This document shows, in pieces, positions 1 through 64,000 of a stretch of 64,000 bases of DNA. The stretch lies in contig JAAYOB010000002.1 of NCBI GenBank assembly GCA_012520575.1, forward strand, positions 15,269 through 79,268, given 5' to 3'. The notes below the pieces were generated by a model, which was not told the origin of the DNA, searched no databases, and saw nothing but the letters and a program-made list of their open reading frames with translations. The first letter of the stretch is position 1; every line of letters starts with the position of its first letter. Source of the DNA: Candidatus Stramentimicrobium fermentans (GTDB taxonomy: Bacteria > Atribacterota > Phoenicimicrobiia > Phoenicimicrobiales > Stramentimicrobiaceae). The position numbers were made by a program, and so were the translations under genes.

Positions 1-609
1 GAGAGAGGTTTAAAATTGCCCCCTCAAGTTGCCCCGACCCAAATAGTCCTGGTTCCTATTTTCTTCGATAAATCAAAAAAGGAAGTAATGGAAAAAACTC
101 GAGAATACAAGAGATTGCTGGAAGAGAAATTTAGAGTGGAATTGGATGACCGCGACAGTTATACACCCGGCTGGAAGTTTAACGAATGGGAGATGAAGGG
201 GGTTCCGGTGCGGTTAGAAATCGGGCCACGTGACTTAGCTGAGAAACAGGTTACCGCAGTGAGAAGGGATAAGGGGAATAAGATAGCTATACCGGAAAAC
301 GAATTAGTTCCTGCTTTAGAAAAATGGCTGAATGATATTCAAAATAATCTATATATACAAGCCCGGACTCGTTTAGAGGAGAATATTCGGTTTACGGAAA
401 ACTATGAAGAATTTAAGGAGATAATAAAAGAAAAACTTGGCTTTATAAAGGCATATTGGTGCGGAGATGAGCTATGCGAAAATCAGATTAAAGCAGAGAC
501 CAAAGCCACAATTCGCTGTATTTCCTTAGAAGAACAGCAAGGAAAGGGTAAGTGTATTTTTTGCGGTAAGGAATCTACTACTCAGGTTTATTTCGGCAGG
601 GCTTATTAG
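1..609 (+). CDS. proS: Prolyl-tRNA synthetase, C-terminal part (5' end outside window)
   Basis: Charges tRNA-Pro with proline in the cytoplasm. The frame is open from base 1, so this is the last ~200 residues of a longer protein. The visible part has the end of the catalytic core (LPPQVAPTQIVLVPI), the anticodon-binding domain, and the motif around GWKFNEWEMKGVPVRLEIGP that is typical of archaeal/eukaryal-type ProRS. The C-terminal extension carries four cysteines in CGDELC and CIFC pairs, the zinc-binding-like domain of this type, and ends in the characteristic YFGRAY. The bacterial-type enzyme with an editing insertion looks different. An EF-Tu-domain-like gene follows 91 bp downstream on the same strand. 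Confidence 0.93.
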   Translation, partial: ERGLKLPPQVAPTQIVLVPIFFDKSKKEVMEKTREYKRLLEEKFRVELDDRDSYTPGWKFNEWEMKGVPVRLEIGPRDLAEKQVTAVRRDKGNKIAIPENELVPALEKWLNDIQNNLYIQARTRLEENIRFTENYEEFKEIIKEKLGFIKAYWCGDELCENQIKAETKATIRCISLEEQQGKGKCIFCGKESTTQVYFGRAY

Positions 610-700
610 TAGAATAAGAAAAGAACTTAATTAACAGGGTAATTCTATTTGTTTTGATAATTTAAATTAAAAAAATCAGTTAGGAAAGGAGGACTCTGCA

Positions 701-958
701 ATGGAAAAGTTTTTAATTGGTCATGTGGTAAGTTACTTTGCTAAGATTGGTGTAGCGGCAATTGAAATTGAATCAGGAGAAATCAAAGTAGGAGACACTC
801 TCTATTTTAGCGGACATACTACTGATTTTGAACAGCAGATTGAATCTATACAGATTGACCGTAATCCTGTGGAATCTGCTCAAGCCGGTGACTCTGTCGG
901 TATAAAAGTAAAAGATAGAGTTAGAGATGGAGACGAAGTATACAAAGTAACCGACTGA
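701..958 (+). CDS. Stand-alone EF-Tu domain-2-like protein
   Basis: An 85-residue protein matching only the beta-barrel domain 2 of translational GTPases (pattern IGHVVSYF...GVAAIEI...GEIKVGDTLYFSG...AGDSVGIKV..RVRDGDEVYKV). There is no G domain, so it cannot be a GTPase by itself. Similar small translation-elongation-factor-like proteins are known in archaea and some anaerobic bacteria, but their role is not established. A strong ribosome binding site (AAAGGAGG) lies before the ATG at 701. It lies between proS and a terminator hairpin at 1032-1065, so it may be the last gene of a proS transcript. Confidence 0.8.
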   Translation: MEKFLIGHVVSYFAKIGVAAIEIESGEIKVGDTLYFSGHTTDFEQQIESIQIDRNPVESAQAGDSVGIKVKDRVRDGDEVYKVTD

Positions 959-1031
959 GCAAGTGGTACTAAGTTAACATGCTCTTTTATAAAATAGCCT
1001 TGTTTGAATAAGAATAAAATATAGTGTGAAG

Positions 1032-1065
1032 AATAATCAGGGGGAAAGTCCCTGATTATTTTATG
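1032..1065 (+). terminator. Intrinsic terminator after the EF-Tu-domain-like gene
   Basis: A perfect 11-bp inverted repeat (AATAATCAGGG at 1032-1042 and its complement at 1050-1060) with a 7-base loop, followed by a short T-rich run. The rest of the 959-1279 gap holds a TATAAT hexamer at 1175-1180 that could be a -10 box for the next gene. No good -35 was seen. Confidence 0.75.
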
Positions 1066-1279
1066 TAATAATCAGCTTAAATCAGTTATCTTTATACTTA
1101 CCTCCCTCTCTGAGAGAGGATAGCAATGCCCCTCTACATCGATTTGTATTGCCCTGTCTGTCATTAATAAATGATATAATAAAAAGATCGGCAGGGGAAC
1201 CGTAAATACAATTTAGCCACTCCTACCAGAAAAATTCAACCACAAAAAAGCAATTTATTAAAGCAGGCAAGGACCAAAA

Positions 1280-2392
1280 ATGATTAGTTTGGAGCTGAGC
1301 TACCATGATTTAATCATACCGGGTGATTGGACGCCAATGTTCAGAAAAATCCAGAACCAAAATGGAGTAATAATGGTCTTGGGTAAATCTGATTCCGGAA
1401 AAACTAGCCTAATTAAATTACTTGCCGCATATCTGGTGAGGAGAAATAGGAAAATAGCCCTGATAGATTTAGACATAGGGCAATCTATTTTAGGATTACC
1501 CGGTACTATGGGAATAGGTATTGTAAACCGGTCAAATTTAAAGAATGGCTTGGTTCAGGTAAATCACAGGTCCTTTTTCGGAGCCACTTCTCCGGCGAAA
1601 GGTATAGATAGATTTCTGGAGAAAGCCTATCGATTATATACCGTTGCTCATAAAGAGAATGCAGATGTATTCTTAATTGATACTACCGGACTGGTAATGG
1701 GTAGTTTGGGAGCATATCTGAAGGGTAATCTAATAAAGCGAATTAATCCGACGGCCTTAATAGCCCTCCAATTCGAGCAGGAATTAGAGCCAATTCTAAC
1801 AGAATGTGAAATCCTTCCTGCTCTTAAGATTTACCGTGTAAAACCATATCAAAGAATTATCAGGAAAAATTGGACGGAAAGGAAAACCAGAAGGAAAAAG
1901 CAATTTGAGCTTTATTTTCAAGATGCACAATTGCGGGATCTTGATTTTTCAGCGATACCTATAAGGGATTTTAATTTTGATTTTGATTTCGGCAGCAAGA
2001 GCAGCAGAGCAGCACAAATTTTCCGGCAATTTCAACGGGAGATTATTTCAACAAAGATAGTAGAAAAAAGGACTCTAATGGTTTTATCGCCTGAACCGCA
2101 GTATAATCCTGACAAGGAATTGCTAAGCAAAATAAAAGATTATTTTAAAGTAGAGCATATAGTTATAATCTTTCCGGAGTGGTTCCAAAATCTGTTAATA
2201 TCTCTTACTGACACCGAAGGGCTGAGTAATGGATTAGGAATAATAGGAAATATTGATTTTAAGAAGAAGATAATGACTACTTATTTACCAATATCTGTTT
2301 CGTCAAAAGCCTTAGCTCAAATAGAGTTAGGCATGTTCAGAATTAGACTTGACGGCACGGAGTTGCCCTATCTTGAGCCGGAACAATATTAG
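1280..2392 (+). CDS. Clp1/Grc3-like P-loop polynucleotide kinase family protein
   Basis: A 370-residue protein with a Walker A motif (GKSDSGKTS, residues 35-43), then the LIDLDIGQS and SPAKG segments and a LIDTTGLV Walker B-like strand. This architecture is that of the Clp1/NOL9/Grc3 family, which phosphorylates RNA or DNA 5'-OH ends in eukaryotes and archaea. The C-terminal ~150 residues are less conserved and contain a basic patch (RKNWTERKTRRKKQ). Bacterial members exist mainly in thermophilic or anaerobic lineages and are little studied; substrate and role here are inference. The downstream permease gene starts 41 bp after the stop. Confidence 0.7.
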   Translation: MISLELSYHDLIIPGDWTPMFRKIQNQNGVIMVLGKSDSGKTSLIKLLAAYLVRRNRKIALIDLDIGQSILGLPGTMGIGIVNRSNLKNGLVQVNHRSFFGATSPAKGIDRFLEKAYRLYTVAHKENADVFLIDTTGLVMGSLGAYLKGNLIKRINPTALIALQFEQELEPILTECEILPALKIYRVKPYQRIIRKNWTERKTRRKKQFELYFQDAQLRDLDFSAIPIRDFNFDFDFGSKSSRAAQIFRQFQREIISTKIVEKRTLMVLSPEPQYNPDKELLSKIKDYFKVEHIVIIFPEWFQNLLISLTDTEGLSNGLGIIGNIDFKKKIMTTYLPISVSSKALAQIELGMFRIRLDGTELPYLEPEQY

Positions 2393-2432
2393 ATTACCGG
2401 GAAGGTTAAAAAGGAGAAGAAAAGATAGTGTA

Positions 2433-3332
2433 ATGAATAGAAAAGAGAAAGAAGGGGTGCTGCTGGTAATCCTTTGTGTATTGATGCATGGTGCTCACCC
2501 TATTTTGGGCAAGTATGGTGTCTCTTTAGTGCAACCTCTATTTTTTGCCAGTGTCACCAATCTTATTGCCGCAGTGAGTTTAATTTTGATTATCTTGTTT
2601 AAAAAAGAGTCACTTCTGCTCTTAATAGATAAGAGATACTTTCTTTCCCTTCTGTCTATCGGATTTTTTGGAACCACCCTCTCCAGTATTGTCTTTTTTT
2701 ATGGTGTGAGATTAACCAGTGGAATAAATTCGGCAATTTTATTGCAGGCAGAACCGGTCTATTCTCTTGTTATCGGATATCTGCTATTGCAAGAAAAAGT
2801 AACCACCAGACAGATAATTTCTACTATAGTAATTATTATAGGAACCGTACTGGTTATTTATCAGGGAACCTCTCGTCTGAATTGGGGCGATATTTTAGTT
2901 TTATTAACCCCTCTCTGCTACCAAGTGGGACATTATTTTAGCAAAAGATTGCTAAATCAGACCGAAATAAGCCCTCTTTTTATAGCTGCCGGAAGAACCT
3001 TCTATGGCGGGGTGTTCTTATTTATATTAAACCGGTTAGCCGGAACAGGTGACTTTAAGATACTTACTCAACCCAATATTTTTGCTATTTTTATCTTTTA
3101 CGGAACTGTAGTATATGCCTTAACCTATTTAACATTCTATGCCGCTATAAAACGCATCAATCTTTCTAAAGCCAGTGCCATTATCTCCATTTATCCCGCT
3201 ATATCAATCGTGTTGGCTAATGTAATTTTAAAAGAAGTACCTGATGTTTATCAGTCAAGTGGATTTTTAATTGTATTGGCCGGTGTATTCTATCTCTCCA
3301 ATCTCAAAAGCGAATTACGAAAAGATCGTTAA
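2433..3332 (+). CDS. EamA/DMT-family transporter
   Basis: Integral membrane permease of the drug/metabolite transporter superfamily, with about ten hydrophobic helices in two EamA repeats (299 residues). Signature pieces are SGINSAILLQAEPVYSLVIG closing the first repeat and NLSKASAIISIYPAISIVL in the second. The frame is open from 2349 inside the preceding gene, but the ATG at 2433 starts exactly at the first hydrophilic residues before helix 1 and has an AAGGAG 16 bases upstream, so I place the start there. Substrate cannot be predicted. Probably co-transcribed with the Clp1-like gene. Confidence 0.85.
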   Translation: MNRKEKEGVLLVILCVLMHGAHPILGKYGVSLVQPLFFASVTNLIAAVSLILIILFKKESLLLLIDKRYFLSLLSIGFFGTTLSSIVFFYGVRLTSGINSAILLQAEPVYSLVIGYLLLQEKVTTRQIISTIVIIIGTVLVIYQGTSRLNWGDILVLLTPLCYQVGHYFSKRLLNQTEISPLFIAAGRTFYGGVFLFILNRLAGTGDFKILTQPNIFAIFIFYGTVVYALTYLTFYAAIKRINLSKASAIISIYPAISIVLANVILKEVPDVYQSSGFLIVLAGVFYLSNLKSELRKDR

Positions 3333-3771
3333 CTAAAATTATTTTAATAACATATCTCCCATGTTATATATCTTAAGCAGTTACTAAGAAATTTAAAAAA
3401 TCTTGAATGTTGTTCTTTACTTAAAAAGCTATAATTACTTAATTCCGTCAGTGTAAAATTTTAGCAGCCATTTCTCGGATTAAGTTTGTCAGTTAGTCAA
3501 CAAAAAAGACAGACTTACCTCTAGCAGTAACCAAAGAAAAAGAAGAGACATTCTTTTTCTAAAGAGAGGTAAATCTACCGAATGAAAGAACTAAAACTAA
3601 TTATTATACTGCCATCTTTTGAGCTTGCTATATCGGAAGATAGGCTCAATACAAAGTATTTATAGTTTTCTTTTTGTATTATTATCTATGGTTACATTAT
3701 GCTAAATTAAGTATAGCTAGGCAAAAAAGGATGGGTTTTGCACAGTCTGCCGCTCCTATGACAGTTTATCT
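3333..3771. other. Intergenic region between convergent genes, with a nested hairpin
   Basis: No gene seen. The region lies between the plus-strand permease and the minus-strand aminotransferase. Its only clear structure is a nested inverted repeat at 3511-3576, listed separately, that may terminate transcription from both sides. Confidence 0.5.
3511..3576. repeat. Nested inverted repeat, possible bidirectional terminator
   Basis: The outer arms at 3511-3522 and 3565-3576 match at 11 of 12 bases. The inner arms at 3535-3544 (AGAAAAAGAA) and 3551-3560 are a perfect 10-bp repeat with a 6-base loop and give A-rich/T-rich flanks in both directions. It sits between convergent genes, where a bidirectional terminator is expected. 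Confidence 0.5.
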
Positions 3772-4947
3772 TTATTTGCGGTAGGCTTGCTGGGCGGCAA
3801 TGATGCCATGCTGTGCTGCTTTATAACCCTGTTCCTGTAAGATATTCTCCAGTGCCGCAAGAAGCAGCATGACATTGTCACGGGAGCAGGAATAGCCCAT
3901 CAGTCCGATACGCCAAGCTTTACCCTTGAACTTACCCAATCCTCCGCCGATTTCAATACCATAATCGCTGAGTAGTGCTTTTCTGACTTTCACATCATCA
4001 ATACCCTCCGGGATATAGACTGAGTTTAACTCCGGTAGCCGATACTCAGGAGCTACCACCATCTCTAACCCCATTGCCTCCAGACCTGCCACCAGTGCTT
4101 TGGAATGGAGCTTGTGTCTTTTGAAACGTTCTTCCAATCCTTCCTCTAAGACTAAGCGCAGGGCTTCATGCAGGGCATAGGACATGCTGATTGGTGCGGT
4201 ATGGTGGTAGAATCGCTCTTGACCCCAGTAACTGCCCAGCATCTTCATATCTAAATACCAGCTTTGAATAGGGGTGGTACGCTGAGTCATAACCTCCCGG
4301 GCGGCTTCACTAAAGGAGACCGGTGAAAGTCCAGGTGGGCAACTGATACATTTTTGAGTACCGCTATAGATGGCATCGATCTGCCATTTGTCGGTCTCTA
4401 CTGGTATACCGGCGAGTGAGGTTACCGCATCCACTACGAAGAGTGCTCCGGCTTCTTTTACCAGCCGGGATATCTCTTCTAAAGGTTGTCTTACTCCTGT
4501 TGAGGTCTCGGCATGGACTATAGCAAGCAGTTTTACCTTGCCGATATCAGCAAGGACTTTTTTGACTTCATCCGGCTCTACGATGGTGCCCCATTCGGCA
4601 TTCAGGATTATCGGTTCTGCCCCACAACGCCTGACAATATCTGCCATACGCTCACCAAAGTAACCGTTGATACAGACAACCGCTTTATCACCCGGCTCAA
4701 GCAGATTAACCAATACTGCCTCCATACCGGCACTACCGGTACCGGAGATGGCGATAGTCAGTTCATTTTTGGTCTGATAGACCTCTCTTAGCATCTCTCT
4801 GGTCTCATTCATTATCTCTAAGAAGTCGGGGTCTAAGTGGCCTACTAAGGGGGTTGCCATGGTCTTTAAGACACGGGGATGGACATCACTGGGACCCGGG
4901 CCCATTAAAATTCTTTTTCCGGGGTTTAAATCGGTATAATTTTTCAT
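3772..4947 (-). CDS. Class V aminotransferase (alanine-glyoxylate / serine-pyruvate type)
   Basis: PLP-dependent transaminase that would interconvert small amino and keto acids such as alanine, serine, glyoxylate and pyruvate. The start motif MGPGPSDVHPRVL, the SGTGSAGMEA phosphate-binding loop, VVDAVTSLAG, and the PLP-lysine segment SGTQKCISCPPGLSP are all present; 391 residues is normal. The frame extends five codons upstream, but a GGAGG lies just before the ATG at 4947, so that start is chosen. It is the last gene of a minus-strand group with two cupin/HAD pairs. The family also contains 2-aminoethylphosphonate transaminases, but the neighbouring HADs do not look like phosphonatases. Confidence 0.9.
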   Translation of the reverse strand: MKNYTDLNPGKRILMGPGPSDVHPRVLKTMATPLVGHLDPDFLEIMNETREMLREVYQTKNELTIAISGTGSAGMEAVLVNLLEPGDKAVVCINGYFGERMADIVRRCGAEPIILNAEWGTIVEPDEVKKVLADIGKVKLLAIVHAETSTGVRQPLEEISRLVKEAGALFVVDAVTSLAGIPVETDKWQIDAIYSGTQKCISCPPGLSPVSFSEAAREVMTQRTTPIQSWYLDMKMLGSYWGQERFYHHTAPISMSYALHEALRLVLEEGLEERFKRHKLHSKALVAGLEAMGLEMVVAPEYRLPELNSVYIPEGIDDVKVRKALLSDYGIEIGGGLGKFKGKAWRIGLMGYSCSRDNVMLLLAALENILQEQGYKAAQHGIIAAQQAYRK

Positions 4948-5009
4948 TATAATTACCTCCAATATCTTTCTTTGAATTTATTACTATCTAATATTTACTA
5001 TAAATAACT

Positions 5010-5813
5010 TTAAATTAATATCTTACTAAAAGTTGAATAAAATTCTGTTTCTTTCTCTATTACGGTGATATCCTGTTTACGGGCAATTCCCTTCTGTTCC
5101 TCTGTACAATACCCCCAGCCGGCTAAAAAGACCTGCACTCCTAACTCCTTTGATTCCTCCAGATAATTAAGCTGATCATCGATAAAACAGATATTATTAA
5201 AATCGGTCCGGTACTGTGCTGCTATGGCTCTCATATGGTCGGATTTACTCCGGCCGTAGTTTTTATCGAATATATCCTCTATTGGCAGTACAAATCCTAA
5301 ATAATCCTGATGGAAGGCCGGATGAATAGCAGTACCCAAATTAGAAGTAGCAATGACTACTTTCACTCCCTCTTGTAATAGCCGTTTTATTCCGGTTGTG
5401 ACCCCTTTATAGGCAGGGGATAGGGCAAACCATTTCGTAAAATCTTTCTTTTGCCAGATCTCTTTCTCCTGAAAAAATAGTTCGTGAAAGATTTCGTAGT
5501 CTAAATCCAGTTCACTGCGGATTTTTCTAAACTCTTGTTGGTCACGTACCGGTATTTCTTCTTCTATAATCTTAATCATGACCAGAAAATCACAGGAATA
5601 CTCCACATAGGCACGCAACCGTTGGTATTTCTCCATCTCCCGGTGGTATTCCTTCTTCTTACGCTCCCAATTGTCAAAGGTGAAAATCTCCCCACCAAAA
5701 TTCTTTTTCACCTCAGAGCCAAAATAACGGCAATAGGCATTGTGGGCGGTGAATAATGATTTTAAAGCACTATCACTGATTACCCCATCATAATCAACAG
5801 CTAATATCTTCAT
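5010..5813 (-). CDS. HAD-superfamily hydrolase, copy A
   Basis: A 267-residue haloacid dehalogenase-like protein. Motif I is DYDGV (nucleophile Asp and acid/base Asp, residues 7-9), motif II is ATSNLG, a lysine follows in GRSKSDHM, and motif IV is FIDDQLNY. A helical cap of about 110 residues lies between motifs I and II. Most relatives are phosphatases acting on small molecules; the substrate is unknown. It is a clear paralogue of the gene at 6292-7113, with the same motifs and nearly the same length. Each HAD gene follows a cupin gene, suggesting duplication of a two-gene unit. Confidence 0.85.
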   Translation of the reverse strand: MKILAVDYDGVISDSALKSLFTAHNAYCRYFGSEVKKNFGGEIFTFDNWERKKKEYHREMEKYQRLRAYVEYSCDFLVMIKIIEEEIPVRDQQEFRKIRSELDLDYEIFHELFFQEKEIWQKKDFTKWFALSPAYKGVTTGIKRLLQEGVKVVIATSNLGTAIHPAFHQDYLGFVLPIEDIFDKNYGRSKSDHMRAIAAQYRTDFNNICFIDDQLNYLEESKELGVQVFLAGWGYCTEEQKGIARKQDITVIEKETEFYSTFSKILI

Positions 5814-5904
5814 TGAGACCCTCTGCTATCATAAAATTTATTCTGCTATCTTACCTATAATTTTAATTGATTTGTGAACCATAGTCTAGTTGGCAGACGA
5901 ACGA

Positions 5905-6243
5905 TTATTTATAAGGTATCAGGCATAGAAACCTTAACAATTCCTCTCCCGTGTTTTTAAACCCGTGCTCCAGCCCCGGCTCCACAAAGACCACACTGTC
6001 TTTTTTAATAGGATAGCTTTTGCCCTCTATCTTGACTTCTCCCTCGCCTTCCAGTACGAATACTTCATGTTCCCAATCATGGGCATGGTAGGGAATGTGA
6101 CCCTCGGCGTCAATTTCAAACATCCTCATAGCAAAATTTTCGGCATCATCCTTATCGGAAATAAGCCATCTCACTTTCGCACCTTTGGTATCTTCCATTG
6201 CCATATCTTCTAAAGGCACTTCCTGATAAGCAGCTACTTTCAT
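5905..6243 (-). CDS. Small cupin-domain protein A
   Basis: A 112-residue single-domain beta-barrel cupin. Metal-ligand motifs are visible: PYHAHDWEHEVFVLEGEG carries the two histidines and the glutamate of motif 1, and PGLEHGF carries the histidine of motif 2. Small cupins of this class may be dioxygenases, isomerases or metabolite sensors, so no reaction is assigned. A GGAGGA ribosome site precedes the ATG. It lies 91 bp upstream of HAD copy A and downstream of HAD copy B. Confidence 0.85.
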   Translation of the reverse strand: MKVAAYQEVPLEDMAMEDTKGAKVRWLISDKDDAENFAMRMFEIDAEGHIPYHAHDWEHEVFVLEGEGEVKIEGKSYPIKKDSVVFVEPGLEHGFKNTGEELLRFLCLIPYK

Positions 6244-6291
6244 CCGCTGATTCCTCCTTTTTCACTTCAAATAATTATTCTTTCACACTTA

Positions 6292-7113
6292 TCACGCATG
6301 ATTTTCAGCTTTATTCATATATCTCTTGATAGTTGGATAGAAATCCGCTGTTTTTTCTATAACCGGGATGTTCTGCTTATTTGCCTTTCTCTTTTGCTGG
6401 GAAGTTGCATAGCTCCAACCGGCGAGCAAGACATTGATTCCTAAAGGACGAGTCTGCACCAGATGCGCCAGCTGGTCATCAACAAAGTAAATCTCTGCAA
6501 ATTTAGCCCCATAAAAACTGTTCATATACTTAATCTGATTGGATTTATCTTCTCCAAAACTGATATCGAGTATATCCTCTTCTTTGATGGGAATATTATA
6601 GTATTGCGGAAGAAAAGCCCGGGCAATGGTGTCACGGAGATTAGAGGTAGCTACCGCCACTTTTACCCCTTCTTGCACAAATTTTTTAATCCCCCCTACT
6701 ATTTCCGGATAAGCGGGCTCCAGAGCCAACCATTTTTGAAAACTAATCTCCTGTAATCTCTTTCTCTCTCTATAAAATAGTTCGTAAAACTTATCAAATT
6801 CAAATTTAACCGTATTGCGGTATTGGTCAAATTCTACCTGAGTAGAGATATAATTTTTTTCTTCGAGCAGTTTTTGTATCAAGCCATAGTCGGTAGCCGC
6901 TCTGATATAAGGCCTTAGAGAGCGATAATGGGCAATATCTCGGGCATATTTCTTTTGAATATCAGCCCAGTTTTGAAAAGTAAACTTTTCTCCGCCAAAT
7001 ACTTTGCTATTGTTGTTACCTATCAACTGCAAATAGGCATTATGGCTGACAAAGAGGGCATCCATTTCACTATCTACAATTACCCCGTCATAATCAAGTG
7101 CCAATACTTTCAT
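6292..7113 (-). CDS. HAD-superfamily hydrolase, copy B
   Basis: A 273-residue HAD hydrolase, paralogue of copy A. Motif I is DYDGV (residues 7-9), motif II is ATSNLRDT, the lysine segment is GEDKSNQI, and the acidic motif is FVDDQLAH. The C-terminal segments (LLAGWSYAT... and VIEKTADFY) mirror LAGWGYCT and VIEKETEFY of copy A, so the whole chain was duplicated, not just the catalytic core. The 34-bp gap to the upstream cupin suggests co-transcription. Phosphatase activity is inferred from the family. Confidence 0.85.
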   Translation of the reverse strand: MKVLALDYDGVIVDSEMDALFVSHNAYLQLIGNNNSKVFGGEKFTFQNWADIQKKYARDIAHYRSLRPYIRAATDYGLIQKLLEEKNYISTQVEFDQYRNTVKFEFDKFYELFYRERKRLQEISFQKWLALEPAYPEIVGGIKKFVQEGVKVAVATSNLRDTIARAFLPQYYNIPIKEEDILDISFGEDKSNQIKYMNSFYGAKFAEIYFVDDQLAHLVQTRPLGINVLLAGWSYATSQQKRKANKQNIPVIEKTADFYPTIKRYMNKAENHA

Positions 7114-7147
7114 CTAATTTCCCTTTTTACTACTATTGTGCCGCTAA

Positions 7148-7486
7148 TCAGGACAAAAAATCTTCTCTGACGGGATAGAAAATGTCAATTATCTGAGCAC
7201 CTTCTACCAGAGCATGTACCTCATGGGTCATATTAGAAGGAATAATAGCCCCTTCGCCTGCTTTTAAGACTTGTTCTTTACAGCCGACAATCATTTTTAC
7301 AGAACCTTTGAGGACATAACAGATCTGCTCATGCGGATGTTCATGTTCCGGCATAATAGTATCTTCGGAACCAAAATCAAACAAGCTCATCATGACATGG
7401 TTATGGGCTACTGCCCTAATCTGGGAGTTTTTTAATACCGGTTTTACCTTTAATTCATCTTTTTTAAAAAATTTTACTTCTTCCAT
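7148..7486 (-). CDS. Small cupin-domain protein B
   Basis: A 112-residue cupin with motif 1 PEHEHPHEQICYVLKGS (histidines and glutamate) and motif 2 PSNMTHEVHAL (histidine). It is typical of the quercetinase/PcaC-like small cupins, which often bind Zn, Fe or Mn. It is more diverged from cupin A than the two HADs are from each other. It is probably the first gene of the cupin-HAD-cupin-HAD-aminotransferase unit, since 77 bp separate it from the Nudix gene upstream. Confidence 0.83.
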   Translation of the reverse strand: MEEVKFFKKDELKVKPVLKNSQIRAVAHNHVMMSLFDFGSEDTIMPEHEHPHEQICYVLKGSVKMIVGCKEQVLKAGEGAIIPSNMTHEVHALVEGAQIIDIFYPVREDFLS

Positions 7487-7563
7487 ATTGGTGTTCTTTA
7501 CTCCTGATTACCTCTGAAAATAATTTAGTTATGATAAATATTGTATTAATTAGAAAAATATTT

Positions 7564-8067
7564 TTAAGAACAGCCGAAAACTTGCTCTACTGCCTCCTGC
7601 TGAAAGGGGAAGGCCAGGGGAGGCATATCTGCAATATTAAAATATTCAGCCCTTTCTGCATCATCACCGGCACGCAACTCCCCACCAATAATGCCCGCCT
7701 CATAGGTGATAATAATTACATGGCCATATAAATCACTCTCATGGTTAAAAATTTTAATAAAATTGTTTACAATGCCCTTTAAACCGGTCTCCTCCTCCAA
7801 TTCTCTCAATGCCGCCTGAATAGCTGATTCTCCATTATTAATAAATCCACCCGGTAAAGACCATTTTCCTTTCCCCGGCTCTGATTTTCTCTTTACCAAT
7901 ACTATGCGGTCATTCCCATCACTAACCACCACTGCTACACTGGGGAGGGGATTATCATAATAGGTAGTCTGACAATTTTCGCAATACTTCCGAACCTTGC
8001 CCTCTTCTTCCATTTGGGTCAACAGGCTGCCGCATTTGGTGCAATACTTTATATTAATCTGTTTCAT
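7564..8067 (-). CDS. Nudix hydrolase with N-terminal zinc ribbon
   Basis: Hydrolyses a nucleoside-diphosphate-linked compound; NADH pyrophosphatase-like or ADP-ribose-type substrates are likely. The N-terminus has two CxxC knuckles (CTKCGS and CENCQT). The Nudix box is intact as GGFINNGES...LRELEEETGLKG with the catalytic glutamates. The frame begins at a TTG at 8085, but the ATG at 8067 has GAGGAGA at proper distance and is the better start (167 residues). It lies 53 bp downstream of radC. Confidence 0.87.
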   Translation of the reverse strand: MKQINIKYCTKCGSLLTQMEEEGKVRKYCENCQTTYYDNPLPSVAVVVSDGNDRIVLVKRKSEPGKGKWSLPGGFINNGESAIQAALRELEEETGLKGIVNNFIKIFNHESDLYGHVIIITYEAGIIGGELRAGDDAERAEYFNIADMPPLAFPFQQEAVEQVFGCS

Positions 8068-8120
8068 CCGATTCTCCTCTATCAATATTTTTACTTTGTG
8101 GGCTACTTATTTTTACAATT

Positions 8121-8828
8121 TCAAATCTGCCCCATCTGGGCGAAGCTATAAAAGCATTTTTCTCCTATTATAATATGGTCCAGCACCTTTACCCCTAACA
8201 TGGCACAGGACTGACACAATCTTTTAGTCAATTCCAGGTCTTGCGGACTGGGGTTGGGGTCACCACTGGGATGGTTGTGTAAAAAGACAATGGCTGCGGC
8301 TGATTCTTTAATAACCTCTTTCATCACCTCGCGGGGATGGACGGTGGTCTCATTCAGGCTACCCATAGAAATAAGTACATCACGGATAATCTGGTATCTA
8401 ATATCAAGCAGTAAAATATGAAATACCTCTTTTTTCTTGTCTTTCATTTTGCTATAGTAGTAATCAACTATATCCTGGGCTTTTTGTATTCTCGTTCCCG
8501 GTAAGACCTTCTCCCTTGATAATCTGACTGCCACCTCTAAAGCCGCCCTTATCTGGGCATATTTGGCTTGTCCTATACCTTTTATTTCTTTTATTTCGGC
8601 AAAAGAAGCCGTTGCTAAATTCCTGAGGCTGCCGAATTGGGCCAGCAAATCCCGAGCCACTTCCAATGCAGTCTTACCGGAATGGCCCTTGTTAATTATA
8701 AGAGCTAATAACTCGGCATCAGTCAAAAATTGAGGACCATGCTGCAATAATCTCTCACGAGGACGTTCGTATTCCGGCCAATCCTTGATGGTATAATTCT
8801 TTTTTCCTTTTCTATATTCTATGGTCAC
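8121..8828 (-). CDS. radC: RadC-family JAB/MPN-domain protein
   Basis: A 235-residue RadC/DUF2466 protein. An N-terminal helix-hairpin-helix region (AEIKEIKGIGQAKYAQI) precedes a JAB1/MPN domain with the complete JAMM metal motif HNHPSGDP...D. The old assignment to DNA repair in E. coli was withdrawn, and the biochemical role of chromosomal RadC remains unclear. It lies 15 bp downstream of the MrfB-like gene, so it probably belongs to the mrfA-mrfB transcript, a repair-flavoured context. Confidence 0.92.
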   Translation of the reverse strand: MTIEYRKGKKNYTIKDWPEYERPRERLLQHGPQFLTDAELLALIINKGHSGKTALEVARDLLAQFGSLRNLATASFAEIKEIKGIGQAKYAQIRAALEVAVRLSREKVLPGTRIQKAQDIVDYYYSKMKDKKKEVFHILLLDIRYQIIRDVLISMGSLNETTVHPREVMKEVIKESAAAIVFLHNHPSGDPNPSPQDLELTKRLCQSCAMLGVKVLDHIIIGEKCFYSFAQMGQI

Positions 8829-8843
8829 TTCTTACTCACTTCA

Positions 8844-10136
8844 CTACCCTTCAGAACAAGAAAATCCTTCCCTTTGTTTTTTCCTTTTTATACGGGCTAA
8901 GCGATGATCTAAATCCTTTCGCCACTCTGTTTTCACGCTCCCGGAAATGTTTTCCCGGTTTAACCTATGTAAAGCCTCTTCAACAATACTTTCAGCCTGA
9001 CCATAGTCCTTCTTTTGGTGTTCATAATATTTTGCCAATTCTTCATAGGGATAGGGCGAAAAATCTCTACTTAAAGAGATAATATCACGCCAGGCGGCCT
9101 CTGCTTTGTCCCATTTTAATTGCTTCTTATAGGCAAAGGCACACAATCTTAAGGTTTCCACTGCCTCTTCATCAGAGAGGTCGCATTTTAAGGCTTCCTC
9201 ATAACATTTGCTGCTATATTGAAAATCCCTATGTCCTTCAAATATTTTACCGATGCTGCATAAGTCTAATGCTGACTTTACCATCTCTAAGGGATCTTCT
9301 AATACCTGACCAATCCTGGTAGCGAGAAGCACCAGGGAAATAATGTCCTGCTGATTGTGGGCAAATACCGGTTTAAGGGGCCGGGCATCTTTATCCAGCA
9401 GATAGCGAAAATAGACTTGGGGAATAAGATAACCGGGTATATCTCCGTTTCTCCTAATTTTCAAAACTTCCTTCTCAATATTTTGCAGGGTGCAGTCCTG
9501 TAGCCTCCTCTTCCATAGTCTGCGAGTGGGGAAGAGTAAATCAAGATGGTGAGAGGTATTCAAGTGAAAGGGCTGCCGCGTCATAATGTAGCGGGTCTGC
9601 AATAGAGGGAAATCATAACTTTTCCCATTATAAGTAACCAATATCTTAAAGCCCTGACCAAAAAGCTGGTTAACCCCCCATAAGAGGGCTTCCTCTTCAT
9701 GGTAGTCCGACATAAAATATTGTCTGATATGGAACTCTTCGCCTCTAAAAAAGCCGAGGCCCAATAAAAAAATATACGTGCCGGAACCTCCCGCCAATCC
9801 GGTCGTTTCGGTATCAAAAAAGAGCATCTCTTCTAATTTGAACTCTTCGCCTCTCCTATTAAATTGCGGCAACCAAAGATGCAATCCGGGGGTAAAATAG
9901 CGTTGTATGTCGGATAAGGAGTTTTCACCAAAAGAGGTATCCGGGGTAATGATTCTTTCCGCATAGAAACAATTGCCATGCGGTGTCTCAATGGTATTTC
10001 CGGGTACAATTTCCGAGACAGATGACTTATTGTTACTTTTTTTAGAAAAAGTATTTTTCTGATTACGGTTATTGCTGATTTGCTGTACTTTTTTCTTCAG
10101 ACTCTCAATCTGCTCCAGTCGGTCACGTAAGTTCAT
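8844..10136 (-). CDS. mrfB: MrfB/YprB-like RNase H-fold exonuclease with TPR tail
   Basis: A 430-residue protein. A low-complexity N-terminus of about 45 residues is followed by a DEDD-type exonuclease domain: FFDTETTGL (DxE, residues 108-110), VTYNGKSYDFPLL, and HNQQDIISL. The C-terminal ~130 residues are helical TPR-like repeats (ALDLCSIGKIFEG..., CYEEALKC...). This is the architecture of B. subtilis YprB (MrfB), which acts with the helicase MrfA in a UvrA-independent excision pathway for mitomycin-type lesions. The gene begins 2 bp after the helicase stop codon, supporting a joint function. Confidence 0.85.
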   Translation of the reverse strand: MNLRDRLEQIESLKKKVQQISNNRNQKNTFSKKSNNKSSVSEIVPGNTIETPHGNCFYAERIITPDTSFGENSLSDIQRYFTPGLHLWLPQFNRRGEEFKLEEMLFFDTETTGLAGGSGTYIFLLGLGFFRGEEFHIRQYFMSDYHEEEALLWGVNQLFGQGFKILVTYNGKSYDFPLLQTRYIMTRQPFHLNTSHHLDLLFPTRRLWKRRLQDCTLQNIEKEVLKIRRNGDIPGYLIPQVYFRYLLDKDARPLKPVFAHNQQDIISLVLLATRIGQVLEDPLEMVKSALDLCSIGKIFEGHRDFQYSSKCYEEALKCDLSDEEAVETLRLCAFAYKKQLKWDKAEAAWRDIISLSRDFSPYPYEELAKYYEHQKKDYGQAESIVEEALHRLNRENISGSVKTEWRKDLDHRLARIKRKKQREGFSCSEG

Positions 10137-10138
10137 AA

Positions 10139-12427
10139 TTAACGAATGGCCTCCTTCAGAATGAAGAGTGCACTCTGCTTCCCCTGTTTCCCAACCTGAT
10201 TAATGGGTCCCACACAGGAAGGACATCCTTCATCGCAGCCGCAATTTTCGATCAAATTACGAGCTGCCGCTAAGATTTTAGAGCGTAACTCAAAAATTTT
10301 CTCACTAAAACCAACCCCTCCCGGGTAATTATCATAGATAAAGAGTGTGGGTAAATCGGTAAAAGGAGAGCGAACTTGGGCCACTGCTTTAATATCATTG
10401 GGATCACACATTACAAATAAGGGGGCTACATTGACCAGAACATTGGAGAGAGCTAATAAGCCCCCTGCCAGGTCAAAGGCAGCACCGGGGGCAATTTTTC
10501 CACCCACTAGCTGGGGAAAGGTTTCCGCTAAAATAAGCCAATAGGCAGTAGTATGCATATCCTCTGCCGGTAAATTAATCTTGCCATAACCCAAATTTTC
10601 ATGGGTATAGAATTTTACCTTTTTATACATAGTGGAGAGGGTAGTAATAGCTATCTCACCATGCTGATGGTAAACATTTTCTTCCTCATGCAGATTAAAG
10701 ACATCCATAACTTTAATATCACTCTCTACCTGGGCATCGGTATAATAATTGACCTCCACCTTCTTGGCATAAGCCTTATAATCATCATAATCAAGTTTGG
10801 TAATGGTGTATTGTTCACCCTCATGTATATAGATAGCCCCTTCAAATATGGTAGTGTGGACGCTTTCTCGGTCAACCTCTCCGATAACCTTGTCCATTCC
10901 CTCCTCTACATCGATAATGGTAAAGTTATCCGGGGAAGCACTGCGCAGACTGATTTCATCAGCCGGATAGGCATCGCTCATCCAGTGCCATTTATTTCGT
11001 GAGAAATGAAGAATTCCTTTATCCTCTAGGAATTGCAGTATCTCTTCCAGCTCTTCTGTACCAAATTTTTCCTCCGGGATAAAGGGGAGTTCAAAGGCGG
11101 CACATTTGATATGACTGATTAAAATACTCAAATTGTCAGGGTCAATAACGGCACTCTCCGGGGTCTCCTTAAAAAAGTAATCAGGGGAATTGATAATATA
11201 CTGGTCTAAGGGGATACTGGAGGCAACCAATATAGCCACTGAGGAGTGGGAACGCCGACCGGCGCGACCTGCCTGCTGCCAGGTACTGGTAATGGTACCC
11301 GGATAGCCGGCAATGAAGCAGGCATCCAATTGTCCTATATCTACCCCTAATTCTAAGGCATTGGTGCTGACCACACCCTTGATATGGCCCTCTTTAAGCC
11401 CTTTTTCAATCTCACGCCTCAGATTGGGCAGATAACCGCCCCGATACCCTCTTACTAAGTCGCGGTCTTGTCCCAATTTTTCAAAATAATCTTTCAGATA
11501 ACTGGTCAAAAGCTCGGTGGCCAGACGGCTGCGGGCAAAAACGATAGTCTGTATATCGTGATTTAGAAATTTACTGACCAGGCGCGATGTTTCTTTAATC
11601 AAGCTTTTCCTTATACCGAGTTCTCTGTTGATTACCGGTGGATTATAAAAGAGAAAATATTTTTCTCCGCTGGGCGCCCCATTGTTATTAATCAGGGTAA
11701 ATTTTTCTCCGGTAATTCTTTCCGCCAACTCCTGAGGATTGGCGATAGTGGCTGAACAGCAGATAAACTGCGGCTTAGAACCATAAAATTCACAGATTCG
11801 TTTTAAACGGCGCAATACATTAGCCATGTGGCTGCCGAACACACCACGATAGATATGTATCTCATCTATGACAATATATTTCAAATTTTGAAACAATCTA
11901 TGCCACTTAGTATGGTGGGGCAATATACCGGTATGCAGCATATCAGGATTAGTGACAATGATGTTCCCCTGATTACGGATAGCCGAACGAGCTGATACCG
12001 GGGTATCTCCGTCATAGGTGTGGGTACCGATAGATTTATCCAGGGCTTCTACCAACCGATATAGTTCTCTCAGTTGGTCCTGAGCCAGAGCTTTAGTGGG
12101 AAAAAGATAGATTGCCCGGCTCTCCGGCTCTCTGATAACCCTATTCAATACCGGCAAATTATAGCAAAGTGTTTTACCGGAAGCAGTAGGGGTAACCACC
12201 ACCGCATTTTGCCCCTCTTGGATAGCATTTAAGGCACTCACTTGATGTGAATAGAGCCTGGTTATGCCATCCTCTTTTAAACGGTTAATCAGTTCCGGCT
12301 TCAGCCAGCCCGGGTAATCGGCTAACTTGGCTTCCTGTGCCGGCAGATACTCCAGCGCAGTCAGGTATGGACGGATAGTATAATCCTGTTCCAGTTCCTG
12401 AATGATGGATTTAACATCACATTTCAT
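10139..12427 (-). CDS. mrfA: MrfA/YprA-like DEAD/DEAH helicase with C-terminal zinc domain
   Basis: Superfamily 2 helicase of 762 residues. Motif I is TPTASGKT (residues 79-86), motif II is VIDEIH, motif III is CCSATIAN, and motif VI is QQAGRAGRRSHS. The C-terminal DUF1998 region ends with a four-cysteine cluster, NCGCDEGCPSC, as in B. subtilis MrfA (YprA), where it binds zinc. MrfA is a 3'-5' helicase of mitomycin C repair. Partner exonuclease mrfB follows after 2 bp. Lhr-type helicases are relatives, but the DUF1998 tail and the mrfB neighbour favour MrfA. Confidence 0.9.
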   Translation of the reverse strand: MKCDVKSIIQELEQDYTIRPYLTALEYLPAQEAKLADYPGWLKPELINRLKEDGITRLYSHQVSALNAIQEGQNAVVVTPTASGKTLCYNLPVLNRVIREPESRAIYLFPTKALAQDQLRELYRLVEALDKSIGTHTYDGDTPVSARSAIRNQGNIIVTNPDMLHTGILPHHTKWHRLFQNLKYIVIDEIHIYRGVFGSHMANVLRRLKRICEFYGSKPQFICCSATIANPQELAERITGEKFTLINNNGAPSGEKYFLFYNPPVINRELGIRKSLIKETSRLVSKFLNHDIQTIVFARSRLATELLTSYLKDYFEKLGQDRDLVRGYRGGYLPNLRREIEKGLKEGHIKGVVSTNALELGVDIGQLDACFIAGYPGTITSTWQQAGRAGRRSHSSVAILVASSIPLDQYIINSPDYFFKETPESAVIDPDNLSILISHIKCAAFELPFIPEEKFGTEELEEILQFLEDKGILHFSRNKWHWMSDAYPADEISLRSASPDNFTIIDVEEGMDKVIGEVDRESVHTTIFEGAIYIHEGEQYTITKLDYDDYKAYAKKVEVNYYTDAQVESDIKVMDVFNLHEEENVYHQHGEIAITTLSTMYKKVKFYTHENLGYGKINLPAEDMHTTAYWLILAETFPQLVGGKIAPGAAFDLAGGLLALSNVLVNVAPLFVMCDPNDIKAVAQVRSPFTDLPTLFIYDNYPGGVGFSEKIFELRSKILAAARNLIENCGCDEGCPSCVGPINQVGKQGKQSALFILKEAIR

Positions 12428-12684
12428 TTTGCTGCTCCCTTATTTCAAGTAAATCATAAATTCTACTATAAATTAATATCGCTACCAGTATACCATACCT
12501 GATGAAAAAACATGTATGAGCGAAATGCCAAGAGCTGCAAGCTTTTCATCGTTGACTTTAAGTTTTTTATTTATTATTAGGAATAAAGGAATAGGGTATG
12601 TTTGAAGTAGAGAAGACTTTCAATGTAACCCCGGACCGAATGCGAGGAAACAAGTATTCGAATAATTCTATTTTAAAAACAATC

Positions 12685-15417
12685 CTAATAAGTTAATTTT
12701 AATTTTTTTAAGAGTTCTACAAAAGGAATGGGTGTTAAGGAGATAAAAATAACTACCAGCCATTGGACAGCAGTAAGTGCTGTTACTTGAAAAACAGATT
12801 GTAAAAAAGGTATCAACATAACACCCAACTGTAAAAAAGCAGAGGCAATGATAGCCAGCACTAAATAACGGTTACTAAAAATACCTAAACTGAAGATAGA
12901 AAATTTATTGGAGCGAGAGTTGAGGGAGTGAGCCAGTTGACTCAAACTCAAAGCACCAAAAGCCATAGTTTCACCAACCGCTAAAGAATACCGGCTATAG
13001 CCATAATAAAAAGCAATCAGGGTTATTGATCCAATAAAAACCCCTTGAGAGAAAATATTAAAGCCCATCTTGCCTGAAAAGAAACCTTCCTTGGGATTAC
13101 GGGGGTGTTGACTCATCACATCCCGTTCTGCCGGGTCTAGCCCTAAAGCCAAAGCAGCTAAACCATCGGTCACCAGATTGACCCAGAGAATTTGAATAGG
13201 CAAGAGCGGACGTGGCCAGCCGATCAGGATAGCCACAAATATGGTTAAAATTTCTCCTAAATTGCAAGATAGTAAATAATTAATAAATTTTCTGATATTC
13301 TGATAAATCTTTCGGCCTTCTTCTATGGCTCGCACGATAGAGTAAAAATTATCATCAGTTAAAACCATATCCGCTGCCTCTTTAGCTACATCGGTCCCGG
13401 TGATGCCCATAGCCACCCCGATATCCGCCTCTTTCAGTGCCGGTGCGTCATTGGCACCATCCCCGGTCATGGCTACCACCTGTCCGTTCTTTTGCAGAGC
13501 TTGAACAATCCTCATCTTGTGACGTGGCGATACCCGGGCAAAAATTGCAGTCTGTCCTACCACCTGTTCCAATTCCTCTTGAGACATCTGTTCTAATTCT
13601 ATGCCGGTAATTATTTTATCCTGGGGATAATATATGCCTATCTTCTCAGCAATCGCCTGGGCGGTTAGGGCAAAATCACCGGTTATGATAACGGGGCGAA
13701 TTCCTGCCTGACGGCAAGTCTGCACCGCCTCAACCGCCTCTTTGCGGGGCGGGTCAATCATAGCAGCCAGCCCTAAAAAGGTTAACCCATTTTCCAACCG
13801 GTCAGGATCCAATTTTTTATTCTTATCTATTCCTTCCAACTCTTGAGGGCTTATACGCCGGTAAGCAACCGCCAAAACACGCAATGCCATGGCTGCTAAT
13901 TCATTATTCCGTGCTATAATCTTTTCCCTAAAGCCATCAGATACAGTTAGTTCTTGTCCATCATTTCTAAAGGTAACACTGCGCTCTATAATACTTTCCG
14001 AGGCTCCTTTGGTAAACAGCATATAATCCCCTGCCGGTGTGCGGTGAATGGTGGACATTCTCTTCCGTTCAGCATCAAAAAGTACCTCCCTGACGCGGGG
14101 GTATTCTTTTTCCAATCCTTCCTTCTGATAACCTGCTTTGGCAGCAGCTACCACCAATGCTCCTTCAGTGGGATCACCGATAATCTCCCATTGCCGGTCA
14201 TCTTCGTTCTTTCTTAAATAGGAATTGTTACAAAGTGCGGCGGCTTTTAATAAGAGAGATAGGGTTTCATAATCACGAGGACTAATAATGTGCACACCTT
14301 CCAGAAAATGTCCGGCAGGTTGATATCCTACACCTTCCACCTCAATCTCTCGTTCCGGCAAAACCAGTCTTTGTACTGTCATCTGGTTTTGAGTCAATGT
14401 TCCGGTCTTATCAGAGCAGATTACAGTCGTGGCACCTAAGGTTTCTACTGCCGGCAGACGTCTGATAATGGCATTTTTCTTAATCATCTGTTGTACGCCT
14501 AAAGCAAGCACTATAGTGACAACCGCCGGTAACCCTTCCGGAACTGCGGCAACCGCCAGGGAAATACCGGTAAGGAACATATCAAAAAAGGGAATTCCCC
14601 GCCAGTAGCCTAATAAAACAACAACTATTACTATTGCCAGGATAATTATTCCTAAGTTTTTTCCAACCTGGTTCAGCTTTTTTTGCAGAGGCGTTAACTC
14701 TCTTTGTTGTTCCTGCAACATCCCGGCAATTTGGCCGATTTCAGTATTCATACCGGTGCCAACTACTATTCCCTTGCCACGACCGGTTACTATCGTAGTG
14801 CCCGTATAAGCCATATTGAAACGGTCGCCCAACGACACCTCTCCCTGACTGGTCAGCTCCCGATCATTCTTTTCTACCGGTTCTGATTCTCCGGTCAATA
14901 CCGCTTCTTGAATACCTAATTCAGTAACTTCAAATAGGCGTAGGTCAGCAGGAATCCGCTCACCTGCCTCTAAAAATACTATATCTCCGGGCACTAATTG
15001 AGTAGATTTTATTTTTTTCTGTCTTCCTCCCCTTAATACCAGGGCTTCCGGAACGGTCATCTTTTTTAAGGCATCGAGGGATTTCTCTGCTTTAAACTCC
15101 TGTACTACGCTCAAGGTAGCATTTAAAATTACAATGATACCGATAATAATCGCATCAGTCACCTCTCCCAATAACACAGAAATAGCGGCAGAGACTAATA
15201 AGATTATAATCAAAACATCGCTAAACTGGTCTAAGAACATCTGCCAGATAGTCCTTTTTCTACCCTCTTGCAATTGGTTCGGCCCGATTTTCTCCAACCG
15301 CAGCTCAGCCTCAGCAGGCGTTAGCCCCACCTGTAAAGAGGTTTTTAAATCCTGCTCGACCTCTGGCACTGTCTTTAAATAATATTTAACTGGTACTTGC
15401 TCTATTTTTTCATTCAT
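12685..15417 (-). CDS. P-type Ca2+-transporting ATPase (P2A/SERCA-like)
   Basis: A 910-residue cation-pumping ATPase in the cytoplasmic membrane. It has an N-terminal actuator with TGES (175-178), the transmembrane ion-site motif PEGLP (293-297), the phosphorylated Asp336 in SDKTGTLT, the nucleotide-binding KGASE, the hinge TGDGANDAP, and six C-terminal membrane helices with NLVTDGLAALALG. The PEGLP form and the ion-site NxxxD residues point to a P2A calcium pump. No regulator is adjacent; a MarR pseudogene lies upstream on the same strand. Confidence 0.92.
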   Translation of the reverse strand: MNEKIEQVPVKYYLKTVPEVEQDLKTSLQVGLTPAEAELRLEKIGPNQLQEGRKRTIWQMFLDQFSDVLIIILLVSAAISVLLGEVTDAIIIGIIVILNATLSVVQEFKAEKSLDALKKMTVPEALVLRGGRQKKIKSTQLVPGDIVFLEAGERIPADLRLFEVTELGIQEAVLTGESEPVEKNDRELTSQGEVSLGDRFNMAYTGTTIVTGRGKGIVVGTGMNTEIGQIAGMLQEQQRELTPLQKKLNQVGKNLGIIILAIVIVVVLLGYWRGIPFFDMFLTGISLAVAAVPEGLPAVVTIVLALGVQQMIKKNAIIRRLPAVETLGATTVICSDKTGTLTQNQMTVQRLVLPEREIEVEGVGYQPAGHFLEGVHIISPRDYETLSLLLKAAALCNNSYLRKNEDDRQWEIIGDPTEGALVVAAAKAGYQKEGLEKEYPRVREVLFDAERKRMSTIHRTPAGDYMLFTKGASESIIERSVTFRNDGQELTVSDGFREKIIARNNELAAMALRVLAVAYRRISPQELEGIDKNKKLDPDRLENGLTFLGLAAMIDPPRKEAVEAVQTCRQAGIRPVIITGDFALTAQAIAEKIGIYYPQDKIITGIELEQMSQEELEQVVGQTAIFARVSPRHKMRIVQALQKNGQVVAMTGDGANDAPALKEADIGVAMGITGTDVAKEAADMVLTDDNFYSIVRAIEEGRKIYQNIRKFINYLLSCNLGEILTIFVAILIGWPRPLLPIQILWVNLVTDGLAALALGLDPAERDVMSQHPRNPKEGFFSGKMGFNIFSQGVFIGSITLIAFYYGYSRYSLAVGETMAFGALSLSQLAHSLNSRSNKFSIFSLGIFSNRYLVLAIIASAFLQLGVMLIPFLQSVFQVTALTAVQWLVVIFISLTPIPFVELLKKLKLTY

Positions 15418-15456
15418 CGGTTAAATTTAACACCTCGCCGAACTAACATTATAATT

Positions 15457-15929
15457 TTACTCAAAATACTTTTTAAGTAGGGGTATATTTTTCAGTTCCT
15501 GTATGCATCCACCAAAGCTCTTGCCCTTATCGGATAAGCTTGTTAAAAGGCTGCTGTGTATTTTTAGAGTTTGGCGGCAGTGCTCTCGGTAAAATTGTTT
15601 ACCTTCCCCAGAAAGGGCAACCAGCACCTCCGCCTATCCTGTTGGGCACGGCACCTTTGCAGCAATCCCCGTTTAATCAGGCAGTCTACCATACTGGTCA
15701 TAGTATTGGGGACAACTCGAATTAATTGAGAGGGCTTGCCCATAGATACAAATGTTTCTTGCCTAAATATTCGATAATAAAGTGTTTACAAATGCTTAAA
15801 GTTGGACCTTCCTTGCTACAAGAACACCGGGCAACATGTAGCCGGAGCATTTCCATTAATTTAAGAAGGGGCTCTCCATGTTACTGGCGGCCTTTCCCCC
15901 CGGCTTTACTTCCCTGCCCATTCTCATAA
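15457..15929 (-). pseudogene. Decayed MarR-family transcriptional regulator
   Basis: Three minus-strand frames join into one MarR protein. From ~15880 to ~15740 the frame reads through KLMEMLRLHVARCSC and TLSICKHFIIEYLG. A shift then gives IRVVPNTMTSMVDCLIKRGL and the wing RAQQDRRRCW, which is the MarR recognition helix and beta-wing. After another shift near 15610, the C-terminal dimer helices (KQFYREHCRQTLKIH, SDKGKSFGG) run to a stop at 15457. At least two frameshifts and an upstream in-frame stop show a dead gene, unless the assembly is wrong. It may once have controlled the adjacent ATPase gene. Confidence 0.7.
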
Positions 15930-16380
15930 GCAAGAAATAGCCCTATCGTACGAATATCGTATATTGTAATTTTTGTTCTATCAATATGGTAGGAACCTGC
16001 ACTCGGAAAGTCAAGATAATGCCAACGAAAAAAGATAATACACCTTAAAAATTTGTTCCTGCCAATTTTTCTTAGTTGTTTTAGTTCTCTTCTTAAAAAT
16101 CTAAAATAATCTCAGCTAGCTTCAAAGCTGGATCCTATCGGAAAATGCCAGAGATTGATAAACAGGTTGGCCAGAAGGCCTATGCCTGAACCATCTGTTC
16201 TTTTATGCCGCTTTATTTTCGCTATTTACTTTTCAAAGGATTTATCAAGTTAAATTTACTGCTTAGGTTGAATATTTTTTATTGAATTGGCAGAGTATTT
16301 TGGGTGATAAAGAGATTATTGATTTAAAAAAATAGTTGATTTAAATTGTTTTATTTACATTCCTATTTTTGCTTATTAAT
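15930..16380. other. Intergenic region, no gene seen
   Basis: No coding sequence recognised. Near 15944-15962, just upstream of the decayed marR start on the minus strand, the motif ATCGTA occurs twice 11 bases apart, around the 8-bp palindrome TCGTACGA. It may be a leftover MarR operator, but this is weak. Confidence 0.35.
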
Positions 16381-17157
16381 TTAATTAGCCAGCCCATTCG
16401 CAATATCATCAAACAAATATGAAAACTCTTGGACCATGATCTGAAAGAGCTCTTTTCCTGTGCTTTTTAAAGCTGCCCTAGGCTCTCCAATAACTCCAAT
16501 ATCGCTATAATGAGAAAAAGGCCTATACTGGTGTATTCTTTTGTTTGTGAACATGCCGGGCTGAAAATATTTTTTAGCTTCTATTATTCCCCCCATTAAA
16601 TTTTCAGTATCAACAAGGTCGGGAGACAGGTAAAGTTGCAATGAAGTTTCTAGCTCCCCGGCATGCCCCATTCCTCCTTTTTGTGACCTTTGAGCTTTTT
16701 GGATAATTTCTGAAAAATAATTATAGTATGTTACGAGTATAGGGTAAATATTATGACTTGCTCCTAATTCATCAACCACTGTTCTTAAAATTCCGACATT
16801 CCCCCCATGGCTATTTATAATTAGAATATTCTTTATTTTATGAGCATCTAGACTCACACAAATATCCAAAACGAAGTTGCTAAAAGTTGCCTGTCTTAAG
16901 GTTATGCTGCCGCAAAAATCCATGTGATGAGGCGAATAACCAACCCAAATAGGTGGTAAAATTAACACTTTTTCCTTTGCTAGCAAAGCTGCTTCCTCTA
17001 TTAAACGATATCCGATTGTTGTATCTGTTTCCAAGGGCAGATGAAAACCGTGCTGTTCACAAGAGCCTACGGCAATAACAACTACTGTTTTATCGTCAAT
17101 ATAAGACTTCAGTTCATTAGATTTAAATTTAACCCAATAAATATTTTTGTTTTTCAT
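16381..17157 (-). CDS. Creatininase-family amidohydrolase
   Basis: A 258-residue metal-dependent amidohydrolase of the creatininase fold. The metal-binding motifs are GSCEQHGFHLPLETD near residue 32, the conserved INSHGGNVG, and GHAGELETS. Family members hydrolyse cyclic amides or formamides (creatinine, a riboflavin/F420-pathway formamide, mycofactocin peptide). Nothing in the neighbourhood identifies the substrate: the gene stands alone between a MarR pseudogene and the dciA-recF operon. An AAGGAG lies about 14 bases before the ATG. Confidence 0.88.
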   Translation of the reverse strand: MKNKNIYWVKFKSNELKSYIDDKTVVVIAVGSCEQHGFHLPLETDTTIGYRLIEEAALLAKEKVLILPPIWVGYSPHHMDFCGSITLRQATFSNFVLDICVSLDAHKIKNILIINSHGGNVGILRTVVDELGASHNIYPILVTYYNYFSEIIQKAQRSQKGGMGHAGELETSLQLYLSPDLVDTENLMGGIIEAKKYFQPGMFTNKRIHQYRPFSHYSDIGVIGEPRAALKSTGKELFQIMVQEFSYLFDDIANGLAN

Positions 17158-17415
17158 GATACGATAATTACTCCTTCTTACAGTTTTATTTGTACTAATT
17201 TTAAATAGTGTCTACGCTTTAGTCTAAACTAATCTAAAAAAATTGGCCATGCATGTTCACTTTCCTATAGAATATTTATAACCGAAAGGATTAGCATAGG
17301 AGGAGCAGAAGCACACTTGACCAAAATCTAACCGTATTATCATTTTAATTACAGCGTACTTGGACACGGATATAAAAGAATGTAAGCTGCTTAGCCTATA
17401 CAGGTCGCCTACTTG

Positions 17416-17739
17416 CTATGGTTTATCAATAAATTTACTTGAATTTATTTTTATAATGATGTTTTCTATTAAATTTTGTCCAATTTCCTGGTTTAATATA
17501 TTGATAATTTCACCTTTTCTAATAACTATTTCGCTTGCCCAGATATGGTTTTTAACCATTAAAAAAAGATTATTATTCTGAATTTTCAGTGGTTTGGTAT
17601 TTAGGGCAATTTCAGGAGGAAGAATATCTTCCCAAGAATCAAAAAAATTGTAACCATCGACTCTCTGTGTCCAATTGCGCGATTTAAAAAATGATTGGAC
17701 AATCTCATTGATATGTCTTGGTTCCTTACTCTCCATCAT
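17416..17739 (-). CDS. dciA: DciA-like replication protein (DUF721)
   Basis: A 107-residue DUF721 protein. The core pattern WEDILPPEIALNTKPLKIQNNNLFLMVKNHIWASEI matches the KH-like domain of DciA, the ancestral bacterial loader or operator of the DnaB helicase. Its start overlaps the end of recF by 14 bases (ATG at 17739 or 17736), so it is translationally coupled in the dnaA-dnaN-recF series. No DnaC/DnaI-type loader is seen in the window, consistent with DciA taking that role. Confidence 0.8.
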   Translation of the reverse strand: MMESKEPRHINEIVQSFFKSRNWTQRVDGYNFFDSWEDILPPEIALNTKPLKIQNNNLFLMVKNHIWASEIVIRKGEIINILNQEIGQNLIENIIIKINSSKFIDKP

Positions 17740-18877
17740 TCTGCATTGTCCCGTCCTTTATTCGGAATATTTTTGAGGAGGAATTAATATTATATTGTGT
17801 CAAGTCTTCTATATCTATACTGGTAATAAAAGTTTGCAGAGGCCTTTCTTTGATTATTTTCATTAAAAATAATCTTCTTTCTGAATCAAGCTCTGATAAG
17901 ACATCATCTAGCAGCAAGGGGGGGTACTCACGGTCTTTCTCCTTCAATAGTTCCAATTCGGCCATTTTCAGAGCTAACACTGCGGTGCGCTGCTGCCCCT
18001 GGGAACCATAAATACCTAAATCCACTAAATTGTTCATAATAAAGTAATCATCTCGATGGGGACCGACAGTGGTTACTTTAAGTCTTAAATCTTGTTCTTT
18101 GGCCTGGCTGAGTTTCTGTTCAAAAATATTTCCTATCTCCTCATTATCTTCTGAAAAAGATGTTAAAATATTACTGTTATATTTTAGTTTTAAAACTTCC
18201 TGGTTTTTAGTCATCAATTGATGTATGATTTTAACTTTTTGATTCATTATTTGTAAGGTTTTCACCCTATACCGGATAATCATGCTTCCTATTTCTACTA
18301 TTTTCTGGTCCCAGACAGTTAAGTGTTGCTCTAAATTGCTTTTACTTTCTATGCTCTTTAACAACATATTTCTCTGGAATAGTACGCGGCTATAGTCCCT
18401 TAGGTAGCGTTCATAGATAGGATTAAGATTAATAATCACCTCATCCAAAAATTTTCTTCTAACAGAGGGAGAGCTTTTAATGATTTGCAGGTCTTCTGGT
18501 GTAAATATTACCGGGGTGAATCTTTTGGTGAGCCAGGATTTTTGCCGGTATTTTTTATTTACTTTGATAATTTTTTTGGCTTTTTTAGGCAGGGAATTTA
18601 TCCGGTCAATGTCTTGGAGTAGAATATTAATTTGAAATTTTTCTTTATTTTTACTTACTTCCCCTAAAATATAACTTTCTTTTTCAGACCAGTTTATTAA
18701 ATTGGAATCCTCTTTGGCTCGGTAACTATTTCCTCTTAGTAAGGTATAAATCGATTCAATAACATTTGTTTTACCTTGGGCATTATCGCCTATGAAAATG
18801 TTTAAGGAGCTATGAAAATTAAAAGAAGCATCTTTAAAATTTCTAAAATTAATTAATCTAATCTTATCAACATTCAA
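17726..18877 (-). CDS. recF: RecF recombination mediator ATPase
   Basis: SMC-like ATPase that loads RecA on gapped DNA. The 383-residue chain has Walker A GDNAQGKTN (residues ~34-42), the LTVWDQKIVEIGSMII segment, the ABC-type signature SQGQQRT and the Walker B LLLDDVLSELD. Length and order are normal. It lies 62 bp downstream of dnaN and overlaps dciA. Confidence 0.96.
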   Translation of the reverse strand: MNVDKIRLINFRNFKDASFNFHSSLNIFIGDNAQGKTNVIESIYTLLRGNSYRAKEDSNLINWSEKESYILGEVSKNKEKFQINILLQDIDRINSLPKKAKKIIKVNKKYRQKSWLTKRFTPVIFTPEDLQIIKSSPSVRRKFLDEVIINLNPIYERYLRDYSRVLFQRNMLLKSIESKSNLEQHLTVWDQKIVEIGSMIIRYRVKTLQIMNQKVKIIHQLMTKNQEVLKLKYNSNILTSFSEDNEEIGNIFEQKLSQAKEQDLRLKVTTVGPHRDDYFIMNNLVDLGIYGSQGQQRTAVLALKMAELELLKEKDREYPPLLLDDVLSELDSERRLFLMKIIKERPLQTFITSIDIEDLTQYNINSSSKIFRIKDGTMQNDGE

Positions 18878-18939
18878 ATAATTTTTCCTTCCTGTATTAT
18901 CCTCACCTACGCCCTTATAGGAGTGTTGTCCTCACTGGA

Positions 18940-20112
18940 TTAACTCATTCTTACCGGCATCAAAACATAGCTATATTGTTCTTCTTTAGCAACTGGATTA
19001 ATCATAGCAGGATTTAGATTTTCATTTAATTTTATCTCAGTCTGATCTGTTTTAATAATTCTTAAAACATCATTTATATAACGGGAATTGAAGGATATCT
19101 CAATATATTCCCCATCTATTAAGCAGGGAATCTGTTCACTGGCATCCCCTATATCCGGTGTGTTTACCTTTAAAATTAATTCTCCCCTATTTTCTCCTAC
19201 CTGCTGAGAATAAATATGTGTTTCTAATCTGATAGTATTAATATCTTCTGTAACAAATAAACTGATTCTTTCCATTCTTTGTCTAAATTCTTCGGTATCT
19301 ATTTTAATAGTAGTTTTAAATTGTTGAGGTATTATTTGGTGGTAATCAGGATATTGGCCATCGATAATGCGGGAAAATAACCTAATTCTATTCTTTTCCC
19401 CTTCCGAATTTAAAGTAAAAATAACCTGTTTTTCACCTAAATCTATTTCCACTATATTGTCATCCTCAAAGCTGAGTAATTTAAATAATTCAGATAGTGC
19501 TCTCTGGGGAATAATAACTTCAAATTGGCTGTCTGTATCAATCCTATTCTTACCGGTTAATTTAATTTTTTTTAAGGCCAGACGGTGGCTGTCGGTTGCT
19601 ACAATCTCTATTCCTTTTTCTACATTTTTAAATAAAATACCATTTAGAAAAGATCTGCTCTCATCCCTAGAAGAAGCAAATACCACCTCTTGTATGGTCT
19701 CTTTTAATATTTTCTGTGTTAGTTTAATCTTTACTCTGCTTTGAACATCAGGAAATGGTGAAAAATCTTCAGCAGAAAACCCTAATATTTTATAGTTAGA
19801 CATATCTTCTTCTTTAATATGAATTATATTATTTTTATCTACCTCAATCTCTATATTACCTTCCGGAAATTTTCTGATTAAATCGCTGAAAATTTTATTG
19901 GGAATAACTACCGCACCATGTTCTATAATCTGTGCGGAAATATAACAATCAATTCCTATTTCTAAATCGGTTGAAAATAAGTGAATTTTATTATCTTTAG
20001 TCACTTCAAAAAGAATACCGTTATATATAGGTAAACCAAGTTTGGTAGAAATGGCCTTCTGTACTATTTGAGTTCCGTTTTCTAAACTTTTTTGAGAACA
20101 GATAACTTTCAT
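18940..20112 (-). CDS. dnaN: DNA polymerase III beta sliding clamp
   Basis: Processivity clamp, 390 residues with three repeated clamp domains. Landmarks are the N-terminal MKVICSQKSLENGTQIVQKAI, FSAEDFSPFPD, ATDSHRLALK in the domain that contacts partner peptides, and the C-terminal YVLMPVRMS, which matches the hydrophobic pocket edge. It sits downstream of dnaA, separated by a very AT-rich 346-bp spacer that looks like part of the origin. Confidence 0.97.
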   Translation of the reverse strand: MKVICSQKSLENGTQIVQKAISTKLGLPIYNGILFEVTKDNKIHLFSTDLEIGIDCYISAQIIEHGAVVIPNKIFSDLIRKFPEGNIEIEVDKNNIIHIKEEDMSNYKILGFSAEDFSPFPDVQSRVKIKLTQKILKETIQEVVFASSRDESRSFLNGILFKNVEKGIEIVATDSHRLALKKIKLTGKNRIDTDSQFEVIIPQRALSELFKLLSFEDDNIVEIDLGEKQVIFTLNSEGEKNRIRLFSRIIDGQYPDYHQIIPQQFKTTIKIDTEEFRQRMERISLFVTEDINTIRLETHIYSQQVGENRGELILKVNTPDIGDASEQIPCLIDGEYIEISFNSRYINDVLRIIKTDQTEIKLNENLNPAMINPVAKEEQYSYVLMPVRMS

Positions 20113-20458
20113 TTTTTTTCTCCCATTCTTTATAGTTTGCTTAATATTTTTGAAATATATTAAATATAAGAATAAGTAGTATTAGTAGTAATAATGTTAA
20201 TAAAGTGAATAAATATTTTAATCTCATCTAATTTAACAGTTAAATATGTGGATATTATTCTTAATAATTATATCTTTTATTAACAATATTCACATAACCA
20301 TATTTATTATTATATTAATTTATTTACTTAAAAAACGAAGAAATTATTAATAAGTGTTATATTATAATATTGAAGGTATATTTCAAATTACAAATTATTT
20401 TCTTACCCATTAAAAAGATATTAATAATTATTCATTATGAGCAAAATATATTTATTGT
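20113..20458. other. oriC: dnaA-dnaN spacer: candidate DNA unwinding part of oriC
   Basis: Extremely AT-rich spacer. A near-consensus DnaA box (TGTGGATAT, 20247-20255, 8 of 9 to TGTGGATAA) is followed ~53 bases away by a run of trinucleotides AAG-TAG-TAT-TAG-TAG-TAA-TAA at 20174-20194. This matches the DnaA-trio pattern next to the unwinding element of B. subtilis oriC, which lies in the same dnaA-dnaN spacer. This is positional and pattern inference only. Confidence 0.55.
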
Positions 20459-21838
20459 TTAAGAACTATTTTTAATCTTATTTATTATTCTATCTATATC
20501 CAATTTTAGTTTGTTATCTTTTAACAGCTGTTCTCTAATCTTATTGCAGGAGTGAAGAACAGTGGTATGGTCTTTCCCTCCAAAAGAGGCACCAATCACA
20601 GGGAGGGAGTTATCGGTTAATTCCCGGGACAGATACATGGCAATATGACGGGCAGTTACTATATTTCTAGTTCTTTTTTTGGATAATAATAAACCCATTT
20701 TGATATTAAAAAATTCTGCAGTGTGTCTTTGAATTAAAGGGATGGATATCTCTTTTCTCTCAATAGGAATAAGGTCTTTTAAGATTTGCTGGGCTTGGGT
20801 AAAGTCAACCTCTTTTTGACCTGTTAAATCTAAATATGCCTTCAATTTAATTAAAGCACTTTCCAATTGACGAATATTAGATGGCTTTTCGGCGATATGA
20901 TTTATAATATCATCAGAAACCTCTAATTGATAAAATTCTGACTTCTTTTGTAATATAGCAATCCTGGTTTCAAATTCAGGCATCTGAATATCAGTGATAA
21001 GACCCCATTCAAATCGGGAAACCAAACGGCTCTCTAAATTGGCGATATCTTTAGGTGGTTTATCCGAAGTAATAACAATCTGTTTTCCGGCATTGTATAG
21101 CGTATTAAAGGTATGAAAAAACTCTTCCTGAGTTCTTTCCTTCCCTACTAGGAACTGTATATCATCAATCAATAGGACATCATAATTACGATATTTTTCT
21201 CTAAAGGATACTGTGGCATCTTCTTTAATAGCGTTAATTAATTCATTGGTAAACTTTTCAGAAGAAATAAAAGCAATATTTATAGAATGAAGAGAATTTT
21301 TGTTAACAATATAGTTTCCAATGGCATGCATAAGGTGTGTTTTACCTAATCCTACCCCACCATAGATAAAGAGGGGATTATAAGATTTTCCGGGAGATTG
21401 AGCTACTGCCAAGCTGGCAGCCTGGGCTAATCGGTTAGAGTCCCCTACCACAAAATCATCAAAAGTATATTTGCTATTTAAACCGGTTTCTCGATATTGT
21501 TTCTCCAGGATATCTTTATCCGCCGCCTTGTTCTTCTTCCCCCCGGCAATTAAATTTGTGGACGACTTCGGGCTTTTGATTGTATCTATACTAAATTTAA
21601 TGTTAATATCCCCCTCTAGCCCCAGTTGTTCCATAAAAATATTATTGATGAAATGGATGTGGTTTTTTTCCAGCCATTCTTTACAAAACTTATCGGGTAC
21701 CGCAAGATGTAATTCATTATTTTTAAAGTCGATGAGTTGAATTCTGGAAAACCAGGTATTAAATATCTGCAGGCCCACTCTGTCCCGAATAATATTTAGA
21801 GCTTCCTCCCATTTTTCATCTAATCGGTGATAGTTCAT
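20459..21838 (-). CDS. dnaA: Chromosomal replication initiator DnaA
   Basis: AAA+ initiator, 459 residues. Domain I covers roughly 1-85 (W29 region for helicase contact), then a short linker. Domain III has Walker A GGVGLGKTH (160-168), Walker B VLLIDDIQFL, and sensor elements. Domain IV carries the DnaA-box-binding signature GGKDHTTVLHSCNKI near the C-terminus. An AAGGG lies before the ATG. Candidate DnaA boxes lie both upstream (21839-22447) and downstream, as expected for a bipartite origin. Confidence 0.98.
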   Translation of the reverse strand: MNYHRLDEKWEEALNIIRDRVGLQIFNTWFSRIQLIDFKNNELHLAVPDKFCKEWLEKNHIHFINNIFMEQLGLEGDINIKFSIDTIKSPKSSTNLIAGGKKNKAADKDILEKQYRETGLNSKYTFDDFVVGDSNRLAQAASLAVAQSPGKSYNPLFIYGGVGLGKTHLMHAIGNYIVNKNSLHSINIAFISSEKFTNELINAIKEDATVSFREKYRNYDVLLIDDIQFLVGKERTQEEFFHTFNTLYNAGKQIVITSDKPPKDIANLESRLVSRFEWGLITDIQMPEFETRIAILQKKSEFYQLEVSDDIINHIAEKPSNIRQLESALIKLKAYLDLTGQKEVDFTQAQQILKDLIPIERKEISIPLIQRHTAEFFNIKMGLLLSKKRTRNIVTARHIAMYLSRELTDNSLPVIGASFGGKDHTTVLHSCNKIREQLLKDNKLKLDIDRIINKIKNSS

Positions 21839-22447
21839 AATAACCCTTAAATAGCATATAGTTTAATGGTAATTTAAGCAGCTGTTGAAAAGTTCAGCCC
21901 CAACTATTAAATAATTAAGAATTTAAAAAAGTATTAACAGTATTAACAATAGACTGTGGAAAACAATCTATGGGCTTCTTGATTAGATCAAAAAAGCCTT
22001 TGCCGTAATAAAAGTATTTTTCAAAAAAAATGGCTTTCAAAGGTTTCGGTAATAATAAAAGGTTTTTATCTAATTCACAGTTTATTAACAGTTGTGGATA
22101 AATAAGAAAAACAAAACCCAATTAAAATAAGAGCAAATTTAAAGTTTGTGTTTAAATTATACTCCTAATATCATAGCAAAAATATGGAAACATGCCAAGA
22201 AATTTTTTGAACACTTTCTCCAGCCAGAAGCAATGACAAATTTTAAAACGCTTTTCAGATTTTATAATATCTTGTTATTATAATTGAAATGAGGTAGACT
22301 ATTTCAGTATTTGACATATTTATGGAATTATAGTTATAATTTGGAATCATAACTCGCTGGCTCAATATCAGCATGATTGGTTAAGTCTAACCAAGACAGG
22401 AAAGATATAAAACAATTTCTAAATAGCTAACAGGAGAATAAAAACAA
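21839..22447. other. oriC: dnaA-rpmH intergenic region: candidate oriC DnaA-box part
   Basis: Divergent spacer between dnaA and rpmH. A perfect DnaA box TTATCCACA (minus strand) is at 22093-22101, and a one-mismatch box TTTTCCACA (minus strand) at 21955-21963. The repeat TATTAACAG recurs near 21932, 21941 and 22083. The rpmH promoter lies at 22311-22340. Gene orientation switches from minus to plus here, as expected at a bidirectional origin. Confidence 0.65.
22311..22340 (+). promoter_or_regulatory. Sigma-70-type promoter of the rpmH operon
   Basis: Consensus -35 TTGACA (22311-22316) and -10 TATAAT (22335-22340) with an 18-bp spacer, about 105 bp before the rpmH ATG. Both hexamers are perfect. 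Confidence 0.8.
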
Positions 22448-22588
22448 ATGAAGCGTACTTATCAGCCCAGTACCAGAAAGAGACTGAAGACACACGGATT
22501 TCGTAAACGTATGAGTACTAAAAGCGGAAGACTTATCTTGAAAAGAAGAAGACAAAAAGGAAGGAAGAGATTAACCGTTTCCGGTTAG
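22448..22588 (+). CDS. rpmH: Ribosomal protein bL34
   Basis: A 46-residue large-subunit protein beginning [18 protein letters not shown] and continuing through RMSTKSGR and a basic tail ([16 protein letters not shown]). This is the standard bL34 pattern. AGGAG lies 13 bases before the ATG. It is the first gene of the rpmH-rnpA-yidD-yidC-jag series, transcribed away from dnaA. Confidence 0.97.
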
Positions 22589-22614
22589 ATGGCAACCTAG
22601 TTAAGGAGAGTTCC

Positions 22615-22944
22615 ATAAAAACTAGTGAGTTTAGAAGAGTTTTTTCCGGTGGAAATAAGATATTAGGAAAGAATATTGTACTCCATGTCCTATCAACTCA
22701 GCAGGAGAATAATAAGGTAGGTATTATCGTTAAAAAGAGCATTGGCAATGCTGTACAGCGCAACAAAATTAGGCGAAGATTAAGGGAGATCTGGCGTCAA
22801 CAGAATAAGGTGCTAAGTCCGGGCTATGATATGGTTATCGTCGCTCGAAAGGAGATTATCTCAGCTACGTTTGCCGAGATAGAACAAGAAATTATAGAAT
22901 TATTGCAAAGGAATAATATCAAATTGGTAAAGAGAGAAACATAA
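22615..22944 (+). CDS. rnpA: Ribonuclease P protein component, apparent AUA start
   Basis: Protein subunit of RNase P, which matures tRNA 5' ends. The frame gives TSEFRRVFSGGNKILGKN, then VGIIVKKSIGNAVQRNKIRRRLREI, the RNR helix of RnpA, and ends TAA at 22944. No ATG, GTG or TTG exists in this frame between the upstream stop at 22519 and the conserved core. An ideal AAGGAG at 22603-22608 lies 6 bases before ATA at 22615, so I place the start there (109 residues). ATT at 22570, inside rpmH, is an alternative that would give the longer usual N-terminus. Confidence 0.8.
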   Translation: MKTSEFRRVFSGGNKILGKNIVLHVLSTQQENNKVGIIVKKSIGNAVQRNKIRRRLREIWRQQNKVLSPGYDMVIVARKEIISATFAEIEQEIIELLQRNNIKLVKRET

Positions 22945-22968
22945 GAGAATTCTTATGTTAATACTATA

Positions 22969-23193
22969 ATGATGAAAAAAATACTAATTACAGTGATTGT
23001 CTTTTATCAAAAGCATATTTCCCCTTTAAAACCGGCAACTTGTAGGTTTTACCCTACTTGTTCCGAATACGCTCTACAGGCCATTCGCAAATATGGCTAT
23101 TTAAAAGGAACCTGGCTATCTTTAAAGAGGGTGTTGAGATGCCACCCTTATCATCCCGGCGGTTTTGACCCGGTACCGGTACTTGATAAGTAA
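22969..23193 (+). CDS. yidD: YidD membrane protein insertion efficiency factor
   Basis: A 74-residue protein with the YidD core: [32 protein letters not shown] and [19 protein letters not shown]. The three conserved cysteines and the amphipathic N-terminus are present. It helps insertion of membrane proteins with YidC, which follows 76 bp downstream. Start at 22969 or the next ATG codon, 22972. Confidence 0.95.
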
Positions 23194-23269
23194 TGTTAAT
23201 TAGATAGAAAGCTTAATAGAAATAGATAAATACAGGCGGTATTTTTAAAGAGAAAAGGAGAATAGTGAT

Positions 23270-24163
23270 TTGGGAATTTGGAATACATTGGCAGGTTGGG
23301 TAGAACAATTACTCAGTATATTATATGGAATTACTCATAATTATGGCTTAGCTATAATTATTTTAACCCTCATTATTAGAGCCATCATGTACCCTCTGAT
23401 GCAAAAACAGATAGTGGCTATGCGTGACACACAAAAAATTCAGCCCCTTATACAGGAAATACAAAAAAAGTATAGCCATGATAAAGAGCGCATGAATCAG
23501 GAAGTAATGGCTTTATACAAACAGCATAAGATTAACCCCATGGGAGGGTGCCTCCCCTTACTCATTCAGATGCCTATCCTGATTCTATTTTTTAGGGTTT
23601 TAAGGGAATTCAAGTATTTTATTCCTAACACCGAGATTATAGACAGCGGATTTTTATGGATTAAAAATCTAGCCGCACCTGATGAGTTATTTGGTGTCAT
23701 GGGAAATTATAGTATTGGCATTTTGCCATTCTTAGTAGCAGCCTCTATGTATTTTCAACAAAAACTGACCATGTCCGCTATGCCGGCAGCCGGTCAGAGC
23801 AGTGCCTCATCTTCTTCCAACCCGGCTGCTGATACCCAAAAAATTATGGGAACAGTAATGCCGCTGATGATAGGCTTTATCAGCTTTAATCTGCCCTCGG
23901 GATTAAGCCTATACTGGCTTACCTCCACTCTTTTTGATATCGGACAAAGGCTGATAATTAACAAAAAAGACAAAAATACTGAGGCAGAAAAGAAACCGGT
24001 TGCCGATATCTCTCCGGAGCAAACAGTTCCGGAGCAAACAGCTCTAGAACAGAAACCGGAACAGAAACCTAAAAAGAAAACCCAACCAAAACCTAAAAAG
24101 CCGGATACTTCCTGGATACCGGGATATGAAACACCTTCTGCTAAAAAAACTAAAAAACAATAA
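23270..24163 (+). CDS. yidC: YidC/Oxa1/Alb3 membrane protein insertase
   Basis: A 297-residue insertase of the short, Gram-positive-like form without the large periplasmic domain. Core helices include ILTLIIRAIMYPLMQKQ with the groove arginine, NPMGGCLPLLIQMPILILFF, and SGLSLYWLTS. A Ser/Ala-rich loop (SSASSSSNPAADTQK) lies before the last two helices. The tail is Lys/Pro/Glu-rich with short repeats (PEQTVPEQTALEQKPEQKP) and probably contacts ribosomes. Start is TTG at 23270 with AAGGAG 9 bases upstream. There is no lipoprotein cysteine near the N-terminus. Confidence 0.94.
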   Translation: MGIWNTLAGWVEQLLSILYGITHNYGLAIIILTLIIRAIMYPLMQKQIVAMRDTQKIQPLIQEIQKKYSHDKERMNQEVMALYKQHKINPMGGCLPLLIQMPILILFFRVLREFKYFIPNTEIIDSGFLWIKNLAAPDELFGVMGNYSIGILPFLVAASMYFQQKLTMSAMPAAGQSSASSSSNPAADTQKIMGTVMPLMIGFISFNLPSGLSLYWLTSTLFDIGQRLIINKKDKNTEAEKKPVADISPEQTVPEQTALEQKPEQKPKKKTQPKPKKPDTSWIPGYETPSAKKTKKQ

Positions 24164-24231
24164 ACCAAATGATAGTCCTATTAGCTGGAGTTCTTGGTAG
24201 AAATTAGCAAATCGCTGAAAAGAGGTATCTT

Positions 24232-24747
24232 TTGCTACATTTTGAAAATGATGGAATAAGATATAGTGAGCAGGACCAAAAAGCATGGCAGATTGTTTCT
24301 CGAATTGTAGAAAGCATAAGTGCAGGTGCAGAAGTAAAGATTGTCACTGCTGATCAGGGCCATACTCTTTTTGAGATAGTGAAAACAGACCCCGGAATTA
24401 TTATTGGGAAACATGGCCATACCCTTGATGCTATTCAATATATAGTGAATTTGATTATGAATAGGAGGAGAGGTTCGGAAAACTATAAGAATTACATAGT
24501 CGATATTGATGGATATCGCAAAAGAAGAGAAGAATCCCTAAAACGTTATGCCCGAGAACAGGCAGAATTAGCCAAAAGAAAGGGCTATAACATTTCACTT
24601 TATTATATGAATAGTATGGAAAGAAGATTGGTGCATATGGCTTTGCAGGAAGATTCTGATATTATTACTTTTAGTGAGGGAAGGGAGCCTTATCGTAGAA
24701 TTATCATCAAGCCGAGCTCGATTAAAAATGAAGAAGACAGGCTTTAA
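24232..24747 (+). CDS. jag: Jag/KhpB-type KH-R3H RNA-binding protein
   Basis: A 171-residue single-stranded nucleic-acid-binding protein. A KH-like domain with PGIIIGKHGHTLDAIQYIVNLI is followed by an R3H domain (SMERRLVHMALQ and SEGREPYRRIIIKP). The usual Jag N-terminal domain of ~50 residues and its linker are missing. The start is TTG at 24232, where an upstream AAGAGG is present. The position after yidC is the normal one for jag. Confidence 0.9.
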   Translation: MLHFENDGIRYSEQDQKAWQIVSRIVESISAGAEVKIVTADQGHTLFEIVKTDPGIIIGKHGHTLDAIQYIVNLIMNRRRGSENYKNYIVDIDGYRKRREESLKRYAREQAELAKRKGYNISLYYMNSMERRLVHMALQEDSDIITFSEGREPYRRIIIKPSSIKNEEDRL

Positions 24748-24899
24748 AAAGCACTTATTAGAGACCGCCAAGGAGTATGCCTTAAAAAGGGCTTAATAAA
24801 GATTACCGTTAAATAACAGTTAAAGCAAGACTATCTACAATAATAAAAACAAGTTTATAAAAATACATAATTATTTTGTTAATAATTTAAATAAGAAAT

Positions 24900-24933
24900 T
24901 GCAGATACCCACGGGCAAACTCGTGGGTATCTG
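24900..24933. repeat. Long perfect hairpin upstream of mnmE
   Basis: A 13-bp perfect inverted repeat: GCAGATACCCACG at 24900-24912 and its complement at 24921-24933, with an 8-base loop. The open frame of mnmE runs through it, but the conserved protein starts later, so it lies in the 5' leader. No T-tract follows, so it is more likely regulatory or an mRNA-stabilising hairpin than a terminator. Confidence 0.6.
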
Positions 24934-24982
24934 CGCAAAAGAAGATGCCGGTAAGAGACTAATAGATAAAACGCGATGTAAG

Positions 24983-26416
24983 ATGAAAACCAAGCCATTC
25001 TGTAATAAGAATAAAGAAAATGATACCATCGTTGCCATATCTACACCACAAGGTATTGGCGGTATTGGAATTGTTCGTATCAGCGGTCCCCGTGCCATTG
25101 AGATTGCCGGTAAAATATTTCGCTCTAAAGGGAAAATAGAGATGAAACCCGGAGCATTTTACAGTCACCGCATCTATTATGGAACAATTGTTTGCCCGGT
25201 CTCAGATTCTGTAGTAGATGAGGTTTTACTGACCGTGATGCGCAAGCCGAAGACTTATACCAGAGAGGATGTGGTGGAAATCAATTGTCATGGCGGCTAT
25301 TTTGCGGTGAATAAAGTGCTGGAAATGGTCCATAAACTGGGAGCTAGGATCGCGGAACCGGGAGAATTTACCAAATTAGCTTTTTTAAGTGGACGAATAG
25401 ACTTAAGTCAAGCGGAAGCAGTTATCGATGTCATTAATGCCGGTAATGAAAAAAGTTTGTGTTCTTCCTTAAAACATCTTTCCGGGGGCTTAAAGAACAA
25501 AATAGCCGAGTTAAAGAACCGTATAATCAGTTTAAATGCCGGGATTGAAGCAATGCTCGATTTTCCGGACCAGGGTCTTGGCGATATTGACAAGGAGAAA
25601 ATAAAAAAAATACTAAAAATATGTCTCCGAGAAGTAGATAAATTGTTGAATACCGTAAAATACGGAATGCTTATCAAAGAAGGAATCGGCACCATTATTT
25701 TAGGAAAGACCAATGTGGGAAAATCCAGCCTTTTTAACCTATTATTAAAGAAAAATAAATCAATAGTCACTCCATTACCGGGAACAACAAGAGACATCAT
25801 TGAGGGAACTATAGACATTAAAGGACTTACTTTTAATTTAATTGATACTGCCGGAATCAAAACTCCCGAAAATATTGTAGAAAAGATAAGCTTACAGAAG
25901 GTAAACGAGCAAATGGAATTTGCCAGTCTGTTCTTAATAATGTTTGATATTAGTCAACCGCTTGATTCTCACGATCTTAACCTCATTAAAAGAATAAAAT
26001 CTTTCCATAATAGTAATATCATCAAAATATTTATTTTAAATAAGACTGACCTTCCGCCAAAGTTGGACCAATCCAAATTAGTGCATCTGCTTGGAGGAGA
26101 TAAATTTGTTAAAATATCCATTAAAAAAGGGATAGGCATCAATGCTTTATTAGAAAATATAGCTCAGCATATTTTATCCGACCTCTATATACCTGAGGAA
26201 GGACTTGTAATAAGCAATAAAAGGCACCAAGAATATTTACTTAAAATACAAAACTCTCTATCCAGTCTTATTCAAAGCTTAAGGGAAGGGATGCCCATTG
26301 ATTTGGTAACCCTGGACCTTAGATACATTATCAATCAACTGGCTAATATTACCGGCGAATCTTATGACGATGAAATAATCAAAACTATATTTTCCCGGTT
26401 CTGTATCGGTAAATAA
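24983..26416 (+). CDS. mnmE: tRNA modification GTPase MnmE
   Basis: With MnmG it makes the cmnm5 modification of wobble uridine. Start of homology is NDTIVAISTPQGIGGIGIVRISG. The N-terminal folate-binding domain has EPGEFTKLAFLSGRIDLSQAEAV, the G domain has GKTNVGKSSLFN, DTAGI and NKTD, and the C-terminus ends in the catalytic FCIGK motif. The frame is open back to a TTG at 24899, but the ATG at 24983 gives the family's normal length (477 residues). No clear ribosome site was seen before it. Confidence 0.95.
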   Translation: MKTKPFCNKNKENDTIVAISTPQGIGGIGIVRISGPRAIEIAGKIFRSKGKIEMKPGAFYSHRIYYGTIVCPVSDSVVDEVLLTVMRKPKTYTREDVVEINCHGGYFAVNKVLEMVHKLGARIAEPGEFTKLAFLSGRIDLSQAEAVIDVINAGNEKSLCSSLKHLSGGLKNKIAELKNRIISLNAGIEAMLDFPDQGLGDIDKEKIKKILKICLREVDKLLNTVKYGMLIKEGIGTIILGKTNVGKSSLFNLLLKKNKSIVTPLPGTTRDIIEGTIDIKGLTFNLIDTAGIKTPENIVEKISLQKVNEQMEFASLFLIMFDISQPLDSHDLNLIKRIKSFHNSNIIKIFILNKTDLPPKLDQSKLVHLLGGDKFVKISIKKGIGINALLENIAQHILSDLYIPEEGLVISNKRHQEYLLKIQNSLSSLIQSLREGMPIDLVTLDLRYIINQLANITGESYDDEIIKTIFSRFCIGK

Positions 26417-26662
26417 GAATGCTTTAAAAAATCTAAGTCTATCTTAAAATACCCGTCCCCATATTAGGCTGTCTCAGAACATCATTAAAACCGAAACTGC
26501 ATATCCGGCCTTGCCTCGGCTAAGTTAAGAAAGTTCCCATAATTTTGCAAAATTAGGGATGCATCATATCAGTTAACATAGGTTAAAACTAACAAAAATA
26601 GATAATATTGAACCAATATTATCTTTATAGAAATCTTTCTATGACTTTAAAGAAGTAGAAAT

Positions 26663-26692
26663 AGTTTAATGTTCCACGTGGAACATTAAACT
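26663..26692. promoter_or_regulatory. parS: parS centromere site within a 30-bp perfect palindrome
   Basis: The core TGTTCCACGTGGAACA at 26670-26685 is a palindromic parS variant (canonical TGTTTCACGTGAAACA with two symmetric changes). Here symmetry extends another 7 bases on each side, giving a perfect 30-bp palindrome. ParB would nucleate here and spread. Confidence 0.85.
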
Positions 26693-27524
26693 CAAACATA
26701 ATTCATTATCATATTAAAAACGGAAATTGCTGTTTCGGTCTGCTGTTTGATAAATTATTAATTAGATATAAAGAAAAGCTAATATCTAATTGTTGCCATA
26801 TTCTTTATATATTAAGGCAGAATAACAGAATCAGTTTAAGGTAAGATTTACGCTTAAAGGAAACAAAGAAGACTTATTTTTTATATACTGTCCGTAATTA
26901 ATGAGAAGCTTTACCGGCAGAAAAGTCCCTTCCTCCAGAATAATAAGAGATAAGGAGAAGTAAAAAACTATAGATTCTAATAAGATTTTATATTTGTGAA
27001 TAAGCTGTGGAAAAATACAAAAACACACTTTTGGTTGCACCTAGAGAAAATTAACAAAAAGATAGTTCGAAAATTATTTAGGAGAAATAGAGGAGAATTT
27101 TACGTTGAAAGGCATACTTCTACAGGCCTTTTTATGAAAATAACTAAAAAATAACCCGGAATTCTATTAGCCTAATATACATATATAAATATAATAATAA
27201 ATTGTGGAAAACCTGTGGAAAATGAAAATTGTTAATGTGGAAGACAGAAATTAGAATGTTATGGAAGATGGCGCCCCCCAATCCGGGTAAGGAATGTTTG
27301 AAAAGACCTTTGTATTTTGGATATTTTTTTGATAATATAAAATTGCTTTGTTTTGTTAAAGTATAAAAAGCATTGACTATTTTACCGGTTTCCAAAGTAT
27401 GGAGTAACTTTATGCAATAACTTATTGTTAGATTAGTATTTAATATTTTTATTTTCTACTGTATAATTGGAGAGAAGTTCGAAATTAACCCTTAATCTGC
27501 CGAGATGTTTTTATGAATTTAATA

Positions 27525-27540
27525 TGTTCCACGTGGAACA
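27525..27540. promoter_or_regulatory. parS: parS site just upstream of parA
   Basis: Identical 16-bp core TGTTCCACGTGGAACA, 28 bp before the parA ATG and without the extended symmetry of the first site. ParB bound here could also repress parAB. Confidence 0.85.
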
Positions 27541-27568
27541 ATTTTTTAAATAAGAGGACTGGTCGATA

Positions 27569-28330
27569 ATGGGTAAAATAATAGTAATCGGCAATCAAAA
27601 GGGCGGAGTGGGGAAGACCACTACCGCCATTAATTTGAGTGCTTTCTTAGCCCTGGAGGGAAAGAAGGTATTATTGGTTGATATTGATCCACAGGGCAAT
27701 GCCAGCAGTGGTATAGGAGTGGAACGTTCTAAAATTAAGAAGACTATCTACGATAGTTTGATTAATCAAGTTCCTATACAGGAAGTTCTGATTCCCAGCC
27801 AGATTAAAAATCTTGATGTTTTGCCATCCACACTGCAGTTAGCTGGTGCTGAAATTGAATTAGTAAATTATATTTCTCGAGAAAACCGTTTAAAACAACT
27901 TCTTCGAACCATTAGAGAGGATTACAATTATATTATTATTGACACCCCTCCTTCTCTAGGGCTTCTTACCTTAAACGCCCTGAATGCCGCCGATTCCGTT
28001 ATTATTCCGGTGCAATGTGAGTACTACGCTCTGGAAGGTATCGGGCAATTGCTCAATACCATAACGCTGGTAAAAGAAAATTTAAATCCTAATTTAGCCA
28101 TAGAGGGGATTTTGTTGACCATGTATGATGTTCGAAATAATCTCTCGAAAGAGGTAGCAGAAGAGATCGAAAAACATTTCCACGGCAGTGTTTTCCAGTC
28201 GGTTATTCCTCGTAATGTGCGTTTAAGTGAGGCGCCCAGCTATGGCCAGCCCATTGTTCTCTATGAGGCAAAGTCCCGGGGTGCGCAAGCCTATCACAAG
28301 TTAGCCGGGGAGGTAATAGCTAATGGCTAA
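27569..28330 (+). CDS. parA: Chromosome-partitioning ATPase ParA (Soj)
   Basis: A 253-residue Walker-type ATPase. The deviant Walker A is KGGVGKTT (residues 10-17), followed by VDIDPQGNA, then IIIDTPPSLG (Walker B) and PVQCEYYALEG. It lacks the N-terminal HTH of plasmid type Ia ParA, so it is the chromosomal Soj form. It moves origin regions with ParB-parS. It overlaps parB by 8 bases. Confidence 0.95.
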   Translation: MGKIIVIGNQKGGVGKTTTAINLSAFLALEGKKVLLVDIDPQGNASSGIGVERSKIKKTIYDSLINQVPIQEVLIPSQIKNLDVLPSTLQLAGAEIELVNYISRENRLKQLLRTIREDYNYIIIDTPPSLGLLTLNALNAADSVIIPVQCEYYALEGIGQLLNTITLVKENLNPNLAIEGILLTMYDVRNNLSKEVAEEIEKHFHGSVFQSVIPRNVRLSEAPSYGQPIVLYEAKSRGAQAYHKLAGEVIANG

Positions 28331-29165
28331 AAAGGGTTTAGGAAAAGGATTGGAATCGATAATACCAATCTCTAGTATACAGGATAGGTCCTACGTGATG
28401 GAGGTGGAGATTGAACAGCTAACCCCCAATTTATATCAACCACGACAGGCTTTTGATCAGGAAAAAATGAATGAACTAAAGGAGTCCATAAGAGCACATG
28501 GTATTATTCAGCCCATTATTGTTCGAGAATCAGCTCAAGGGTACGAAATAGTAGCCGGTGAAAGGAGATTGAGAGCTGCCCAAGAACTGGGCATGAAAAC
28601 CATACCGGTTATTATTCGCCAATTCAATAATCTCAAGACTTTAGAAGTAGCCTTAGTGGAGAACATACAAAGAGAAGACTTGAATCCAATTGAACAGGCG
28701 TTTGCCTTTAAAAGATTAGTAGAAGAATTTAAACTTACTCATCAAGAATTGGCTGCCATAACCGGGAAGAGCAGATCTTTTATTACCAATACTCTGCGCT
28801 TACTTAATTTAGATGAATGGGTCAGGGAAAAGATAGCTTCTGGTAAGATTACCTCCGGACATGGCAAGGTGCTGTTAGGCATAGAAGAAAAGCAGATTCA
28901 AAAGGAATTCGGACAAAAAATAATGGAACAGGAGTTATCCGTACGAGATTCGGAAAGATTAGTGGAGCGTTGGCTAAAAATAAAAGATAAAAAATTCTCT
29001 TACAATAAAAGCAAGATCCAATATTATCCTGAAATAGAGAAAAAGTTGAGAACCAAATTAGGAACCAGAGTAAATGTTAAATTTAGCGGGAAAAAAGGAA
29101 AGATTACTATTGAATTTTATAGCAGTGATGATTTGAACAGAATTTCCGGCTTTATTCTAAATTAA
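28323..29165 (+). CDS. parB: Chromosome-partitioning protein ParB (Spo0J)
   Basis: A 280-residue CTP-dependent DNA clamp. It has an N-terminal GKGLESIIP, the CTP-binding box with QPIIVRES and the catalytic GERRLRAAQELG, the NIQREDLNPIEQA segment, the HTH (LTHQELAAITGKSRSFITNTLRLL), and a C-terminal dimer domain. It binds the parS sites upstream of parA. The start overlaps the parA end, indicating coupled translation. Confidence 0.95.
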   Translation: MAKKGLGKGLESIIPISSIQDRSYVMEVEIEQLTPNLYQPRQAFDQEKMNELKESIRAHGIIQPIIVRESAQGYEIVAGERRLRAAQELGMKTIPVIIRQFNNLKTLEVALVENIQREDLNPIEQAFAFKRLVEEFKLTHQELAAITGKSRSFITNTLRLLNLDEWVREKIASGKITSGHGKVLLGIEEKQIQKEFGQKIMEQELSVRDSERLVERWLKIKDKKFSYNKSKIQYYPEIEKKLRTKLGTRVNVKFSGKKGKITIEFYSSDDLNRISGFILN

Positions 29166-29197
29166 TTTTAAGAGGTTATAGAGGCATTGTTTTTTAT

Positions 29198-29746
29198 ATG
29201 AAAGAAAAAGTCTTTAACAGTATAGTGTTTGTTTTTTTTATTGTTATATTGTTGACAGTATCTTTGAAATGTTTTTTAATATCTTTCCATATTATTGAGA
29301 GAGAGCATTTAATTAATCTCATTGTAGAGAATCTAAATCTGATTTACAGCGATGTGATTTATAAGACAATGCTGGCTTTAGTCGGATTAGTCTTTTTCTT
29401 ACTGGCCCTTGGTCTTATATTGGTCAAACAGAGGATGGTGCAGCGGCAGCTCCATGTTAAAGTTATTACTGATTTTGGTGAGATAAAGGTTTCTCTTTTC
29501 TCTTTAGAGCAGGTTATTCTAAATATACTTAAAGAAGTGGGCGGGGTAAAGAGAATAAAACCGGAGATTCAAATACAGAAAGGCGGAGATATTAAAACAG
29601 TTTTAGAACTGGTTGTTGCTAAAGATAGTAATATACCGGATGTTGCAACCACCATTCAGCGTAAATTAAAAGAAGAACTGCCTAAAATCAGCGGAGCTGT
29701 TTTAAGGGAAGTAAAAATTAACGTTAACAAGATTGACTTTGAGTAA
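29198..29746 (+). CDS. amaP: AmaP-like membrane anchor of the Asp23 protein
   Basis: A 182-residue protein with two N-terminal membrane helices (about residues 8-30 and 58-80), then a soluble C-terminal domain carrying Asp23-like elements (VTTDFGEIKVSLFSLEQVILNIL is the order of the region). In Firmicutes AmaP anchors Asp23 at the membrane. The Asp23-family gene follows after 36 bp, supporting the pairing. The cell-envelope role is inferred from staphylococcal work. Confidence 0.75.
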   Translation: MKEKVFNSIVFVFFIVILLTVSLKCFLISFHIIEREHLINLIVENLNLIYSDVIYKTMLALVGLVFFLLALGLILVKQRMVQRQLHVKVITDFGEIKVSLFSLEQVILNILKEVGGVKRIKPEIQIQKGGDIKTVLELVVAKDSNIPDVATTIQRKLKEELPKISGAVLREVKINVNKIDFE

Positions 29747-29782
29747 TATAAAATAAATCCAAAATTAAGGGGGTATTAATTT

Positions 29783-30271
29783 ATGGATATTCTGGAAAAT
29801 AAGAATATAGAAAAAAAATCGGCAGAAGAAGAGAAGAATTTAGAATTGGGGAAAATCTCTGTTTCTAAAGATGTTGTTGCTATTATCGTAGCAATGGAGG
29901 CAATTAAAGTAAAAGGTGTAGTGGGCTTAACAGGCGGCAGAAAAGGTCTTGCCGCACCGATTTTAGATAAGAACAATTTGAACAAAGGTATTGATGTGGT
30001 GATGGCCCAGAATCAGAAAGAAGTTGCCTTAACTGTATCATTGGTAGCAGACTATAGTGTTGGTATCTATCAGACTGCCCGGGAAGTACAGAAAAATATT
30101 AAAAAAGCTGTAGAGACCATGGCCGGCTTAATAGTCTCTAAGGTAGATATAAATGTTCTCGATGTTAAATTTAAAGAAGACTTAGAAAAGGAGAAAAAAG
30201 AGGAAGATACTAAAAAAGAGAAGCCTGTTGAGGTAAAAGAAAAAACTCCTGCTAAAAAGGATGATAAATAA
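29783..30271 (+). CDS. Asp23/Gls24-family envelope stress protein
   Basis: A 162-residue Asp23 (DUF322) protein. The core is GKISVSKDVVAIIVAMEAIKVKGVVGLTGG, VALTVSLVADYSVGIYQTAREVQKNIKKAVETM and SKVDINVLDVKF. The C-terminal ~35 residues are almost only Lys, Glu, Asp, Pro and Val (KEEDTKKEKPVEVKEK), an unusual charged tail. It pairs with the AmaP-like gene upstream. Confidence 0.88.
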   Translation: MDILENKNIEKKSAEEEKNLELGKISVSKDVVAIIVAMEAIKVKGVVGLTGGRKGLAAPILDKNNLNKGIDVVMAQNQKEVALTVSLVADYSVGIYQTAREVQKNIKKAVETMAGLIVSKVDINVLDVKFKEDLEKEKKEEDTKKEKPVEVKEKTPAKKDDK

Positions 30272-30300
30272 GTATAAAATTAAACCCGGAATATAAATTT

Positions 30301-30353
30301 TGAAAAATATTTCTCTAAAATTTTCAAATTCTAGGGAAATATTTTTCATTTTT
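30301..30353 (+). terminator. Intrinsic terminator after the Asp23 gene
   Basis: A 17-bp stem (TGAAAAATATTTCTCTA at 30301-30317 with 30332-30348, one G-U pair), then TTTTT. It separates parAB-amaP-asp23 from the DUF401 gene. Confidence 0.7.
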
Positions 30354-30376
30354 AATACCGGCAGAAGGAGAGCGTC

Positions 30377-31597
30377 TTGACTGAAAGTATCAAATTATTT
30401 TCTGTAACAATACTTATAGTCTTTTTGTTGAGAATGAGGTGTGATTTAGGTCTAACCATGTTTCTGGCTTCACTCTCCTTAAGTATTCTATTTAAGATTG
30501 GCTTTAAATCACTATTTTACAATGCTTATCTCACCATCATTGACCCCATCACCCTGCTCTTGGTTGGGGCAGTAGTATTTGTCTATATCTTGAGCGGGAT
30601 TTTAAAAAGAACAAAGAACATGGAAGGTATTGTGGGGTCCTTGCAATATCTAATTGCCGACCATCGGCTGATACTATTTTTAATTGCCTCTTTTTTAGGT
30701 TTAATTCCTATGGTATCAGGTGCCATGTTTTCCGCACCTTTAGTAAAGGAGATTGGAGAGAAGAGCCGGGTAAAGTCTGAAGATATGATGCTGTCCAATT
30801 ATTGGTTTCGACACGTCTGGGAATTTATCTGGCCCCTGATTCCCGGGGTGGCATTATATGCTTCTATGCTCGGGATTAGCTTATCAGAAATGATGGTCAG
30901 ACAATTCCCCTTAACTATTATAGCCTTAGGCATTGGATTTTTCTGGATGTTTCTTAGTATAGAAAAAAGAAATAATCATAATAAGAATCTAAATGATTAT
31001 AAATCACATCTATTAACATTTTTACAGGGTGTTTGGCCTATACTATTGGTGCTCTCTTTAGTGCTTTTTTTAAGAGTTCACCTTCTTACCGCTTTAAGTG
31101 TAAGTGCCATCCTTTTGATTATAGTGCATAAACTATCTCTGAAAACGCTGCTGGAGATTATTAAATACGATATTCCCCTTAAGGTCGTTACCATGATTTT
31201 CGGAATTATGCTCTTCAAACAAATCTTAAATGCCACTAATTCCTTAGGCTCCGTTTCTCAATTTCTTTCTGATATGGGCATTAATATATGGGCTATCTTG
31301 TTTGTGATTCCTTTTTTATTAGGGCTATTAACAGGTATTACCGCTGGTTTCGTGGGGGTGAGTTTTCCCATTGTGCTGCCATTGATAACGAAGAATGGTT
31401 CCCCGAATATATCTATGGCTATGTTTGCTTACTTGGCCGGCCTTTCGGGTATGATGCTATCGCCAATGCATCTCTGTCTTGCTTTAACCGCAGAGTATTT
31501 TAAGGTTGATCTGTCAAAATTATATAAAAAATTATTTTTAAATGTATTTGCCTTAATAATTTTCGGTTCTATCTATATCATCCTATTTGTCCGATGA
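30377..31597 (+). CDS. DUF401-family multi-spanning membrane protein
   Basis: A 406-residue protein with about eleven hydrophobic helices. It resembles DUF401 permease-like proteins, with characteristic LIPMVSGAMFSAPLVKEIG and FVGVSFPIVLPLI...LAGLSGMMLSPMHLCLALT, which look like the two discontinuous helices of anion-transporter-type permeases. The start is TTG at 30377, preceded by AAGGAGA. Substrate unknown. It is separated from the Asp23 gene by a terminator, so it is probably independently expressed. Confidence 0.75.
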   Translation: MTESIKLFSVTILIVFLLRMRCDLGLTMFLASLSLSILFKIGFKSLFYNAYLTIIDPITLLLVGAVVFVYILSGILKRTKNMEGIVGSLQYLIADHRLILFLIASFLGLIPMVSGAMFSAPLVKEIGEKSRVKSEDMMLSNYWFRHVWEFIWPLIPGVALYASMLGISLSEMMVRQFPLTIIALGIGFFWMFLSIEKRNNHNKNLNDYKSHLLTFLQGVWPILLVLSLVLFLRVHLLTALSVSAILLIIVHKLSLKTLLEIIKYDIPLKVVTMIFGIMLFKQILNATNSLGSVSQFLSDMGINIWAILFVIPFLLGLLTGITAGFVGVSFPIVLPLITKNGSPNISMAMFAYLAGLSGMMLSPMHLCLALTAEYFKVDLSKLYKKLFLNVFALIIFGSIYIILFVR

Positions 31598-31757
31598 CTG
31601 TTAATATTGAATATTTCTGTTCAGTCGGCAATTATCAATTAGGAAAGAATGTTAAATACTGTAAATAATCAAAAATAATAAAATTAAGAGCGATTTATAG
31701 ATAATAAATGTTTTTATGAAAATTCTCAGATTTTTATATTGATAAGGAGTAGAAGTA

Positions 31758-32810
31758 ATGTCTGATATGATTTTTAAATGTGATAATTTAATAAGTTTTT
31801 CTCAAGAAATCCTTAAAAAACTAGGCTTGAATGAAAATGATGCAAAAACCGTAAGTAAAATATTAATAGAAGCAGATTTGAGAGGTATTTCTTCACATGG
31901 AATTGCCAGATTACCGATATATGCGAAAAGGATTGAATACGGCCTAATTAATCCAAAGCCCGCAATTAAAGTATTAGAAGAAAACCAAACCTCGGCATTG
32001 TTAGATGCCGATAATGGTATGGGACATATTGCCTCATACCAGGCAATGGAATTATGCATAAAAAAAGCTAAAATATCCGGTACGGCATCGGTTGCAGTAA
32101 AAAATTCGAATCATTTTGGGATTAATGCTTATTATACAATGATGGCAACAAAGGCAAATCTAATCGGGATGGCATTTACGAATACCTCTCCTTTAATGGC
32201 ACCTTTTGGCGGAAGAGAAAGACTTTTGGGTTCAAATCCTTTAAGTATAGCTATTCCCGCAGGTAATGAGCCGGACGTTGTTATCGATATGGCAACAAGC
32301 GTGGCGGCAAGGGGAAAGCTTGAGGTAGCGGAAAGGAAGGGGGAAAGCATTCCTAAGGACTGGGCAATAGATGAAAAAGGCGAAGCAACAATTGATCCCA
32401 GAAAGGGATTAGCCGGAGCATTATTGCCTTTTGGGGGGCCAAAAGGATATGGTCTGGCAATTTTTGTTGATATTGTTTCTGGCATTATTACGGGATCGAA
32501 TTTTGGCCCAAATTGTGGTTCTTTGTTCGAAGACCTTGATCGTCCTCAAAACATTGGACACTTTTTTTTAGCAATAAATATAGAAAATTTTATTGAAATA
32601 AAAGAATTTAAGAAAAAAATGGACATTATGATACAAAATATTAAGACTTCTAAAAAGGCAGTAGGTTTTCAAAGAATTTACATGCCAGGGGAGATTGAAT
32701 ACGATAAACATATTGAACTTTTAAAAAATGGCATCAAATTGAGCGAAAATACAATAGAGCAACTCAATAAATTAGCTCAAAATCTTGGAGTACCAAATCG
32801 TTTATCTTGA
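31758..32810 (+). CDS. Ldh-family (MDH/LDH type 2) NAD(P)-dependent oxidoreductase
   Basis: A 350-residue 2-hydroxyacid dehydrogenase of the type-2 malate/L-lactate dehydrogenase family, which includes sulfolactate, ureidoglycolate and diketogulonate reductases. The motifs RGISSHGIARLPIY (catalytic His), VKNSNHFGINAYY, GGRERLLGSNPLSIAIP and PFGGPKGYGLAIFVDI are all intact. The exact substrate cannot be told. AAGGAG precedes the ATG. It stands ~160 bp after the DUF401 gene and ~415 bp before the next gene. Confidence 0.88.
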   Translation: MSDMIFKCDNLISFSQEILKKLGLNENDAKTVSKILIEADLRGISSHGIARLPIYAKRIEYGLINPKPAIKVLEENQTSALLDADNGMGHIASYQAMELCIKKAKISGTASVAVKNSNHFGINAYYTMMATKANLIGMAFTNTSPLMAPFGGRERLLGSNPLSIAIPAGNEPDVVIDMATSVAARGKLEVAERKGESIPKDWAIDEKGEATIDPRKGLAGALLPFGGPKGYGLAIFVDIVSGIITGSNFGPNCGSLFEDLDRPQNIGHFFLAINIENFIEIKEFKKKMDIMIQNIKTSKKAVGFQRIYMPGEIEYDKHIELLKNGIKLSENTIEQLNKLAQNLGVPNRLS

Positions 32811-33224
32811 TATATAGTTCTTTTATATTAATTAATGAGCAAGATCTCATTAGTGTCGCTCAGACTGTGTTATGATAACATCTGTTTATCCATGATCGGG
32901 AGTTAAGTCAAAAAAATAAATGATAATAGGGATTAAATAATTACAGACTAACCTCCGCCCATTAATAATGTATTCTTGATTAACACCGGTAAATTATAAG
33001 GGCTAGATTGAAACAGGTGCCAAAATAAAGTAGATTTTTACTATAAATTAAGTAAAATAAGGATATCTCGTGCGTGCGTATTTTAAACTATTTCTTTTCT
33101 AACCGGCAAGGCAGGGGTTACCTGAAATCATTATAATCTGGTAAGAGAAAAAAGTACCTACAAAAATTTGGTACATACACATACTTATATATTCTATAAA
33201 TATATTTTGGAAAGGAGAGGAATT
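32811..33224. other. Intergenic region with a weak hairpin
   Basis: No gene seen. A 7-bp inverted repeat (TAATGAG ... CTCATTA, 32833-32852) lies just after the dehydrogenase stop and could be a weak terminator. The frame upstream of the next gene opens at 33168, but the protein starts at 33225. Confidence 0.4.
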
Positions 33225-34115
33225 ATGTCTAAACCGAAGATTGGTTTTATTGGAATTGGCATCATGGGTTTTCCTATGGCTTGCAATCTGCTCAAGGCAG
33301 ATTATCCCCTTATTGCTTATAATACCAGTGAACCATCCTTAAACAAGGTAGTTAAAGAGGGTGCTGAAAGAGGAAAGTCCTGTGCCCAGGTGGCAAATAG
33401 CTGTGATATTATCATTACCATGCTGCCCAATTCTCCTGATGTTCAGAGAGCTGTACTGGGTGAGGGGGGAATTTTAGAGGGAGCCAGTAAGGGCCAAATC
33501 TATATAGATATGAGCTCCATTGCCCCTTTAGTTTCCCGATCCGTCGCCCGGGAATTGGCTAAGAAGAGCATAGATATGCTGGATGCCCCGGTTAGCGGTG
33601 GACAGGAAAAAGCCCAATCAGGAACTTTGGCTATCATGGTGGGAGGGAAAGAAGAGATTTTCAATTATTGTAAACCCGTGTTAGAGGTCTTAGGGAAACC
33701 GGTTTTAGTAGGAGATATAGGTGCCGGGCAGACGGCGAAATTAGTTAATCAGGCCATCGTAGCTGTTAATATTGCCATAGTTGCCGAAGCCTTTCTGTTG
33801 GGCAAAAAAGCGGGAGTTGACCCGGAAAAAATCTTTAATGCCATCAAGGGCGGGTTAGCCGGTAGTCAATGCCTTACCGACAAACTACCCCGCATGTTTA
33901 ACGGAAATTTTGACCCCGGTTTCCGCTTGAGACTACATGCCAAAGACCTGAATAATGTTTTACAGACCAGTCAGGAGCTGCATAATGCCATGCCCTTAAC
34001 TGCCCAGGTTATGGAGATGGTGCAGTCCTTGCTTGCTGAAGGTTACGACGAGTTAGACCATGCCGGACTGGCATTATTCTATGAGAATATGAATAAAATT
34101 TCCCTAAAAAAATAA
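33225..34115 (+). CDS. garR: Tartronate-semialdehyde reductase-like beta-hydroxyacid dehydrogenase
   Basis: A 296-residue NAD(P)-dependent dehydrogenase of the 6-phosphogluconate/3-hydroxyisobutyrate superfamily. The nucleotide motif is GFIGIGIMGFPMACNLL, the substrate motif is DAPVSGGQEKAQSGTLAIMVGG, and the catalytic lysine lies in GQTAKLVNQ. These fit 2-hydroxy-3-oxopropionate reductase (GarR/GlxR). The frame opens 19 codons earlier, but the ATG at 33225 has AAAGGAGAGG just upstream. A hairpin covers its stop codon, and an FNR-type gene follows after 25 bp. Confidence 0.85.
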   Translation: MSKPKIGFIGIGIMGFPMACNLLKADYPLIAYNTSEPSLNKVVKEGAERGKSCAQVANSCDIIITMLPNSPDVQRAVLGEGGILEGASKGQIYIDMSSIAPLVSRSVARELAKKSIDMLDAPVSGGQEKAQSGTLAIMVGGKEEIFNYCKPVLEVLGKPVLVGDIGAGQTAKLVNQAIVAVNIAIVAEAFLLGKKAGVDPEKIFNAIKGGLAGSQCLTDKLPRMFNGNFDPGFRLRLHAKDLNNVLQTSQELHNAMPLTAQVMEMVQSLLAEGYDELDHAGLALFYENMNKISLKK

Positions 34116-34126
34116 TTTAGGGAAAT
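34098..34126. repeat. Hairpin across the stop codon of the GarR-like gene
   Basis: Perfect 11-bp arms ATTTCCCTAAA (34098-34108) and TTTAGGGAAAT (34116-34126) with a 7-base loop that includes the TAA stop. No T-tract follows, and the next gene's AAGGAG begins 3 bases later, so it more likely tunes expression of the downstream gene than ends the transcript. Confidence 0.6.
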
Positions 34127-34140
34127 AGAAGGAGTTAGAC

Positions 34141-34827
34141 ATGAAGGTAGTTCTGGAAGAAAAACGAAAAGAAAATGAAGGCGTATATAGTCTTGTTTTT
34201 CAGACTGAAGAACCGGTCTCCTGGCAAGCCGGCCAGTATATGGTTTTAAATATTCCTCATGCTAATCCTGATGATAGAGGAGAAACTCGCCATTTTACCA
34301 TCTCATCAGCACCTTTTCAAAAAAAACCCATGATTACCACCCATTATCTAGCGGAAGAAGGCAGCTCTTTTAAAAGGGCCCTCTTTGCCAAAAAGCAGGG
34401 AGATACGGTGGAAGTCCTGAGAATTGATGGAGAATTTACTTTAAATAAGGAATATAAAAAGTTAGCTTTTATTGCAGGCGGCATCGGAATAACTCCTTAC
34501 CACGCCATGCTCTTAGAATTAGCAAAAGAAAAAGATGATAGGGATGTAATATTGATTTATAGCAACAAAGATAAAAATCATATTGCTTTTAAAGACACCT
34601 TAGAACGCTTAGAAAAAGAGTATAACAGCTTAAAATTAGTAAATATTTTTTCACCCCGGAGAGCCGATACTAACTTAATCAAAGAAGTAGTTCCGGACAT
34701 GGTTGAGCGGGCTTTCTATCTCTCCGGTCCCATAAGATTGGTTAAAGCGGTAGAGGAAGTATTACAGCAGCTCAATATCAGCAGAGACCATATAAGGAAA
34801 GATTATTTTCCACGTGTTGATGAGTAA
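34141..34827 (+). CDS. Ferredoxin-NADP+ reductase-type flavoprotein
   Basis: A 228-residue FAD/NAD(P)-binding module without an iron-sulfur domain. The FAD motif is RHFTISSAP, the nicotinamide motif is GGIGITPYHAMLLEL, and the C-terminal YLSGPIRLV matches the NAD-binding end of FNR-type reductases. It would pass electrons between NAD(P)H and an unknown partner such as ferredoxin or a dehydrogenase. AAGGAG lies 6 bases before ATG. It probably shares a transcript with the GarR-like gene. Confidence 0.85.
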   Translation: MKVVLEEKRKENEGVYSLVFQTEEPVSWQAGQYMVLNIPHANPDDRGETRHFTISSAPFQKKPMITTHYLAEEGSSFKRALFAKKQGDTVEVLRIDGEFTLNKEYKKLAFIAGGIGITPYHAMLLELAKEKDDRDVILIYSNKDKNHIAFKDTLERLEKEYNSLKLVNIFSPRRADTNLIKEVVPDMVERAFYLSGPIRLVKAVEEVLQQLNISRDHIRKDYFPRVDE

Positions 34828-34926
34828 TTTTTAAACAGTTATAGAATAAATTTTTAAAATTAAAACATTTGTCCATATATAGCATGCGGGCGTAATGATT
34901 ATTATGTTGATAAGGAAAGTAAGCAG

Positions 34927-35898
34927 TTGGCTATAGAATATTCTGAAAAAGAGAGAGAAGGCATAATTGTTATCGGTGGTGCCAATATAGATGTAAAGGG
35001 TAAACCAAAAAATTTCCTGCAATGGATGACCTCCAACCCAGGCAGTATTCAAGTCAGCCATGGCGGAGTGGGAAGAAACATTGCCCATTATTTAGGACTG
35101 CTTAATATCCCTGTTACCTTTTTAAGTGCTGTTGGTGATGATGAAGCGGGCAGAGAGATATTGGAGAAGCTGAGACATGCGCAGGTACAGACCGGTGAGA
35201 TTATTCAGTCTAAAAAGGACCCGACCGGAAAATATATAGCTGTTCTCAATGAAAAAGGAGATATGGAGGTCGGGATAAGTGATACGGAAATTATGAAAAG
35301 GGTTACCCCTCGCTATCTTATTGCCAAAGCAGGGATTATCAGGAAAAACCGCATGGTGATTATCGATGCCAATCTCACTACCCGTGCCCTAAACCATATT
35401 GCCTCTTTCTGCAGTAGTGAAAATATTCCCATACTTGTTGATCCGGTATCTGTAGAAAAAAGCAGAAAACTATTAGGAATCCTGCCTAAAATTGATTTTT
35501 TAACTCCCAATATGGGAGAACTTAGTTCTCTTTCCGGTACTATAATTAAAGAGATAGGTGATAGCAAAAGAGCAATAGAGCGACTTATGAAAAAAGGAGT
35601 TAATCATATTATCTTAACCGGAGGCACACAGGGGGCTTACCTCTATTCTAAGGAAGTCCCGGAGGGAAAGTTTATCAGAACCAGGAGAAGAAAAATGGTA
35701 GATAGTACCGGAGCGGGGGATGCCCTGTTGGCCGGTTTTGCTTATGGCTTGTATCATAATTATGAACTTAGTCAAGCGGTTCAGGCGGGTCTTATTATGT
35801 CGGCTTTAACGGTTACTTCTTCCCAGACGGTATACTCGAAATTAAATGAGATGATGCTAAAGAAAGAGTTTTCCAGAACATTTAGCAGGAGCTTATAA
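34927..35898 (+). CDS. psuK: Pseudouridine kinase (PfkB family)
   Basis: A 323-residue PfkB-type sugar kinase. The N-terminal motif is VIGGANIDVKGKP, GGVGRNIAHYLGLL is signature 1, and DSTGAGDALLAGFAYGL is signature 2 with the catalytic aspartate. It would phosphorylate pseudouridine to pseudouridine 5'-phosphate. The assignment rests mainly on the adjacent psuG, which starts 2 bases after its stop. Start is TTG at 34927 with an AAGGAAA upstream. Confidence 0.85.
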   Translation: MAIEYSEKEREGIIVIGGANIDVKGKPKNFLQWMTSNPGSIQVSHGGVGRNIAHYLGLLNIPVTFLSAVGDDEAGREILEKLRHAQVQTGEIIQSKKDPTGKYIAVLNEKGDMEVGISDTEIMKRVTPRYLIAKAGIIRKNRMVIIDANLTTRALNHIASFCSSENIPILVDPVSVEKSRKLLGILPKIDFLTPNMGELSSLSGTIIKEIGDSKRAIERLMKKGVNHIILTGGTQGAYLYSKEVPEGKFIRTRRRKMVDSTGAGDALLAGFAYGLYHNYELSQAVQAGLIMSALTVTSSQTVYSKLNEMMLKKEFSRTFSRSL

Positions 35899-35899
35899 T

Positions 35900-36844
35900 A
35901 TGGATTACTTTGAAATTTCAAAAGAAATTAAAGAAGCAATTGGCAAGGGCAGAGAAGGTAAGCCCGTAGTGGCACTGGAATCCAATCTTATTACTCATGG
36001 CCTTCCTTTTCCGGAAAATATTAATACTGCTTTTCAGATGGAAAAGAACATTCGCGATGAGGGGGCAATCCCCGCTACTATAGCCATTTTAAATGGTAAG
36101 ATAAAAGTTGGCTTGAGTCATGACGAAATTGAAAAACTGGCACAATTCCCAAATACCATTAAAGCCAGTAAGAGAGATTTATCCGCACTGTTAACCAAAG
36201 AAATGAATGGCGGCACCACGGTTGCCTTAACCATGTGGATTGCCCATCGCTGTCAGATAGTGTTCTTTGCCACAGGAGGTATTGGCGGAGTACATAGCGA
36301 CTTTGGGGGAGAAGATAATATGGATATCTCGGCTGATTTGACCGAACTTTCCCGAACCCCGGTTGCGGTTCTCTGTTCCGGTCCCAAGGCCATTTTGGAT
36401 ATCCCTCGCACCATGGAATATTTAGAAACCATGGGTGTTCCGGTATTGGGCTATAAGACCAAAGAACTGCCGGATTTTTACAGTCAATCCAGCCATGTAA
36501 AGGTAGATTTTCCGGTGAAAGATGCGCAGGAAGCAGCGCAAATTGTCTGGACCCATCTGCACTTAAAGATGGGCACCGGTTTGGTAATCGCTAATCCGAT
36601 ACCGACAGAATTTGCTCTCAGCAAAAAGAAGGTGGACCATTGGATAGAACAAGCCCAACAGTCCGCCCAAAAGGAGAATATAAAGGGCAAACAACTTACC
36701 CCGTATCTCTTAAATAAGATTAAGGAATTTAGTGAGGGAAGAAGTTTAAAAGCAAATATAGAACTGTTAAAACATAATGCTACCGTAACAGCCCAAATTG
36801 CACTGGCTTATCAGGAGATTCTTCTTTCCGGCCCCCATAAATGA
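35900..36844 (+). CDS. psuG: Pseudouridine-5'-phosphate glycosidase
   Basis: A 314-residue PsuG (YeiN) family enzyme that cleaves the C-C glycosidic bond of pseudouridine 5'-phosphate to uracil and ribose 5-phosphate. Family motifs are PVVALESNLITHGLPFPEN, TIKASKRDLSALLTKEMNGGTTVA, FFATGGIGGVHSDF with the active-site region, and GLVIANPIPTEFAL. Length is normal. Ribosome site AGGAGC lies inside the end of psuK. Confidence 0.95.
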   Translation: MDYFEISKEIKEAIGKGREGKPVVALESNLITHGLPFPENINTAFQMEKNIRDEGAIPATIAILNGKIKVGLSHDEIEKLAQFPNTIKASKRDLSALLTKEMNGGTTVALTMWIAHRCQIVFFATGGIGGVHSDFGGEDNMDISADLTELSRTPVAVLCSGPKAILDIPRTMEYLETMGVPVLGYKTKELPDFYSQSSHVKVDFPVKDAQEAAQIVWTHLHLKMGTGLVIANPIPTEFALSKKKVDHWIEQAQQSAQKENIKGKQLTPYLLNKIKEFSEGRSLKANIELLKHNATVTAQIALAYQEILLSGPHK

Positions 36845-36909
36845 TTATATTTTATACCAAAGCTGCCCTATTATCGGAAAGCACTCTCAGTTGGCCGGAA
36901 GAAAAGGAA

Positions 36910-37131
36910 CTAAGTTCTTTTCAGTAAGCTGTTTTTAATCTGTTTTAACGCTCTATGCCTTCTATAATTAATGGTTTGTTGGGATTCATTTAACAATTCC
37001 CCAATCTCGGCATCACGATAACCCCACCAATAATAGAGCAATATAATTTCGCGGTCCTGCCGGCTAAGTTCATCCAAACACCCTTTTAAAGTATTGCTTT
37101 TAAATTTACATTCTATACCATAGTAATCCAT
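36910..37131 (-). CDS. Sigma-70 region 4-like protein (second half of a split sigma factor)
   Basis: A 73-residue protein consisting of a sigma region 4 helix-turn-helix: LDELSRQDREIILLYYWWGYRDAEIGELLNESQQTINYRRHRALKQI. It would recognise -35 elements. Its ATG follows directly after the TAA of the upstream region-2 gene in the same reading frame, and a GGGAG lies 6 bases before the ATG. So it may be made as a separate subunit, as in the B. subtilis SigO/RsoA pair, or the TAA may be a nonsense mutation or be read through. Confidence 0.7.
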   Translation of the reverse strand: MDYYGIECKFKSNTLKGCLDELSRQDREIILLYYWWGYRDAEIGELLNESQQTINYRRHRALKQIKNSLLKRT

Positions 37132-37470
37132 TTATTTCTCCCGCCCCTTTTCATACATTTTTCTAAAATATGTCCATAATCCCCATTTGAGTCTTTTCTT
37201 TATATAGCCGGCAAAGGTAACAGGGGGCATAGGCGTATATTGGTAGACTCCGGTAATGAAGTACAAAACAGACTGTTGATAAATATCTTCGTATTCTGAT
37301 CCCATTTGATAATAAAAACAGGCCTTCCTCTTAAAAAGTGGACTGAATTGTTCTATTAGTTGCAGCATGGCTTCTTTATCCCCTGTCTTAGCTTTCTGAA
37401 TTAATTGGTCAGTCATATCTTTATTTTGATTAAAATTGCTGGGCTCTCTTCTGCCCTCTGAATCAGCCAT
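37132..37470 (-). CDS. Sigma-70 region 2-like protein (first half of a split sigma factor)
   Basis: A 112-residue protein with a sigma region 2 pattern: QLIQKAKTGDKEAMLQLIEQFSPLFKRKACFY, EYEDIYQQSVLYFITGVYQY (core RNA polymerase contact), then AGYIKKRLKWGLWTYFRKM (-10 recognition-like). It ends in TAA at 37132, immediately before and in frame with the region-4 ATG. AAGGAG lies ten bases before the start. It looks like extracytoplasmic or mobile-element sigma factors; target genes are unknown. Confidence 0.65.
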   Translation of the reverse strand: MADSEGRREPSNFNQNKDMTDQLIQKAKTGDKEAMLQLIEQFSPLFKRKACFYYQMGSEYEDIYQQSVLYFITGVYQYTPMPPVTFAGYIKKRLKWGLWTYFRKMYEKGREK

Positions 37471-37896
37471 CCTTAATCAGCTCCTTCTGTTAATATATTA
37501 TTTCTTTCATTCTTCTTGTCTAATAGTAAGCTGTAGAGGGTGTTGTTGTAGTCTGAAACCGGTAAATATAGAGGATATTTTTGATACATTTTTACCTGAA
37601 TATTACTTTAATCTGAAATAACAGTCTAATAGCGATCTGAAAATACTCAGGACTATAGCAGAAAAGAGTGAAAAGCATCTTAACCAGGGAATTAGAAAGC
37701 TAAACGGGATAAGAAGAGGGTGCAAAATCTAATTTTATTAAATATTGCAAGATAATATCTCCTGGCATAGACCAAGAAAAAACACACTTTTTCTACTTGT
37801 TTTTATCTTAAAAATATGAGGAAAAAATGAGAATATTTAGAAGAATAGCATTACTTGAGATATTAATGACCTTTCCCGTTACCTCATTATTAAGCA
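37471..37896. other. Intergenic region, nothing recognised
   Basis: Lies between the split sigma gene pair and the alcohol dehydrogenase, both on the minus strand. I see no gene and no strong hairpin. It presumably holds the promoter of the sigma pair. Confidence 0.4.
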
Positions 37897-39069
37897 CTAT
37901 TGTTTATTTGTAGAATGGTCGGAATCGTAGGCACGGTTGAAGAGCAGCAAATAATCTTCTTTGGTCATCGGTCTGGGGTTACTGCTATTGGAACCGTTTT
38001 GAAAGGACATTTCTGCCAACATTTCAAAATCACCCGGATTTACCCCTAAAGACCTAATCCCCGGTAAACCAATCTCCTTAACCAATTTTTTAATAAGTTC
38101 AATGCCTCTTGCCGCTGCTCTCCGGTCATTATGCTCCGTAATTCCCATGGCTCTTGCTACCCTGGCATATTTATATTCGGCATAAGGTAAATTATATTCC
38201 ATAACGTAGGGCAGTAATATGGCATTACACATACCATGAGGTGCGTCGTATACCCCACCCATTGATTCTGCCATACAGTGCACCGAGCCCACATCAGCAT
38301 GGCTGAAGGATAGCCCCGCTAAAAGACTGCCCATCATCATCTTATCTCGTGCCTCAAGGTTTTCTCCGTTTTTTACCGCTTCAACTACATTTGAGGCAAT
38401 GAATTCTACAGCGTACAATCCCGCGGCCTCCGCTATCGGTTCAGTACAGTTGGCGGTGTAGCCCTCTATGGCATGGGTGAGGGCATCGATTCCGGTAGCG
38501 GCAGTAATCAGAGGAGGAACGGTTACGGTCAGCTCCGGGTCTACAAGAGCGGTTTTCGCCGCTATAGAAGCACTTTTGATGGTAAATTTAAATTTTTCTT
38601 GAGTATCGGTAATAACAGAGGAGAAAGTTATCTCACTTCCGGTACCGGCGGTAGTCGGTATAGTGATAAGGGGCAGACAATCACCCTGCACTTTATTTAT
38701 ACCGCGGTAATCTTTTGCCTTACCTTCCTGAATTGCCAAAACGGCAACGGCTTTGGCCGCATCTATTGGACTTCCGCCGCCGAAAGCGATCAGCGTATCG
38801 ACTGCCTCTTCTTTTGCTCTCTGGGTACAGGCTTCTACTTCATAGTCTTTTGGGTTTGCTCCAATCTCATCATAGACAGTAAATTCAATTTTTTCAGCAC
38901 CTAATAGTCCGGATAATTTGTTAACCATTCCGGTTTTAACCAGACCTTTGTCGGTTATGACCATCACTTTTTTGGCCTTTAATATTTGCAGCTCTTCTCC
39001 CAATACTGTTAACATTCCTGCACCATACCTTATCTTGGTAGGTAAAACAAATTCAAACGGACTGATCAT
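37897..39069 (-). CDS. Iron-containing alcohol dehydrogenase
   Basis: A 390-residue group III Fe-dependent ADH. The NAD(P) motif is FGGGSPIDAAKA, the metal ligands lie in GIDALTHAIEGY (Asp and His) and VHCMAESMGGVYDAPHGMCNA (two His), and TIPTTAGTGSE is present. These enzymes reduce aldehydes such as butyraldehyde, lactaldehyde or glyceraldehyde during fermentation. Specific substrate not predictable. GGAGGGAG lies upstream of the ATG at 39069. The ~370-bp region to nagB is a divergent promoter zone. Confidence 0.92.
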   Translation of the reverse strand: MISPFEFVLPTKIRYGAGMLTVLGEELQILKAKKVMVITDKGLVKTGMVNKLSGLLGAEKIEFTVYDEIGANPKDYEVEACTQRAKEEAVDTLIAFGGGSPIDAAKAVAVLAIQEGKAKDYRGINKVQGDCLPLITIPTTAGTGSEITFSSVITDTQEKFKFTIKSASIAAKTALVDPELTVTVPPLITAATGIDALTHAIEGYTANCTEPIAEAAGLYAVEFIASNVVEAVKNGENLEARDKMMMGSLLAGLSFSHADVGSVHCMAESMGGVYDAPHGMCNAILLPYVMEYNLPYAEYKYARVARAMGITEHNDRRAAARGIELIKKLVKEIGLPGIRSLGVNPGDFEMLAEMSFQNGSNSSNPRPMTKEDYLLLFNRAYDSDHSTNKQ

Positions 39070-39441
39070 GATTTCCTAACTCCCTCCCCATAACAAATTG
39101 TTAAAGCACGGATAATTATTACCTACTTGTTTTTCATTACAGGTAAACCGTTTTTCAGTTTCCATTTCCCGGTTTTCAGAAAGAAAGACAAAAAATAATA
39201 CACTTCTATAATATACAAGATTTATCTTTGTATAAAAAGAATTTTTCAAATGTTTTTCTTTAATTATAATCTTTCTCTAAAATACTAATACCTATCTCGC
39301 CAATTTTCCATTATAATGAAATATCATACTTTACATTTTTTACAGATTTGCTTTCAACAAAAACTGATAAGATCTTGAACCGGAATATTTATTTCAGAAA
39401 GTTGAGCTACAGATTAACTTTAATTGGGAGGAGAAAGTAAC
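39070..39441. other. Divergent promoter region between Fe-ADH and nagB
   Basis: AT-rich region without a gene. No riboswitch or clear operator was recognised. Both adjacent genes point away from it, so it must contain two promoters; none stood out well enough to place. Confidence 0.4.
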
Positions 39442-40167
39442 ATGAATCTGATTATCGTAAAAGACTATCAAGAACTCAGTCAAGCAGCTGCTGATTTGGT
39501 TGCCCGGGAAATAATTGCCAAGCCCGATACAGTTCTCTGTTTACCGACAGGTGAGACTCCTATCGGTATGTATCGGGAATTGATTCAGAAATATCAAAGG
39601 GGAGAAATAGATTTTTCTGAAGCAGTTGCTTTTAGTTTAGATGAATATTGTAGCTTATCTCCTGAGCATCCTCAAAGCTACTATTATTACATGCAGCATA
39701 CCTTCTTCCGGCATATTAATATCAAAGCAGAGAATATCTATCTCTTAAATGGAATTACGCAGGATATTGTAGCTGAATGTGAAAACTATGACAAACAAAT
39801 TCTGGAAAATGGGGGTATAGATCTGCAGATACTGGGCATAGGCAATAACGGTCATCTCGGTTTTAATGAACCGGCTATCAGTTTGAATAGCAAGACCCAT
39901 CTGGTAAACCTGTCAGATGATACTATTCATGCCAATTCCCGATTTTTTAAAAACATCGAGGAAGTTCCTACCAAAGCTCTAACCGTAGGTATGGGGGCCA
40001 TTATGAAAGCTACGAAGATTATGCTTTTAGCGAGCGGAGAGAAAAAAACGGCTGCTATAAATAAGACTATCAACGGCTTAATCAGTACCCGGTCACCTTC
40101 CACTTTCTTGCAGCTGCACCCCGATGTAACCATAATTATTGACAAAGATGCCGCCTCCAAGCTCTGA
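39442..40167 (+). CDS. nagB: Glucosamine-6-phosphate deaminase
   Basis: Converts glucosamine 6-phosphate to fructose 6-phosphate and ammonia. The 241-residue chain has LPTGETPIGMYREL (substrate phosphate), SLDEYCSL (catalytic Asp), ILGIGNNGHLGFNEP (catalytic His) and a short C-terminus. The frame opens six codons earlier at a TTG, but GGGAGGAG lies just before the ATG at 39442. No nagA is adjacent, so it stands alone. Confidence 0.95.
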   Translation: MNLIIVKDYQELSQAAADLVAREIIAKPDTVLCLPTGETPIGMYRELIQKYQRGEIDFSEAVAFSLDEYCSLSPEHPQSYYYYMQHTFFRHINIKAENIYLLNGITQDIVAECENYDKQILENGGIDLQILGIGNNGHLGFNEPAISLNSKTHLVNLSDDTIHANSRFFKNIEEVPTKALTVGMGAIMKATKIMLLASGEKKTAAINKTINGLISTRSPSTFLQLHPDVTIIIDKDAASKL

Positions 40168-40510
40168 TTTACGCTACAGTATAATTGTAAGAACACAAGG
40201 TTTTGGTTTTTTAGTTCCCCGTTTTCAGTAAAATGCGAAATAGTTTGCGTCATAAGTAATGTATAGTGTATAATAAAAATATCTAAAGTTCTCTCTTTAT
40301 TCCTTGCGGGCATTCCTCTCTTTGTCTTTGTATTTCTTTGCTGCTTTAGCAGCAGACGGTAATCTCATCCTCTATAGCTTGCAATCTTTCTTTTTTATTT
40401 TCCCTGACAACTATTTTGTTCCATTTGAACAAAACCTCATTTTAATATAAAATAAAAATTAAAACTAATCTATAACTAAGCAATAACTAACGAGAGGAGC
40501 ACATTACATA
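40168..40510. other. Upstream region of the AOR gene with an operator-like repeat
   Basis: No gene seen. Contains TTTTGTTC (40414-40421) and GAACAAAA (40427-40434) around a 5-base spacer, a perfect dyad that suits a dimeric regulator such as the IclR protein encoded downstream. Confidence 0.45.
40414..40434. promoter_or_regulatory. Candidate operator dyad upstream of AOR
   Basis: Perfect 8-bp inverted repeat with a 5-base centre (GTTC-CATTT-GAAC core), 77 bp before the AOR ATG. Assignment to the IclR regulator is inference from proximity and operator size. Confidence 0.4.
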
Positions 40511-42334
40511 ATGAAAGGTAATTTTGGAAAATATCTTTATGTTGACTTAAGTGAGAATGAAGTAAAAGATTATCCTATTCCTGAGGAATGGTACCGTAAG
40601 TATTTGGGCGGCAGGGGTATCGCCGCTCGCATATTATTACAAGAACTCGGCCCCAATACAGAACCCCTATCTGCTGACAATATCATGATCATGGCTGGTG
40701 GCCCCTTACAAGGTTTAGGTATTGCCGGTGCAGCTCGTTTTCTGGTCATGGGTAAATCCCCTAAAACCAAAACCATCAATGATTCCTTCTGCGGCGGCAG
40801 CTTTGGTGATATCTTAGGCAAATCCGGTTATGATGGCATCATCATCAAGGGTAAAGCCCAAGCACCGGTTTATCTCTTAGTGGATAATGGTACTGCCCGG
40901 ATATTATCGGCAGAAGACCTTTGGGGTTTAGACCCTAAACAGGTAGAGGAGAAGCTTAATCCACTCTATAAAGGCTGCTCTATCGCCTGTATCGGAAAAG
41001 CAGGAGAAAACTTGGGCATGCAATCCTGTATTATTATAGACCGCAACCGTTCCGCTGGCCGCCCTGCCTATGGCGCCCTGATGGGTTCTAAAAACTTAAA
41101 AGCAATAGTAATTCGTGGCAACCGGAAGAAGGAGATCGCTGACGCCGAAAGATTTAAAAAATTAAGGAAAGAATTTACCCAAAGAATAATAAAAACAGGT
41201 ACATATAATGGACGTCAGAAGTATGGAACCCCCGGAGGAGTGGAAGCCCTAAGTATAAACGGAGTACTTCCCACCAAAAACTTCACAGATGGTCGGTATG
41301 CTGATGCCGGTAAAATCAGTGGGCAGGCTCTGGTCAAGAGCAAGGTTTGGATAGGCAATGATACCTGTCCCGGGTGTCCTATCAGATGTAAAAGAGTAGT
41401 GGAAGGTGTCTATAATGGTGAACCATTTGAAAGAGCATGGGGAGGGCCCGAATATGAGACCATCGCCTCCTTCGGCTCACTTCTCCTAATCAATGACTTA
41501 GAGGCTATAAGTCTCTTCAATAAGAAGTGCAATCAGTATGGTCTGGATACCATCTCAGTGGGAGTACAGATTGCCTATCTAATGGAGGCAACCGAGCGGG
41601 GGCTCCTCTCTGAAGAAGACCGGATTAGCTGGGGTGACGCCAAAGCAGTTTCATCTCTAATTGATAAGATTGCCCACAGGGAAGGCATAGGTGATTGGGT
41701 AGCAGGAGGGTGTGATAAAATCTCAGAGAAAGTAGGAGACGGCTCCTTCTTAGTGCAATGTAAAGGACAAGAGATTCCCATGCATGACCCCCGAGGTAAA
41801 TATTCCTTGGCAGTCTACTATGCCACCACTCCCAGGGGAGGTAACCATATGGAGGGTACCCATGACCCGACACCGGCCCATCCGGAATTGAATTTACCCG
41901 ACAATCCAGCTCAAACATGGGAAAACAGGGCTCTCATTGTTGGTGAGTATCTGCACTTGCGTTCCTTTGCCAACTCAGCCATTCTCTGTGCCTTTACCTC
42001 CGGCTTGAATTATCCGGAAAGTGAATACCTCTTCCCTCTAATCCGCGACATAATAGAGGCGGCTACTGGTCAGAAACTCTCTGTTAAGGAAATGCTTACC
42101 ATTGGTGAAAGAAATTATGGATTGCTCCGAGTCTTTGCCGAGAAAGCCGGCTATACCCGGGAAGATGATAAGCTCCATCCCAGATTCTTTGAATCCCAAA
42201 CTTCAACCGGCTTTGCCATAGATGAGGAGAAACTGAACGCGACTATCGATGAATACTATAAGCTCTATAGTTATGATAAATACGGTCCTGACCGAAAGAA
42301 AGCTGAACAACTTGGTATATCTGCATTGCTTTAA
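40511..42334 (+). CDS. Tungsten-type aldehyde ferredoxin oxidoreductase
   Basis: A 607-residue AOR-family enzyme oxidising aldehydes to acids with ferredoxin, using a bis-pterin tungsten cofactor and a 4Fe-4S cluster. The N-terminal domain shows KYLGGRGIAARIL and FCGGSFGDILGKSGYDGIII. Cluster cysteines lie in DTCPGCPIRC plus a later cysteine in SAILCAFTSGL. Pterin-contacting segments include GALMGSKNLKAI and GGPEYETIASFG. AGGAG lies upstream of ATG. Followed by an IclR regulator and a symporter, suggesting uptake of an acid or sugar whose breakdown yields the aldehyde. Confidence 0.93.
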   Translation: MKGNFGKYLYVDLSENEVKDYPIPEEWYRKYLGGRGIAARILLQELGPNTEPLSADNIMIMAGGPLQGLGIAGAARFLVMGKSPKTKTINDSFCGGSFGDILGKSGYDGIIIKGKAQAPVYLLVDNGTARILSAEDLWGLDPKQVEEKLNPLYKGCSIACIGKAGENLGMQSCIIIDRNRSAGRPAYGALMGSKNLKAIVIRGNRKKEIADAERFKKLRKEFTQRIIKTGTYNGRQKYGTPGGVEALSINGVLPTKNFTDGRYADAGKISGQALVKSKVWIGNDTCPGCPIRCKRVVEGVYNGEPFERAWGGPEYETIASFGSLLLINDLEAISLFNKKCNQYGLDTISVGVQIAYLMEATERGLLSEEDRISWGDAKAVSSLIDKIAHREGIGDWVAGGCDKISEKVGDGSFLVQCKGQEIPMHDPRGKYSLAVYYATTPRGGNHMEGTHDPTPAHPELNLPDNPAQTWENRALIVGEYLHLRSFANSAILCAFTSGLNYPESEYLFPLIRDIIEAATGQKLSVKEMLTIGERNYGLLRVFAEKAGYTREDDKLHPRFFESQTSTGFAIDEEKLNATIDEYYKLYSYDKYGPDRKKAEQLGISALL

Positions 42335-42492
42335 TCTATACTAATTTTTGTATAATACAAAGAGAACCTTTAGTCTCCAACTTAAGGATGTATTCCTACT
42401 TTTACTTCACCTTTTTAGACTTTATTGAAATGTTGTTACAACTTTATCTCCTACTACCACAATAATTTCTTCTAAATTATTTATGAATAATG

Positions 42493-42520
42493 TTGACTTT
42501 TATTTTAAAATATATATACT
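42493..42520 (+). promoter_or_regulatory. Promoter of the IclR-family gene
   Basis: -35 TTGACT (42493-42498) and -10 TATACT (42515-42520) with a 16-bp spacer, followed at 42534-42548 by the dyad TAAAACA-G-TGTTTCA, which overlaps the expected transcript start. This suggests autoregulation. Confidence 0.6.
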
Positions 42521-42585
42521 ATGTTCAATAATATAAAACAGTGTTTCATAGTACAAGACATAGAATATAGAATGTAAATATACTA

Positions 42586-43371
42586 ATGACTTCTACAAAT
42601 AACAAAAAACGGTCAAATTATTATGTTCGTTCAATTAATAGGGCAATCAATATAATTAATCTGTTAGCCAATAAAAAAGAAGAACAAGGAATAACAGAAT
42701 TAAGCTTACAATTAAACCTGCATAAAAGTACTGTCCATCGCCTTTTAGTTACTTTAGAAGATGAAGGATTTATAGTACAGAATACCATTACTCAAAAATA
42801 TAGTCTCGGATTAAAATTTCTTGAATTAGGAAATATTGTTCAAGAACGGATAGAAATCAAAAGATTAGCATTTCCAGTAATGCAATCCCTTGCCCAAAAA
42901 ACCCAAGAGAGCATAGACCTTAATATTTTAATAGATGATAAAAGAGTTAGTATAGAAAAGATTGATAGTCCTCATGATTTGAGAAGAATAATACAGTTAG
43001 GCAAGAGTCTGCCATTATATTGCGGGGGTTCTGGGAAAGCAATCCTGGCTTTCCAATCAGACACAGAAATCGACAGGATACTTGATAAAGAAGATTTAAT
43101 TTCTTACGGGGTAAATACTATAACAGATAAGGTTAAATTAAAAAAACACTTAGCAGAAGTACGAAAGAATGGCTATGCTATAAGTTTTGAAGAGAGAACT
43201 ATTGGTTCAGCCTCTATCGCGGCTCCTATTTTTAACTTTCAGGGGAAAGTTATATATTCCTTGAGTATTTCTGGGCCCATAACTCGCTTTACCAAGCAAA
43301 AAATATACTTGTATATTTCCTTAATAAAGAATGCAGCGAGCGAAATTTCGAAGACTTTAGGCTATCGTTAA
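42586..43371 (+). CDS. IclR-family transcriptional regulator
   Basis: A 261-residue regulator. The N-terminal winged HTH (GITELSLQLNLHKSTVHRLLVTLEDEGFI, residues ~30-65) is followed by the IclR effector domain (KSLPLYCGGSGKAILAF, YAISFEERTIGSASIAAPIFN). Members sense small carboxylates or sugars and act on adjacent genes. Likely targets are AOR upstream and the symporter downstream, each with a dyad nearby. The ATG lacks a strong ribosome site. Confidence 0.9.
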   Translation: MTSTNNKKRSNYYVRSINRAINIINLLANKKEEQGITELSLQLNLHKSTVHRLLVTLEDEGFIVQNTITQKYSLGLKFLELGNIVQERIEIKRLAFPVMQSLAQKTQESIDLNILIDDKRVSIEKIDSPHDLRRIIQLGKSLPLYCGGSGKAILAFQSDTEIDRILDKEDLISYGVNTITDKVKLKKHLAEVRKNGYAISFEERTIGSASIAAPIFNFQGKVIYSLSISGPITRFTKQKIYLYISLIKNAASEISKTLGYR

Positions 43372-43462
43372 ATTAACAAAAATATTTTTCTATATTTTAG
43401 ACAGGCAACTACTATTAAAAACCTATCTTGAAAAATAAAAATGTAGAAGAGGTGGTAATCGT

Positions 43463-43624
43463 ATGAAAAACAAGGCTATAGACAAAGAAGTAGGCATAGA
43501 ATTACTTGAGAGTGAATCAAAAACAGAAGACTTGATACTGTTTGACAATACCGACAAGCCTTTTTTGGTCTTGTATTTATTCATATTTATCTTTGGCATT
43601 ATTTTGACTGTAATAAGTATTTAG
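43463..43624 (+). CDS. 53-residue membrane microprotein upstream of the symporter
   Basis: Too short for usual gene calling, but a GAGGTGG site precedes the ATG and it ends 16 bp before the symporter gene. A ~25-residue acidic cytoplasmic part (GIELLESESKTEDLILFDN) is followed by a single C-terminal membrane helix (FLVLYLFIFIFGIILTVIS). The arrangement resembles small accessory proteins encoded with solute:Na+ symporters (YhdT with PanF, YjcH with ActP), but the sequence itself is not one I recognise. Confidence 0.65.
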   Translation: MKNKAIDKEVGIELLESESKTEDLILFDNTDKPFLVLYLFIFIFGIILTVISI

Positions 43625-43640
43625 GTTAGATAATCACACA

Positions 43641-45110
43641 ATGACAATGCCGATACAAATCATTATTTTAATACTATATTTTATCTTAATAATATTCCTG
43701 GGAATATTAGCTATGAAAAAGGTGAAAGGCTCTGATGACCTTTTAGTAGCTGGTAGGAATTTAGGAATGATGTATGTTTCTGTTTCTATTGCTGCCGAAT
43801 ACATGGGAGGATTGGGTACAGTGGGAACGGCAGAGGTAGCCTTTAGCCAGGGAATGGGAGTAATCTGGTATCATATAGCCTCAGCCTTTGGATTAATACT
43901 GTTTGGAGTAGGGTTTGCCCACTATTACCGCAAATACAATGTCATAACAGTACCGGAGTATCTCTACTTTCTCTATGATATAAAGACCTGGAAGGCATCT
44001 TCCTTTTTAAATGTTTTTGCTTATTGGATTTTTACCGTTATTCAGATGACTGCTATGGGCTCGCTAGTTGCTAGCGTAACCGGATTTGATTTAAAATGGA
44101 GTGCTTTCATCTGCGGAATTGGTATGACTGTCTATCTCCTAGCAGCCGGTATGTGGTCGGTTGCTTTTACCAGTGTAGCTTTTATGATTACCATAGGTAC
44201 AGGCATCCCACTCGCTTTTTGGTGGGTCATGAAACATGAGATGCCCCTTCTGGCAACCTCAGGCGGTATTTCCGGTTTTGCCGGTTTGGCCAATGCACTT
44301 TCCGCCGCAGGTCTTGATGCAGCACATCTAATGAATCCTTATAGTTTAGGAGGAATGGCAATACTGGGATATTTCTTAGGCGGAGTGTTAGGGATACCCG
44401 CAGCACAAGCAACTATTAATTATTCATTTGGTGCCCGCAACTGGAAAATAGCGAGATTGGCACCGGTGTTAGCAGCTATTCTGATACTGCCGCTAAGTAT
44501 CTGGACCGGTTCTATGGGACTTTTTGCCAGAGCAGCAGACTTGACTACCAATCCGAAGTTGGCACTCGGAGCTACCTTGATGCATATCAATCCTATAATT
44601 GGAGGCATTGGTATTGCCGGCATATTTGCCGCACTGGTTTCTACCGTGGCTGGCATATTATTTGGCTGTGCCTCTATTATGGCAAAAGATATCTGGCAAA
44701 GATGGCTGCACCCTAATACCGATGACAAATACTTAGCCAAGTGGACCAGATTATGGATACTCATTATTGGGGTTACCTCTGCTTTCGGAGCAATGAGTCT
44801 GCCCAAAATACTACACCAAGCCTATTTTGTCTATTCCATCAGAAGTGCTCTCATGATAGTAGTAGCCTTCGGCTTATGGTGGAAGGCAGCCCATCCTAAT
44901 GCTGCTTATTGGAGTATGATAGTGGCATTGGTAGGGGGAACCATGTATCAATTCAATATTCCTATTAACTTTCAGTCATATTTTCATTTACATATTGCGA
45001 TCTGGTGTGGACTCCTAAGCTTTATTACTTTCATAATTGTCAGTTTTTTTTCTAAATGGACTTCCCAAACAGCCGGAGAGTTGCCGCCAGCCTATGTAAA
45101 ACAGAGATAA
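43641..45110 (+). CDS. Sodium:solute symporter (SSS family)
   Basis: A 489-residue transporter with about thirteen membrane helices. SSS landmarks are the helix-1 break region AAEYMGGLGTVGTAEVAFSQGMG, the RKYNVITVPEYL segment (SSF consensus), and GIFAALVSTVAGILFGCASIMAKDIWQRW. It would import a small carboxylate, sugar acid or similar with Na+. It is sandwiched between two single-helix microproteins and follows an IclR regulator, so regulated solute uptake is likely. Substrate unknown. Confidence 0.9.
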   Translation: MTMPIQIIILILYFILIIFLGILAMKKVKGSDDLLVAGRNLGMMYVSVSIAAEYMGGLGTVGTAEVAFSQGMGVIWYHIASAFGLILFGVGFAHYYRKYNVITVPEYLYFLYDIKTWKASSFLNVFAYWIFTVIQMTAMGSLVASVTGFDLKWSAFICGIGMTVYLLAAGMWSVAFTSVAFMITIGTGIPLAFWWVMKHEMPLLATSGGISGFAGLANALSAAGLDAAHLMNPYSLGGMAILGYFLGGVLGIPAAQATINYSFGARNWKIARLAPVLAAILILPLSIWTGSMGLFARAADLTTNPKLALGATLMHINPIIGGIGIAGIFAALVSTVAGILFGCASIMAKDIWQRWLHPNTDDKYLAKWTRLWILIIGVTSAFGAMSLPKILHQAYFVYSIRSALMIVVAFGLWWKAAHPNAAYWSMIVALVGGTMYQFNIPINFQSYFHLHIAIWCGLLSFITFIIVSFFSKWTSQTAGELPPAYVKQR

Positions 45111-45119
45111 GGAGAAAAA

Positions 45120-45302
45120 ATGAAAACTTTTCTTTTCCCCGAATTTCTTAAATTAGACTTGATAATCTGGGCAATATTAGTAATTATTTTTGTCCTATTT
45201 ACCTGGCATATCCATAGTTTACCCTATGATGCCATCGATAAGGTCAAAGCACAGGCCATTGAAAATAAAAAACGATTAGGAATTAAAATCTATAAAATAT
45301 AA
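45120..45302 (+). CDS. 60-residue membrane microprotein downstream of the symporter
   Basis: One central hydrophobic helix (LIIWAILVIIFVLFTWHI, residues ~14-31) with a charged C-terminal amphipathic segment (AIDKVKAQAIENKKRLGIK). It starts 9 bp after the symporter stop, with AAGGAG in the gap, so it is translated from the same message. It is probably an accessory or stabilising subunit of the symporter; function not known. Confidence 0.65.
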   Translation: MKTFLFPEFLKLDLIIWAILVIIFVLFTWHIHSLPYDAIDKVKAQAIENKKRLGIKIYKI

Positions 45303-45702
45303 TATATTTTTAACATTATTTCTTAAAACCTTACTTTTCCCAAATAGATACAGAAACTGAAATAATTGTCTAGAAGTAAATGGATATTGGAAAGGGGAAC
45401 AAAAATTATTGCCGGACTTGCCTTTGGAATAATTCATACGGCTACCATTAGGGAATATATACTAGTGACATTGCTATCAGCTCTGATAGGAAAGGCATTT
45501 TTAATTTCAAATTAGAAAAGAAAAAATAAAAACTTTGCAAAAGCTGATTGAACAAAGTAAACAATAATTGGCTTAGTACATACTTTATATCTACAAAAGG
45601 AGATGAGTCTATTTGGCAAAAACGGAGAAATATTTTAGTATTTAGCTACTTTGTATGATACTTTTAGCTTTTCCCACCTATAATTAAGGAGGAAAGGAAG
45701 CT
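45303..45702. other. Intergenic region, possible membrane-protein remnant
   Basis: No intact gene. A short frame near 45390-45515 reads ERGTKIIAGLAFGIIHTATI and ends at a stop. Its GLAFGIIHT stretch recalls CPBP-type membrane proteases, but it is too short to assign and is probably a remnant or chance. Confidence 0.3.
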
Positions 45703-46035
45703 ATGAAAAAAAGTTGTAAAAAGCAATACATTTTAGTAACCCATATTATCAAAAAAGAAAACGAACAATATGTAGCTACTTGCCCAGAATTTGATGTATC
45801 TTCTTTTGGCGATACTGTGGAAGAAGCTAATAATAGTTTGAGAGAGGCAATTTTGTTATATTTAGAAGGTATAGAAAGCTTAAATATTCTAGATCAAATT
45901 TTCAAAGAAAAAGCCATTGTAACTTATGAAAGAAAACCTAAATCTGTAACCAGTGATTATAGATTTGCAGATGATCTGGATGGCCAGCCTTTTGTTACTA
46001 AAAAGTCTCTAAATGTTGCTTTATGCAATTCTTAA
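45703..46035 (+). CDS. hicB: HicB-like antitoxin
   Basis: A 110-residue HicB-fold protein. The partial RNase H-like core YVATCPEFDVSSFGDTVEEANNSLREAILLYLEGI is typical. The ~40-residue C-terminal part has no obvious ribbon-helix-helix or HTH, so autoregulation may be reduced. AAGGAGG lies before the ATG. The partner hicA immediately downstream is broken, leaving an orphan antitoxin. Confidence 0.85.
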   Translation: MKKSCKKQYILVTHIIKKENEQYVATCPEFDVSSFGDTVEEANNSLREAILLYLEGIESLNILDQIFKEKAIVTYERKPKSVTSDYRFADDLDGQPFVTKKSLNVALCNS

Positions 46036-46039
46036 TAAA

Positions 46040-46269
46040 ATGTAAAATTTCCCCATAATAACTGGTGAAGATTTAATAAGTAGACTATGCAAAGCTGGTT
46101 ACATAGTATTAAGAACGAAAAGTTCTCACACTTTCTTGACTTTGCAGGCCACCCTGAAGTGTCTACTGTAGTAAAAAATACCTCTAAAGATATTCCCCAA
46201 GGAACATTGGCTTCTATTAGAAAACAATTAAGATTAACTCGAGAAAAATTTATCGAGATTATTTCTTAA
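46040..46269 (+). pseudogene. hicA: Broken HicA-like mRNA interferase
   Basis: Reading from the ATG at 46040, codon 2 is TAA. The frame continues as PIITGEDLISRLCKAGYIVLR then TKSSHTFL, including the conserved Ser-His of the HicA active site. Near 46140 the frame shifts and continues as KDIPQGTLASIRKQLRLTREKF to a stop at 46267-46269. The combination is a whole HicA toxin with a nonsense codon and a frameshift. It lies 4 bp after hicB. An ORF starting at 46087 is only the shifted piece. Confidence 0.75.
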
Positions 46270-46493
46270 TAATGGGTATTGTTAAAAACTAAGATGAATA
46301 TAGAGTAATATACTACTAACTATATAATACATTTTTATTTGATGATTAACTTTATAATCTATGAAAATGATTTCTAAGTATACCTAAATCCGTACATGAT
46401 GAAACATTAATATCAAAAATTGTTAATACAATAAGAATTCTTCATTCAACGAAATTATTCAAATAAAGGTCTTTATAAATTCAGGAGGGGGAA

Positions 46494-49025
46494 ATGCAGG
46501 CAATAAATAAAAATTTTTTGCAATTTCTAGAGGGAGTGGACAAAAGGTTTTCAATTCCGGTCTTTCAAAGAAATTATGATTGGCAAAGAGAGCATTGCGA
46601 ACAATTGTTTAATGATTTACTGGACATAATAAAATTTAATTTCCGCAGCCACTTTTTAGGGTCACTTGTGTATGTATTTGATGAATCAAAACCAGGTTTT
46701 GAATTGTTAATTATTGATGGGCAACAGAGAATCGCAACCTTATCTATTTTACTTTTAGCGCTGCATAATCTATTAGAAAACAATGAGATTCAATCTCGCT
46801 CTGAATCATTAAGCGAACAGATTAGAGATACTTACTTGATTGACAAATATGCTCAAGAAGGTAAGAAAATAAAGTTCGAACCGGTCAAAGAGGATAATGA
46901 AGCCTATCTGAAATTGTTTAAAAATAATAGCGAAGAGTTCATTAAAAATTCTAATATTACTATCAATTATCAATATTTTGTTGATAGGATTAAAAGAAGC
47001 AATTTGTTAGCTGATGATTTATTTGAGGCAATTAAGAAACTAACTATAGTAGATATTAGGTTAGATAGTAATCATGATGATCCACAGTTAATATTCGAAA
47101 GTCTGAATTCTACTGGTTTAAATTTAACCCAGTCCGATTTAGTTAGGAATTTTATCCTAATGGGGAAGAATAAGAGCGAACAGAAAAGATTGCATGAAGA
47201 TTATTGGCTCATTATAGAAAAAAATACAGGAGATCAGGTCGATTCCTTCGTAAGGGATTACCTTACTCTCAAAGAAAGAATTATTCCTAACAAAAATAAA
47301 ATCTACATTAGCTTTAAGAAGCATGTAAAAAAAGAATATTCCAATGATGATATCGAAAGTTTACTAAAAGAGTTAAAAAGATATTCCCAATACTACCAAA
47401 GAATTATTTTCCCATTAGATGATAAATCCAAGATAAATGTTGTCTTAAAAAGAATTAATAAATTAGATATTACTGTATCTTATCCCTTTTTATTGGAAGT
47501 TTTTAGCTATCACGATGACAAGGTTATAGATGATGAAACACTTGTTAATATTTTAGATACCATAGTATCTTTTGCTTTTAGAAGACTAATATGTAATGTA
47601 CCAACCAATGCCCTAAATAAGATGTTTGCTACTATCGGAAGAGATATCCAAAAATATCCTGACTTCAAAGTAAATTATTTTGAAATATTCAAGCATATTT
47701 TGATTAATAAGAAATACAGTCAAAGATTTCCAACAGATGAAGAGTTTTCAGAAATACTGGTCACTCGGGATATCTATAATCTGCAAAGTAAAAATAAATT
47801 ACATCTATTAGAGAGGTTAGAGAATTATGACAATAAGGAAAGAGTCAAAGTAGAAGAACTGCTGAATGAAGGGGATTTAAATATTGAACACATTATGCCC
47901 CAAACACTGACTCCGAGTTGGAAGGCTGCCTTGGGAGACAACTGGGATGAAATATATAATAAATATTTGAACACTCTTGGCAATTTGACACTTACCGGAT
48001 ACAACACCAAGATGAGCAATAAGCCTTTTTTAGAGAAAAGAGATATGGAAAAAGGGTATGAAGATAGCAGCCTTGCTCTCAATAAATATCTCCGCACCCT
48101 AGAAAATTGGAATGAGGAGACAATTATTGAAAGGGCAAATCAACTAACAAGCACTGCTTTAAAAATCTGGACATACCCCAAAACGGAATATAAGGGACAG
48201 ATAGAAGAATCAAATAAATTTATCTTATCCGATGACCACGATTTTACCGGAGACAAAATAGCGTCCTTTACCCTTTTAGGACAAGACTTTTCAGTAAACA
48301 GTTGGAGGGATTTTTATATCAAACTAGCGCAAAATTTAATCGAAATTAACCCTAATATTTTTGCTGATTTTTTAAAGGATAAGAGGTTTATTGAAGAGAG
48401 AAAAATAATTTCTGCTCAAGCCGAATCTTTGAGCAATCCTTTTGAAATTGCAGAAGGTATTTTTTTAGAAACACATTTGAGTGCCCAGTCTATTGTTAAT
48501 AATGCTTTGTTGATTTTAAGTAAATATGAAATTGATGAAGATGGAGTAGCAGTAATCTTGAGTAATAAGAATAGCCAAGAACTAGCAGATTTCCAAAAGA
48601 AAAGAATAAAATTTTGGGGAGGATTATTAGAAATAAATAAAGATAGAATAAAATATTTCAAGAAAAATACAAGTTTTATACATTATGACCTCTATAGCGG
48701 AACCGGGATAACAAGGTGTTCTTACTTTTATCGTATTAAACAAAAAAGCGGTACGGTGGGATTGTCTATTGATACGTATGACAAAGAGAAAAATGAGCAT
48801 ATTTACAACAAACTATTAGAAAAGAAAAACGAAATAGAAAACGCCTTTGGAGAAAAACTTGAATGGTTTGACGGTGAAAAGACTCAGTTTAAGTCTATCT
48901 ATAAAGAATATAAATATACTGGCCTTAAAAATGAAGACAAATGGCCGGCTTTACAGCAAGACATGGCTGATGGCATGGCAAGATTTACTGAAATATTAGA
49001 TGAATACCTTGCAGAATTTAAATAA
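46494..49025 (+). CDS. DUF262-DUF1524-DUF4268 fusion, GmrSD-like nuclease
   Basis: An 843-residue protein. The N-terminal DUF262 domain has IPVFQRNYDW and the ParB-like DGQQR motif (75-79), expected to bind and hydrolyse nucleotides. A middle DUF1524 HNH-type nuclease has NIEHIMPQTLTPSW (about 463-476) and LGNLTLTGYN. The C-terminal ~140 residues (RIKFWGGLLEIN...WFDGEKTQFKSIYKEY) resemble DUF4268. GmrSD type IV restriction systems combine DUF262 and DUF1524 to attack modified phage DNA; defence here is inference. AGGAGGGG precedes the ATG, and a RING-like microprotein follows 34 bp later. Confidence 0.85.
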   Translation: MQAINKNFLQFLEGVDKRFSIPVFQRNYDWQREHCEQLFNDLLDIIKFNFRSHFLGSLVYVFDESKPGFELLIIDGQQRIATLSILLLALHNLLENNEIQSRSESLSEQIRDTYLIDKYAQEGKKIKFEPVKEDNEAYLKLFKNNSEEFIKNSNITINYQYFVDRIKRSNLLADDLFEAIKKLTIVDIRLDSNHDDPQLIFESLNSTGLNLTQSDLVRNFILMGKNKSEQKRLHEDYWLIIEKNTGDQVDSFVRDYLTLKERIIPNKNKIYISFKKHVKKEYSNDDIESLLKELKRYSQYYQRIIFPLDDKSKINVVLKRINKLDITVSYPFLLEVFSYHDDKVIDDETLVNILDTIVSFAFRRLICNVPTNALNKMFATIGRDIQKYPDFKVNYFEIFKHILINKKYSQRFPTDEEFSEILVTRDIYNLQSKNKLHLLERLENYDNKERVKVEELLNEGDLNIEHIMPQTLTPSWKAALGDNWDEIYNKYLNTLGNLTLTGYNTKMSNKPFLEKRDMEKGYEDSSLALNKYLRTLENWNEETIIERANQLTSTALKIWTYPKTEYKGQIEESNKFILSDDHDFTGDKIASFTLLGQDFSVNSWRDFYIKLAQNLIEINPNIFADFLKDKRFIEERKIISAQAESLSNPFEIAEGIFLETHLSAQSIVNNALLILSKYEIDEDGVAVILSNKNSQELADFQKKRIKFWGGLLEINKDRIKYFKKNTSFIHYDLYSGTGITRCSYFYRIKQKSGTVGLSIDTYDKEKNEHIYNKLLEKKNEIENAFGEKLEWFDGEKTQFKSIYKEYKYTGLKNEDKWPALQQDMADGMARFTEILDEYLAEFK

Positions 49026-49059
49026 ACTATAAAAAATTTTATAAATGGAGGAAACTAAA

Positions 49060-49230
49060 ATGCCAAACAGAATATGCGACTCATGTGGAAAACTAAAAGA
49101 TGTGCAGGGTGGTAAAACCTGTGAAAACGGTCACTTCATCTGCAAGGATTGCGTCTATGCCGGTATAGGGTTTATGGGATTTGGAAGTGTCTTGACCACC
49201 TGTCCTATTTGCAAAAAACCATTGAGATAA
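49060..49230 (+). CDS. RING-finger-like C3HC4 zinc microprotein
   Basis: A 56-residue protein. Counting from MPNRIC, metal ligands are Cys6, Cys9, Cys21, His25, Cys28, Cys31, Cys48 and Cys51. The spacing C-X2-C-X11-C-X3-H-X2-C-X2-C-X16-C-X2-C fits the RING (C3HC4) consensus, including CPIC at the end. A longer frame opens 5 codons earlier, but GGAGG lies between the two ATGs, so 49060 is preferred. It lies 34 bp after the DUF262 protein, probably on the same message. Simple double zinc ribbons are the alternative explanation. Confidence 0.7.
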   Translation: MPNRICDSCGKLKDVQGGKTCENGHFICKDCVYAGIGFMGFGSVLTTCPICKKPLR

Positions 49231-49579
49231 TTCCAAAATAAACTGCAGTATTATGTGTGAGAGTCAGATTTTGAATTATCAGTTTTGCGATATTTCAAAT
49301 CCTGATTCCATAAGAACTTTGTGCAAACCTTGTATATAATAGAAGATTTTTTGTTCTGCAATATAGAGAAGTTTGCCCTGTCCCTATCATGAGAATTATT
49401 TTGTTCAGATTTTTATCTGAGGCATTAATACTTTTTCATATATATTGTTGATGAAGCGATTCGATTATTTGTCAGGCAGTCAACAAAAATGTATACTATC
49501 TATTGCAGATACAGCAGAAGTTACTTTTTCTTTATTGTACCAGCAAATAATATTAATAATATTTAAAAAAGGAATTTAT
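49231..49579. other. Intergenic region upstream of the GntR gene
   Basis: No gene seen. The frame of the GntR gene opens at 49445, but the protein starts at 49580. A TATAAT at 49335-49340 may be a -10 element without an evident -35. Confidence 0.4.
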
Positions 49580-50272
49580 ATGAAAAATAACATTGGTAAT
49601 GATTTAAAAATTCCACCGATTGGCAGAAAACCCCTGAATGTAAAGGTTTATGAAACCCTTAAAAAATCAATTATTAATGGTACATGTCAACCAAATACAA
49701 AATTAAGTGAATCTGAATTAGCTAAACAAATGAATGTTAGTCCTACTCCTGTGAGAGAGGCATTTCGCCGATTAGCTGCGGAAGGATTAGTGAAAATTAT
49801 ACCATGGAAGGGTGCTGTTGTTAGTAGTTATTCATTAGCAGACATTAAAGATACATATCAATGCAGAGAAGCATTGGAGGTATATATGACTCGTTTAGCG
49901 GTACCCAATATCGATAAAAAAGGTATAAGCAAGCTGCGAATGCTGCTAGAACAATCGAAAGAAGCAAAAAATGAGACAGAATTAGTTGAAATTAATTCTA
50001 GAATTCACACTACTATTACGGATTATGCAAATAATAGCAAAATGAAAAGCCTTTTGGATTCCCTGAGAGATGTCATTATTCACGATCGTAATCTATCTGC
50101 ATATAGTTCTGATCGTCGGATTAAGATATATGAAGAACATGTAGAATTAATTAATGCAATAGAAGAGAAAAATATACCAAAAGCAGAGGAAACAATGAGA
50201 AAGCATATCATTAATGGATACAAGTATATTGTTGAAAAAATTAAGTTTTCAAATAATTTAAATAGAAACTAA
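49580..50272 (+). CDS. GntR-family regulator (FadR/FCD subfamily)
   Basis: A 230-residue regulator. The N-terminal wHTH (NVKVYETLKKSIINGTCQPN, then LAKQMNVSPTPVREAFRRLAAEGLV) is followed by an all-helical FCD domain with the metal or ligand residues in the CREALEVYMTRLA, NSRIHTTI and EEHVELINAIE segments. The ATG at 49580 has AAGGA upstream and places the HTH at the usual distance; the longer frame adds 45 unrelated residues. It probably controls the peptide-use operon beginning at 50474. Confidence 0.9.
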   Translation: MKNNIGNDLKIPPIGRKPLNVKVYETLKKSIINGTCQPNTKLSESELAKQMNVSPTPVREAFRRLAAEGLVKIIPWKGAVVSSYSLADIKDTYQCREALEVYMTRLAVPNIDKKGISKLRMLLEQSKEAKNETELVEINSRIHTTITDYANNSKMKSLLDSLRDVIIHDRNLSAYSSDRRIKIYEEHVELINAIEEKNIPKAEETMRKHIINGYKYIVEKIKFSNNLNRN

Positions 50273-50277
50273 AAAAT

Positions 50278-50306
50278 TTGACAAAAGATACTATAGAATA
50301 TAGAAT
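50278..50306 (+). promoter_or_regulatory. Promoter of the peptidase-Opp operon
   Basis: -35 TTGACA (50278-50283), 17-bp spacer, -10 TAGAAT (50301-50306). The repeated ATAGAATATAGAATAT around the -10 could contribute to GntR binding. It lies ~168 bp before the peptidase gene. Confidence 0.65.
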
Positions 50307-50473
50307 ATATTTTAATTAATAAAAACTCAAGCATTTTATTTTTCGAAAAGTACTACTCTTAAATACCTAACTGGTAATTTTATTTATAGAAAAATATATT
50401 GAACTTGACATGAACATAAGTAAATAGTGTCCAGCATAAAAAAGTAAACTTAGGAAAAGAGGAATTTTAATTA

Positions 50474-51442
50474 ATGAATAGTATTCTCATGAGTAAGGGA
50501 GCACGGACAATAGTTGAAGTATGCGCTGGTGTTAGACCTAAAGAAATTGTATTGATAGTTACTGAACATAAAATGATAAAGATTGCGGAAAGTGTAGCAT
50601 CCGCTGTTTATGCTAACGGAGCAGAACCCATTCTATCCGTTATGGTTCCTAGATTGTTCGATGGTAAAGAGCCGCCTAATTCTATTGCTGCTGCAATGAA
50701 AAGTAGTGATGTTTTTATTTGTGCAGTTTATAAATCAATAACTCATACTCAGGCAGTAAAGAATGCGATCTTATCAGGCTCAAGAGGAATCATGCTTACA
50801 CAATTTGATGAAAATATGTTAATTAAAGGCGGTATTGAAGCAGACTTTAGAAAAATTGCGCCAATGTGTCATAGAATGTCAAAGGAATTAGAAGACAAAA
50901 ATGAGATAGTTCTTACAACACCACATGGGACGAATTTAAGATTTTCATCAAAAGGCAGGAAAGGAAATGCTTTGACTTGTTTGGTCTCAAAGGGAGAATT
51001 TGCTCCGGTACCTACTATTGAGGCAAATGTTTCACCTTTAGAGGGAACAGCTAATGGCACTATAGTTGCAAATGCTAGTATTCCTTATATTAATATTGGT
51101 GTTTTGCAAGAGCCGGTTTCAGCAGAGGTAATAAATGGTATGATTGTTTCTATTTCCGGTGGTGAGCAGGCAAAAATGCTGGAAAAGAATTTACAATCCA
51201 TGAATGATCCACTTGTATATAATATTGCTGAGCTTGGAATAGGGTTAAATCCCAAATGCACTTTTATAGGTTCGATGCTTGAAGATGAGGGAGTATACGG
51301 CTCTGTACATATAGGTATTGGCACAAACATTACCCTTGGCGGAAAGACCAAGGCATCCTGTCATTATGATTTAATTATGACAGAACCAACAGTTATTGCT
51401 GACGGTAAGGCATTGCTTAAGAATGGCGAAATCTGTATTTAA
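50474..51442 (+). CDS. M29/NicX-like metallopeptidase-fold protein
   Basis: A 322-residue protein of the thermophilic-aminopeptidase (M29) and 2,5-dihydroxypyridine dioxygenase (NicX) superfamily. Likely metal ligands sit in the C-terminal part: ELGIGLNPK, the acidic LEDEG, VHIGIGTN (His) and SCHYDLIM (His, Asp). The chain is shorter than classic M29 peptidases (~400). Its place before an oligopeptide transporter and an M17 leucyl aminopeptidase suggests peptide or amide breakdown. Ring-cleaving dioxygenase activity is the alternative. Confidence 0.75.
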   Translation: MNSILMSKGARTIVEVCAGVRPKEIVLIVTEHKMIKIAESVASAVYANGAEPILSVMVPRLFDGKEPPNSIAAAMKSSDVFICAVYKSITHTQAVKNAILSGSRGIMLTQFDENMLIKGGIEADFRKIAPMCHRMSKELEDKNEIVLTTPHGTNLRFSSKGRKGNALTCLVSKGEFAPVPTIEANVSPLEGTANGTIVANASIPYINIGVLQEPVSAEVINGMIVSISGGEQAKMLEKNLQSMNDPLVYNIAELGIGLNPKCTFIGSMLEDEGVYGSVHIGIGTNITLGGKTKASCHYDLIMTEPTVIADGKALLKNGEICI

Positions 51443-51528
51443 TTATTTTCCCCCCAAATACGCAAGGTTTATGAGGAATAATTTACGTTTGGTATCTTAA
51501 AAAATTTAAGATGTAGGAATCAATATAC

Positions 51529-52470
51529 ATGTTAAATTATGTAATTAAAAGAATTATCTCCATGATTATAACTTTGTTAATCATTGTGACTATAACTTTT
51601 ATATTAATGCATTTAGTGCCAGGCGGCCCTTTTACAGATTCAGAACGAGCATTATCTCCAGCTGTAGAACAGGCATTAATGGAAAAATATAAACTGAATG
51701 ATCCAATATGGAAACAGTATTTGGAATATATAAAAGGGATAATTAGATTCGATTTAGGACCTTCATATGCATATACAGGACGAAATGTAACAGATTTAAT
51801 AAAAAATGGTTTTCCGGTAACAGCAAAATTAGCTGTAATTTCTTTTGTGTTAATTTTAATTATTGGAGTTCCTCTCGGTGTCACATCAGCATTGCAACAT
51901 AATAAATTTATGGATAGATTAATCATGGTATTTTCTACTTTGGGGGTAACAATACCAAAATTTGTAATAGCAACTTTACTATTATTTTTGTTTGCATACA
52001 AATTAAAATGGTTTCCAATTTTCGGTGCTGAAAGTTTGAAAAGTTATATTTTGCCTGCTATTGCCAATGCCTTAGCTTCTATTGCTTATATTACAAGGTT
52101 AAATCGCTCAAGTATGCTGGAAGTCTTAGAACAGGATTACATAAGAACAGCTAGAGCAAAAGGGGTTAAAGGATATAAGATTGTTTATAAACATGCATTA
52201 AAAAATGCCACCATACCTACTGTAACTGTTTTGGGTACGCAAATGGTAACACTTTTGTCGGGTTCATTTATAATAGAAAAAATATTTGCTCTACCTGGGA
52301 TAGGTAGATATTTCGTACAGAGTGTCAGCAATAGAGACTATCCAACAATTATGGGTGTTACTATATTCTTTTCATTTATGCTTCTCTTAATGACGTTAAT
52401 AGTGGATATTGCTTATGGTTATTTAGATCCCAGGGTTAGAATCCAGAAAACAAGTAAAGGTGACAAGTGA
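51529..52470 (+). CDS. oppB: Opp/Dpp-type ABC transporter permease B
   Basis: A 313-residue permease with six membrane helices. It has the N-terminal MLHLVPGGPFTDSERALS-type periplasmic start and the cytoplasmic EAA loop TARAKGVKGYKIVYKHALKNATIPTVTVLG, which contacts the ATPase subunits. It is the first transporter gene of a complete Opp set, and the next gene starts 6 bp later. Confidence 0.93.
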   Translation: MLNYVIKRIISMIITLLIIVTITFILMHLVPGGPFTDSERALSPAVEQALMEKYKLNDPIWKQYLEYIKGIIRFDLGPSYAYTGRNVTDLIKNGFPVTAKLAVISFVLILIIGVPLGVTSALQHNKFMDRLIMVFSTLGVTIPKFVIATLLLFLFAYKLKWFPIFGAESLKSYILPAIANALASIAYITRLNRSSMLEVLEQDYIRTARAKGVKGYKIVYKHALKNATIPTVTVLGTQMVTLLSGSFIIEKIFALPGIGRYFVQSVSNRDYPTIMGVTIFFSFMLLLMTLIVDIAYGYLDPRVRIQKTSKGDK

Positions 52471-52476
52471 TAAGCT

Positions 52477-53664
52477 ATGTTAAATGATCGTCAACTCAAC
52501 CAAATTGATTTTCCTTCTGATTCATGGGATGAATTGGATAAAGATTTTCAATTTGTCGAAGATGAAGACCTGCCTACTATGACATATTGGCAAGATGTAT
52601 GGAGAAGATTCAAACAGAATAAACTTTCTATAATGGGAGTTATTATTATTTTTCTCATTACTATAATTGCAATTTTCGGTCCCTTAATTTCTCCTTATAC
52701 CTACTCACATCAAGATTTAAATTACACAGCCATACCTCCTTTATTAAATTTATGGAAAATAGGTAATGAAGATACATATATCTATATTCACAAGTCTCTA
52801 AGAATATATACATCTACTGTTAAAGGAAGGCTAATAGAGTATATTCCTCTACAAAAAAATGACTTAATTAATAAGAAGGCCATTGTAGTAGTTAATGGTG
52901 AGGAAATAACCATTGATTATAACTTTAAACCATTCAAGGTATTTACTCATACCGGCAAAGAAATATCTATATTCAAAAAAGTTTATAATAAATCATTTAT
53001 TTTTGGGACAGATGACTTAGGAAGAGATCTTTTAATTCGTGTGATTTATGGGGCGCGAATATCTTTAATTATTGGCTTTGTTTCATCTTTGGTTAATCTT
53101 ACTGTAGGAATTTTGTATGGGGGTATTTCCGGATATTTAGGTGGCAATATTGATAACTTTTTGATGAGAGTTGTTGATATTATGAGATCTATACCTAGAC
53201 TTTTGTATGTTATTATTTTCATGGTTATTTTTGGATCAGGTATGAAAACAGTAGCCCTAACAATTGGATTAGTGTATTGGTTAAATATGGCTAGAATTGT
53301 AAGGGGACAGGTGTTGTCACTTAAGGAACATGAATTCATATTAGCTGCAAAGACTATAGGTGCAGGAACATGGAGAATCTTGATAAGGCACTTATTGCCA
53401 AATGCAATGGGTCCTATTCTGGTAGTTGCTACAATGCAGATACCTAATGCTATTTTTACAGAGGCTTTCTTAAGTTTTGTGGGATTAGGAGTTTCGGCTC
53501 CCCAGGCTTCATGGGGTACACTCTGCAATGATGCTTTAGCAGGTATTGGGACAAATCCTTATCAGTTGTTTTTTCCGGCAATGGCTATTTCTATCACAGT
53601 ATTAGCGTTTAATTTTTTAGGTGATGGACTAAGAGATTCACTTGATCCAAGACTTCGAAAATAG
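52477..53664 (+). CDS. oppC: Opp/Dpp-type ABC transporter permease C with extracytoplasmic insertion
   Basis: A 395-residue permease with six helices. The EAA loop is ILAAKTIGAGTWRILIRHLLPNAMGPILVV, and the GTDDLGRDLLIRVIYGARISL motif is standard. Between helix 1 (SIMGVIIIFLITIIAIFGPLI) and that motif lies an extra segment of roughly 90 residues (NEDTYIYIHKSLRIYTSTVKG...), so the protein is longer than the usual ~300 residues. The insertion would be on the outer side and might contact the binding protein. Forms the channel with OppB. Confidence 0.92.
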   Translation: MLNDRQLNQIDFPSDSWDELDKDFQFVEDEDLPTMTYWQDVWRRFKQNKLSIMGVIIIFLITIIAIFGPLISPYTYSHQDLNYTAIPPLLNLWKIGNEDTYIYIHKSLRIYTSTVKGRLIEYIPLQKNDLINKKAIVVVNGEEITIDYNFKPFKVFTHTGKEISIFKKVYNKSFIFGTDDLGRDLLIRVIYGARISLIIGFVSSLVNLTVGILYGGISGYLGGNIDNFLMRVVDIMRSIPRLLYVIIFMVIFGSGMKTVALTIGLVYWLNMARIVRGQVLSLKEHEFILAAKTIGAGTWRILIRHLLPNAMGPILVVATMQIPNAIFTEAFLSFVGLGVSAPQASWGTLCNDALAGIGTNPYQLFFPAMAISITVLAFNFLGDGLRDSLDPRLRK

Positions 53665-53679
53665 GTTTGAGGTTTTTTA

Positions 53680-54672
53680 GTGACGAGAGACATAATTAAA
53701 GTAAAGAATTTAAAGATATCTTTTTTTACTCATCTTGGAGAAGTGCAGGCAGTTCGAGGAATAAACTTTCATATAAAAAATGGAGAAGTTCTTGGTATCG
53801 TAGGGGAATCCGGTAGTGGGAAAAGTGTTACAGCTCTATCAATTTTAAAACTATTACAATACCCAGGTGTAATAAAAAATGGTGAGATAGTTTTCGGTGG
53901 AGAAGATTTAGTAAAAAAATCTGAAAACGAAATGAACAAAAAGATAAGGGGTAACAAAATATCTATGATATTTCAAGATCCCATGACATCTTTAAATCCT
54001 GTTTTCAAAATTGGTGATCAAATTACTGAAGCGATTTTAATTCATAATAAAATCAGTAGAAAGAATGCACGGAAAAAAGCCCTTGAAATGCTTGAATTAG
54101 TAAGTATAGCCTCTCCTGAAATAAGGGTAAATAATTACCCTCACGAATTAAGCGGCGGCATGAGGCAAAGAGTGATGATAGCAATGGCATTATCATGCCA
54201 ACCAGATTTACTAATTGCAGATGAACCTACCACTGCCTTAGATGTTACTATTCAAGCCCAGATTATTTTATTATTAAAAGAGTTGCAAAGAAAGACAAAT
54301 GTATCTATTTTACTTATTACACATGATCTTGGTGTTGTAGCAGATATTTGTGATAGGATTATTGTTATGTACAGTGGATTATTAATGGAAGAGGGGAGCA
54401 CAAGAGATATATTTTATAATCCATTACACCCTTATACAAAAGGATTACTGAAGGCAGTCCCTACTCCAGAAATAAGTAAAGAAAATAGATTATTAACGAT
54501 TCCCGGAAAACCACCTGAATTATTAAATCCCCCAACCGGATGTCCTTTTGCAAAAAGATGCCCTTATGTCATGAATATTTGTACAAGACAATTACCTCCA
54601 AAATTTCGTGAATCAGAACATCATTATACTATGTGCTGGTTGTTACATCCCAGTTGTCCAATAAAAGATTAA
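53680..54672 (+). CDS. oppD: Opp/Dpp-type ABC transporter ATPase D
   Basis: A 330-residue ATPase. Walker A is GESGSGKS, the Q-loop is [13 protein letters not shown], the ABC signature is LSGGMRQRV, Walker B is LLIADEPTT, and the switch His is in LLITHDLG. The C-terminal oligopeptide-transporter extension has [14 protein letters not shown], cysteines that hold an Fe-S cluster in some relatives. Start is GTG at 53680. Confidence 0.94.
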
Positions 54673-54727
54673 TATATTGCTATAGACTTATTATAATTCA
54701 AATTACTGATACTTAAATTTATTTAAA

Positions 54728-55741
54728 GTGTATCTTGAAATGGAAATAAAAATGAATGATTACAATGAGAATCCTCTACTTGAAGTTAAAAATCTAAAAA
54801 AGTATTTTCCCATTAAAAAAAGTATATTGAAAAGAAAAACAAGCTATCTTAAGGCAGTTGATGATGTCAGCTTTTCTATTGAAAAAGGAGAAACATTTGG
54901 TTTAGTAGGAGAATCCGGCTGTGGGAAATCAACAATAGCGAGGACTATAATAAGACTATATAATGTAACAGGCGGGAATGTAATTTTTGATAATCAGCAT
55001 TTAGAAAATCTTACAGATACAGAGATGCAGCCGATAAGAAAAAAAATGCAAATGATTTTCCAAGATCCTTATGCATCACTAAACACCAGGATGACTGTTG
55101 GAGATATAATTGGAGAGCCTTTAGATATTTTTAAAATTGCATATGGTAGGGATAGACAAAATATTATTAATTCATTACTAGATAAAATAGGTCTTAGCAG
55201 TAAATATGCAAATAGATATCCTCATGAATTTAGTGGTGGACAGCGACAAAGAATTGGAATAGCAAGAGCATTAATATTAAATCCTCAATTAATTATATGT
55301 GATGAACCAATTTCTGCTCTGGATGTATCTATTCAAGCTCAAATAGTCAATATGTTGCAAGATTTACAACAAGAACTTGGTCTTACATATTTATTCATAG
55401 CCCATGACTTATCTATGGTAAAATATATTTCTGATAGAATAGGAGTAATGTATTTAGGAAAACTTATTGAATTAGCAAGAAGCCAGGATTTATATAATAA
55501 TCATTTCCATCCTTATACAAAAGCACTTCTTTCTTCCATACCTATTGCCGATCCAGAAAAATCTAAGAATAGGAATAGAATCATTCTTGAAGGCAATGTA
55601 CCAAGTGCAATAAATCCACCTTCCGGATGTAGATTCAGAACAAGATGTGTATATTCTATGAAAGTGTGTTCTGAAATTGAGCCAGAACTAAAGGAGGTGA
55701 GCATTGAACACAAGGTCGCTTGTCACTTAACTAATAAATGA
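54728..55741 (+). CDS. oppF: Opp/Dpp-type ABC transporter ATPase F
   Basis: A 337-residue ATPase partner of OppD. Walker A is GESGCGKS, the Q-loop is MIFQDPYASLNTRM, the signature is FSGGQRQRI, Walker B is LIICDEPISALD, and the switch is FIAHDLS. The C-terminal CRFRTRCVYSMKVC cysteine motif is intact. The frame starts at GTG 54728, but internal ATGs at 54740 and 54752 are possible starts, since no strong ribosome site decides. A 55-bp gap follows oppD. Confidence 0.92.
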   Translation: MYLEMEIKMNDYNENPLLEVKNLKKYFPIKKSILKRKTSYLKAVDDVSFSIEKGETFGLVGESGCGKSTIARTIIRLYNVTGGNVIFDNQHLENLTDTEMQPIRKKMQMIFQDPYASLNTRMTVGDIIGEPLDIFKIAYGRDRQNIINSLLDKIGLSSKYANRYPHEFSGGQRQRIGIARALILNPQLIICDEPISALDVSIQAQIVNMLQDLQQELGLTYLFIAHDLSMVKYISDRIGVMYLGKLIELARSQDLYNNHFHPYTKALLSSIPIADPEKSKNRNRIILEGNVPSAINPPSGCRFRTRCVYSMKVCSEIEPELKEVSIEHKVACHLTNK

Positions 55742-55788
55742 ATATTATTGTGAATTAATAAATTAAAAATAGAAAGGAAGATGAAGAA

Positions 55789-57411
55789 ATGAAGAAATCG
55801 TTAACAATTTTTTTAGCTACAATTATTTTCTTATCTATAGTTATAGGATTTGTATATGCAATTGACGCTAAAGGAAATCAAGATGAATATTCTGTGTTAA
55901 TTTTTAATGGAGAAATAGATCCTCCCACTTTAGATCCACAATTGAATACAATTAGTCATGGTAGTTTGATTATATATAATATGTTTGAAGGACTTGTCAA
56001 GACGAATACCAGGAATGAGCAAACACCGGGTGTAGCAGAGAAATGGGAAATCAGCGATGATGGAAAACAGTACAAATTTTTTATAAGAGATGACGCAAAA
56101 TGGTCTGATGGAAAGGCTGTCACTGCTTATGATTTTGAGTATGCCTGGAAGAGGGCAGTTAATCCTGCGAATGCTGTGAAATATGTAAACCACATGTTTT
56201 ACCTTAAAAATGCTAAAGATATTTTCGATGGGAAAAAACCCATGGAAGAATTAGGAGTTGAAGTAGTTGATGAAAAAACATTAATTGCCACTCTTGAAGC
56301 CCCAGTTCCATATATGTTAGAAATGTTTTCTTTTGGTGTATACAAGCCAGTGAGAGAAGATATCGTTGAAAAGAATCCTGATAACTGGACAACTAATCCT
56401 GATACTTGTATATCCAATGGTCCCTTTAAAATGACAGAATACAAGATGAACGATAGGTTAACACTTGTGAAAGATGAAAATTATTGGGATCAAGATCGTG
56501 TGAAGTTGAATGAATTGCAATTTGTGTTTATTGAAGAAGAAGGAACAGCACTTTCTGCATTTCAAGCAGGAGAGATCGATGGCTTATTGAATATTCCTAC
56601 CCAGCAAATACCCACTTTAATGATGGAAAGTGACGAATTTTTTATAAAACCTAGATTAAGACTTACCTATGCAGCATTTAATGTTACAGCATTTCCTTTT
56701 GATAATATTAAAGTAAGAGAAGCTTTTACAAAGTCGATAGATCGTCAGAAAATAGTAGATACAGTAATTCTTACCGGAGAAATTCCTGCAAGTGGGTTCG
56801 TTCCCCATGGCTTAATTGTTAATGGTAAGGACTTTAGAGAAGAGGGCGGCAACTTTGGTATTCAACCTACAGTAATGTTAGAAGAAGCACAGAAAGCTTT
56901 AGCTGAAGCCGGATATCCGAATGGTGAAGGTTGGCCAAAAAATGTTGAATATCTCTATAATACAAACGATTTGAATAAGAAAATCGCGGAGACACTTCAG
57001 GAGATGTGGAAAAAGAATTTGAATGTTGATGTTAGTTTAGTGAATGTAGAATCAAAAGTACATTCACAAAGAAGACATAGCGGTGACTTCCAGATTGCAA
57101 GAGCCGGTTGGGGTGCAGACTATAACCATCCTATGACTTTCTTAGATTTATTTACTTCGGAAGCCGGGAATAATACACCTCAATATAGAAAAGCAGAGTA
57201 TGATAGTTTAATTGAGCAGGCGAAATTATCAACAGATCCTGAAAAGACTATCGAATTACTCCATAAGGCTGAGGAGATGTTTATGAATGATTGGGCGGTT
57301 TGCCCTATATCTTATGCGACTCAACCAATCATGATGAAAGAGCACGTCAAGAATTGGGATTTAAGTCCATTAGGAGATATTAACTTTGACGAGATCTATA
57401 TTGAAAAATAG
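55789..57411 (+). CDS. oppA: Oligopeptide ABC transporter substrate-binding protein
   Basis: A 540-residue extracytoplasmic peptide-binding protein (SBP_bac_5 family). An N-terminal signal peptide (LTIFLATIIFLSIVIGFVYA) has no lipobox cysteine, so it is secreted or held by uncleaved signal anchor, not a lipoprotein. Family segments include PPTLDPQLNTISHGSLIIYNMFEGLV, KWSDGKAVTAYDFEYAWKRA, and SNGPFKMTEYKMNDRLTLVK. AAAGGAAG precedes the ATG. A strong terminator follows. Confidence 0.93.
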   Translation: MKKSLTIFLATIIFLSIVIGFVYAIDAKGNQDEYSVLIFNGEIDPPTLDPQLNTISHGSLIIYNMFEGLVKTNTRNEQTPGVAEKWEISDDGKQYKFFIRDDAKWSDGKAVTAYDFEYAWKRAVNPANAVKYVNHMFYLKNAKDIFDGKKPMEELGVEVVDEKTLIATLEAPVPYMLEMFSFGVYKPVREDIVEKNPDNWTTNPDTCISNGPFKMTEYKMNDRLTLVKDENYWDQDRVKLNELQFVFIEEEGTALSAFQAGEIDGLLNIPTQQIPTLMMESDEFFIKPRLRLTYAAFNVTAFPFDNIKVREAFTKSIDRQKIVDTVILTGEIPASGFVPHGLIVNGKDFREEGGNFGIQPTVMLEEAQKALAEAGYPNGEGWPKNVEYLYNTNDLNKKIAETLQEMWKKNLNVDVSLVNVESKVHSQRRHSGDFQIARAGWGADYNHPMTFLDLFTSEAGNNTPQYRKAEYDSLIEQAKLSTDPEKTIELLHKAEEMFMNDWAVCPISYATQPIMMKEHVKNWDLSPLGDINFDEIYIEK

Positions 57412-57439
57412 TATAATTAACAAGGCTATATAATAGCAA

Positions 57440-57495
57440 ATATAAGAGTGTAGTTAATCCAGAATATTAGGATGAACTACACTCTTATATTTAAT
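57440..57495 (+). terminator. Intrinsic terminator after oppA
   Basis: A 16-bp perfect stem (ATATAAGAGTGTAGTT at 57440-57455 with 57475-57490), a 19-base loop containing a small inner pairing, then TTAATTT. It closes the Opp operon before the transposase remnant. Confidence 0.8.
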
Positions 57496-57792
57496 TTATA
57501 TTATGTTCTACAAAAAATAGTGTATATTCTACTTTGGAATCTTTATTTTATTAATCTTATGTTCATCGCATATTATTTTTTCTTTTAGATATCCACAATA
57601 GAATAAAAAAATTCCAAATCCATTTTAAGGTAACCTTATATAATAGTTTTTTGAGTCTGGAAAACATATTCAATATTACCTATGTTCCCTTTTGTTTAGA
57701 TATTTAAATATAAGATTAATAGCCTTTCAGAAAACTCGCTCTTTAAAAACTAAATATTCGGAAGAAAATATTTCACAAAGCGAATCTTGTCT
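57496..57792. other. Intergenic stretch, nothing recognised
   Basis: No gene or clear structured element seen between the Opp terminator and the transposase remnant. Confidence 0.4.
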
Positions 57793-58230
57793 TTATTTCC
57801 AGTTCAGGCAGCCGTTAAGGCAACCAACATAAGTGATATGGGCAATGGTATAATGAGTAGAGATAGCTTGCGAACCTCTGAGAGTAGGGTCTTGTATGGA
57901 TAGCTCCAGCAGCTTGGAGAAGATTCTTTCCGACCCATTGTGCAGGCTATAGACTTTCTTGAACTTTCTACTCCCACAGGTAATCTGCTTGCGGATGTCT
58001 TCGTCTACCACCTGCTGGTAGATGAAACAGCCGGCACTCTTGGCAAACTAGGGATGCATCCAGGGACAGTAGGAGTTTTCCTCTTTGAACTTCCTGGAAT
58101 GGATCATCGGGCAGACAGGCTTGATTCGAATTCTCCCCCTCCTGGCATTTGCCCCAATAAAGCATCTCAAAGCCAGCCAGATCCGACTGTTCCTTAGCTT
58201 GACTAAGTCGAGAAAGGATTACCTTTCGGC
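57793..58230 (-). pseudogene. Decayed DDE-type transposase (C-terminal part)
   Basis: The minus-strand frame ending at 57793 reads GSRKFKKVYSLHNGSERIFSKLLELSIQDPTLRGSQAISTHYTIAHIT, typical of the C-terminal end of IS transposases with the conserved ER...F..L catalytic-Glu region. Upstream, the same frame passes one TAG and gives KPVCPMIHSRKFKEEN. Further upstream a frameshift gives LSQAKEQSDLAGFEMLYWG. No terminal repeats or other half are visible, so the element is dead. It separates oppA from the M17 peptidase gene. Confidence 0.65.
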
Positions 58231-58441
58231 CTGTTCTGCTTTAAAAAGCAGTCTCTGATGAATTTTAAATCGACCCATACCTTACCCTGTTTTTCTGAAA
58301 GGTAGCCTGGCAAAACTTAATATAGCATAAGATGAGATCCGGCTGGAGGTGAAATATAAAAGCGTATAATCCGGATATTCTTGTAAGGTAAGGGCTCAGA
58401 GTTTTCTGAAAACATGTAAGAATAATAATAAGGAGTGATGA

Positions 58442-59941
58442 ATGATGAAAATTAATATTGTTTCCAACAAATTAGAGATAAAAGAATTGGATACTTTAAT
58501 TGTTTTTTGCTATGAGGGTGGAGAGAATCTTGGGGATATTCAGTATTTTTTCCCGGATGTGTTAGAAAAGCAGAAGTTTATAATTAATAACAATGAGTTT
58601 GTTGGCAAAAAAGAGGAAGTAGTATCCATTAACTTTGCAAAATGTGAAAACCTACGAAAAATCATTTTTGCCGGTGTTGGTAGCAGGGAAGAAGTTGACG
58701 CTGAAACAATTAGAAGAGTGTTTAGTAAAGCAATAAAGGAAGCTATAAATTTAAAATCAAAAATAGTAGGGATTTCATTTCTAAATATTAAATATGAATT
58801 TCCTCTGGAAGTACATATAAATAGCGTCATTGATTCTGCAATATTGGCAAGTTATTCATTTAGAAAATATAAAAGTAAACATTGTTCACAAAATACCATT
58901 CATTCTCTTCAATTAATAGTAGATCAAGAGCTTTCCAATAAAGCAAAGAAATGGTGTAAAGAATCAATGATAGTAGCTGAATCTACCATTTTAGCAAGGG
59001 ATTTGGTTAATGAACCGGCCAATTATTTAACCCCGATAAAGTTAGCTGAAAAGGCAAGCTGTTTAGCTCAAAGTAGTCCAATGTTTAGTATTAAAATATT
59101 TGAACAAGATGAAATTAAGAAATTAGAAATGAATGCTTTCCTCGAAGTCGCTAAGGCTTCAAATAATTCACCCAGATTAATTGTAATGAGATACTATGGT
59201 AATAGTGAAGATAATCAAGTAATAGGTCTTATAGGAAAGGGTATTACCTACGATAGTGGAGGGTTATCGCTAAAAGACAAACAGCGACTTATTACCATGA
59301 AGCATGACATGGCAGGAGCAGCTGCTGTTATTGGCGTCATGAGTGCGGTTTCAAGAATGAGTTTAAAGGTCAATGTTGTGGGAATTATAGCTGCATGTGA
59401 AAATATGCTTTCTGCGAATGGCTACAAACCCGGTGATATTATAAAGTCTATGGCAGGGAAAACAATACTAATAAATAGTACTGATGCGGAAGGGCGATTA
59501 ACTCTGGTTGATGCAATTCATTATGGTATAGAAAAGGAAGGCATTAATAAAATAATAGATATAGCTTCTTTAACTGGAGGTGCCAGACTAACCTTCGGTG
59601 ATGTTGTGACTGCAGTGTTTACGAATGATGATGGATTTATGAATAATCTACTACTTGCTTCAAAAATTTCAGGTGAGAAATTTTGGAGATTACCATTATT
59701 TGATGATTATAGAAGTAAAATTAATTGCGACATTGCAGATTTAGTAAATTCTTCAGAAGATGAAAGCGCAAAGGCAATTGTTGGAGGGATGTTTATTAAA
59801 GAATTTGCTCAGAATAAACCCTGGCTTCATTTGGACATTGCTGGAACATGCTGGTCAAATAAAAATATATATTATTTATCAAAAGGTGGAACCGGTGTCG
59901 GAGTGAAGAGCCTATACTATTTATTAAAGAGTTTACAGTAG
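58442..59941 (+). CDS. pepA: Leucyl aminopeptidase, M17 family
   Basis: A 499-residue cytosol aminopeptidase. Metal ligands and active-site residues lie in GKGITYDSGGLSLK (Lys, Asp), MKHDMAGAAAV (Asp) and the signature NSTDAEGRLTLVDA (Asp, Glu, Arg). The N-terminal ~170 residues form the regulatory domain. AGGAG lies 6 bases before the ATG. It would finish peptides imported by the upstream Opp system, although a terminator and an IS remnant now intervene. Confidence 0.93.
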   Translation: MMKINIVSNKLEIKELDTLIVFCYEGGENLGDIQYFFPDVLEKQKFIINNNEFVGKKEEVVSINFAKCENLRKIIFAGVGSREEVDAETIRRVFSKAIKEAINLKSKIVGISFLNIKYEFPLEVHINSVIDSAILASYSFRKYKSKHCSQNTIHSLQLIVDQELSNKAKKWCKESMIVAESTILARDLVNEPANYLTPIKLAEKASCLAQSSPMFSIKIFEQDEIKKLEMNAFLEVAKASNNSPRLIVMRYYGNSEDNQVIGLIGKGITYDSGGLSLKDKQRLITMKHDMAGAAAVIGVMSAVSRMSLKVNVVGIIAACENMLSANGYKPGDIIKSMAGKTILINSTDAEGRLTLVDAIHYGIEKEGINKIIDIASLTGGARLTFGDVVTAVFTNDDGFMNNLLLASKISGEKFWRLPLFDDYRSKINCDIADLVNSSEDESAKAIVGGMFIKEFAQNKPWLHLDIAGTCWSNKNIYYLSKGGTGVGVKSLYYLLKSLQ

Positions 59942-60589
59942 GTTTTAATTAAACGTAATATTTACTATTGATAGGGTTATGGGTGAGGTCTTGGAAATAT
60001 AAGTTTCATTGAAATTTTCTTAATATCGCGGGATTTTTTTAAAAAAAACAATTCAATCTACCGTTGTCAGAATATGTTCATATCAAAACAGTACTCAATT
60101 AAAAGAATATGTTCTTAATAAAGTCAGGTATTTTATCAACTACTGGAGTAACCTGTATTCATATGATTTAGTCAAGTGTTTTAATACAGAAGAAGAGATT
60201 GATTACATAGAGGAGTTGAATATCGGTAACCAATGTTTTTAAAAACATTTAATAATAATTTAAATGATTTTACAAAAGCTGCAGATAGCATTATTAGAAG
60301 CCCAAGAGATTATTTTCAACTTACTTTCGTAGAAGAACCCTCCAAAGAAAAGTCCCCACCCCATTAATATCGGCATGCATCGCACCTTTATGAATATTTT
60401 TATTTTGTTGAGCCGGGAGAATGGCAGAAAATCCTGATATACTAACATAGAAGATTTATAAAAGGATGTAGATAATGGTTCGCACACAATATCTTCTTTC
60501 TAAAGAGGATTTTTTTTGAATGGAAACCCAGAATGGTATGTGATTTATTTGAATCTATTTTATAGAAAAATAAATAATAGGGGGTAATA
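59942..60589. other. Intergenic region, possible coding remnant
   Basis: No intact gene. An open frame ending at 60242 (about 60024-60242) lacks an ATG and reads ...TQLKEYVLNKVRYFINYW and CFNTEEEIDYIEELNIG. I do not recognise it; it may be the remains of a gene or chance. Confidence 0.3.
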
Positions 60590-61312
60590 ATGATGGTTAT
60601 AAAAGATTTATTTGAGATTAATAGGAGACTATCTTATGATTTATGGAATGTAACTTGTCGTAATGAAAAGCCAACAGGGTTATCGCCGAGATTGATTTTT
60701 CCAGTTAAGCGCATTCAACACGAAATTCGCATCAGCGAACAAGAGGCTAGAATATTATATTGTAATATTTTAAATAACCTTAATTATTTTTATTCAATCG
60801 AAACCCCGACAGATAAACGTTATAAACACACGGGCAATACAGAGGTTAGTGCGCTTTCTGATTTAAGTATTTATAAAAATACATGTGATAAAAAGAATCA
60901 CCAAAATTATTATTTTGATAAGTTGGCAAATATTGAGTTTAAAGCACATAATCCTGCTGAAAAAAATATTGAAAAAGATATAGAGAAATTAGTTAAAGAA
61001 GGTATTGATGGAAATTGGGTACATATCTTGAAAAACATTAACAGTGCAACACTACCGGTCCTTTTTCAAAAATTTATTAATTCAATAAAAGAATGTTCTA
61101 AAAAATTTGATAAAATATCTATTTTATTTGGTATTACTGTTCTAGATAAAAAGTTTAGTATAATTAAACACTTAGGATGGAATAATAGTGGTATAGGAAT
61201 TGACCAATATTTAAAAGATTTTTTTGTAATGCCTCAATTACAAGGGCAATCTATTGACCAACAAAAAGTACTTTTAGTGAATAATCAATGGGACTTTTTG
61301 AAATGTAAATAA
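60590..61312 (+). CDS. Unrecognised protein with PD-(D/E)XK-like motifs
   Basis: A 240-residue protein I do not recognise. The segment EVSALSDLSIYKN followed 25-30 residues later by NIEFKAHNP matches the D...(D/E)xK layout of PD-(D/E)XK nucleases: a catalytic Asp after a beta-strand start, then ExK in a second strand. A helical stretch with many acidic and lysine residues (EKNIEKDIEKLVKEG) follows. Neither methylase nor HNH motifs are seen. Stand-alone restriction- or repair-type nuclease is a hypothesis. AGGGGG precedes the ATG. Confidence 0.55.
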   Translation: MMVIKDLFEINRRLSYDLWNVTCRNEKPTGLSPRLIFPVKRIQHEIRISEQEARILYCNILNNLNYFYSIETPTDKRYKHTGNTEVSALSDLSIYKNTCDKKNHQNYYFDKLANIEFKAHNPAEKNIEKDIEKLVKEGIDGNWVHILKNINSATLPVLFQKFINSIKECSKKFDKISILFGITVLDKKFSIIKHLGWNNSGIGIDQYLKDFFVMPQLQGQSIDQQKVLLVNNQWDFLKCK

Positions 61313-61315
61313 AAA

Positions 61316-61345
61316 TTGATAGTGGCTAAGTAAAGTAGCTATTAT
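61316..61345 (+). promoter_or_regulatory. Promoter of the SAM-I leader
   Basis: -35 TTGATA (61316-61321), 18-bp spacer, -10 TATTAT (61340-61345), starting transcription ~20 bases before the riboswitch. Confidence 0.6.
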
Positions 61346-61368
61346 AAAAGCAAATAGAAATATAGTGT

Positions 61369-61486
61369 TTCTTATTAAGAGTGGCTAAGGGACGGACCCT
61401 GTGAAGCCCGGCAACCTGTCATTACAGAGATTATGATGCTGGTGCCAATTCCCGCGGAATGATATTCAATTCCGAGAGATGAGAAA
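61369..61486 (+). ncRNA. SAM-I (S box) riboswitch aptamer
   Basis: All core SAM-I segments appear in order: CTTATTAAGAG (P1, K-turn side), AGGGACGGACCC, the GAAGCCCGGCAACC block, GGTGCCAATTCC, and the closing GAGAGATGAGAA that pairs with the start as P1. Such RNAs sense S-adenosylmethionine and normally switch off Met/SAM genes. No Met gene follows; the next element is another leader and an AOR pseudogene. Confidence 0.92.
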
Positions 61487-61493
61487 AATAATG

Positions 61494-61527
61494 AACCTCT
61501 TCGGACTCGAAGGGTGGTTTTTGTTTT
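61494..61527 (+). terminator. Terminator of the SAM-I riboswitch
   Basis: AACCTCTTCG ... CGAAGGGTGGTT stem with a small bulge and a 4-base loop, then TTTTTGTTTTT. It is the expression platform that would form when SAM is bound. Confidence 0.8.
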
Positions 61528-61632
61528 TAATAAAAATAATGGTGTAACGCATGAGGGCAGGTCTAAAGATATAACAAAACCCATTTCTTTCAAGAGCTGA
61601 TCCCAAAGTGCGCAGCAAGGCCAGAATTAAAA

Positions 61633-61660
61633 TTGACAGTGGTAATCAATTTGCTAAAAT
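61633..61660 (+). promoter_or_regulatory. Promoter of the second leader RNA
   Basis: Consensus -35 TTGACA (61633-61638), 16-bp spacer, -10 TAAAAT (61655-61660). It would start a transcript near 61667. Confidence 0.7.
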
Positions 61661-61666
61661 TTAGTA

Positions 61667-61815
61667 AAATTGAATAGAGTAATGCTCCGATTTTATGTTT
61701 CCGGCAATAAACACTGCTTAAATAGGGAAATACAAAACGCTAGGTTAAAAAAGTAATTTTTTAGCCCGTCGTAATTGCAAAGGGGTTTTCACATCAAGGT
61801 GAAAGCCCCTTTTTT
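61667..61815 (+). ncRNA. Unassigned leader RNA or sRNA ending in an intrinsic terminator
   Basis: About 150 bases between a strong promoter and a terminator. Contains a 10-bp hairpin GGTTAAAAAA/TTTTTTAGCC (61743-61766) with a GUAA tetraloop, and a final 13-bp stem with T-tract. No open frame. It could be a riboswitch leader for the AOR gene (tungsten/molybdenum-cofactor RNAs occur at such genes), or a small RNA. I could not match its sequence to a known class. Confidence 0.5.
61780..61815 (+). terminator. Terminator of the second leader RNA
   Basis: Stem AAGGGGTTTTCAC (61780-61792) with 61799-61811 (one G-U), 6-base loop, then TTTTTT. Strong Rho-independent terminator 110 bp before the AOR pseudogene. 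Confidence 0.85.
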
Positions 61816-61924
61816 AATTGGTAATTACAGTAAAGCAGAAAGCTAAAATTTTTAAACTTTCATTCCTACAAAACAAAAAGTACTTACTGGTAACCATTCT
61901 ATAAAAAATAAAAGGAGGATTATT

Positions 61925-63215
61925 ATGAATACCGTTACTGGCAAAGTTCTCAGAATTAATCTGACTGACCGAAGCACAAAGGTTATGGATATTGGAAAAG
62001 AATGGCAGGACTTGTATGTCGGCGGAAGGATTGGCGGCAAAATTACTCTATGACAATCTTAAACCGGGACTGGATCCTTTTAGTGAAAGGAATATATTGG
62101 TATTTGCTGCCGGTCCTTTAACCGGAACGAAGGCGGCGCCTTGTTCAGGGAGATTGGTTATCGGTTTTAAATCTCCGCTAACGGGAACCATCGGTATCAG
62201 TAATTCCGGTGGATACCTTGCACCCATGATTAAACGTTCCGGCTGGGATGCCATCGTTGCGGAAGGAAAGAGCAGTTCCCTGGTCTATCTCTATGTAAAT
62301 GATGATAAGGTAGAATTTAAGGATGCTGCATATTTGTGGGGAATGAGTTCAGGGGATACCGAAGATAAGATTAGAGAAGAGCTCCAAAGTCCTAAGGTCA
62401 GGATTGCTGAGATCGGTCCGGCAGGTGAAAATAAAGTATTAATGTCTGCTGTTATGGTCGATAAAACCAGGGCTGCGGTCGTGGCGGTGCCGGTGCAATT
62501 ATGGGCAGCAAGAATCTAAAAGCCTTGGCTGTCTATAGTGCTAATAAAATAGAAGTTGATAATCCTGAAATGATGGAGAAATTTGTTCAACAGGCGCGGA
62601 AAGAATTGAATGAGGAAGCCTTTGTGAGAGATGAGCTGATGATCTACGGAACTTCTTCTTTTACTAATTCTATCCATGCATCGGGACTTTTGCCCACCAG
62701 AAACTGGCAATACACTACCTTTGATAAGATGGATAAGATTGGACATGCTGCCTACCATGAGATCTTAAAAGTAAAGCCCCGGGCTTGTTAATGAAAAGAT
62801 ATCTCCTTTTACCGATGAGAATAAATGGTGGGTAAAACCTTTTATGGAATTATCCATGATGACTAATCTTTTAGGGGTATGTCTTTTTGCCAGTATCACT
62901 TTAGCGGTGAAGGGACACACTTGGACCGGCCTTTACAATGCTGCAACAGGTGATAATAAGACCTTTGAAGAGGTGATGGAATCTGCCGAAAGAGTCATAA
63001 ACTTGGAAAGATTATTCAATGAGAGAGAGGGCTTCAGTATAAAGGATGAGGTACTTCCCTGTAGACTGAAGAATGAGCCTGCTCCTGACGGTCTGGGCAA
63101 AGGAAATGTAGCAAATGAAGAAATAATGTTAGATGAATTTTATGATAGTATGGGCTGGGATAAGAAGGCCGGACTGCCGACTGCGGAAACTCTGCAGAGA
63201 TTGAAGCTGAAATAG
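61925..63215 (+). pseudogene. Degraded aldehyde ferredoxin oxidoreductase
   Basis: AAAGGAGG and an ATG at 61925 start an AOR N-terminus (GKVLRINLTDRSTKV...LYVGGRIG), which hits a stop at ~62053. The next frame (61992-62519) gives CSGRLVIGFKSPLTGTIGIS and SGGYLAPMIKRSGWDAIVAE. A further shift near 62500 gives IMGSKNLKALAVYSANK to a stop at 62791, and another frame (to 63215) gives the C-terminal domain (MMTNLLGVCLFASITLAV...). The total is ~430 codons, not ~600. The missing part includes the Fe-S cysteines. At least three breaks make it non-functional unless sequence errors are responsible. Confidence 0.85.
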
Positions 63216-63285
63216 CAGATTGAACTAAATAAGAGCAACCCTTACTATTCTTAGTAATAGTTGTTCAGTGTAAATAATTACTGAG

Positions 63286-63325
63286 TAGAATTCCCTTACT
63301 TATGGAGGTGAGTAGGGGAATTCTA
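63286..63325 (+). terminator. Intrinsic terminator after the AOR pseudogene
   Basis: TAGAATTCCCTTACT (63286-63300) pairs with 63311-63325 (one G-U), 10-base loop, then TTATTT. Good hairpin, modest T-tract. Confidence 0.65.
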
Positions 63326-63388
63326 TTATTTAAAGTAATTAAAAATAATTTGGGAAAAAATGCAAAGGATTTAGTCTTGACCCGGTGC

Positions 63389-63409
63389 TAACCTTGAACT
63401 GTAAGGTTA
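63389..63409. promoter_or_regulatory. Operator-like dyad TAACCTT-N7-AAGGTTA
   Basis: Perfect 7-bp arms with a 7-base centre, followed at once by AATAATGCTATATT that could hold a -10 box. The size and position recall MerR-type operators, but no such regulator is in the window. Confidence 0.4.
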
Positions 63410-63622
63410 ATAATGCTATATTAATTTTATTATCAATATCCGAAATGCTGCTTAGCTGGTTTCCCCAACCGTATTATTGGCGGGAAATGTCTGACATAAA
63501 AACATTTTTAATTGAAATAGTCTTTTAGCTATCCGACTTCATCAGAATATAATATGGTTTTACTTGCCATTATCTTTTTAGGTAAACTCTGGTCAATAAA
63601 AATATAAGAGGGGGGTGGGAAT

Positions 63623-64000
63623 ATGTGTGATACTATTGTGACTTTAGGTTCGGCAACAGAGGGCGGGATTACTTTATTCGGTAAAAACAGTGACCGTGAG
63701 CCGGATGAAACACAAAATATTAAAATTATTCCTGCTGAAAAATATTCTGCCGGAGCAGAAGTGAAATGTACTTACATTACTATTCCGCAAGCAGACCAAA
63801 CGGCACGGGTATTTCTCTGTCAGCCTTTCTGGATGTTTGGTGCTGAAATGGGTGCCAACGAGTATGGGGTGGCAATCGGTAATGAGGCAATATTTACTAA
63901 AGAAAAACCGGCTCAGACCGGTCTTACCGGAATGGATCTGGTACGGTTAGGATTGGAGAGGAGCCGTTCGGCTCGGGAGGCCCTGGATACCATTATCAAA
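63623..64000 (+). CDS. C69/secernin-type N-terminal-nucleophile hydrolase (3' end outside window)
   Basis: First 126 residues of a peptidase C69/secernin-like protein. It starts MCDTIVTLGSATEGGITLFGKNSDRE: after removal of Met, Cys2 would be the N-terminal nucleophile. The GKNSDRxPDE motif and QPFWMFGAEMGANEYGVAIGNEA are typical of dipeptidase/acylase relatives. GAGGGGGG lies 8 bases before the ATG. The gene runs off the window. Confidence 0.85.
   Translation, partial: MCDTIVTLGSATEGGITLFGKNSDREPDETQNIKIIPAEKYSAGAEVKCTYITIPQADQTARVFLCQPFWMFGAEMGANEYGVAIGNEAIFTKEKPAQTGLTGMDLVRLGLERSRSAREALDTIIK

Follow-up and report, generated by a model that had tools for sequence, protein, structure and literature searches.

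The stretch of DNA analysed here (the window; 64,000 nt, to whose positions all plain coordinates refer) carries a restriction-type gene and, directly behind it, a very small gene whose product has the zinc ligands of a RING finger. The preliminary description had taken the two as a pair and had raised the possibility of ubiquitin-like chemistry. The locus thus poses the question of what the microprotein is and whether it belongs with its neighbour. The features concerned are as follows.

46494-49025, + strand: GmrSD-like protein, single chain, 843 aa, intact (Pfam, PADLOC, sequence)
49047-49051, + strand: ribosome-binding site GGAGG, 8 nt before the ATG at 49060 (sequence)
49060-49230 including the stop codon (49060-49227 without it), + strand: RING-like (C3HC4) microprotein, 56 aa (sequence, family profile, predicted fold)
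49383-49464, + strand: dispersed repeat of about 80 bp just downstream of the microprotein gene, common to same-genus genomes

The restriction gene and the microprotein gene

In the 843-aa protein, Pfam identifies GmrSD_N (DUF262) at residues 11-221 (E = 2.4e-34), GmrSD_C (DUF1524) at residues 413-552 (E = 1.9e-26) and DUF4268 at residues 704-839 (E = 1.5e-20). The single chain passes the cut-offs for both GmrSD domains (119.6 bits versus 33.2 for GmrSD_N and 93 versus 23 for GmrSD_C), keeps the motifs DGQQR and EHIMPQ...NLTLT, and is matched in PADLOC as Orf5 / HEC-06 / mREase_IV. Because the combination of DUF262, DUF1524 and DUF4268 has already been described among the GmrSD family type IV restriction enzymes (PMC4619093), the restriction protein is, judged by its domains, of a known architecture, and only the adjoining microprotein is unusual. 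The protein would presumably work alone, as a type IV, modification-dependent restriction enzyme.

Exactly 34 bp separate the end of this gene (49025) from the start of the microprotein gene (49060) on the same strand. A mechanically called ORF opens earlier, at 49045, and would yield 61 aa; this start is unlikely and the 56-aa start is favoured, because the family alignment shows a conserved Met there, at which the homologues also start. The eight ligands follow the pattern C6-x2-C9-x11-C21-x3-H25-x2-C28-x2-C31-x16-C48-x2-C51, which lies within the RING consensus. To this extent the preliminary description was correct: both ORFs, the spacing between them and the RING-type arrangement of eight ligands in a 56-residue protein were all confirmed.

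Across 31 aligned family sequences, ligands 2 to 7 are invariant. Cys occupies the first position in 29, the two exceptions being a Tyr and a truncated sequence, and the eighth position in 28, the other 3 having Asp; the loop between the sixth and seventh ligands varies from 6 to 29 residues. Given this invariance of six ligands, the pattern, as read from this alignment, is not a product of chance. Nucleotide differences from a homologue with 82% identity number 8, 6 and 37 at codon positions 1, 2 and 3; their concentration at third positions indicates that selection acts on the microprotein. By these measures of conservation, it is a real, conserved protein-coding gene.

Members and spread of the microprotein family

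A first search of 61 genomes returned no copy besides that of the window, and a wider genome sample contained clear homologues at 82, 71 and 49% identity, the closest of them (82%) in a Caldiserica assembly. The distribution is sparse, with 3 clear members in 385 genomes. When the family profile (A1) was run on a one-genome-per-species collection and on viral contigs, it detected 29 homologous loci in species genomes and one relative on a viral contig, where the single microprotein sequence had given no match. Plasmid and phage collections held no match to the microprotein, and the plasmids also none to the family consensus. Members are stand-alone proteins of about 45-68 aa.

The genomes with the 29 loci are labelled as some 20 bacterial and archaeal groups, including Caldiserica, Dehalococcoidia, Cloacimonadota, Acidobacteria, Bacillota, Bacteroidetes, Proteobacteria, Planctomycetes (Scalindua), Calditrichota, Poribacteria, Akkermansia and several archaea. 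Because most of the loci are MAG contigs, some of these labels may reflect faulty binning; the copy labelled 'Heimdallarchaeota', for example, is 81% identical to a Blastocatellia copy. Searches of further genomes from the window's own family and phylum yielded no microprotein (E 0.001), which points to a sporadic, horizontally moved gene. PHROGs and NCBIfam had no model that fits the family and PADLOC none for the microprotein, and the family appears to be unnamed in Pfam, NCBIfam, PHROGs and PADLOC.

Predicted fold

The window microprotein falls below the curated Pfam cut-offs for Sina_RING (18.6 bits versus 29.3) and zf-RING_5 (14.9 versus 27.9), and weak matches to these models recur in 29 and 25 of the 31 members, respectively. 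Against PDB sequences, nearly all matches of the family profile are RING E3s, among them RNF4 (2.6e-5) and BRE1 (0.0019); in the BRE1 match, each of the eight ligands is aligned. The zinc-free AlphaFold2 models had a pLDDT of 80 and a pTM of 0.58 for the window microprotein, and 84.5 and 0.61 for a shorter family member. The best 50 Foldseek rows were overwhelmingly RING domains, with TM scores of 0.58 and 0.61 to SIAH1 and all E-values above 0.001. In VIA-align, RING domains, ZZ domains and a single chain from an archaeal ribosome had Z values of 3 to 5.

The profile, Pfam, AlphaFold2 and Foldseek results together point, with moderate confidence, to a RING-like (cross-brace) domain and not to two zinc ribbons. 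Two sequential ribbons of the LIM type were represented by just isolated, low VIA-align rows; the family profile, AlphaFold2 and Foldseek favour the RING-like arrangement. The structure prediction that the preliminary description had proposed as a check on a cross-brace leans towards one, but because no Foldseek E-value is as low as 0.001 and no VIA-align Z exceeds 5, the fold may instead be another binuclear treble clef.

That the microprotein is instead a small zinc protein of treble-clef-like fold, associated with nucleic acid or with the ribosome, is in our estimate highly unlikely. The top VIA-align row is indeed a chain from an archaeal 30S subunit, aligned over 47 residues at Z 5.0 and followed by ZZ domains, and 26 of 31 members have R or K at the conserved, basic C-terminus. 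However, this is one low-Z row tied with ZZ and RING rows, and the sequence profile favours RING.

Likeness to eukaryotic and prokaryotic RING domains

With the eukaryotic C3HC4 RING, nearest in its SIAH/Sina, RNF4 and BRE1 forms, the microprotein shares the order and spacing of the eight ligands, the profile likeness and the predicted fold. It differs in being a stand-alone prokaryotic protein with variable E2-contact positions, and canonical E2 is missing from nearly all of its hosts. Among bacterial RING-like domains are the Prok-RING_2 and Prok-RING_4 families, reportedly the work of Burroughs, Iyer and Aravind in 2011. Prok-RING_4 is weakly matched by 17 of the 31 members and Prok-RING_2 by 4, but the window microprotein lies far under the curated cut-off and has no multidomain context here.

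RING E3 ligases have known E2-contact and linchpin positions. In the family, the contact position in C1-x-[ILV]-C2 is a hydrophobic Val in just 9 of 31 members; after C8, at the linchpin position, 11 have K, 12 have G and none has Arg. A search for the canonical E2 family (UQ_con, PF00179) detected no member in the window's own genome or in 28 of the 29 other carrier genomes. Given the missing canonical E2 and the variable contact residues, a conventional E3 role is, from sequence, unlikely. That the microprotein might be the E3 ligase of a divergent bacterial ubiquitin-like system would agree with the profile likeness to SIAH, RNF4 and BRE1 and with a CP[IL]C/D motif whose Pro follows C7 in 26 of 31 members; the outcome of the UQ_con search and the variation at the contact and linchpin positions nevertheless make it very improbable. 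What survives of the preliminary description on this point is its fallback, a metal-stabilised adaptor, though not as a partner of GmrSD.

Linkage to GmrSD

The GmrSD profile drew on 16 GmrSD loci, that of the window and 15 others, which represent 11 genomes and partly overlap. It found no match in the 29 other microprotein genome loci, in the viral contig or in one further homologous locus (L004, from an additional genome). Conversely, the microprotein profile had no match in the 15 GmrSD homologous loci. Genes with GmrSD_N are present in 15 of the 29 carrier genomes, and the number expected by chance in the microprotein loci is ~0.07; finding none therefore excludes a regular partnership but not a rare one. 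As the fetched loci are mostly short MAG contigs, a more distant linkage may have escaped notice. The two microproteins nearest in sequence (82% and 77% identity) adjoin unrelated genes, and the genomes of the same family keep the upstream symporter region and have no DNA match to the GmrSD-microprotein segment.

An alternative is that the two genes form a dedicated defence system, in which the microprotein would serve the GmrSD-DUF4268 protein as subunit, activator or antitoxin-like regulator. The 34-bp spacing, the shared strand and the good ribosome-binding site would suit such a pair, as would the restriction-modification genes near two relatives (L014 and L016, below). We regard it as unlikely, since GmrSD is absent from every other microprotein locus examined, the microprotein is absent beside the 15 other GmrSD genes, and its closest relatives have different neighbours. 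The pairing with a DUF262 protein proposed in the preliminary description recurred neither at the 29 further genome loci nor at the 15 homologous GmrSD loci, and the recurrent linkage that it had looked to, and whose failure it had named as counting against the pair, was found nowhere within the loci fetched. The pairing is not supported, and the GmrSD neighbourhood of the microprotein is probably one of chance. Because it was not seen elsewhere in the loci examined, the link to GmrSD carries no further weight.

Signs of mobility around the segment

Two same-genus copies of the dispersed repeat lie ~60 bp from the start MLTM[SG]QKKAVTREL, a transposase-like N-terminus, and the repeat at 49383-49464 is therefore probably the remnant of an insertion-sequence end. 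This suggests that the GmrSD-microprotein segment lies by an insertion-sequence scar. Three other features of the window were observed.

45703-46035, + strand: HicB-like ORF, under the Pfam cut-off
46087-46269, + strand: short HicA-like ORF, under the Pfam cut-off
61369-61485, + strand: SAM riboswitch (RF00162), 83.7 bits

DNA related to the HicB/HicA-like region occurs at other places in same-family genomes, which suggests a mobile, partly degraded toxin-antitoxin module. A promoter scan of the window performed no better than on shuffled sequences.

Gene neighbourhoods of the relatives

The genes found near the microprotein at other loci included the following.

L014: DNA methylase with HNH
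L016: N6 methylase
L020 and L031: vWA and Tubulin_2
L026: SIR2-like
L034: VapE/primase
L035: TerB
L038: Card1-like CARF fragment
L039: HSP70-vWA
L040: DnaJ and vWA
L042: MZB and NERD-helicase proteins

These neighbourhoods are best read, from their gene content, as varied and often mobile or conflict-related. Genes for vWA proteins occur at 4 of 29 loci versus 0.65 expected (P ~0.004, which is optimistic, as the test was chosen post hoc), and in a comparison likewise chosen post hoc, 2 of only 8 Tubulin_2 matches in 30 genomes fall in microprotein loci. The two vWA and Tubulin_2 gene pairs (L031:169-5599 and L020:2-5410), from Poribacteria and Bacillota assemblies, are homologous. GTPase-centric and vWA conflict systems with tubulin and HSP70 parts have been described (Kaur et al. 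2020, PMC7159879), and some relatives of the microprotein adjoin vWA, tubulin-like, HSP70 or DnaJ genes of this kind; the window, however, has no such genes, and 'RING finger' occurs in the text of that paper only within its reference list.

The microprotein could accordingly be a shared small component of vWA, chaperone and tubulin-like conflict modules that sometimes occurs apart from them. The vWA excess, the two Tubulin_2 loci and the HSP70-vWA, DnaJ and TerB neighbours speak for this explanation. The enrichment was picked after looking, most loci, the window included, lack such genes, and VWA_2 is not matched anywhere in the window's genome; we consider the explanation rather doubtful.

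A protein family of 104-114 aa adjoins the microprotein in three loci (L026:9461-9805, L029:756-1100 and L033:10376-10690) and is unmatched in Pfam, the scan having covered L026 and L033. It is absent from the window, and look-alikes at L016 and L039 did not match its profile.

Discussion

By family profile and predicted fold, the microprotein is RING-like, and its relatives are sparse, spread over many phyla as labelled, and set in changing neighbourhoods. Our preferred reading, which we hold to be somewhat better than an even bet, is that it is an orphan binuclear zinc domain of the RING-like kind, belonging to a prokaryotic family as yet unnamed, and a horizontally moving small adaptor that stands by GmrSD by chance. 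Two zinc ions would be held in a cross-brace, and the protein, carried on mobile and defence-type islands, would serve as a small regulator or as an adaptor between other proteins. It probably shares a transcript with the GmrSD gene only through having landed beside it. A metal-stabilised adaptor is thus the most likely role, rather than that of a dedicated GmrSD partner. There is a smallish chance that the family is a ubiquitin-free mobile adaptor common to several conflict systems (vWA, tubulin-like and chaperone modules, restriction islands) and serves whichever system adjoins it, here the GmrSD-DUF4268 nuclease.

The particular GmrSD neighbourhood is ordinary, and the uncatalogued microprotein family is of modest interest in itself. 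Prokaryotic RING-like domains bear on the origin of the ubiquitin system, and a scattered single-domain RING-like family without a canonical E2 would cleanly test the fold as a purely zinc-stabilised interaction module.
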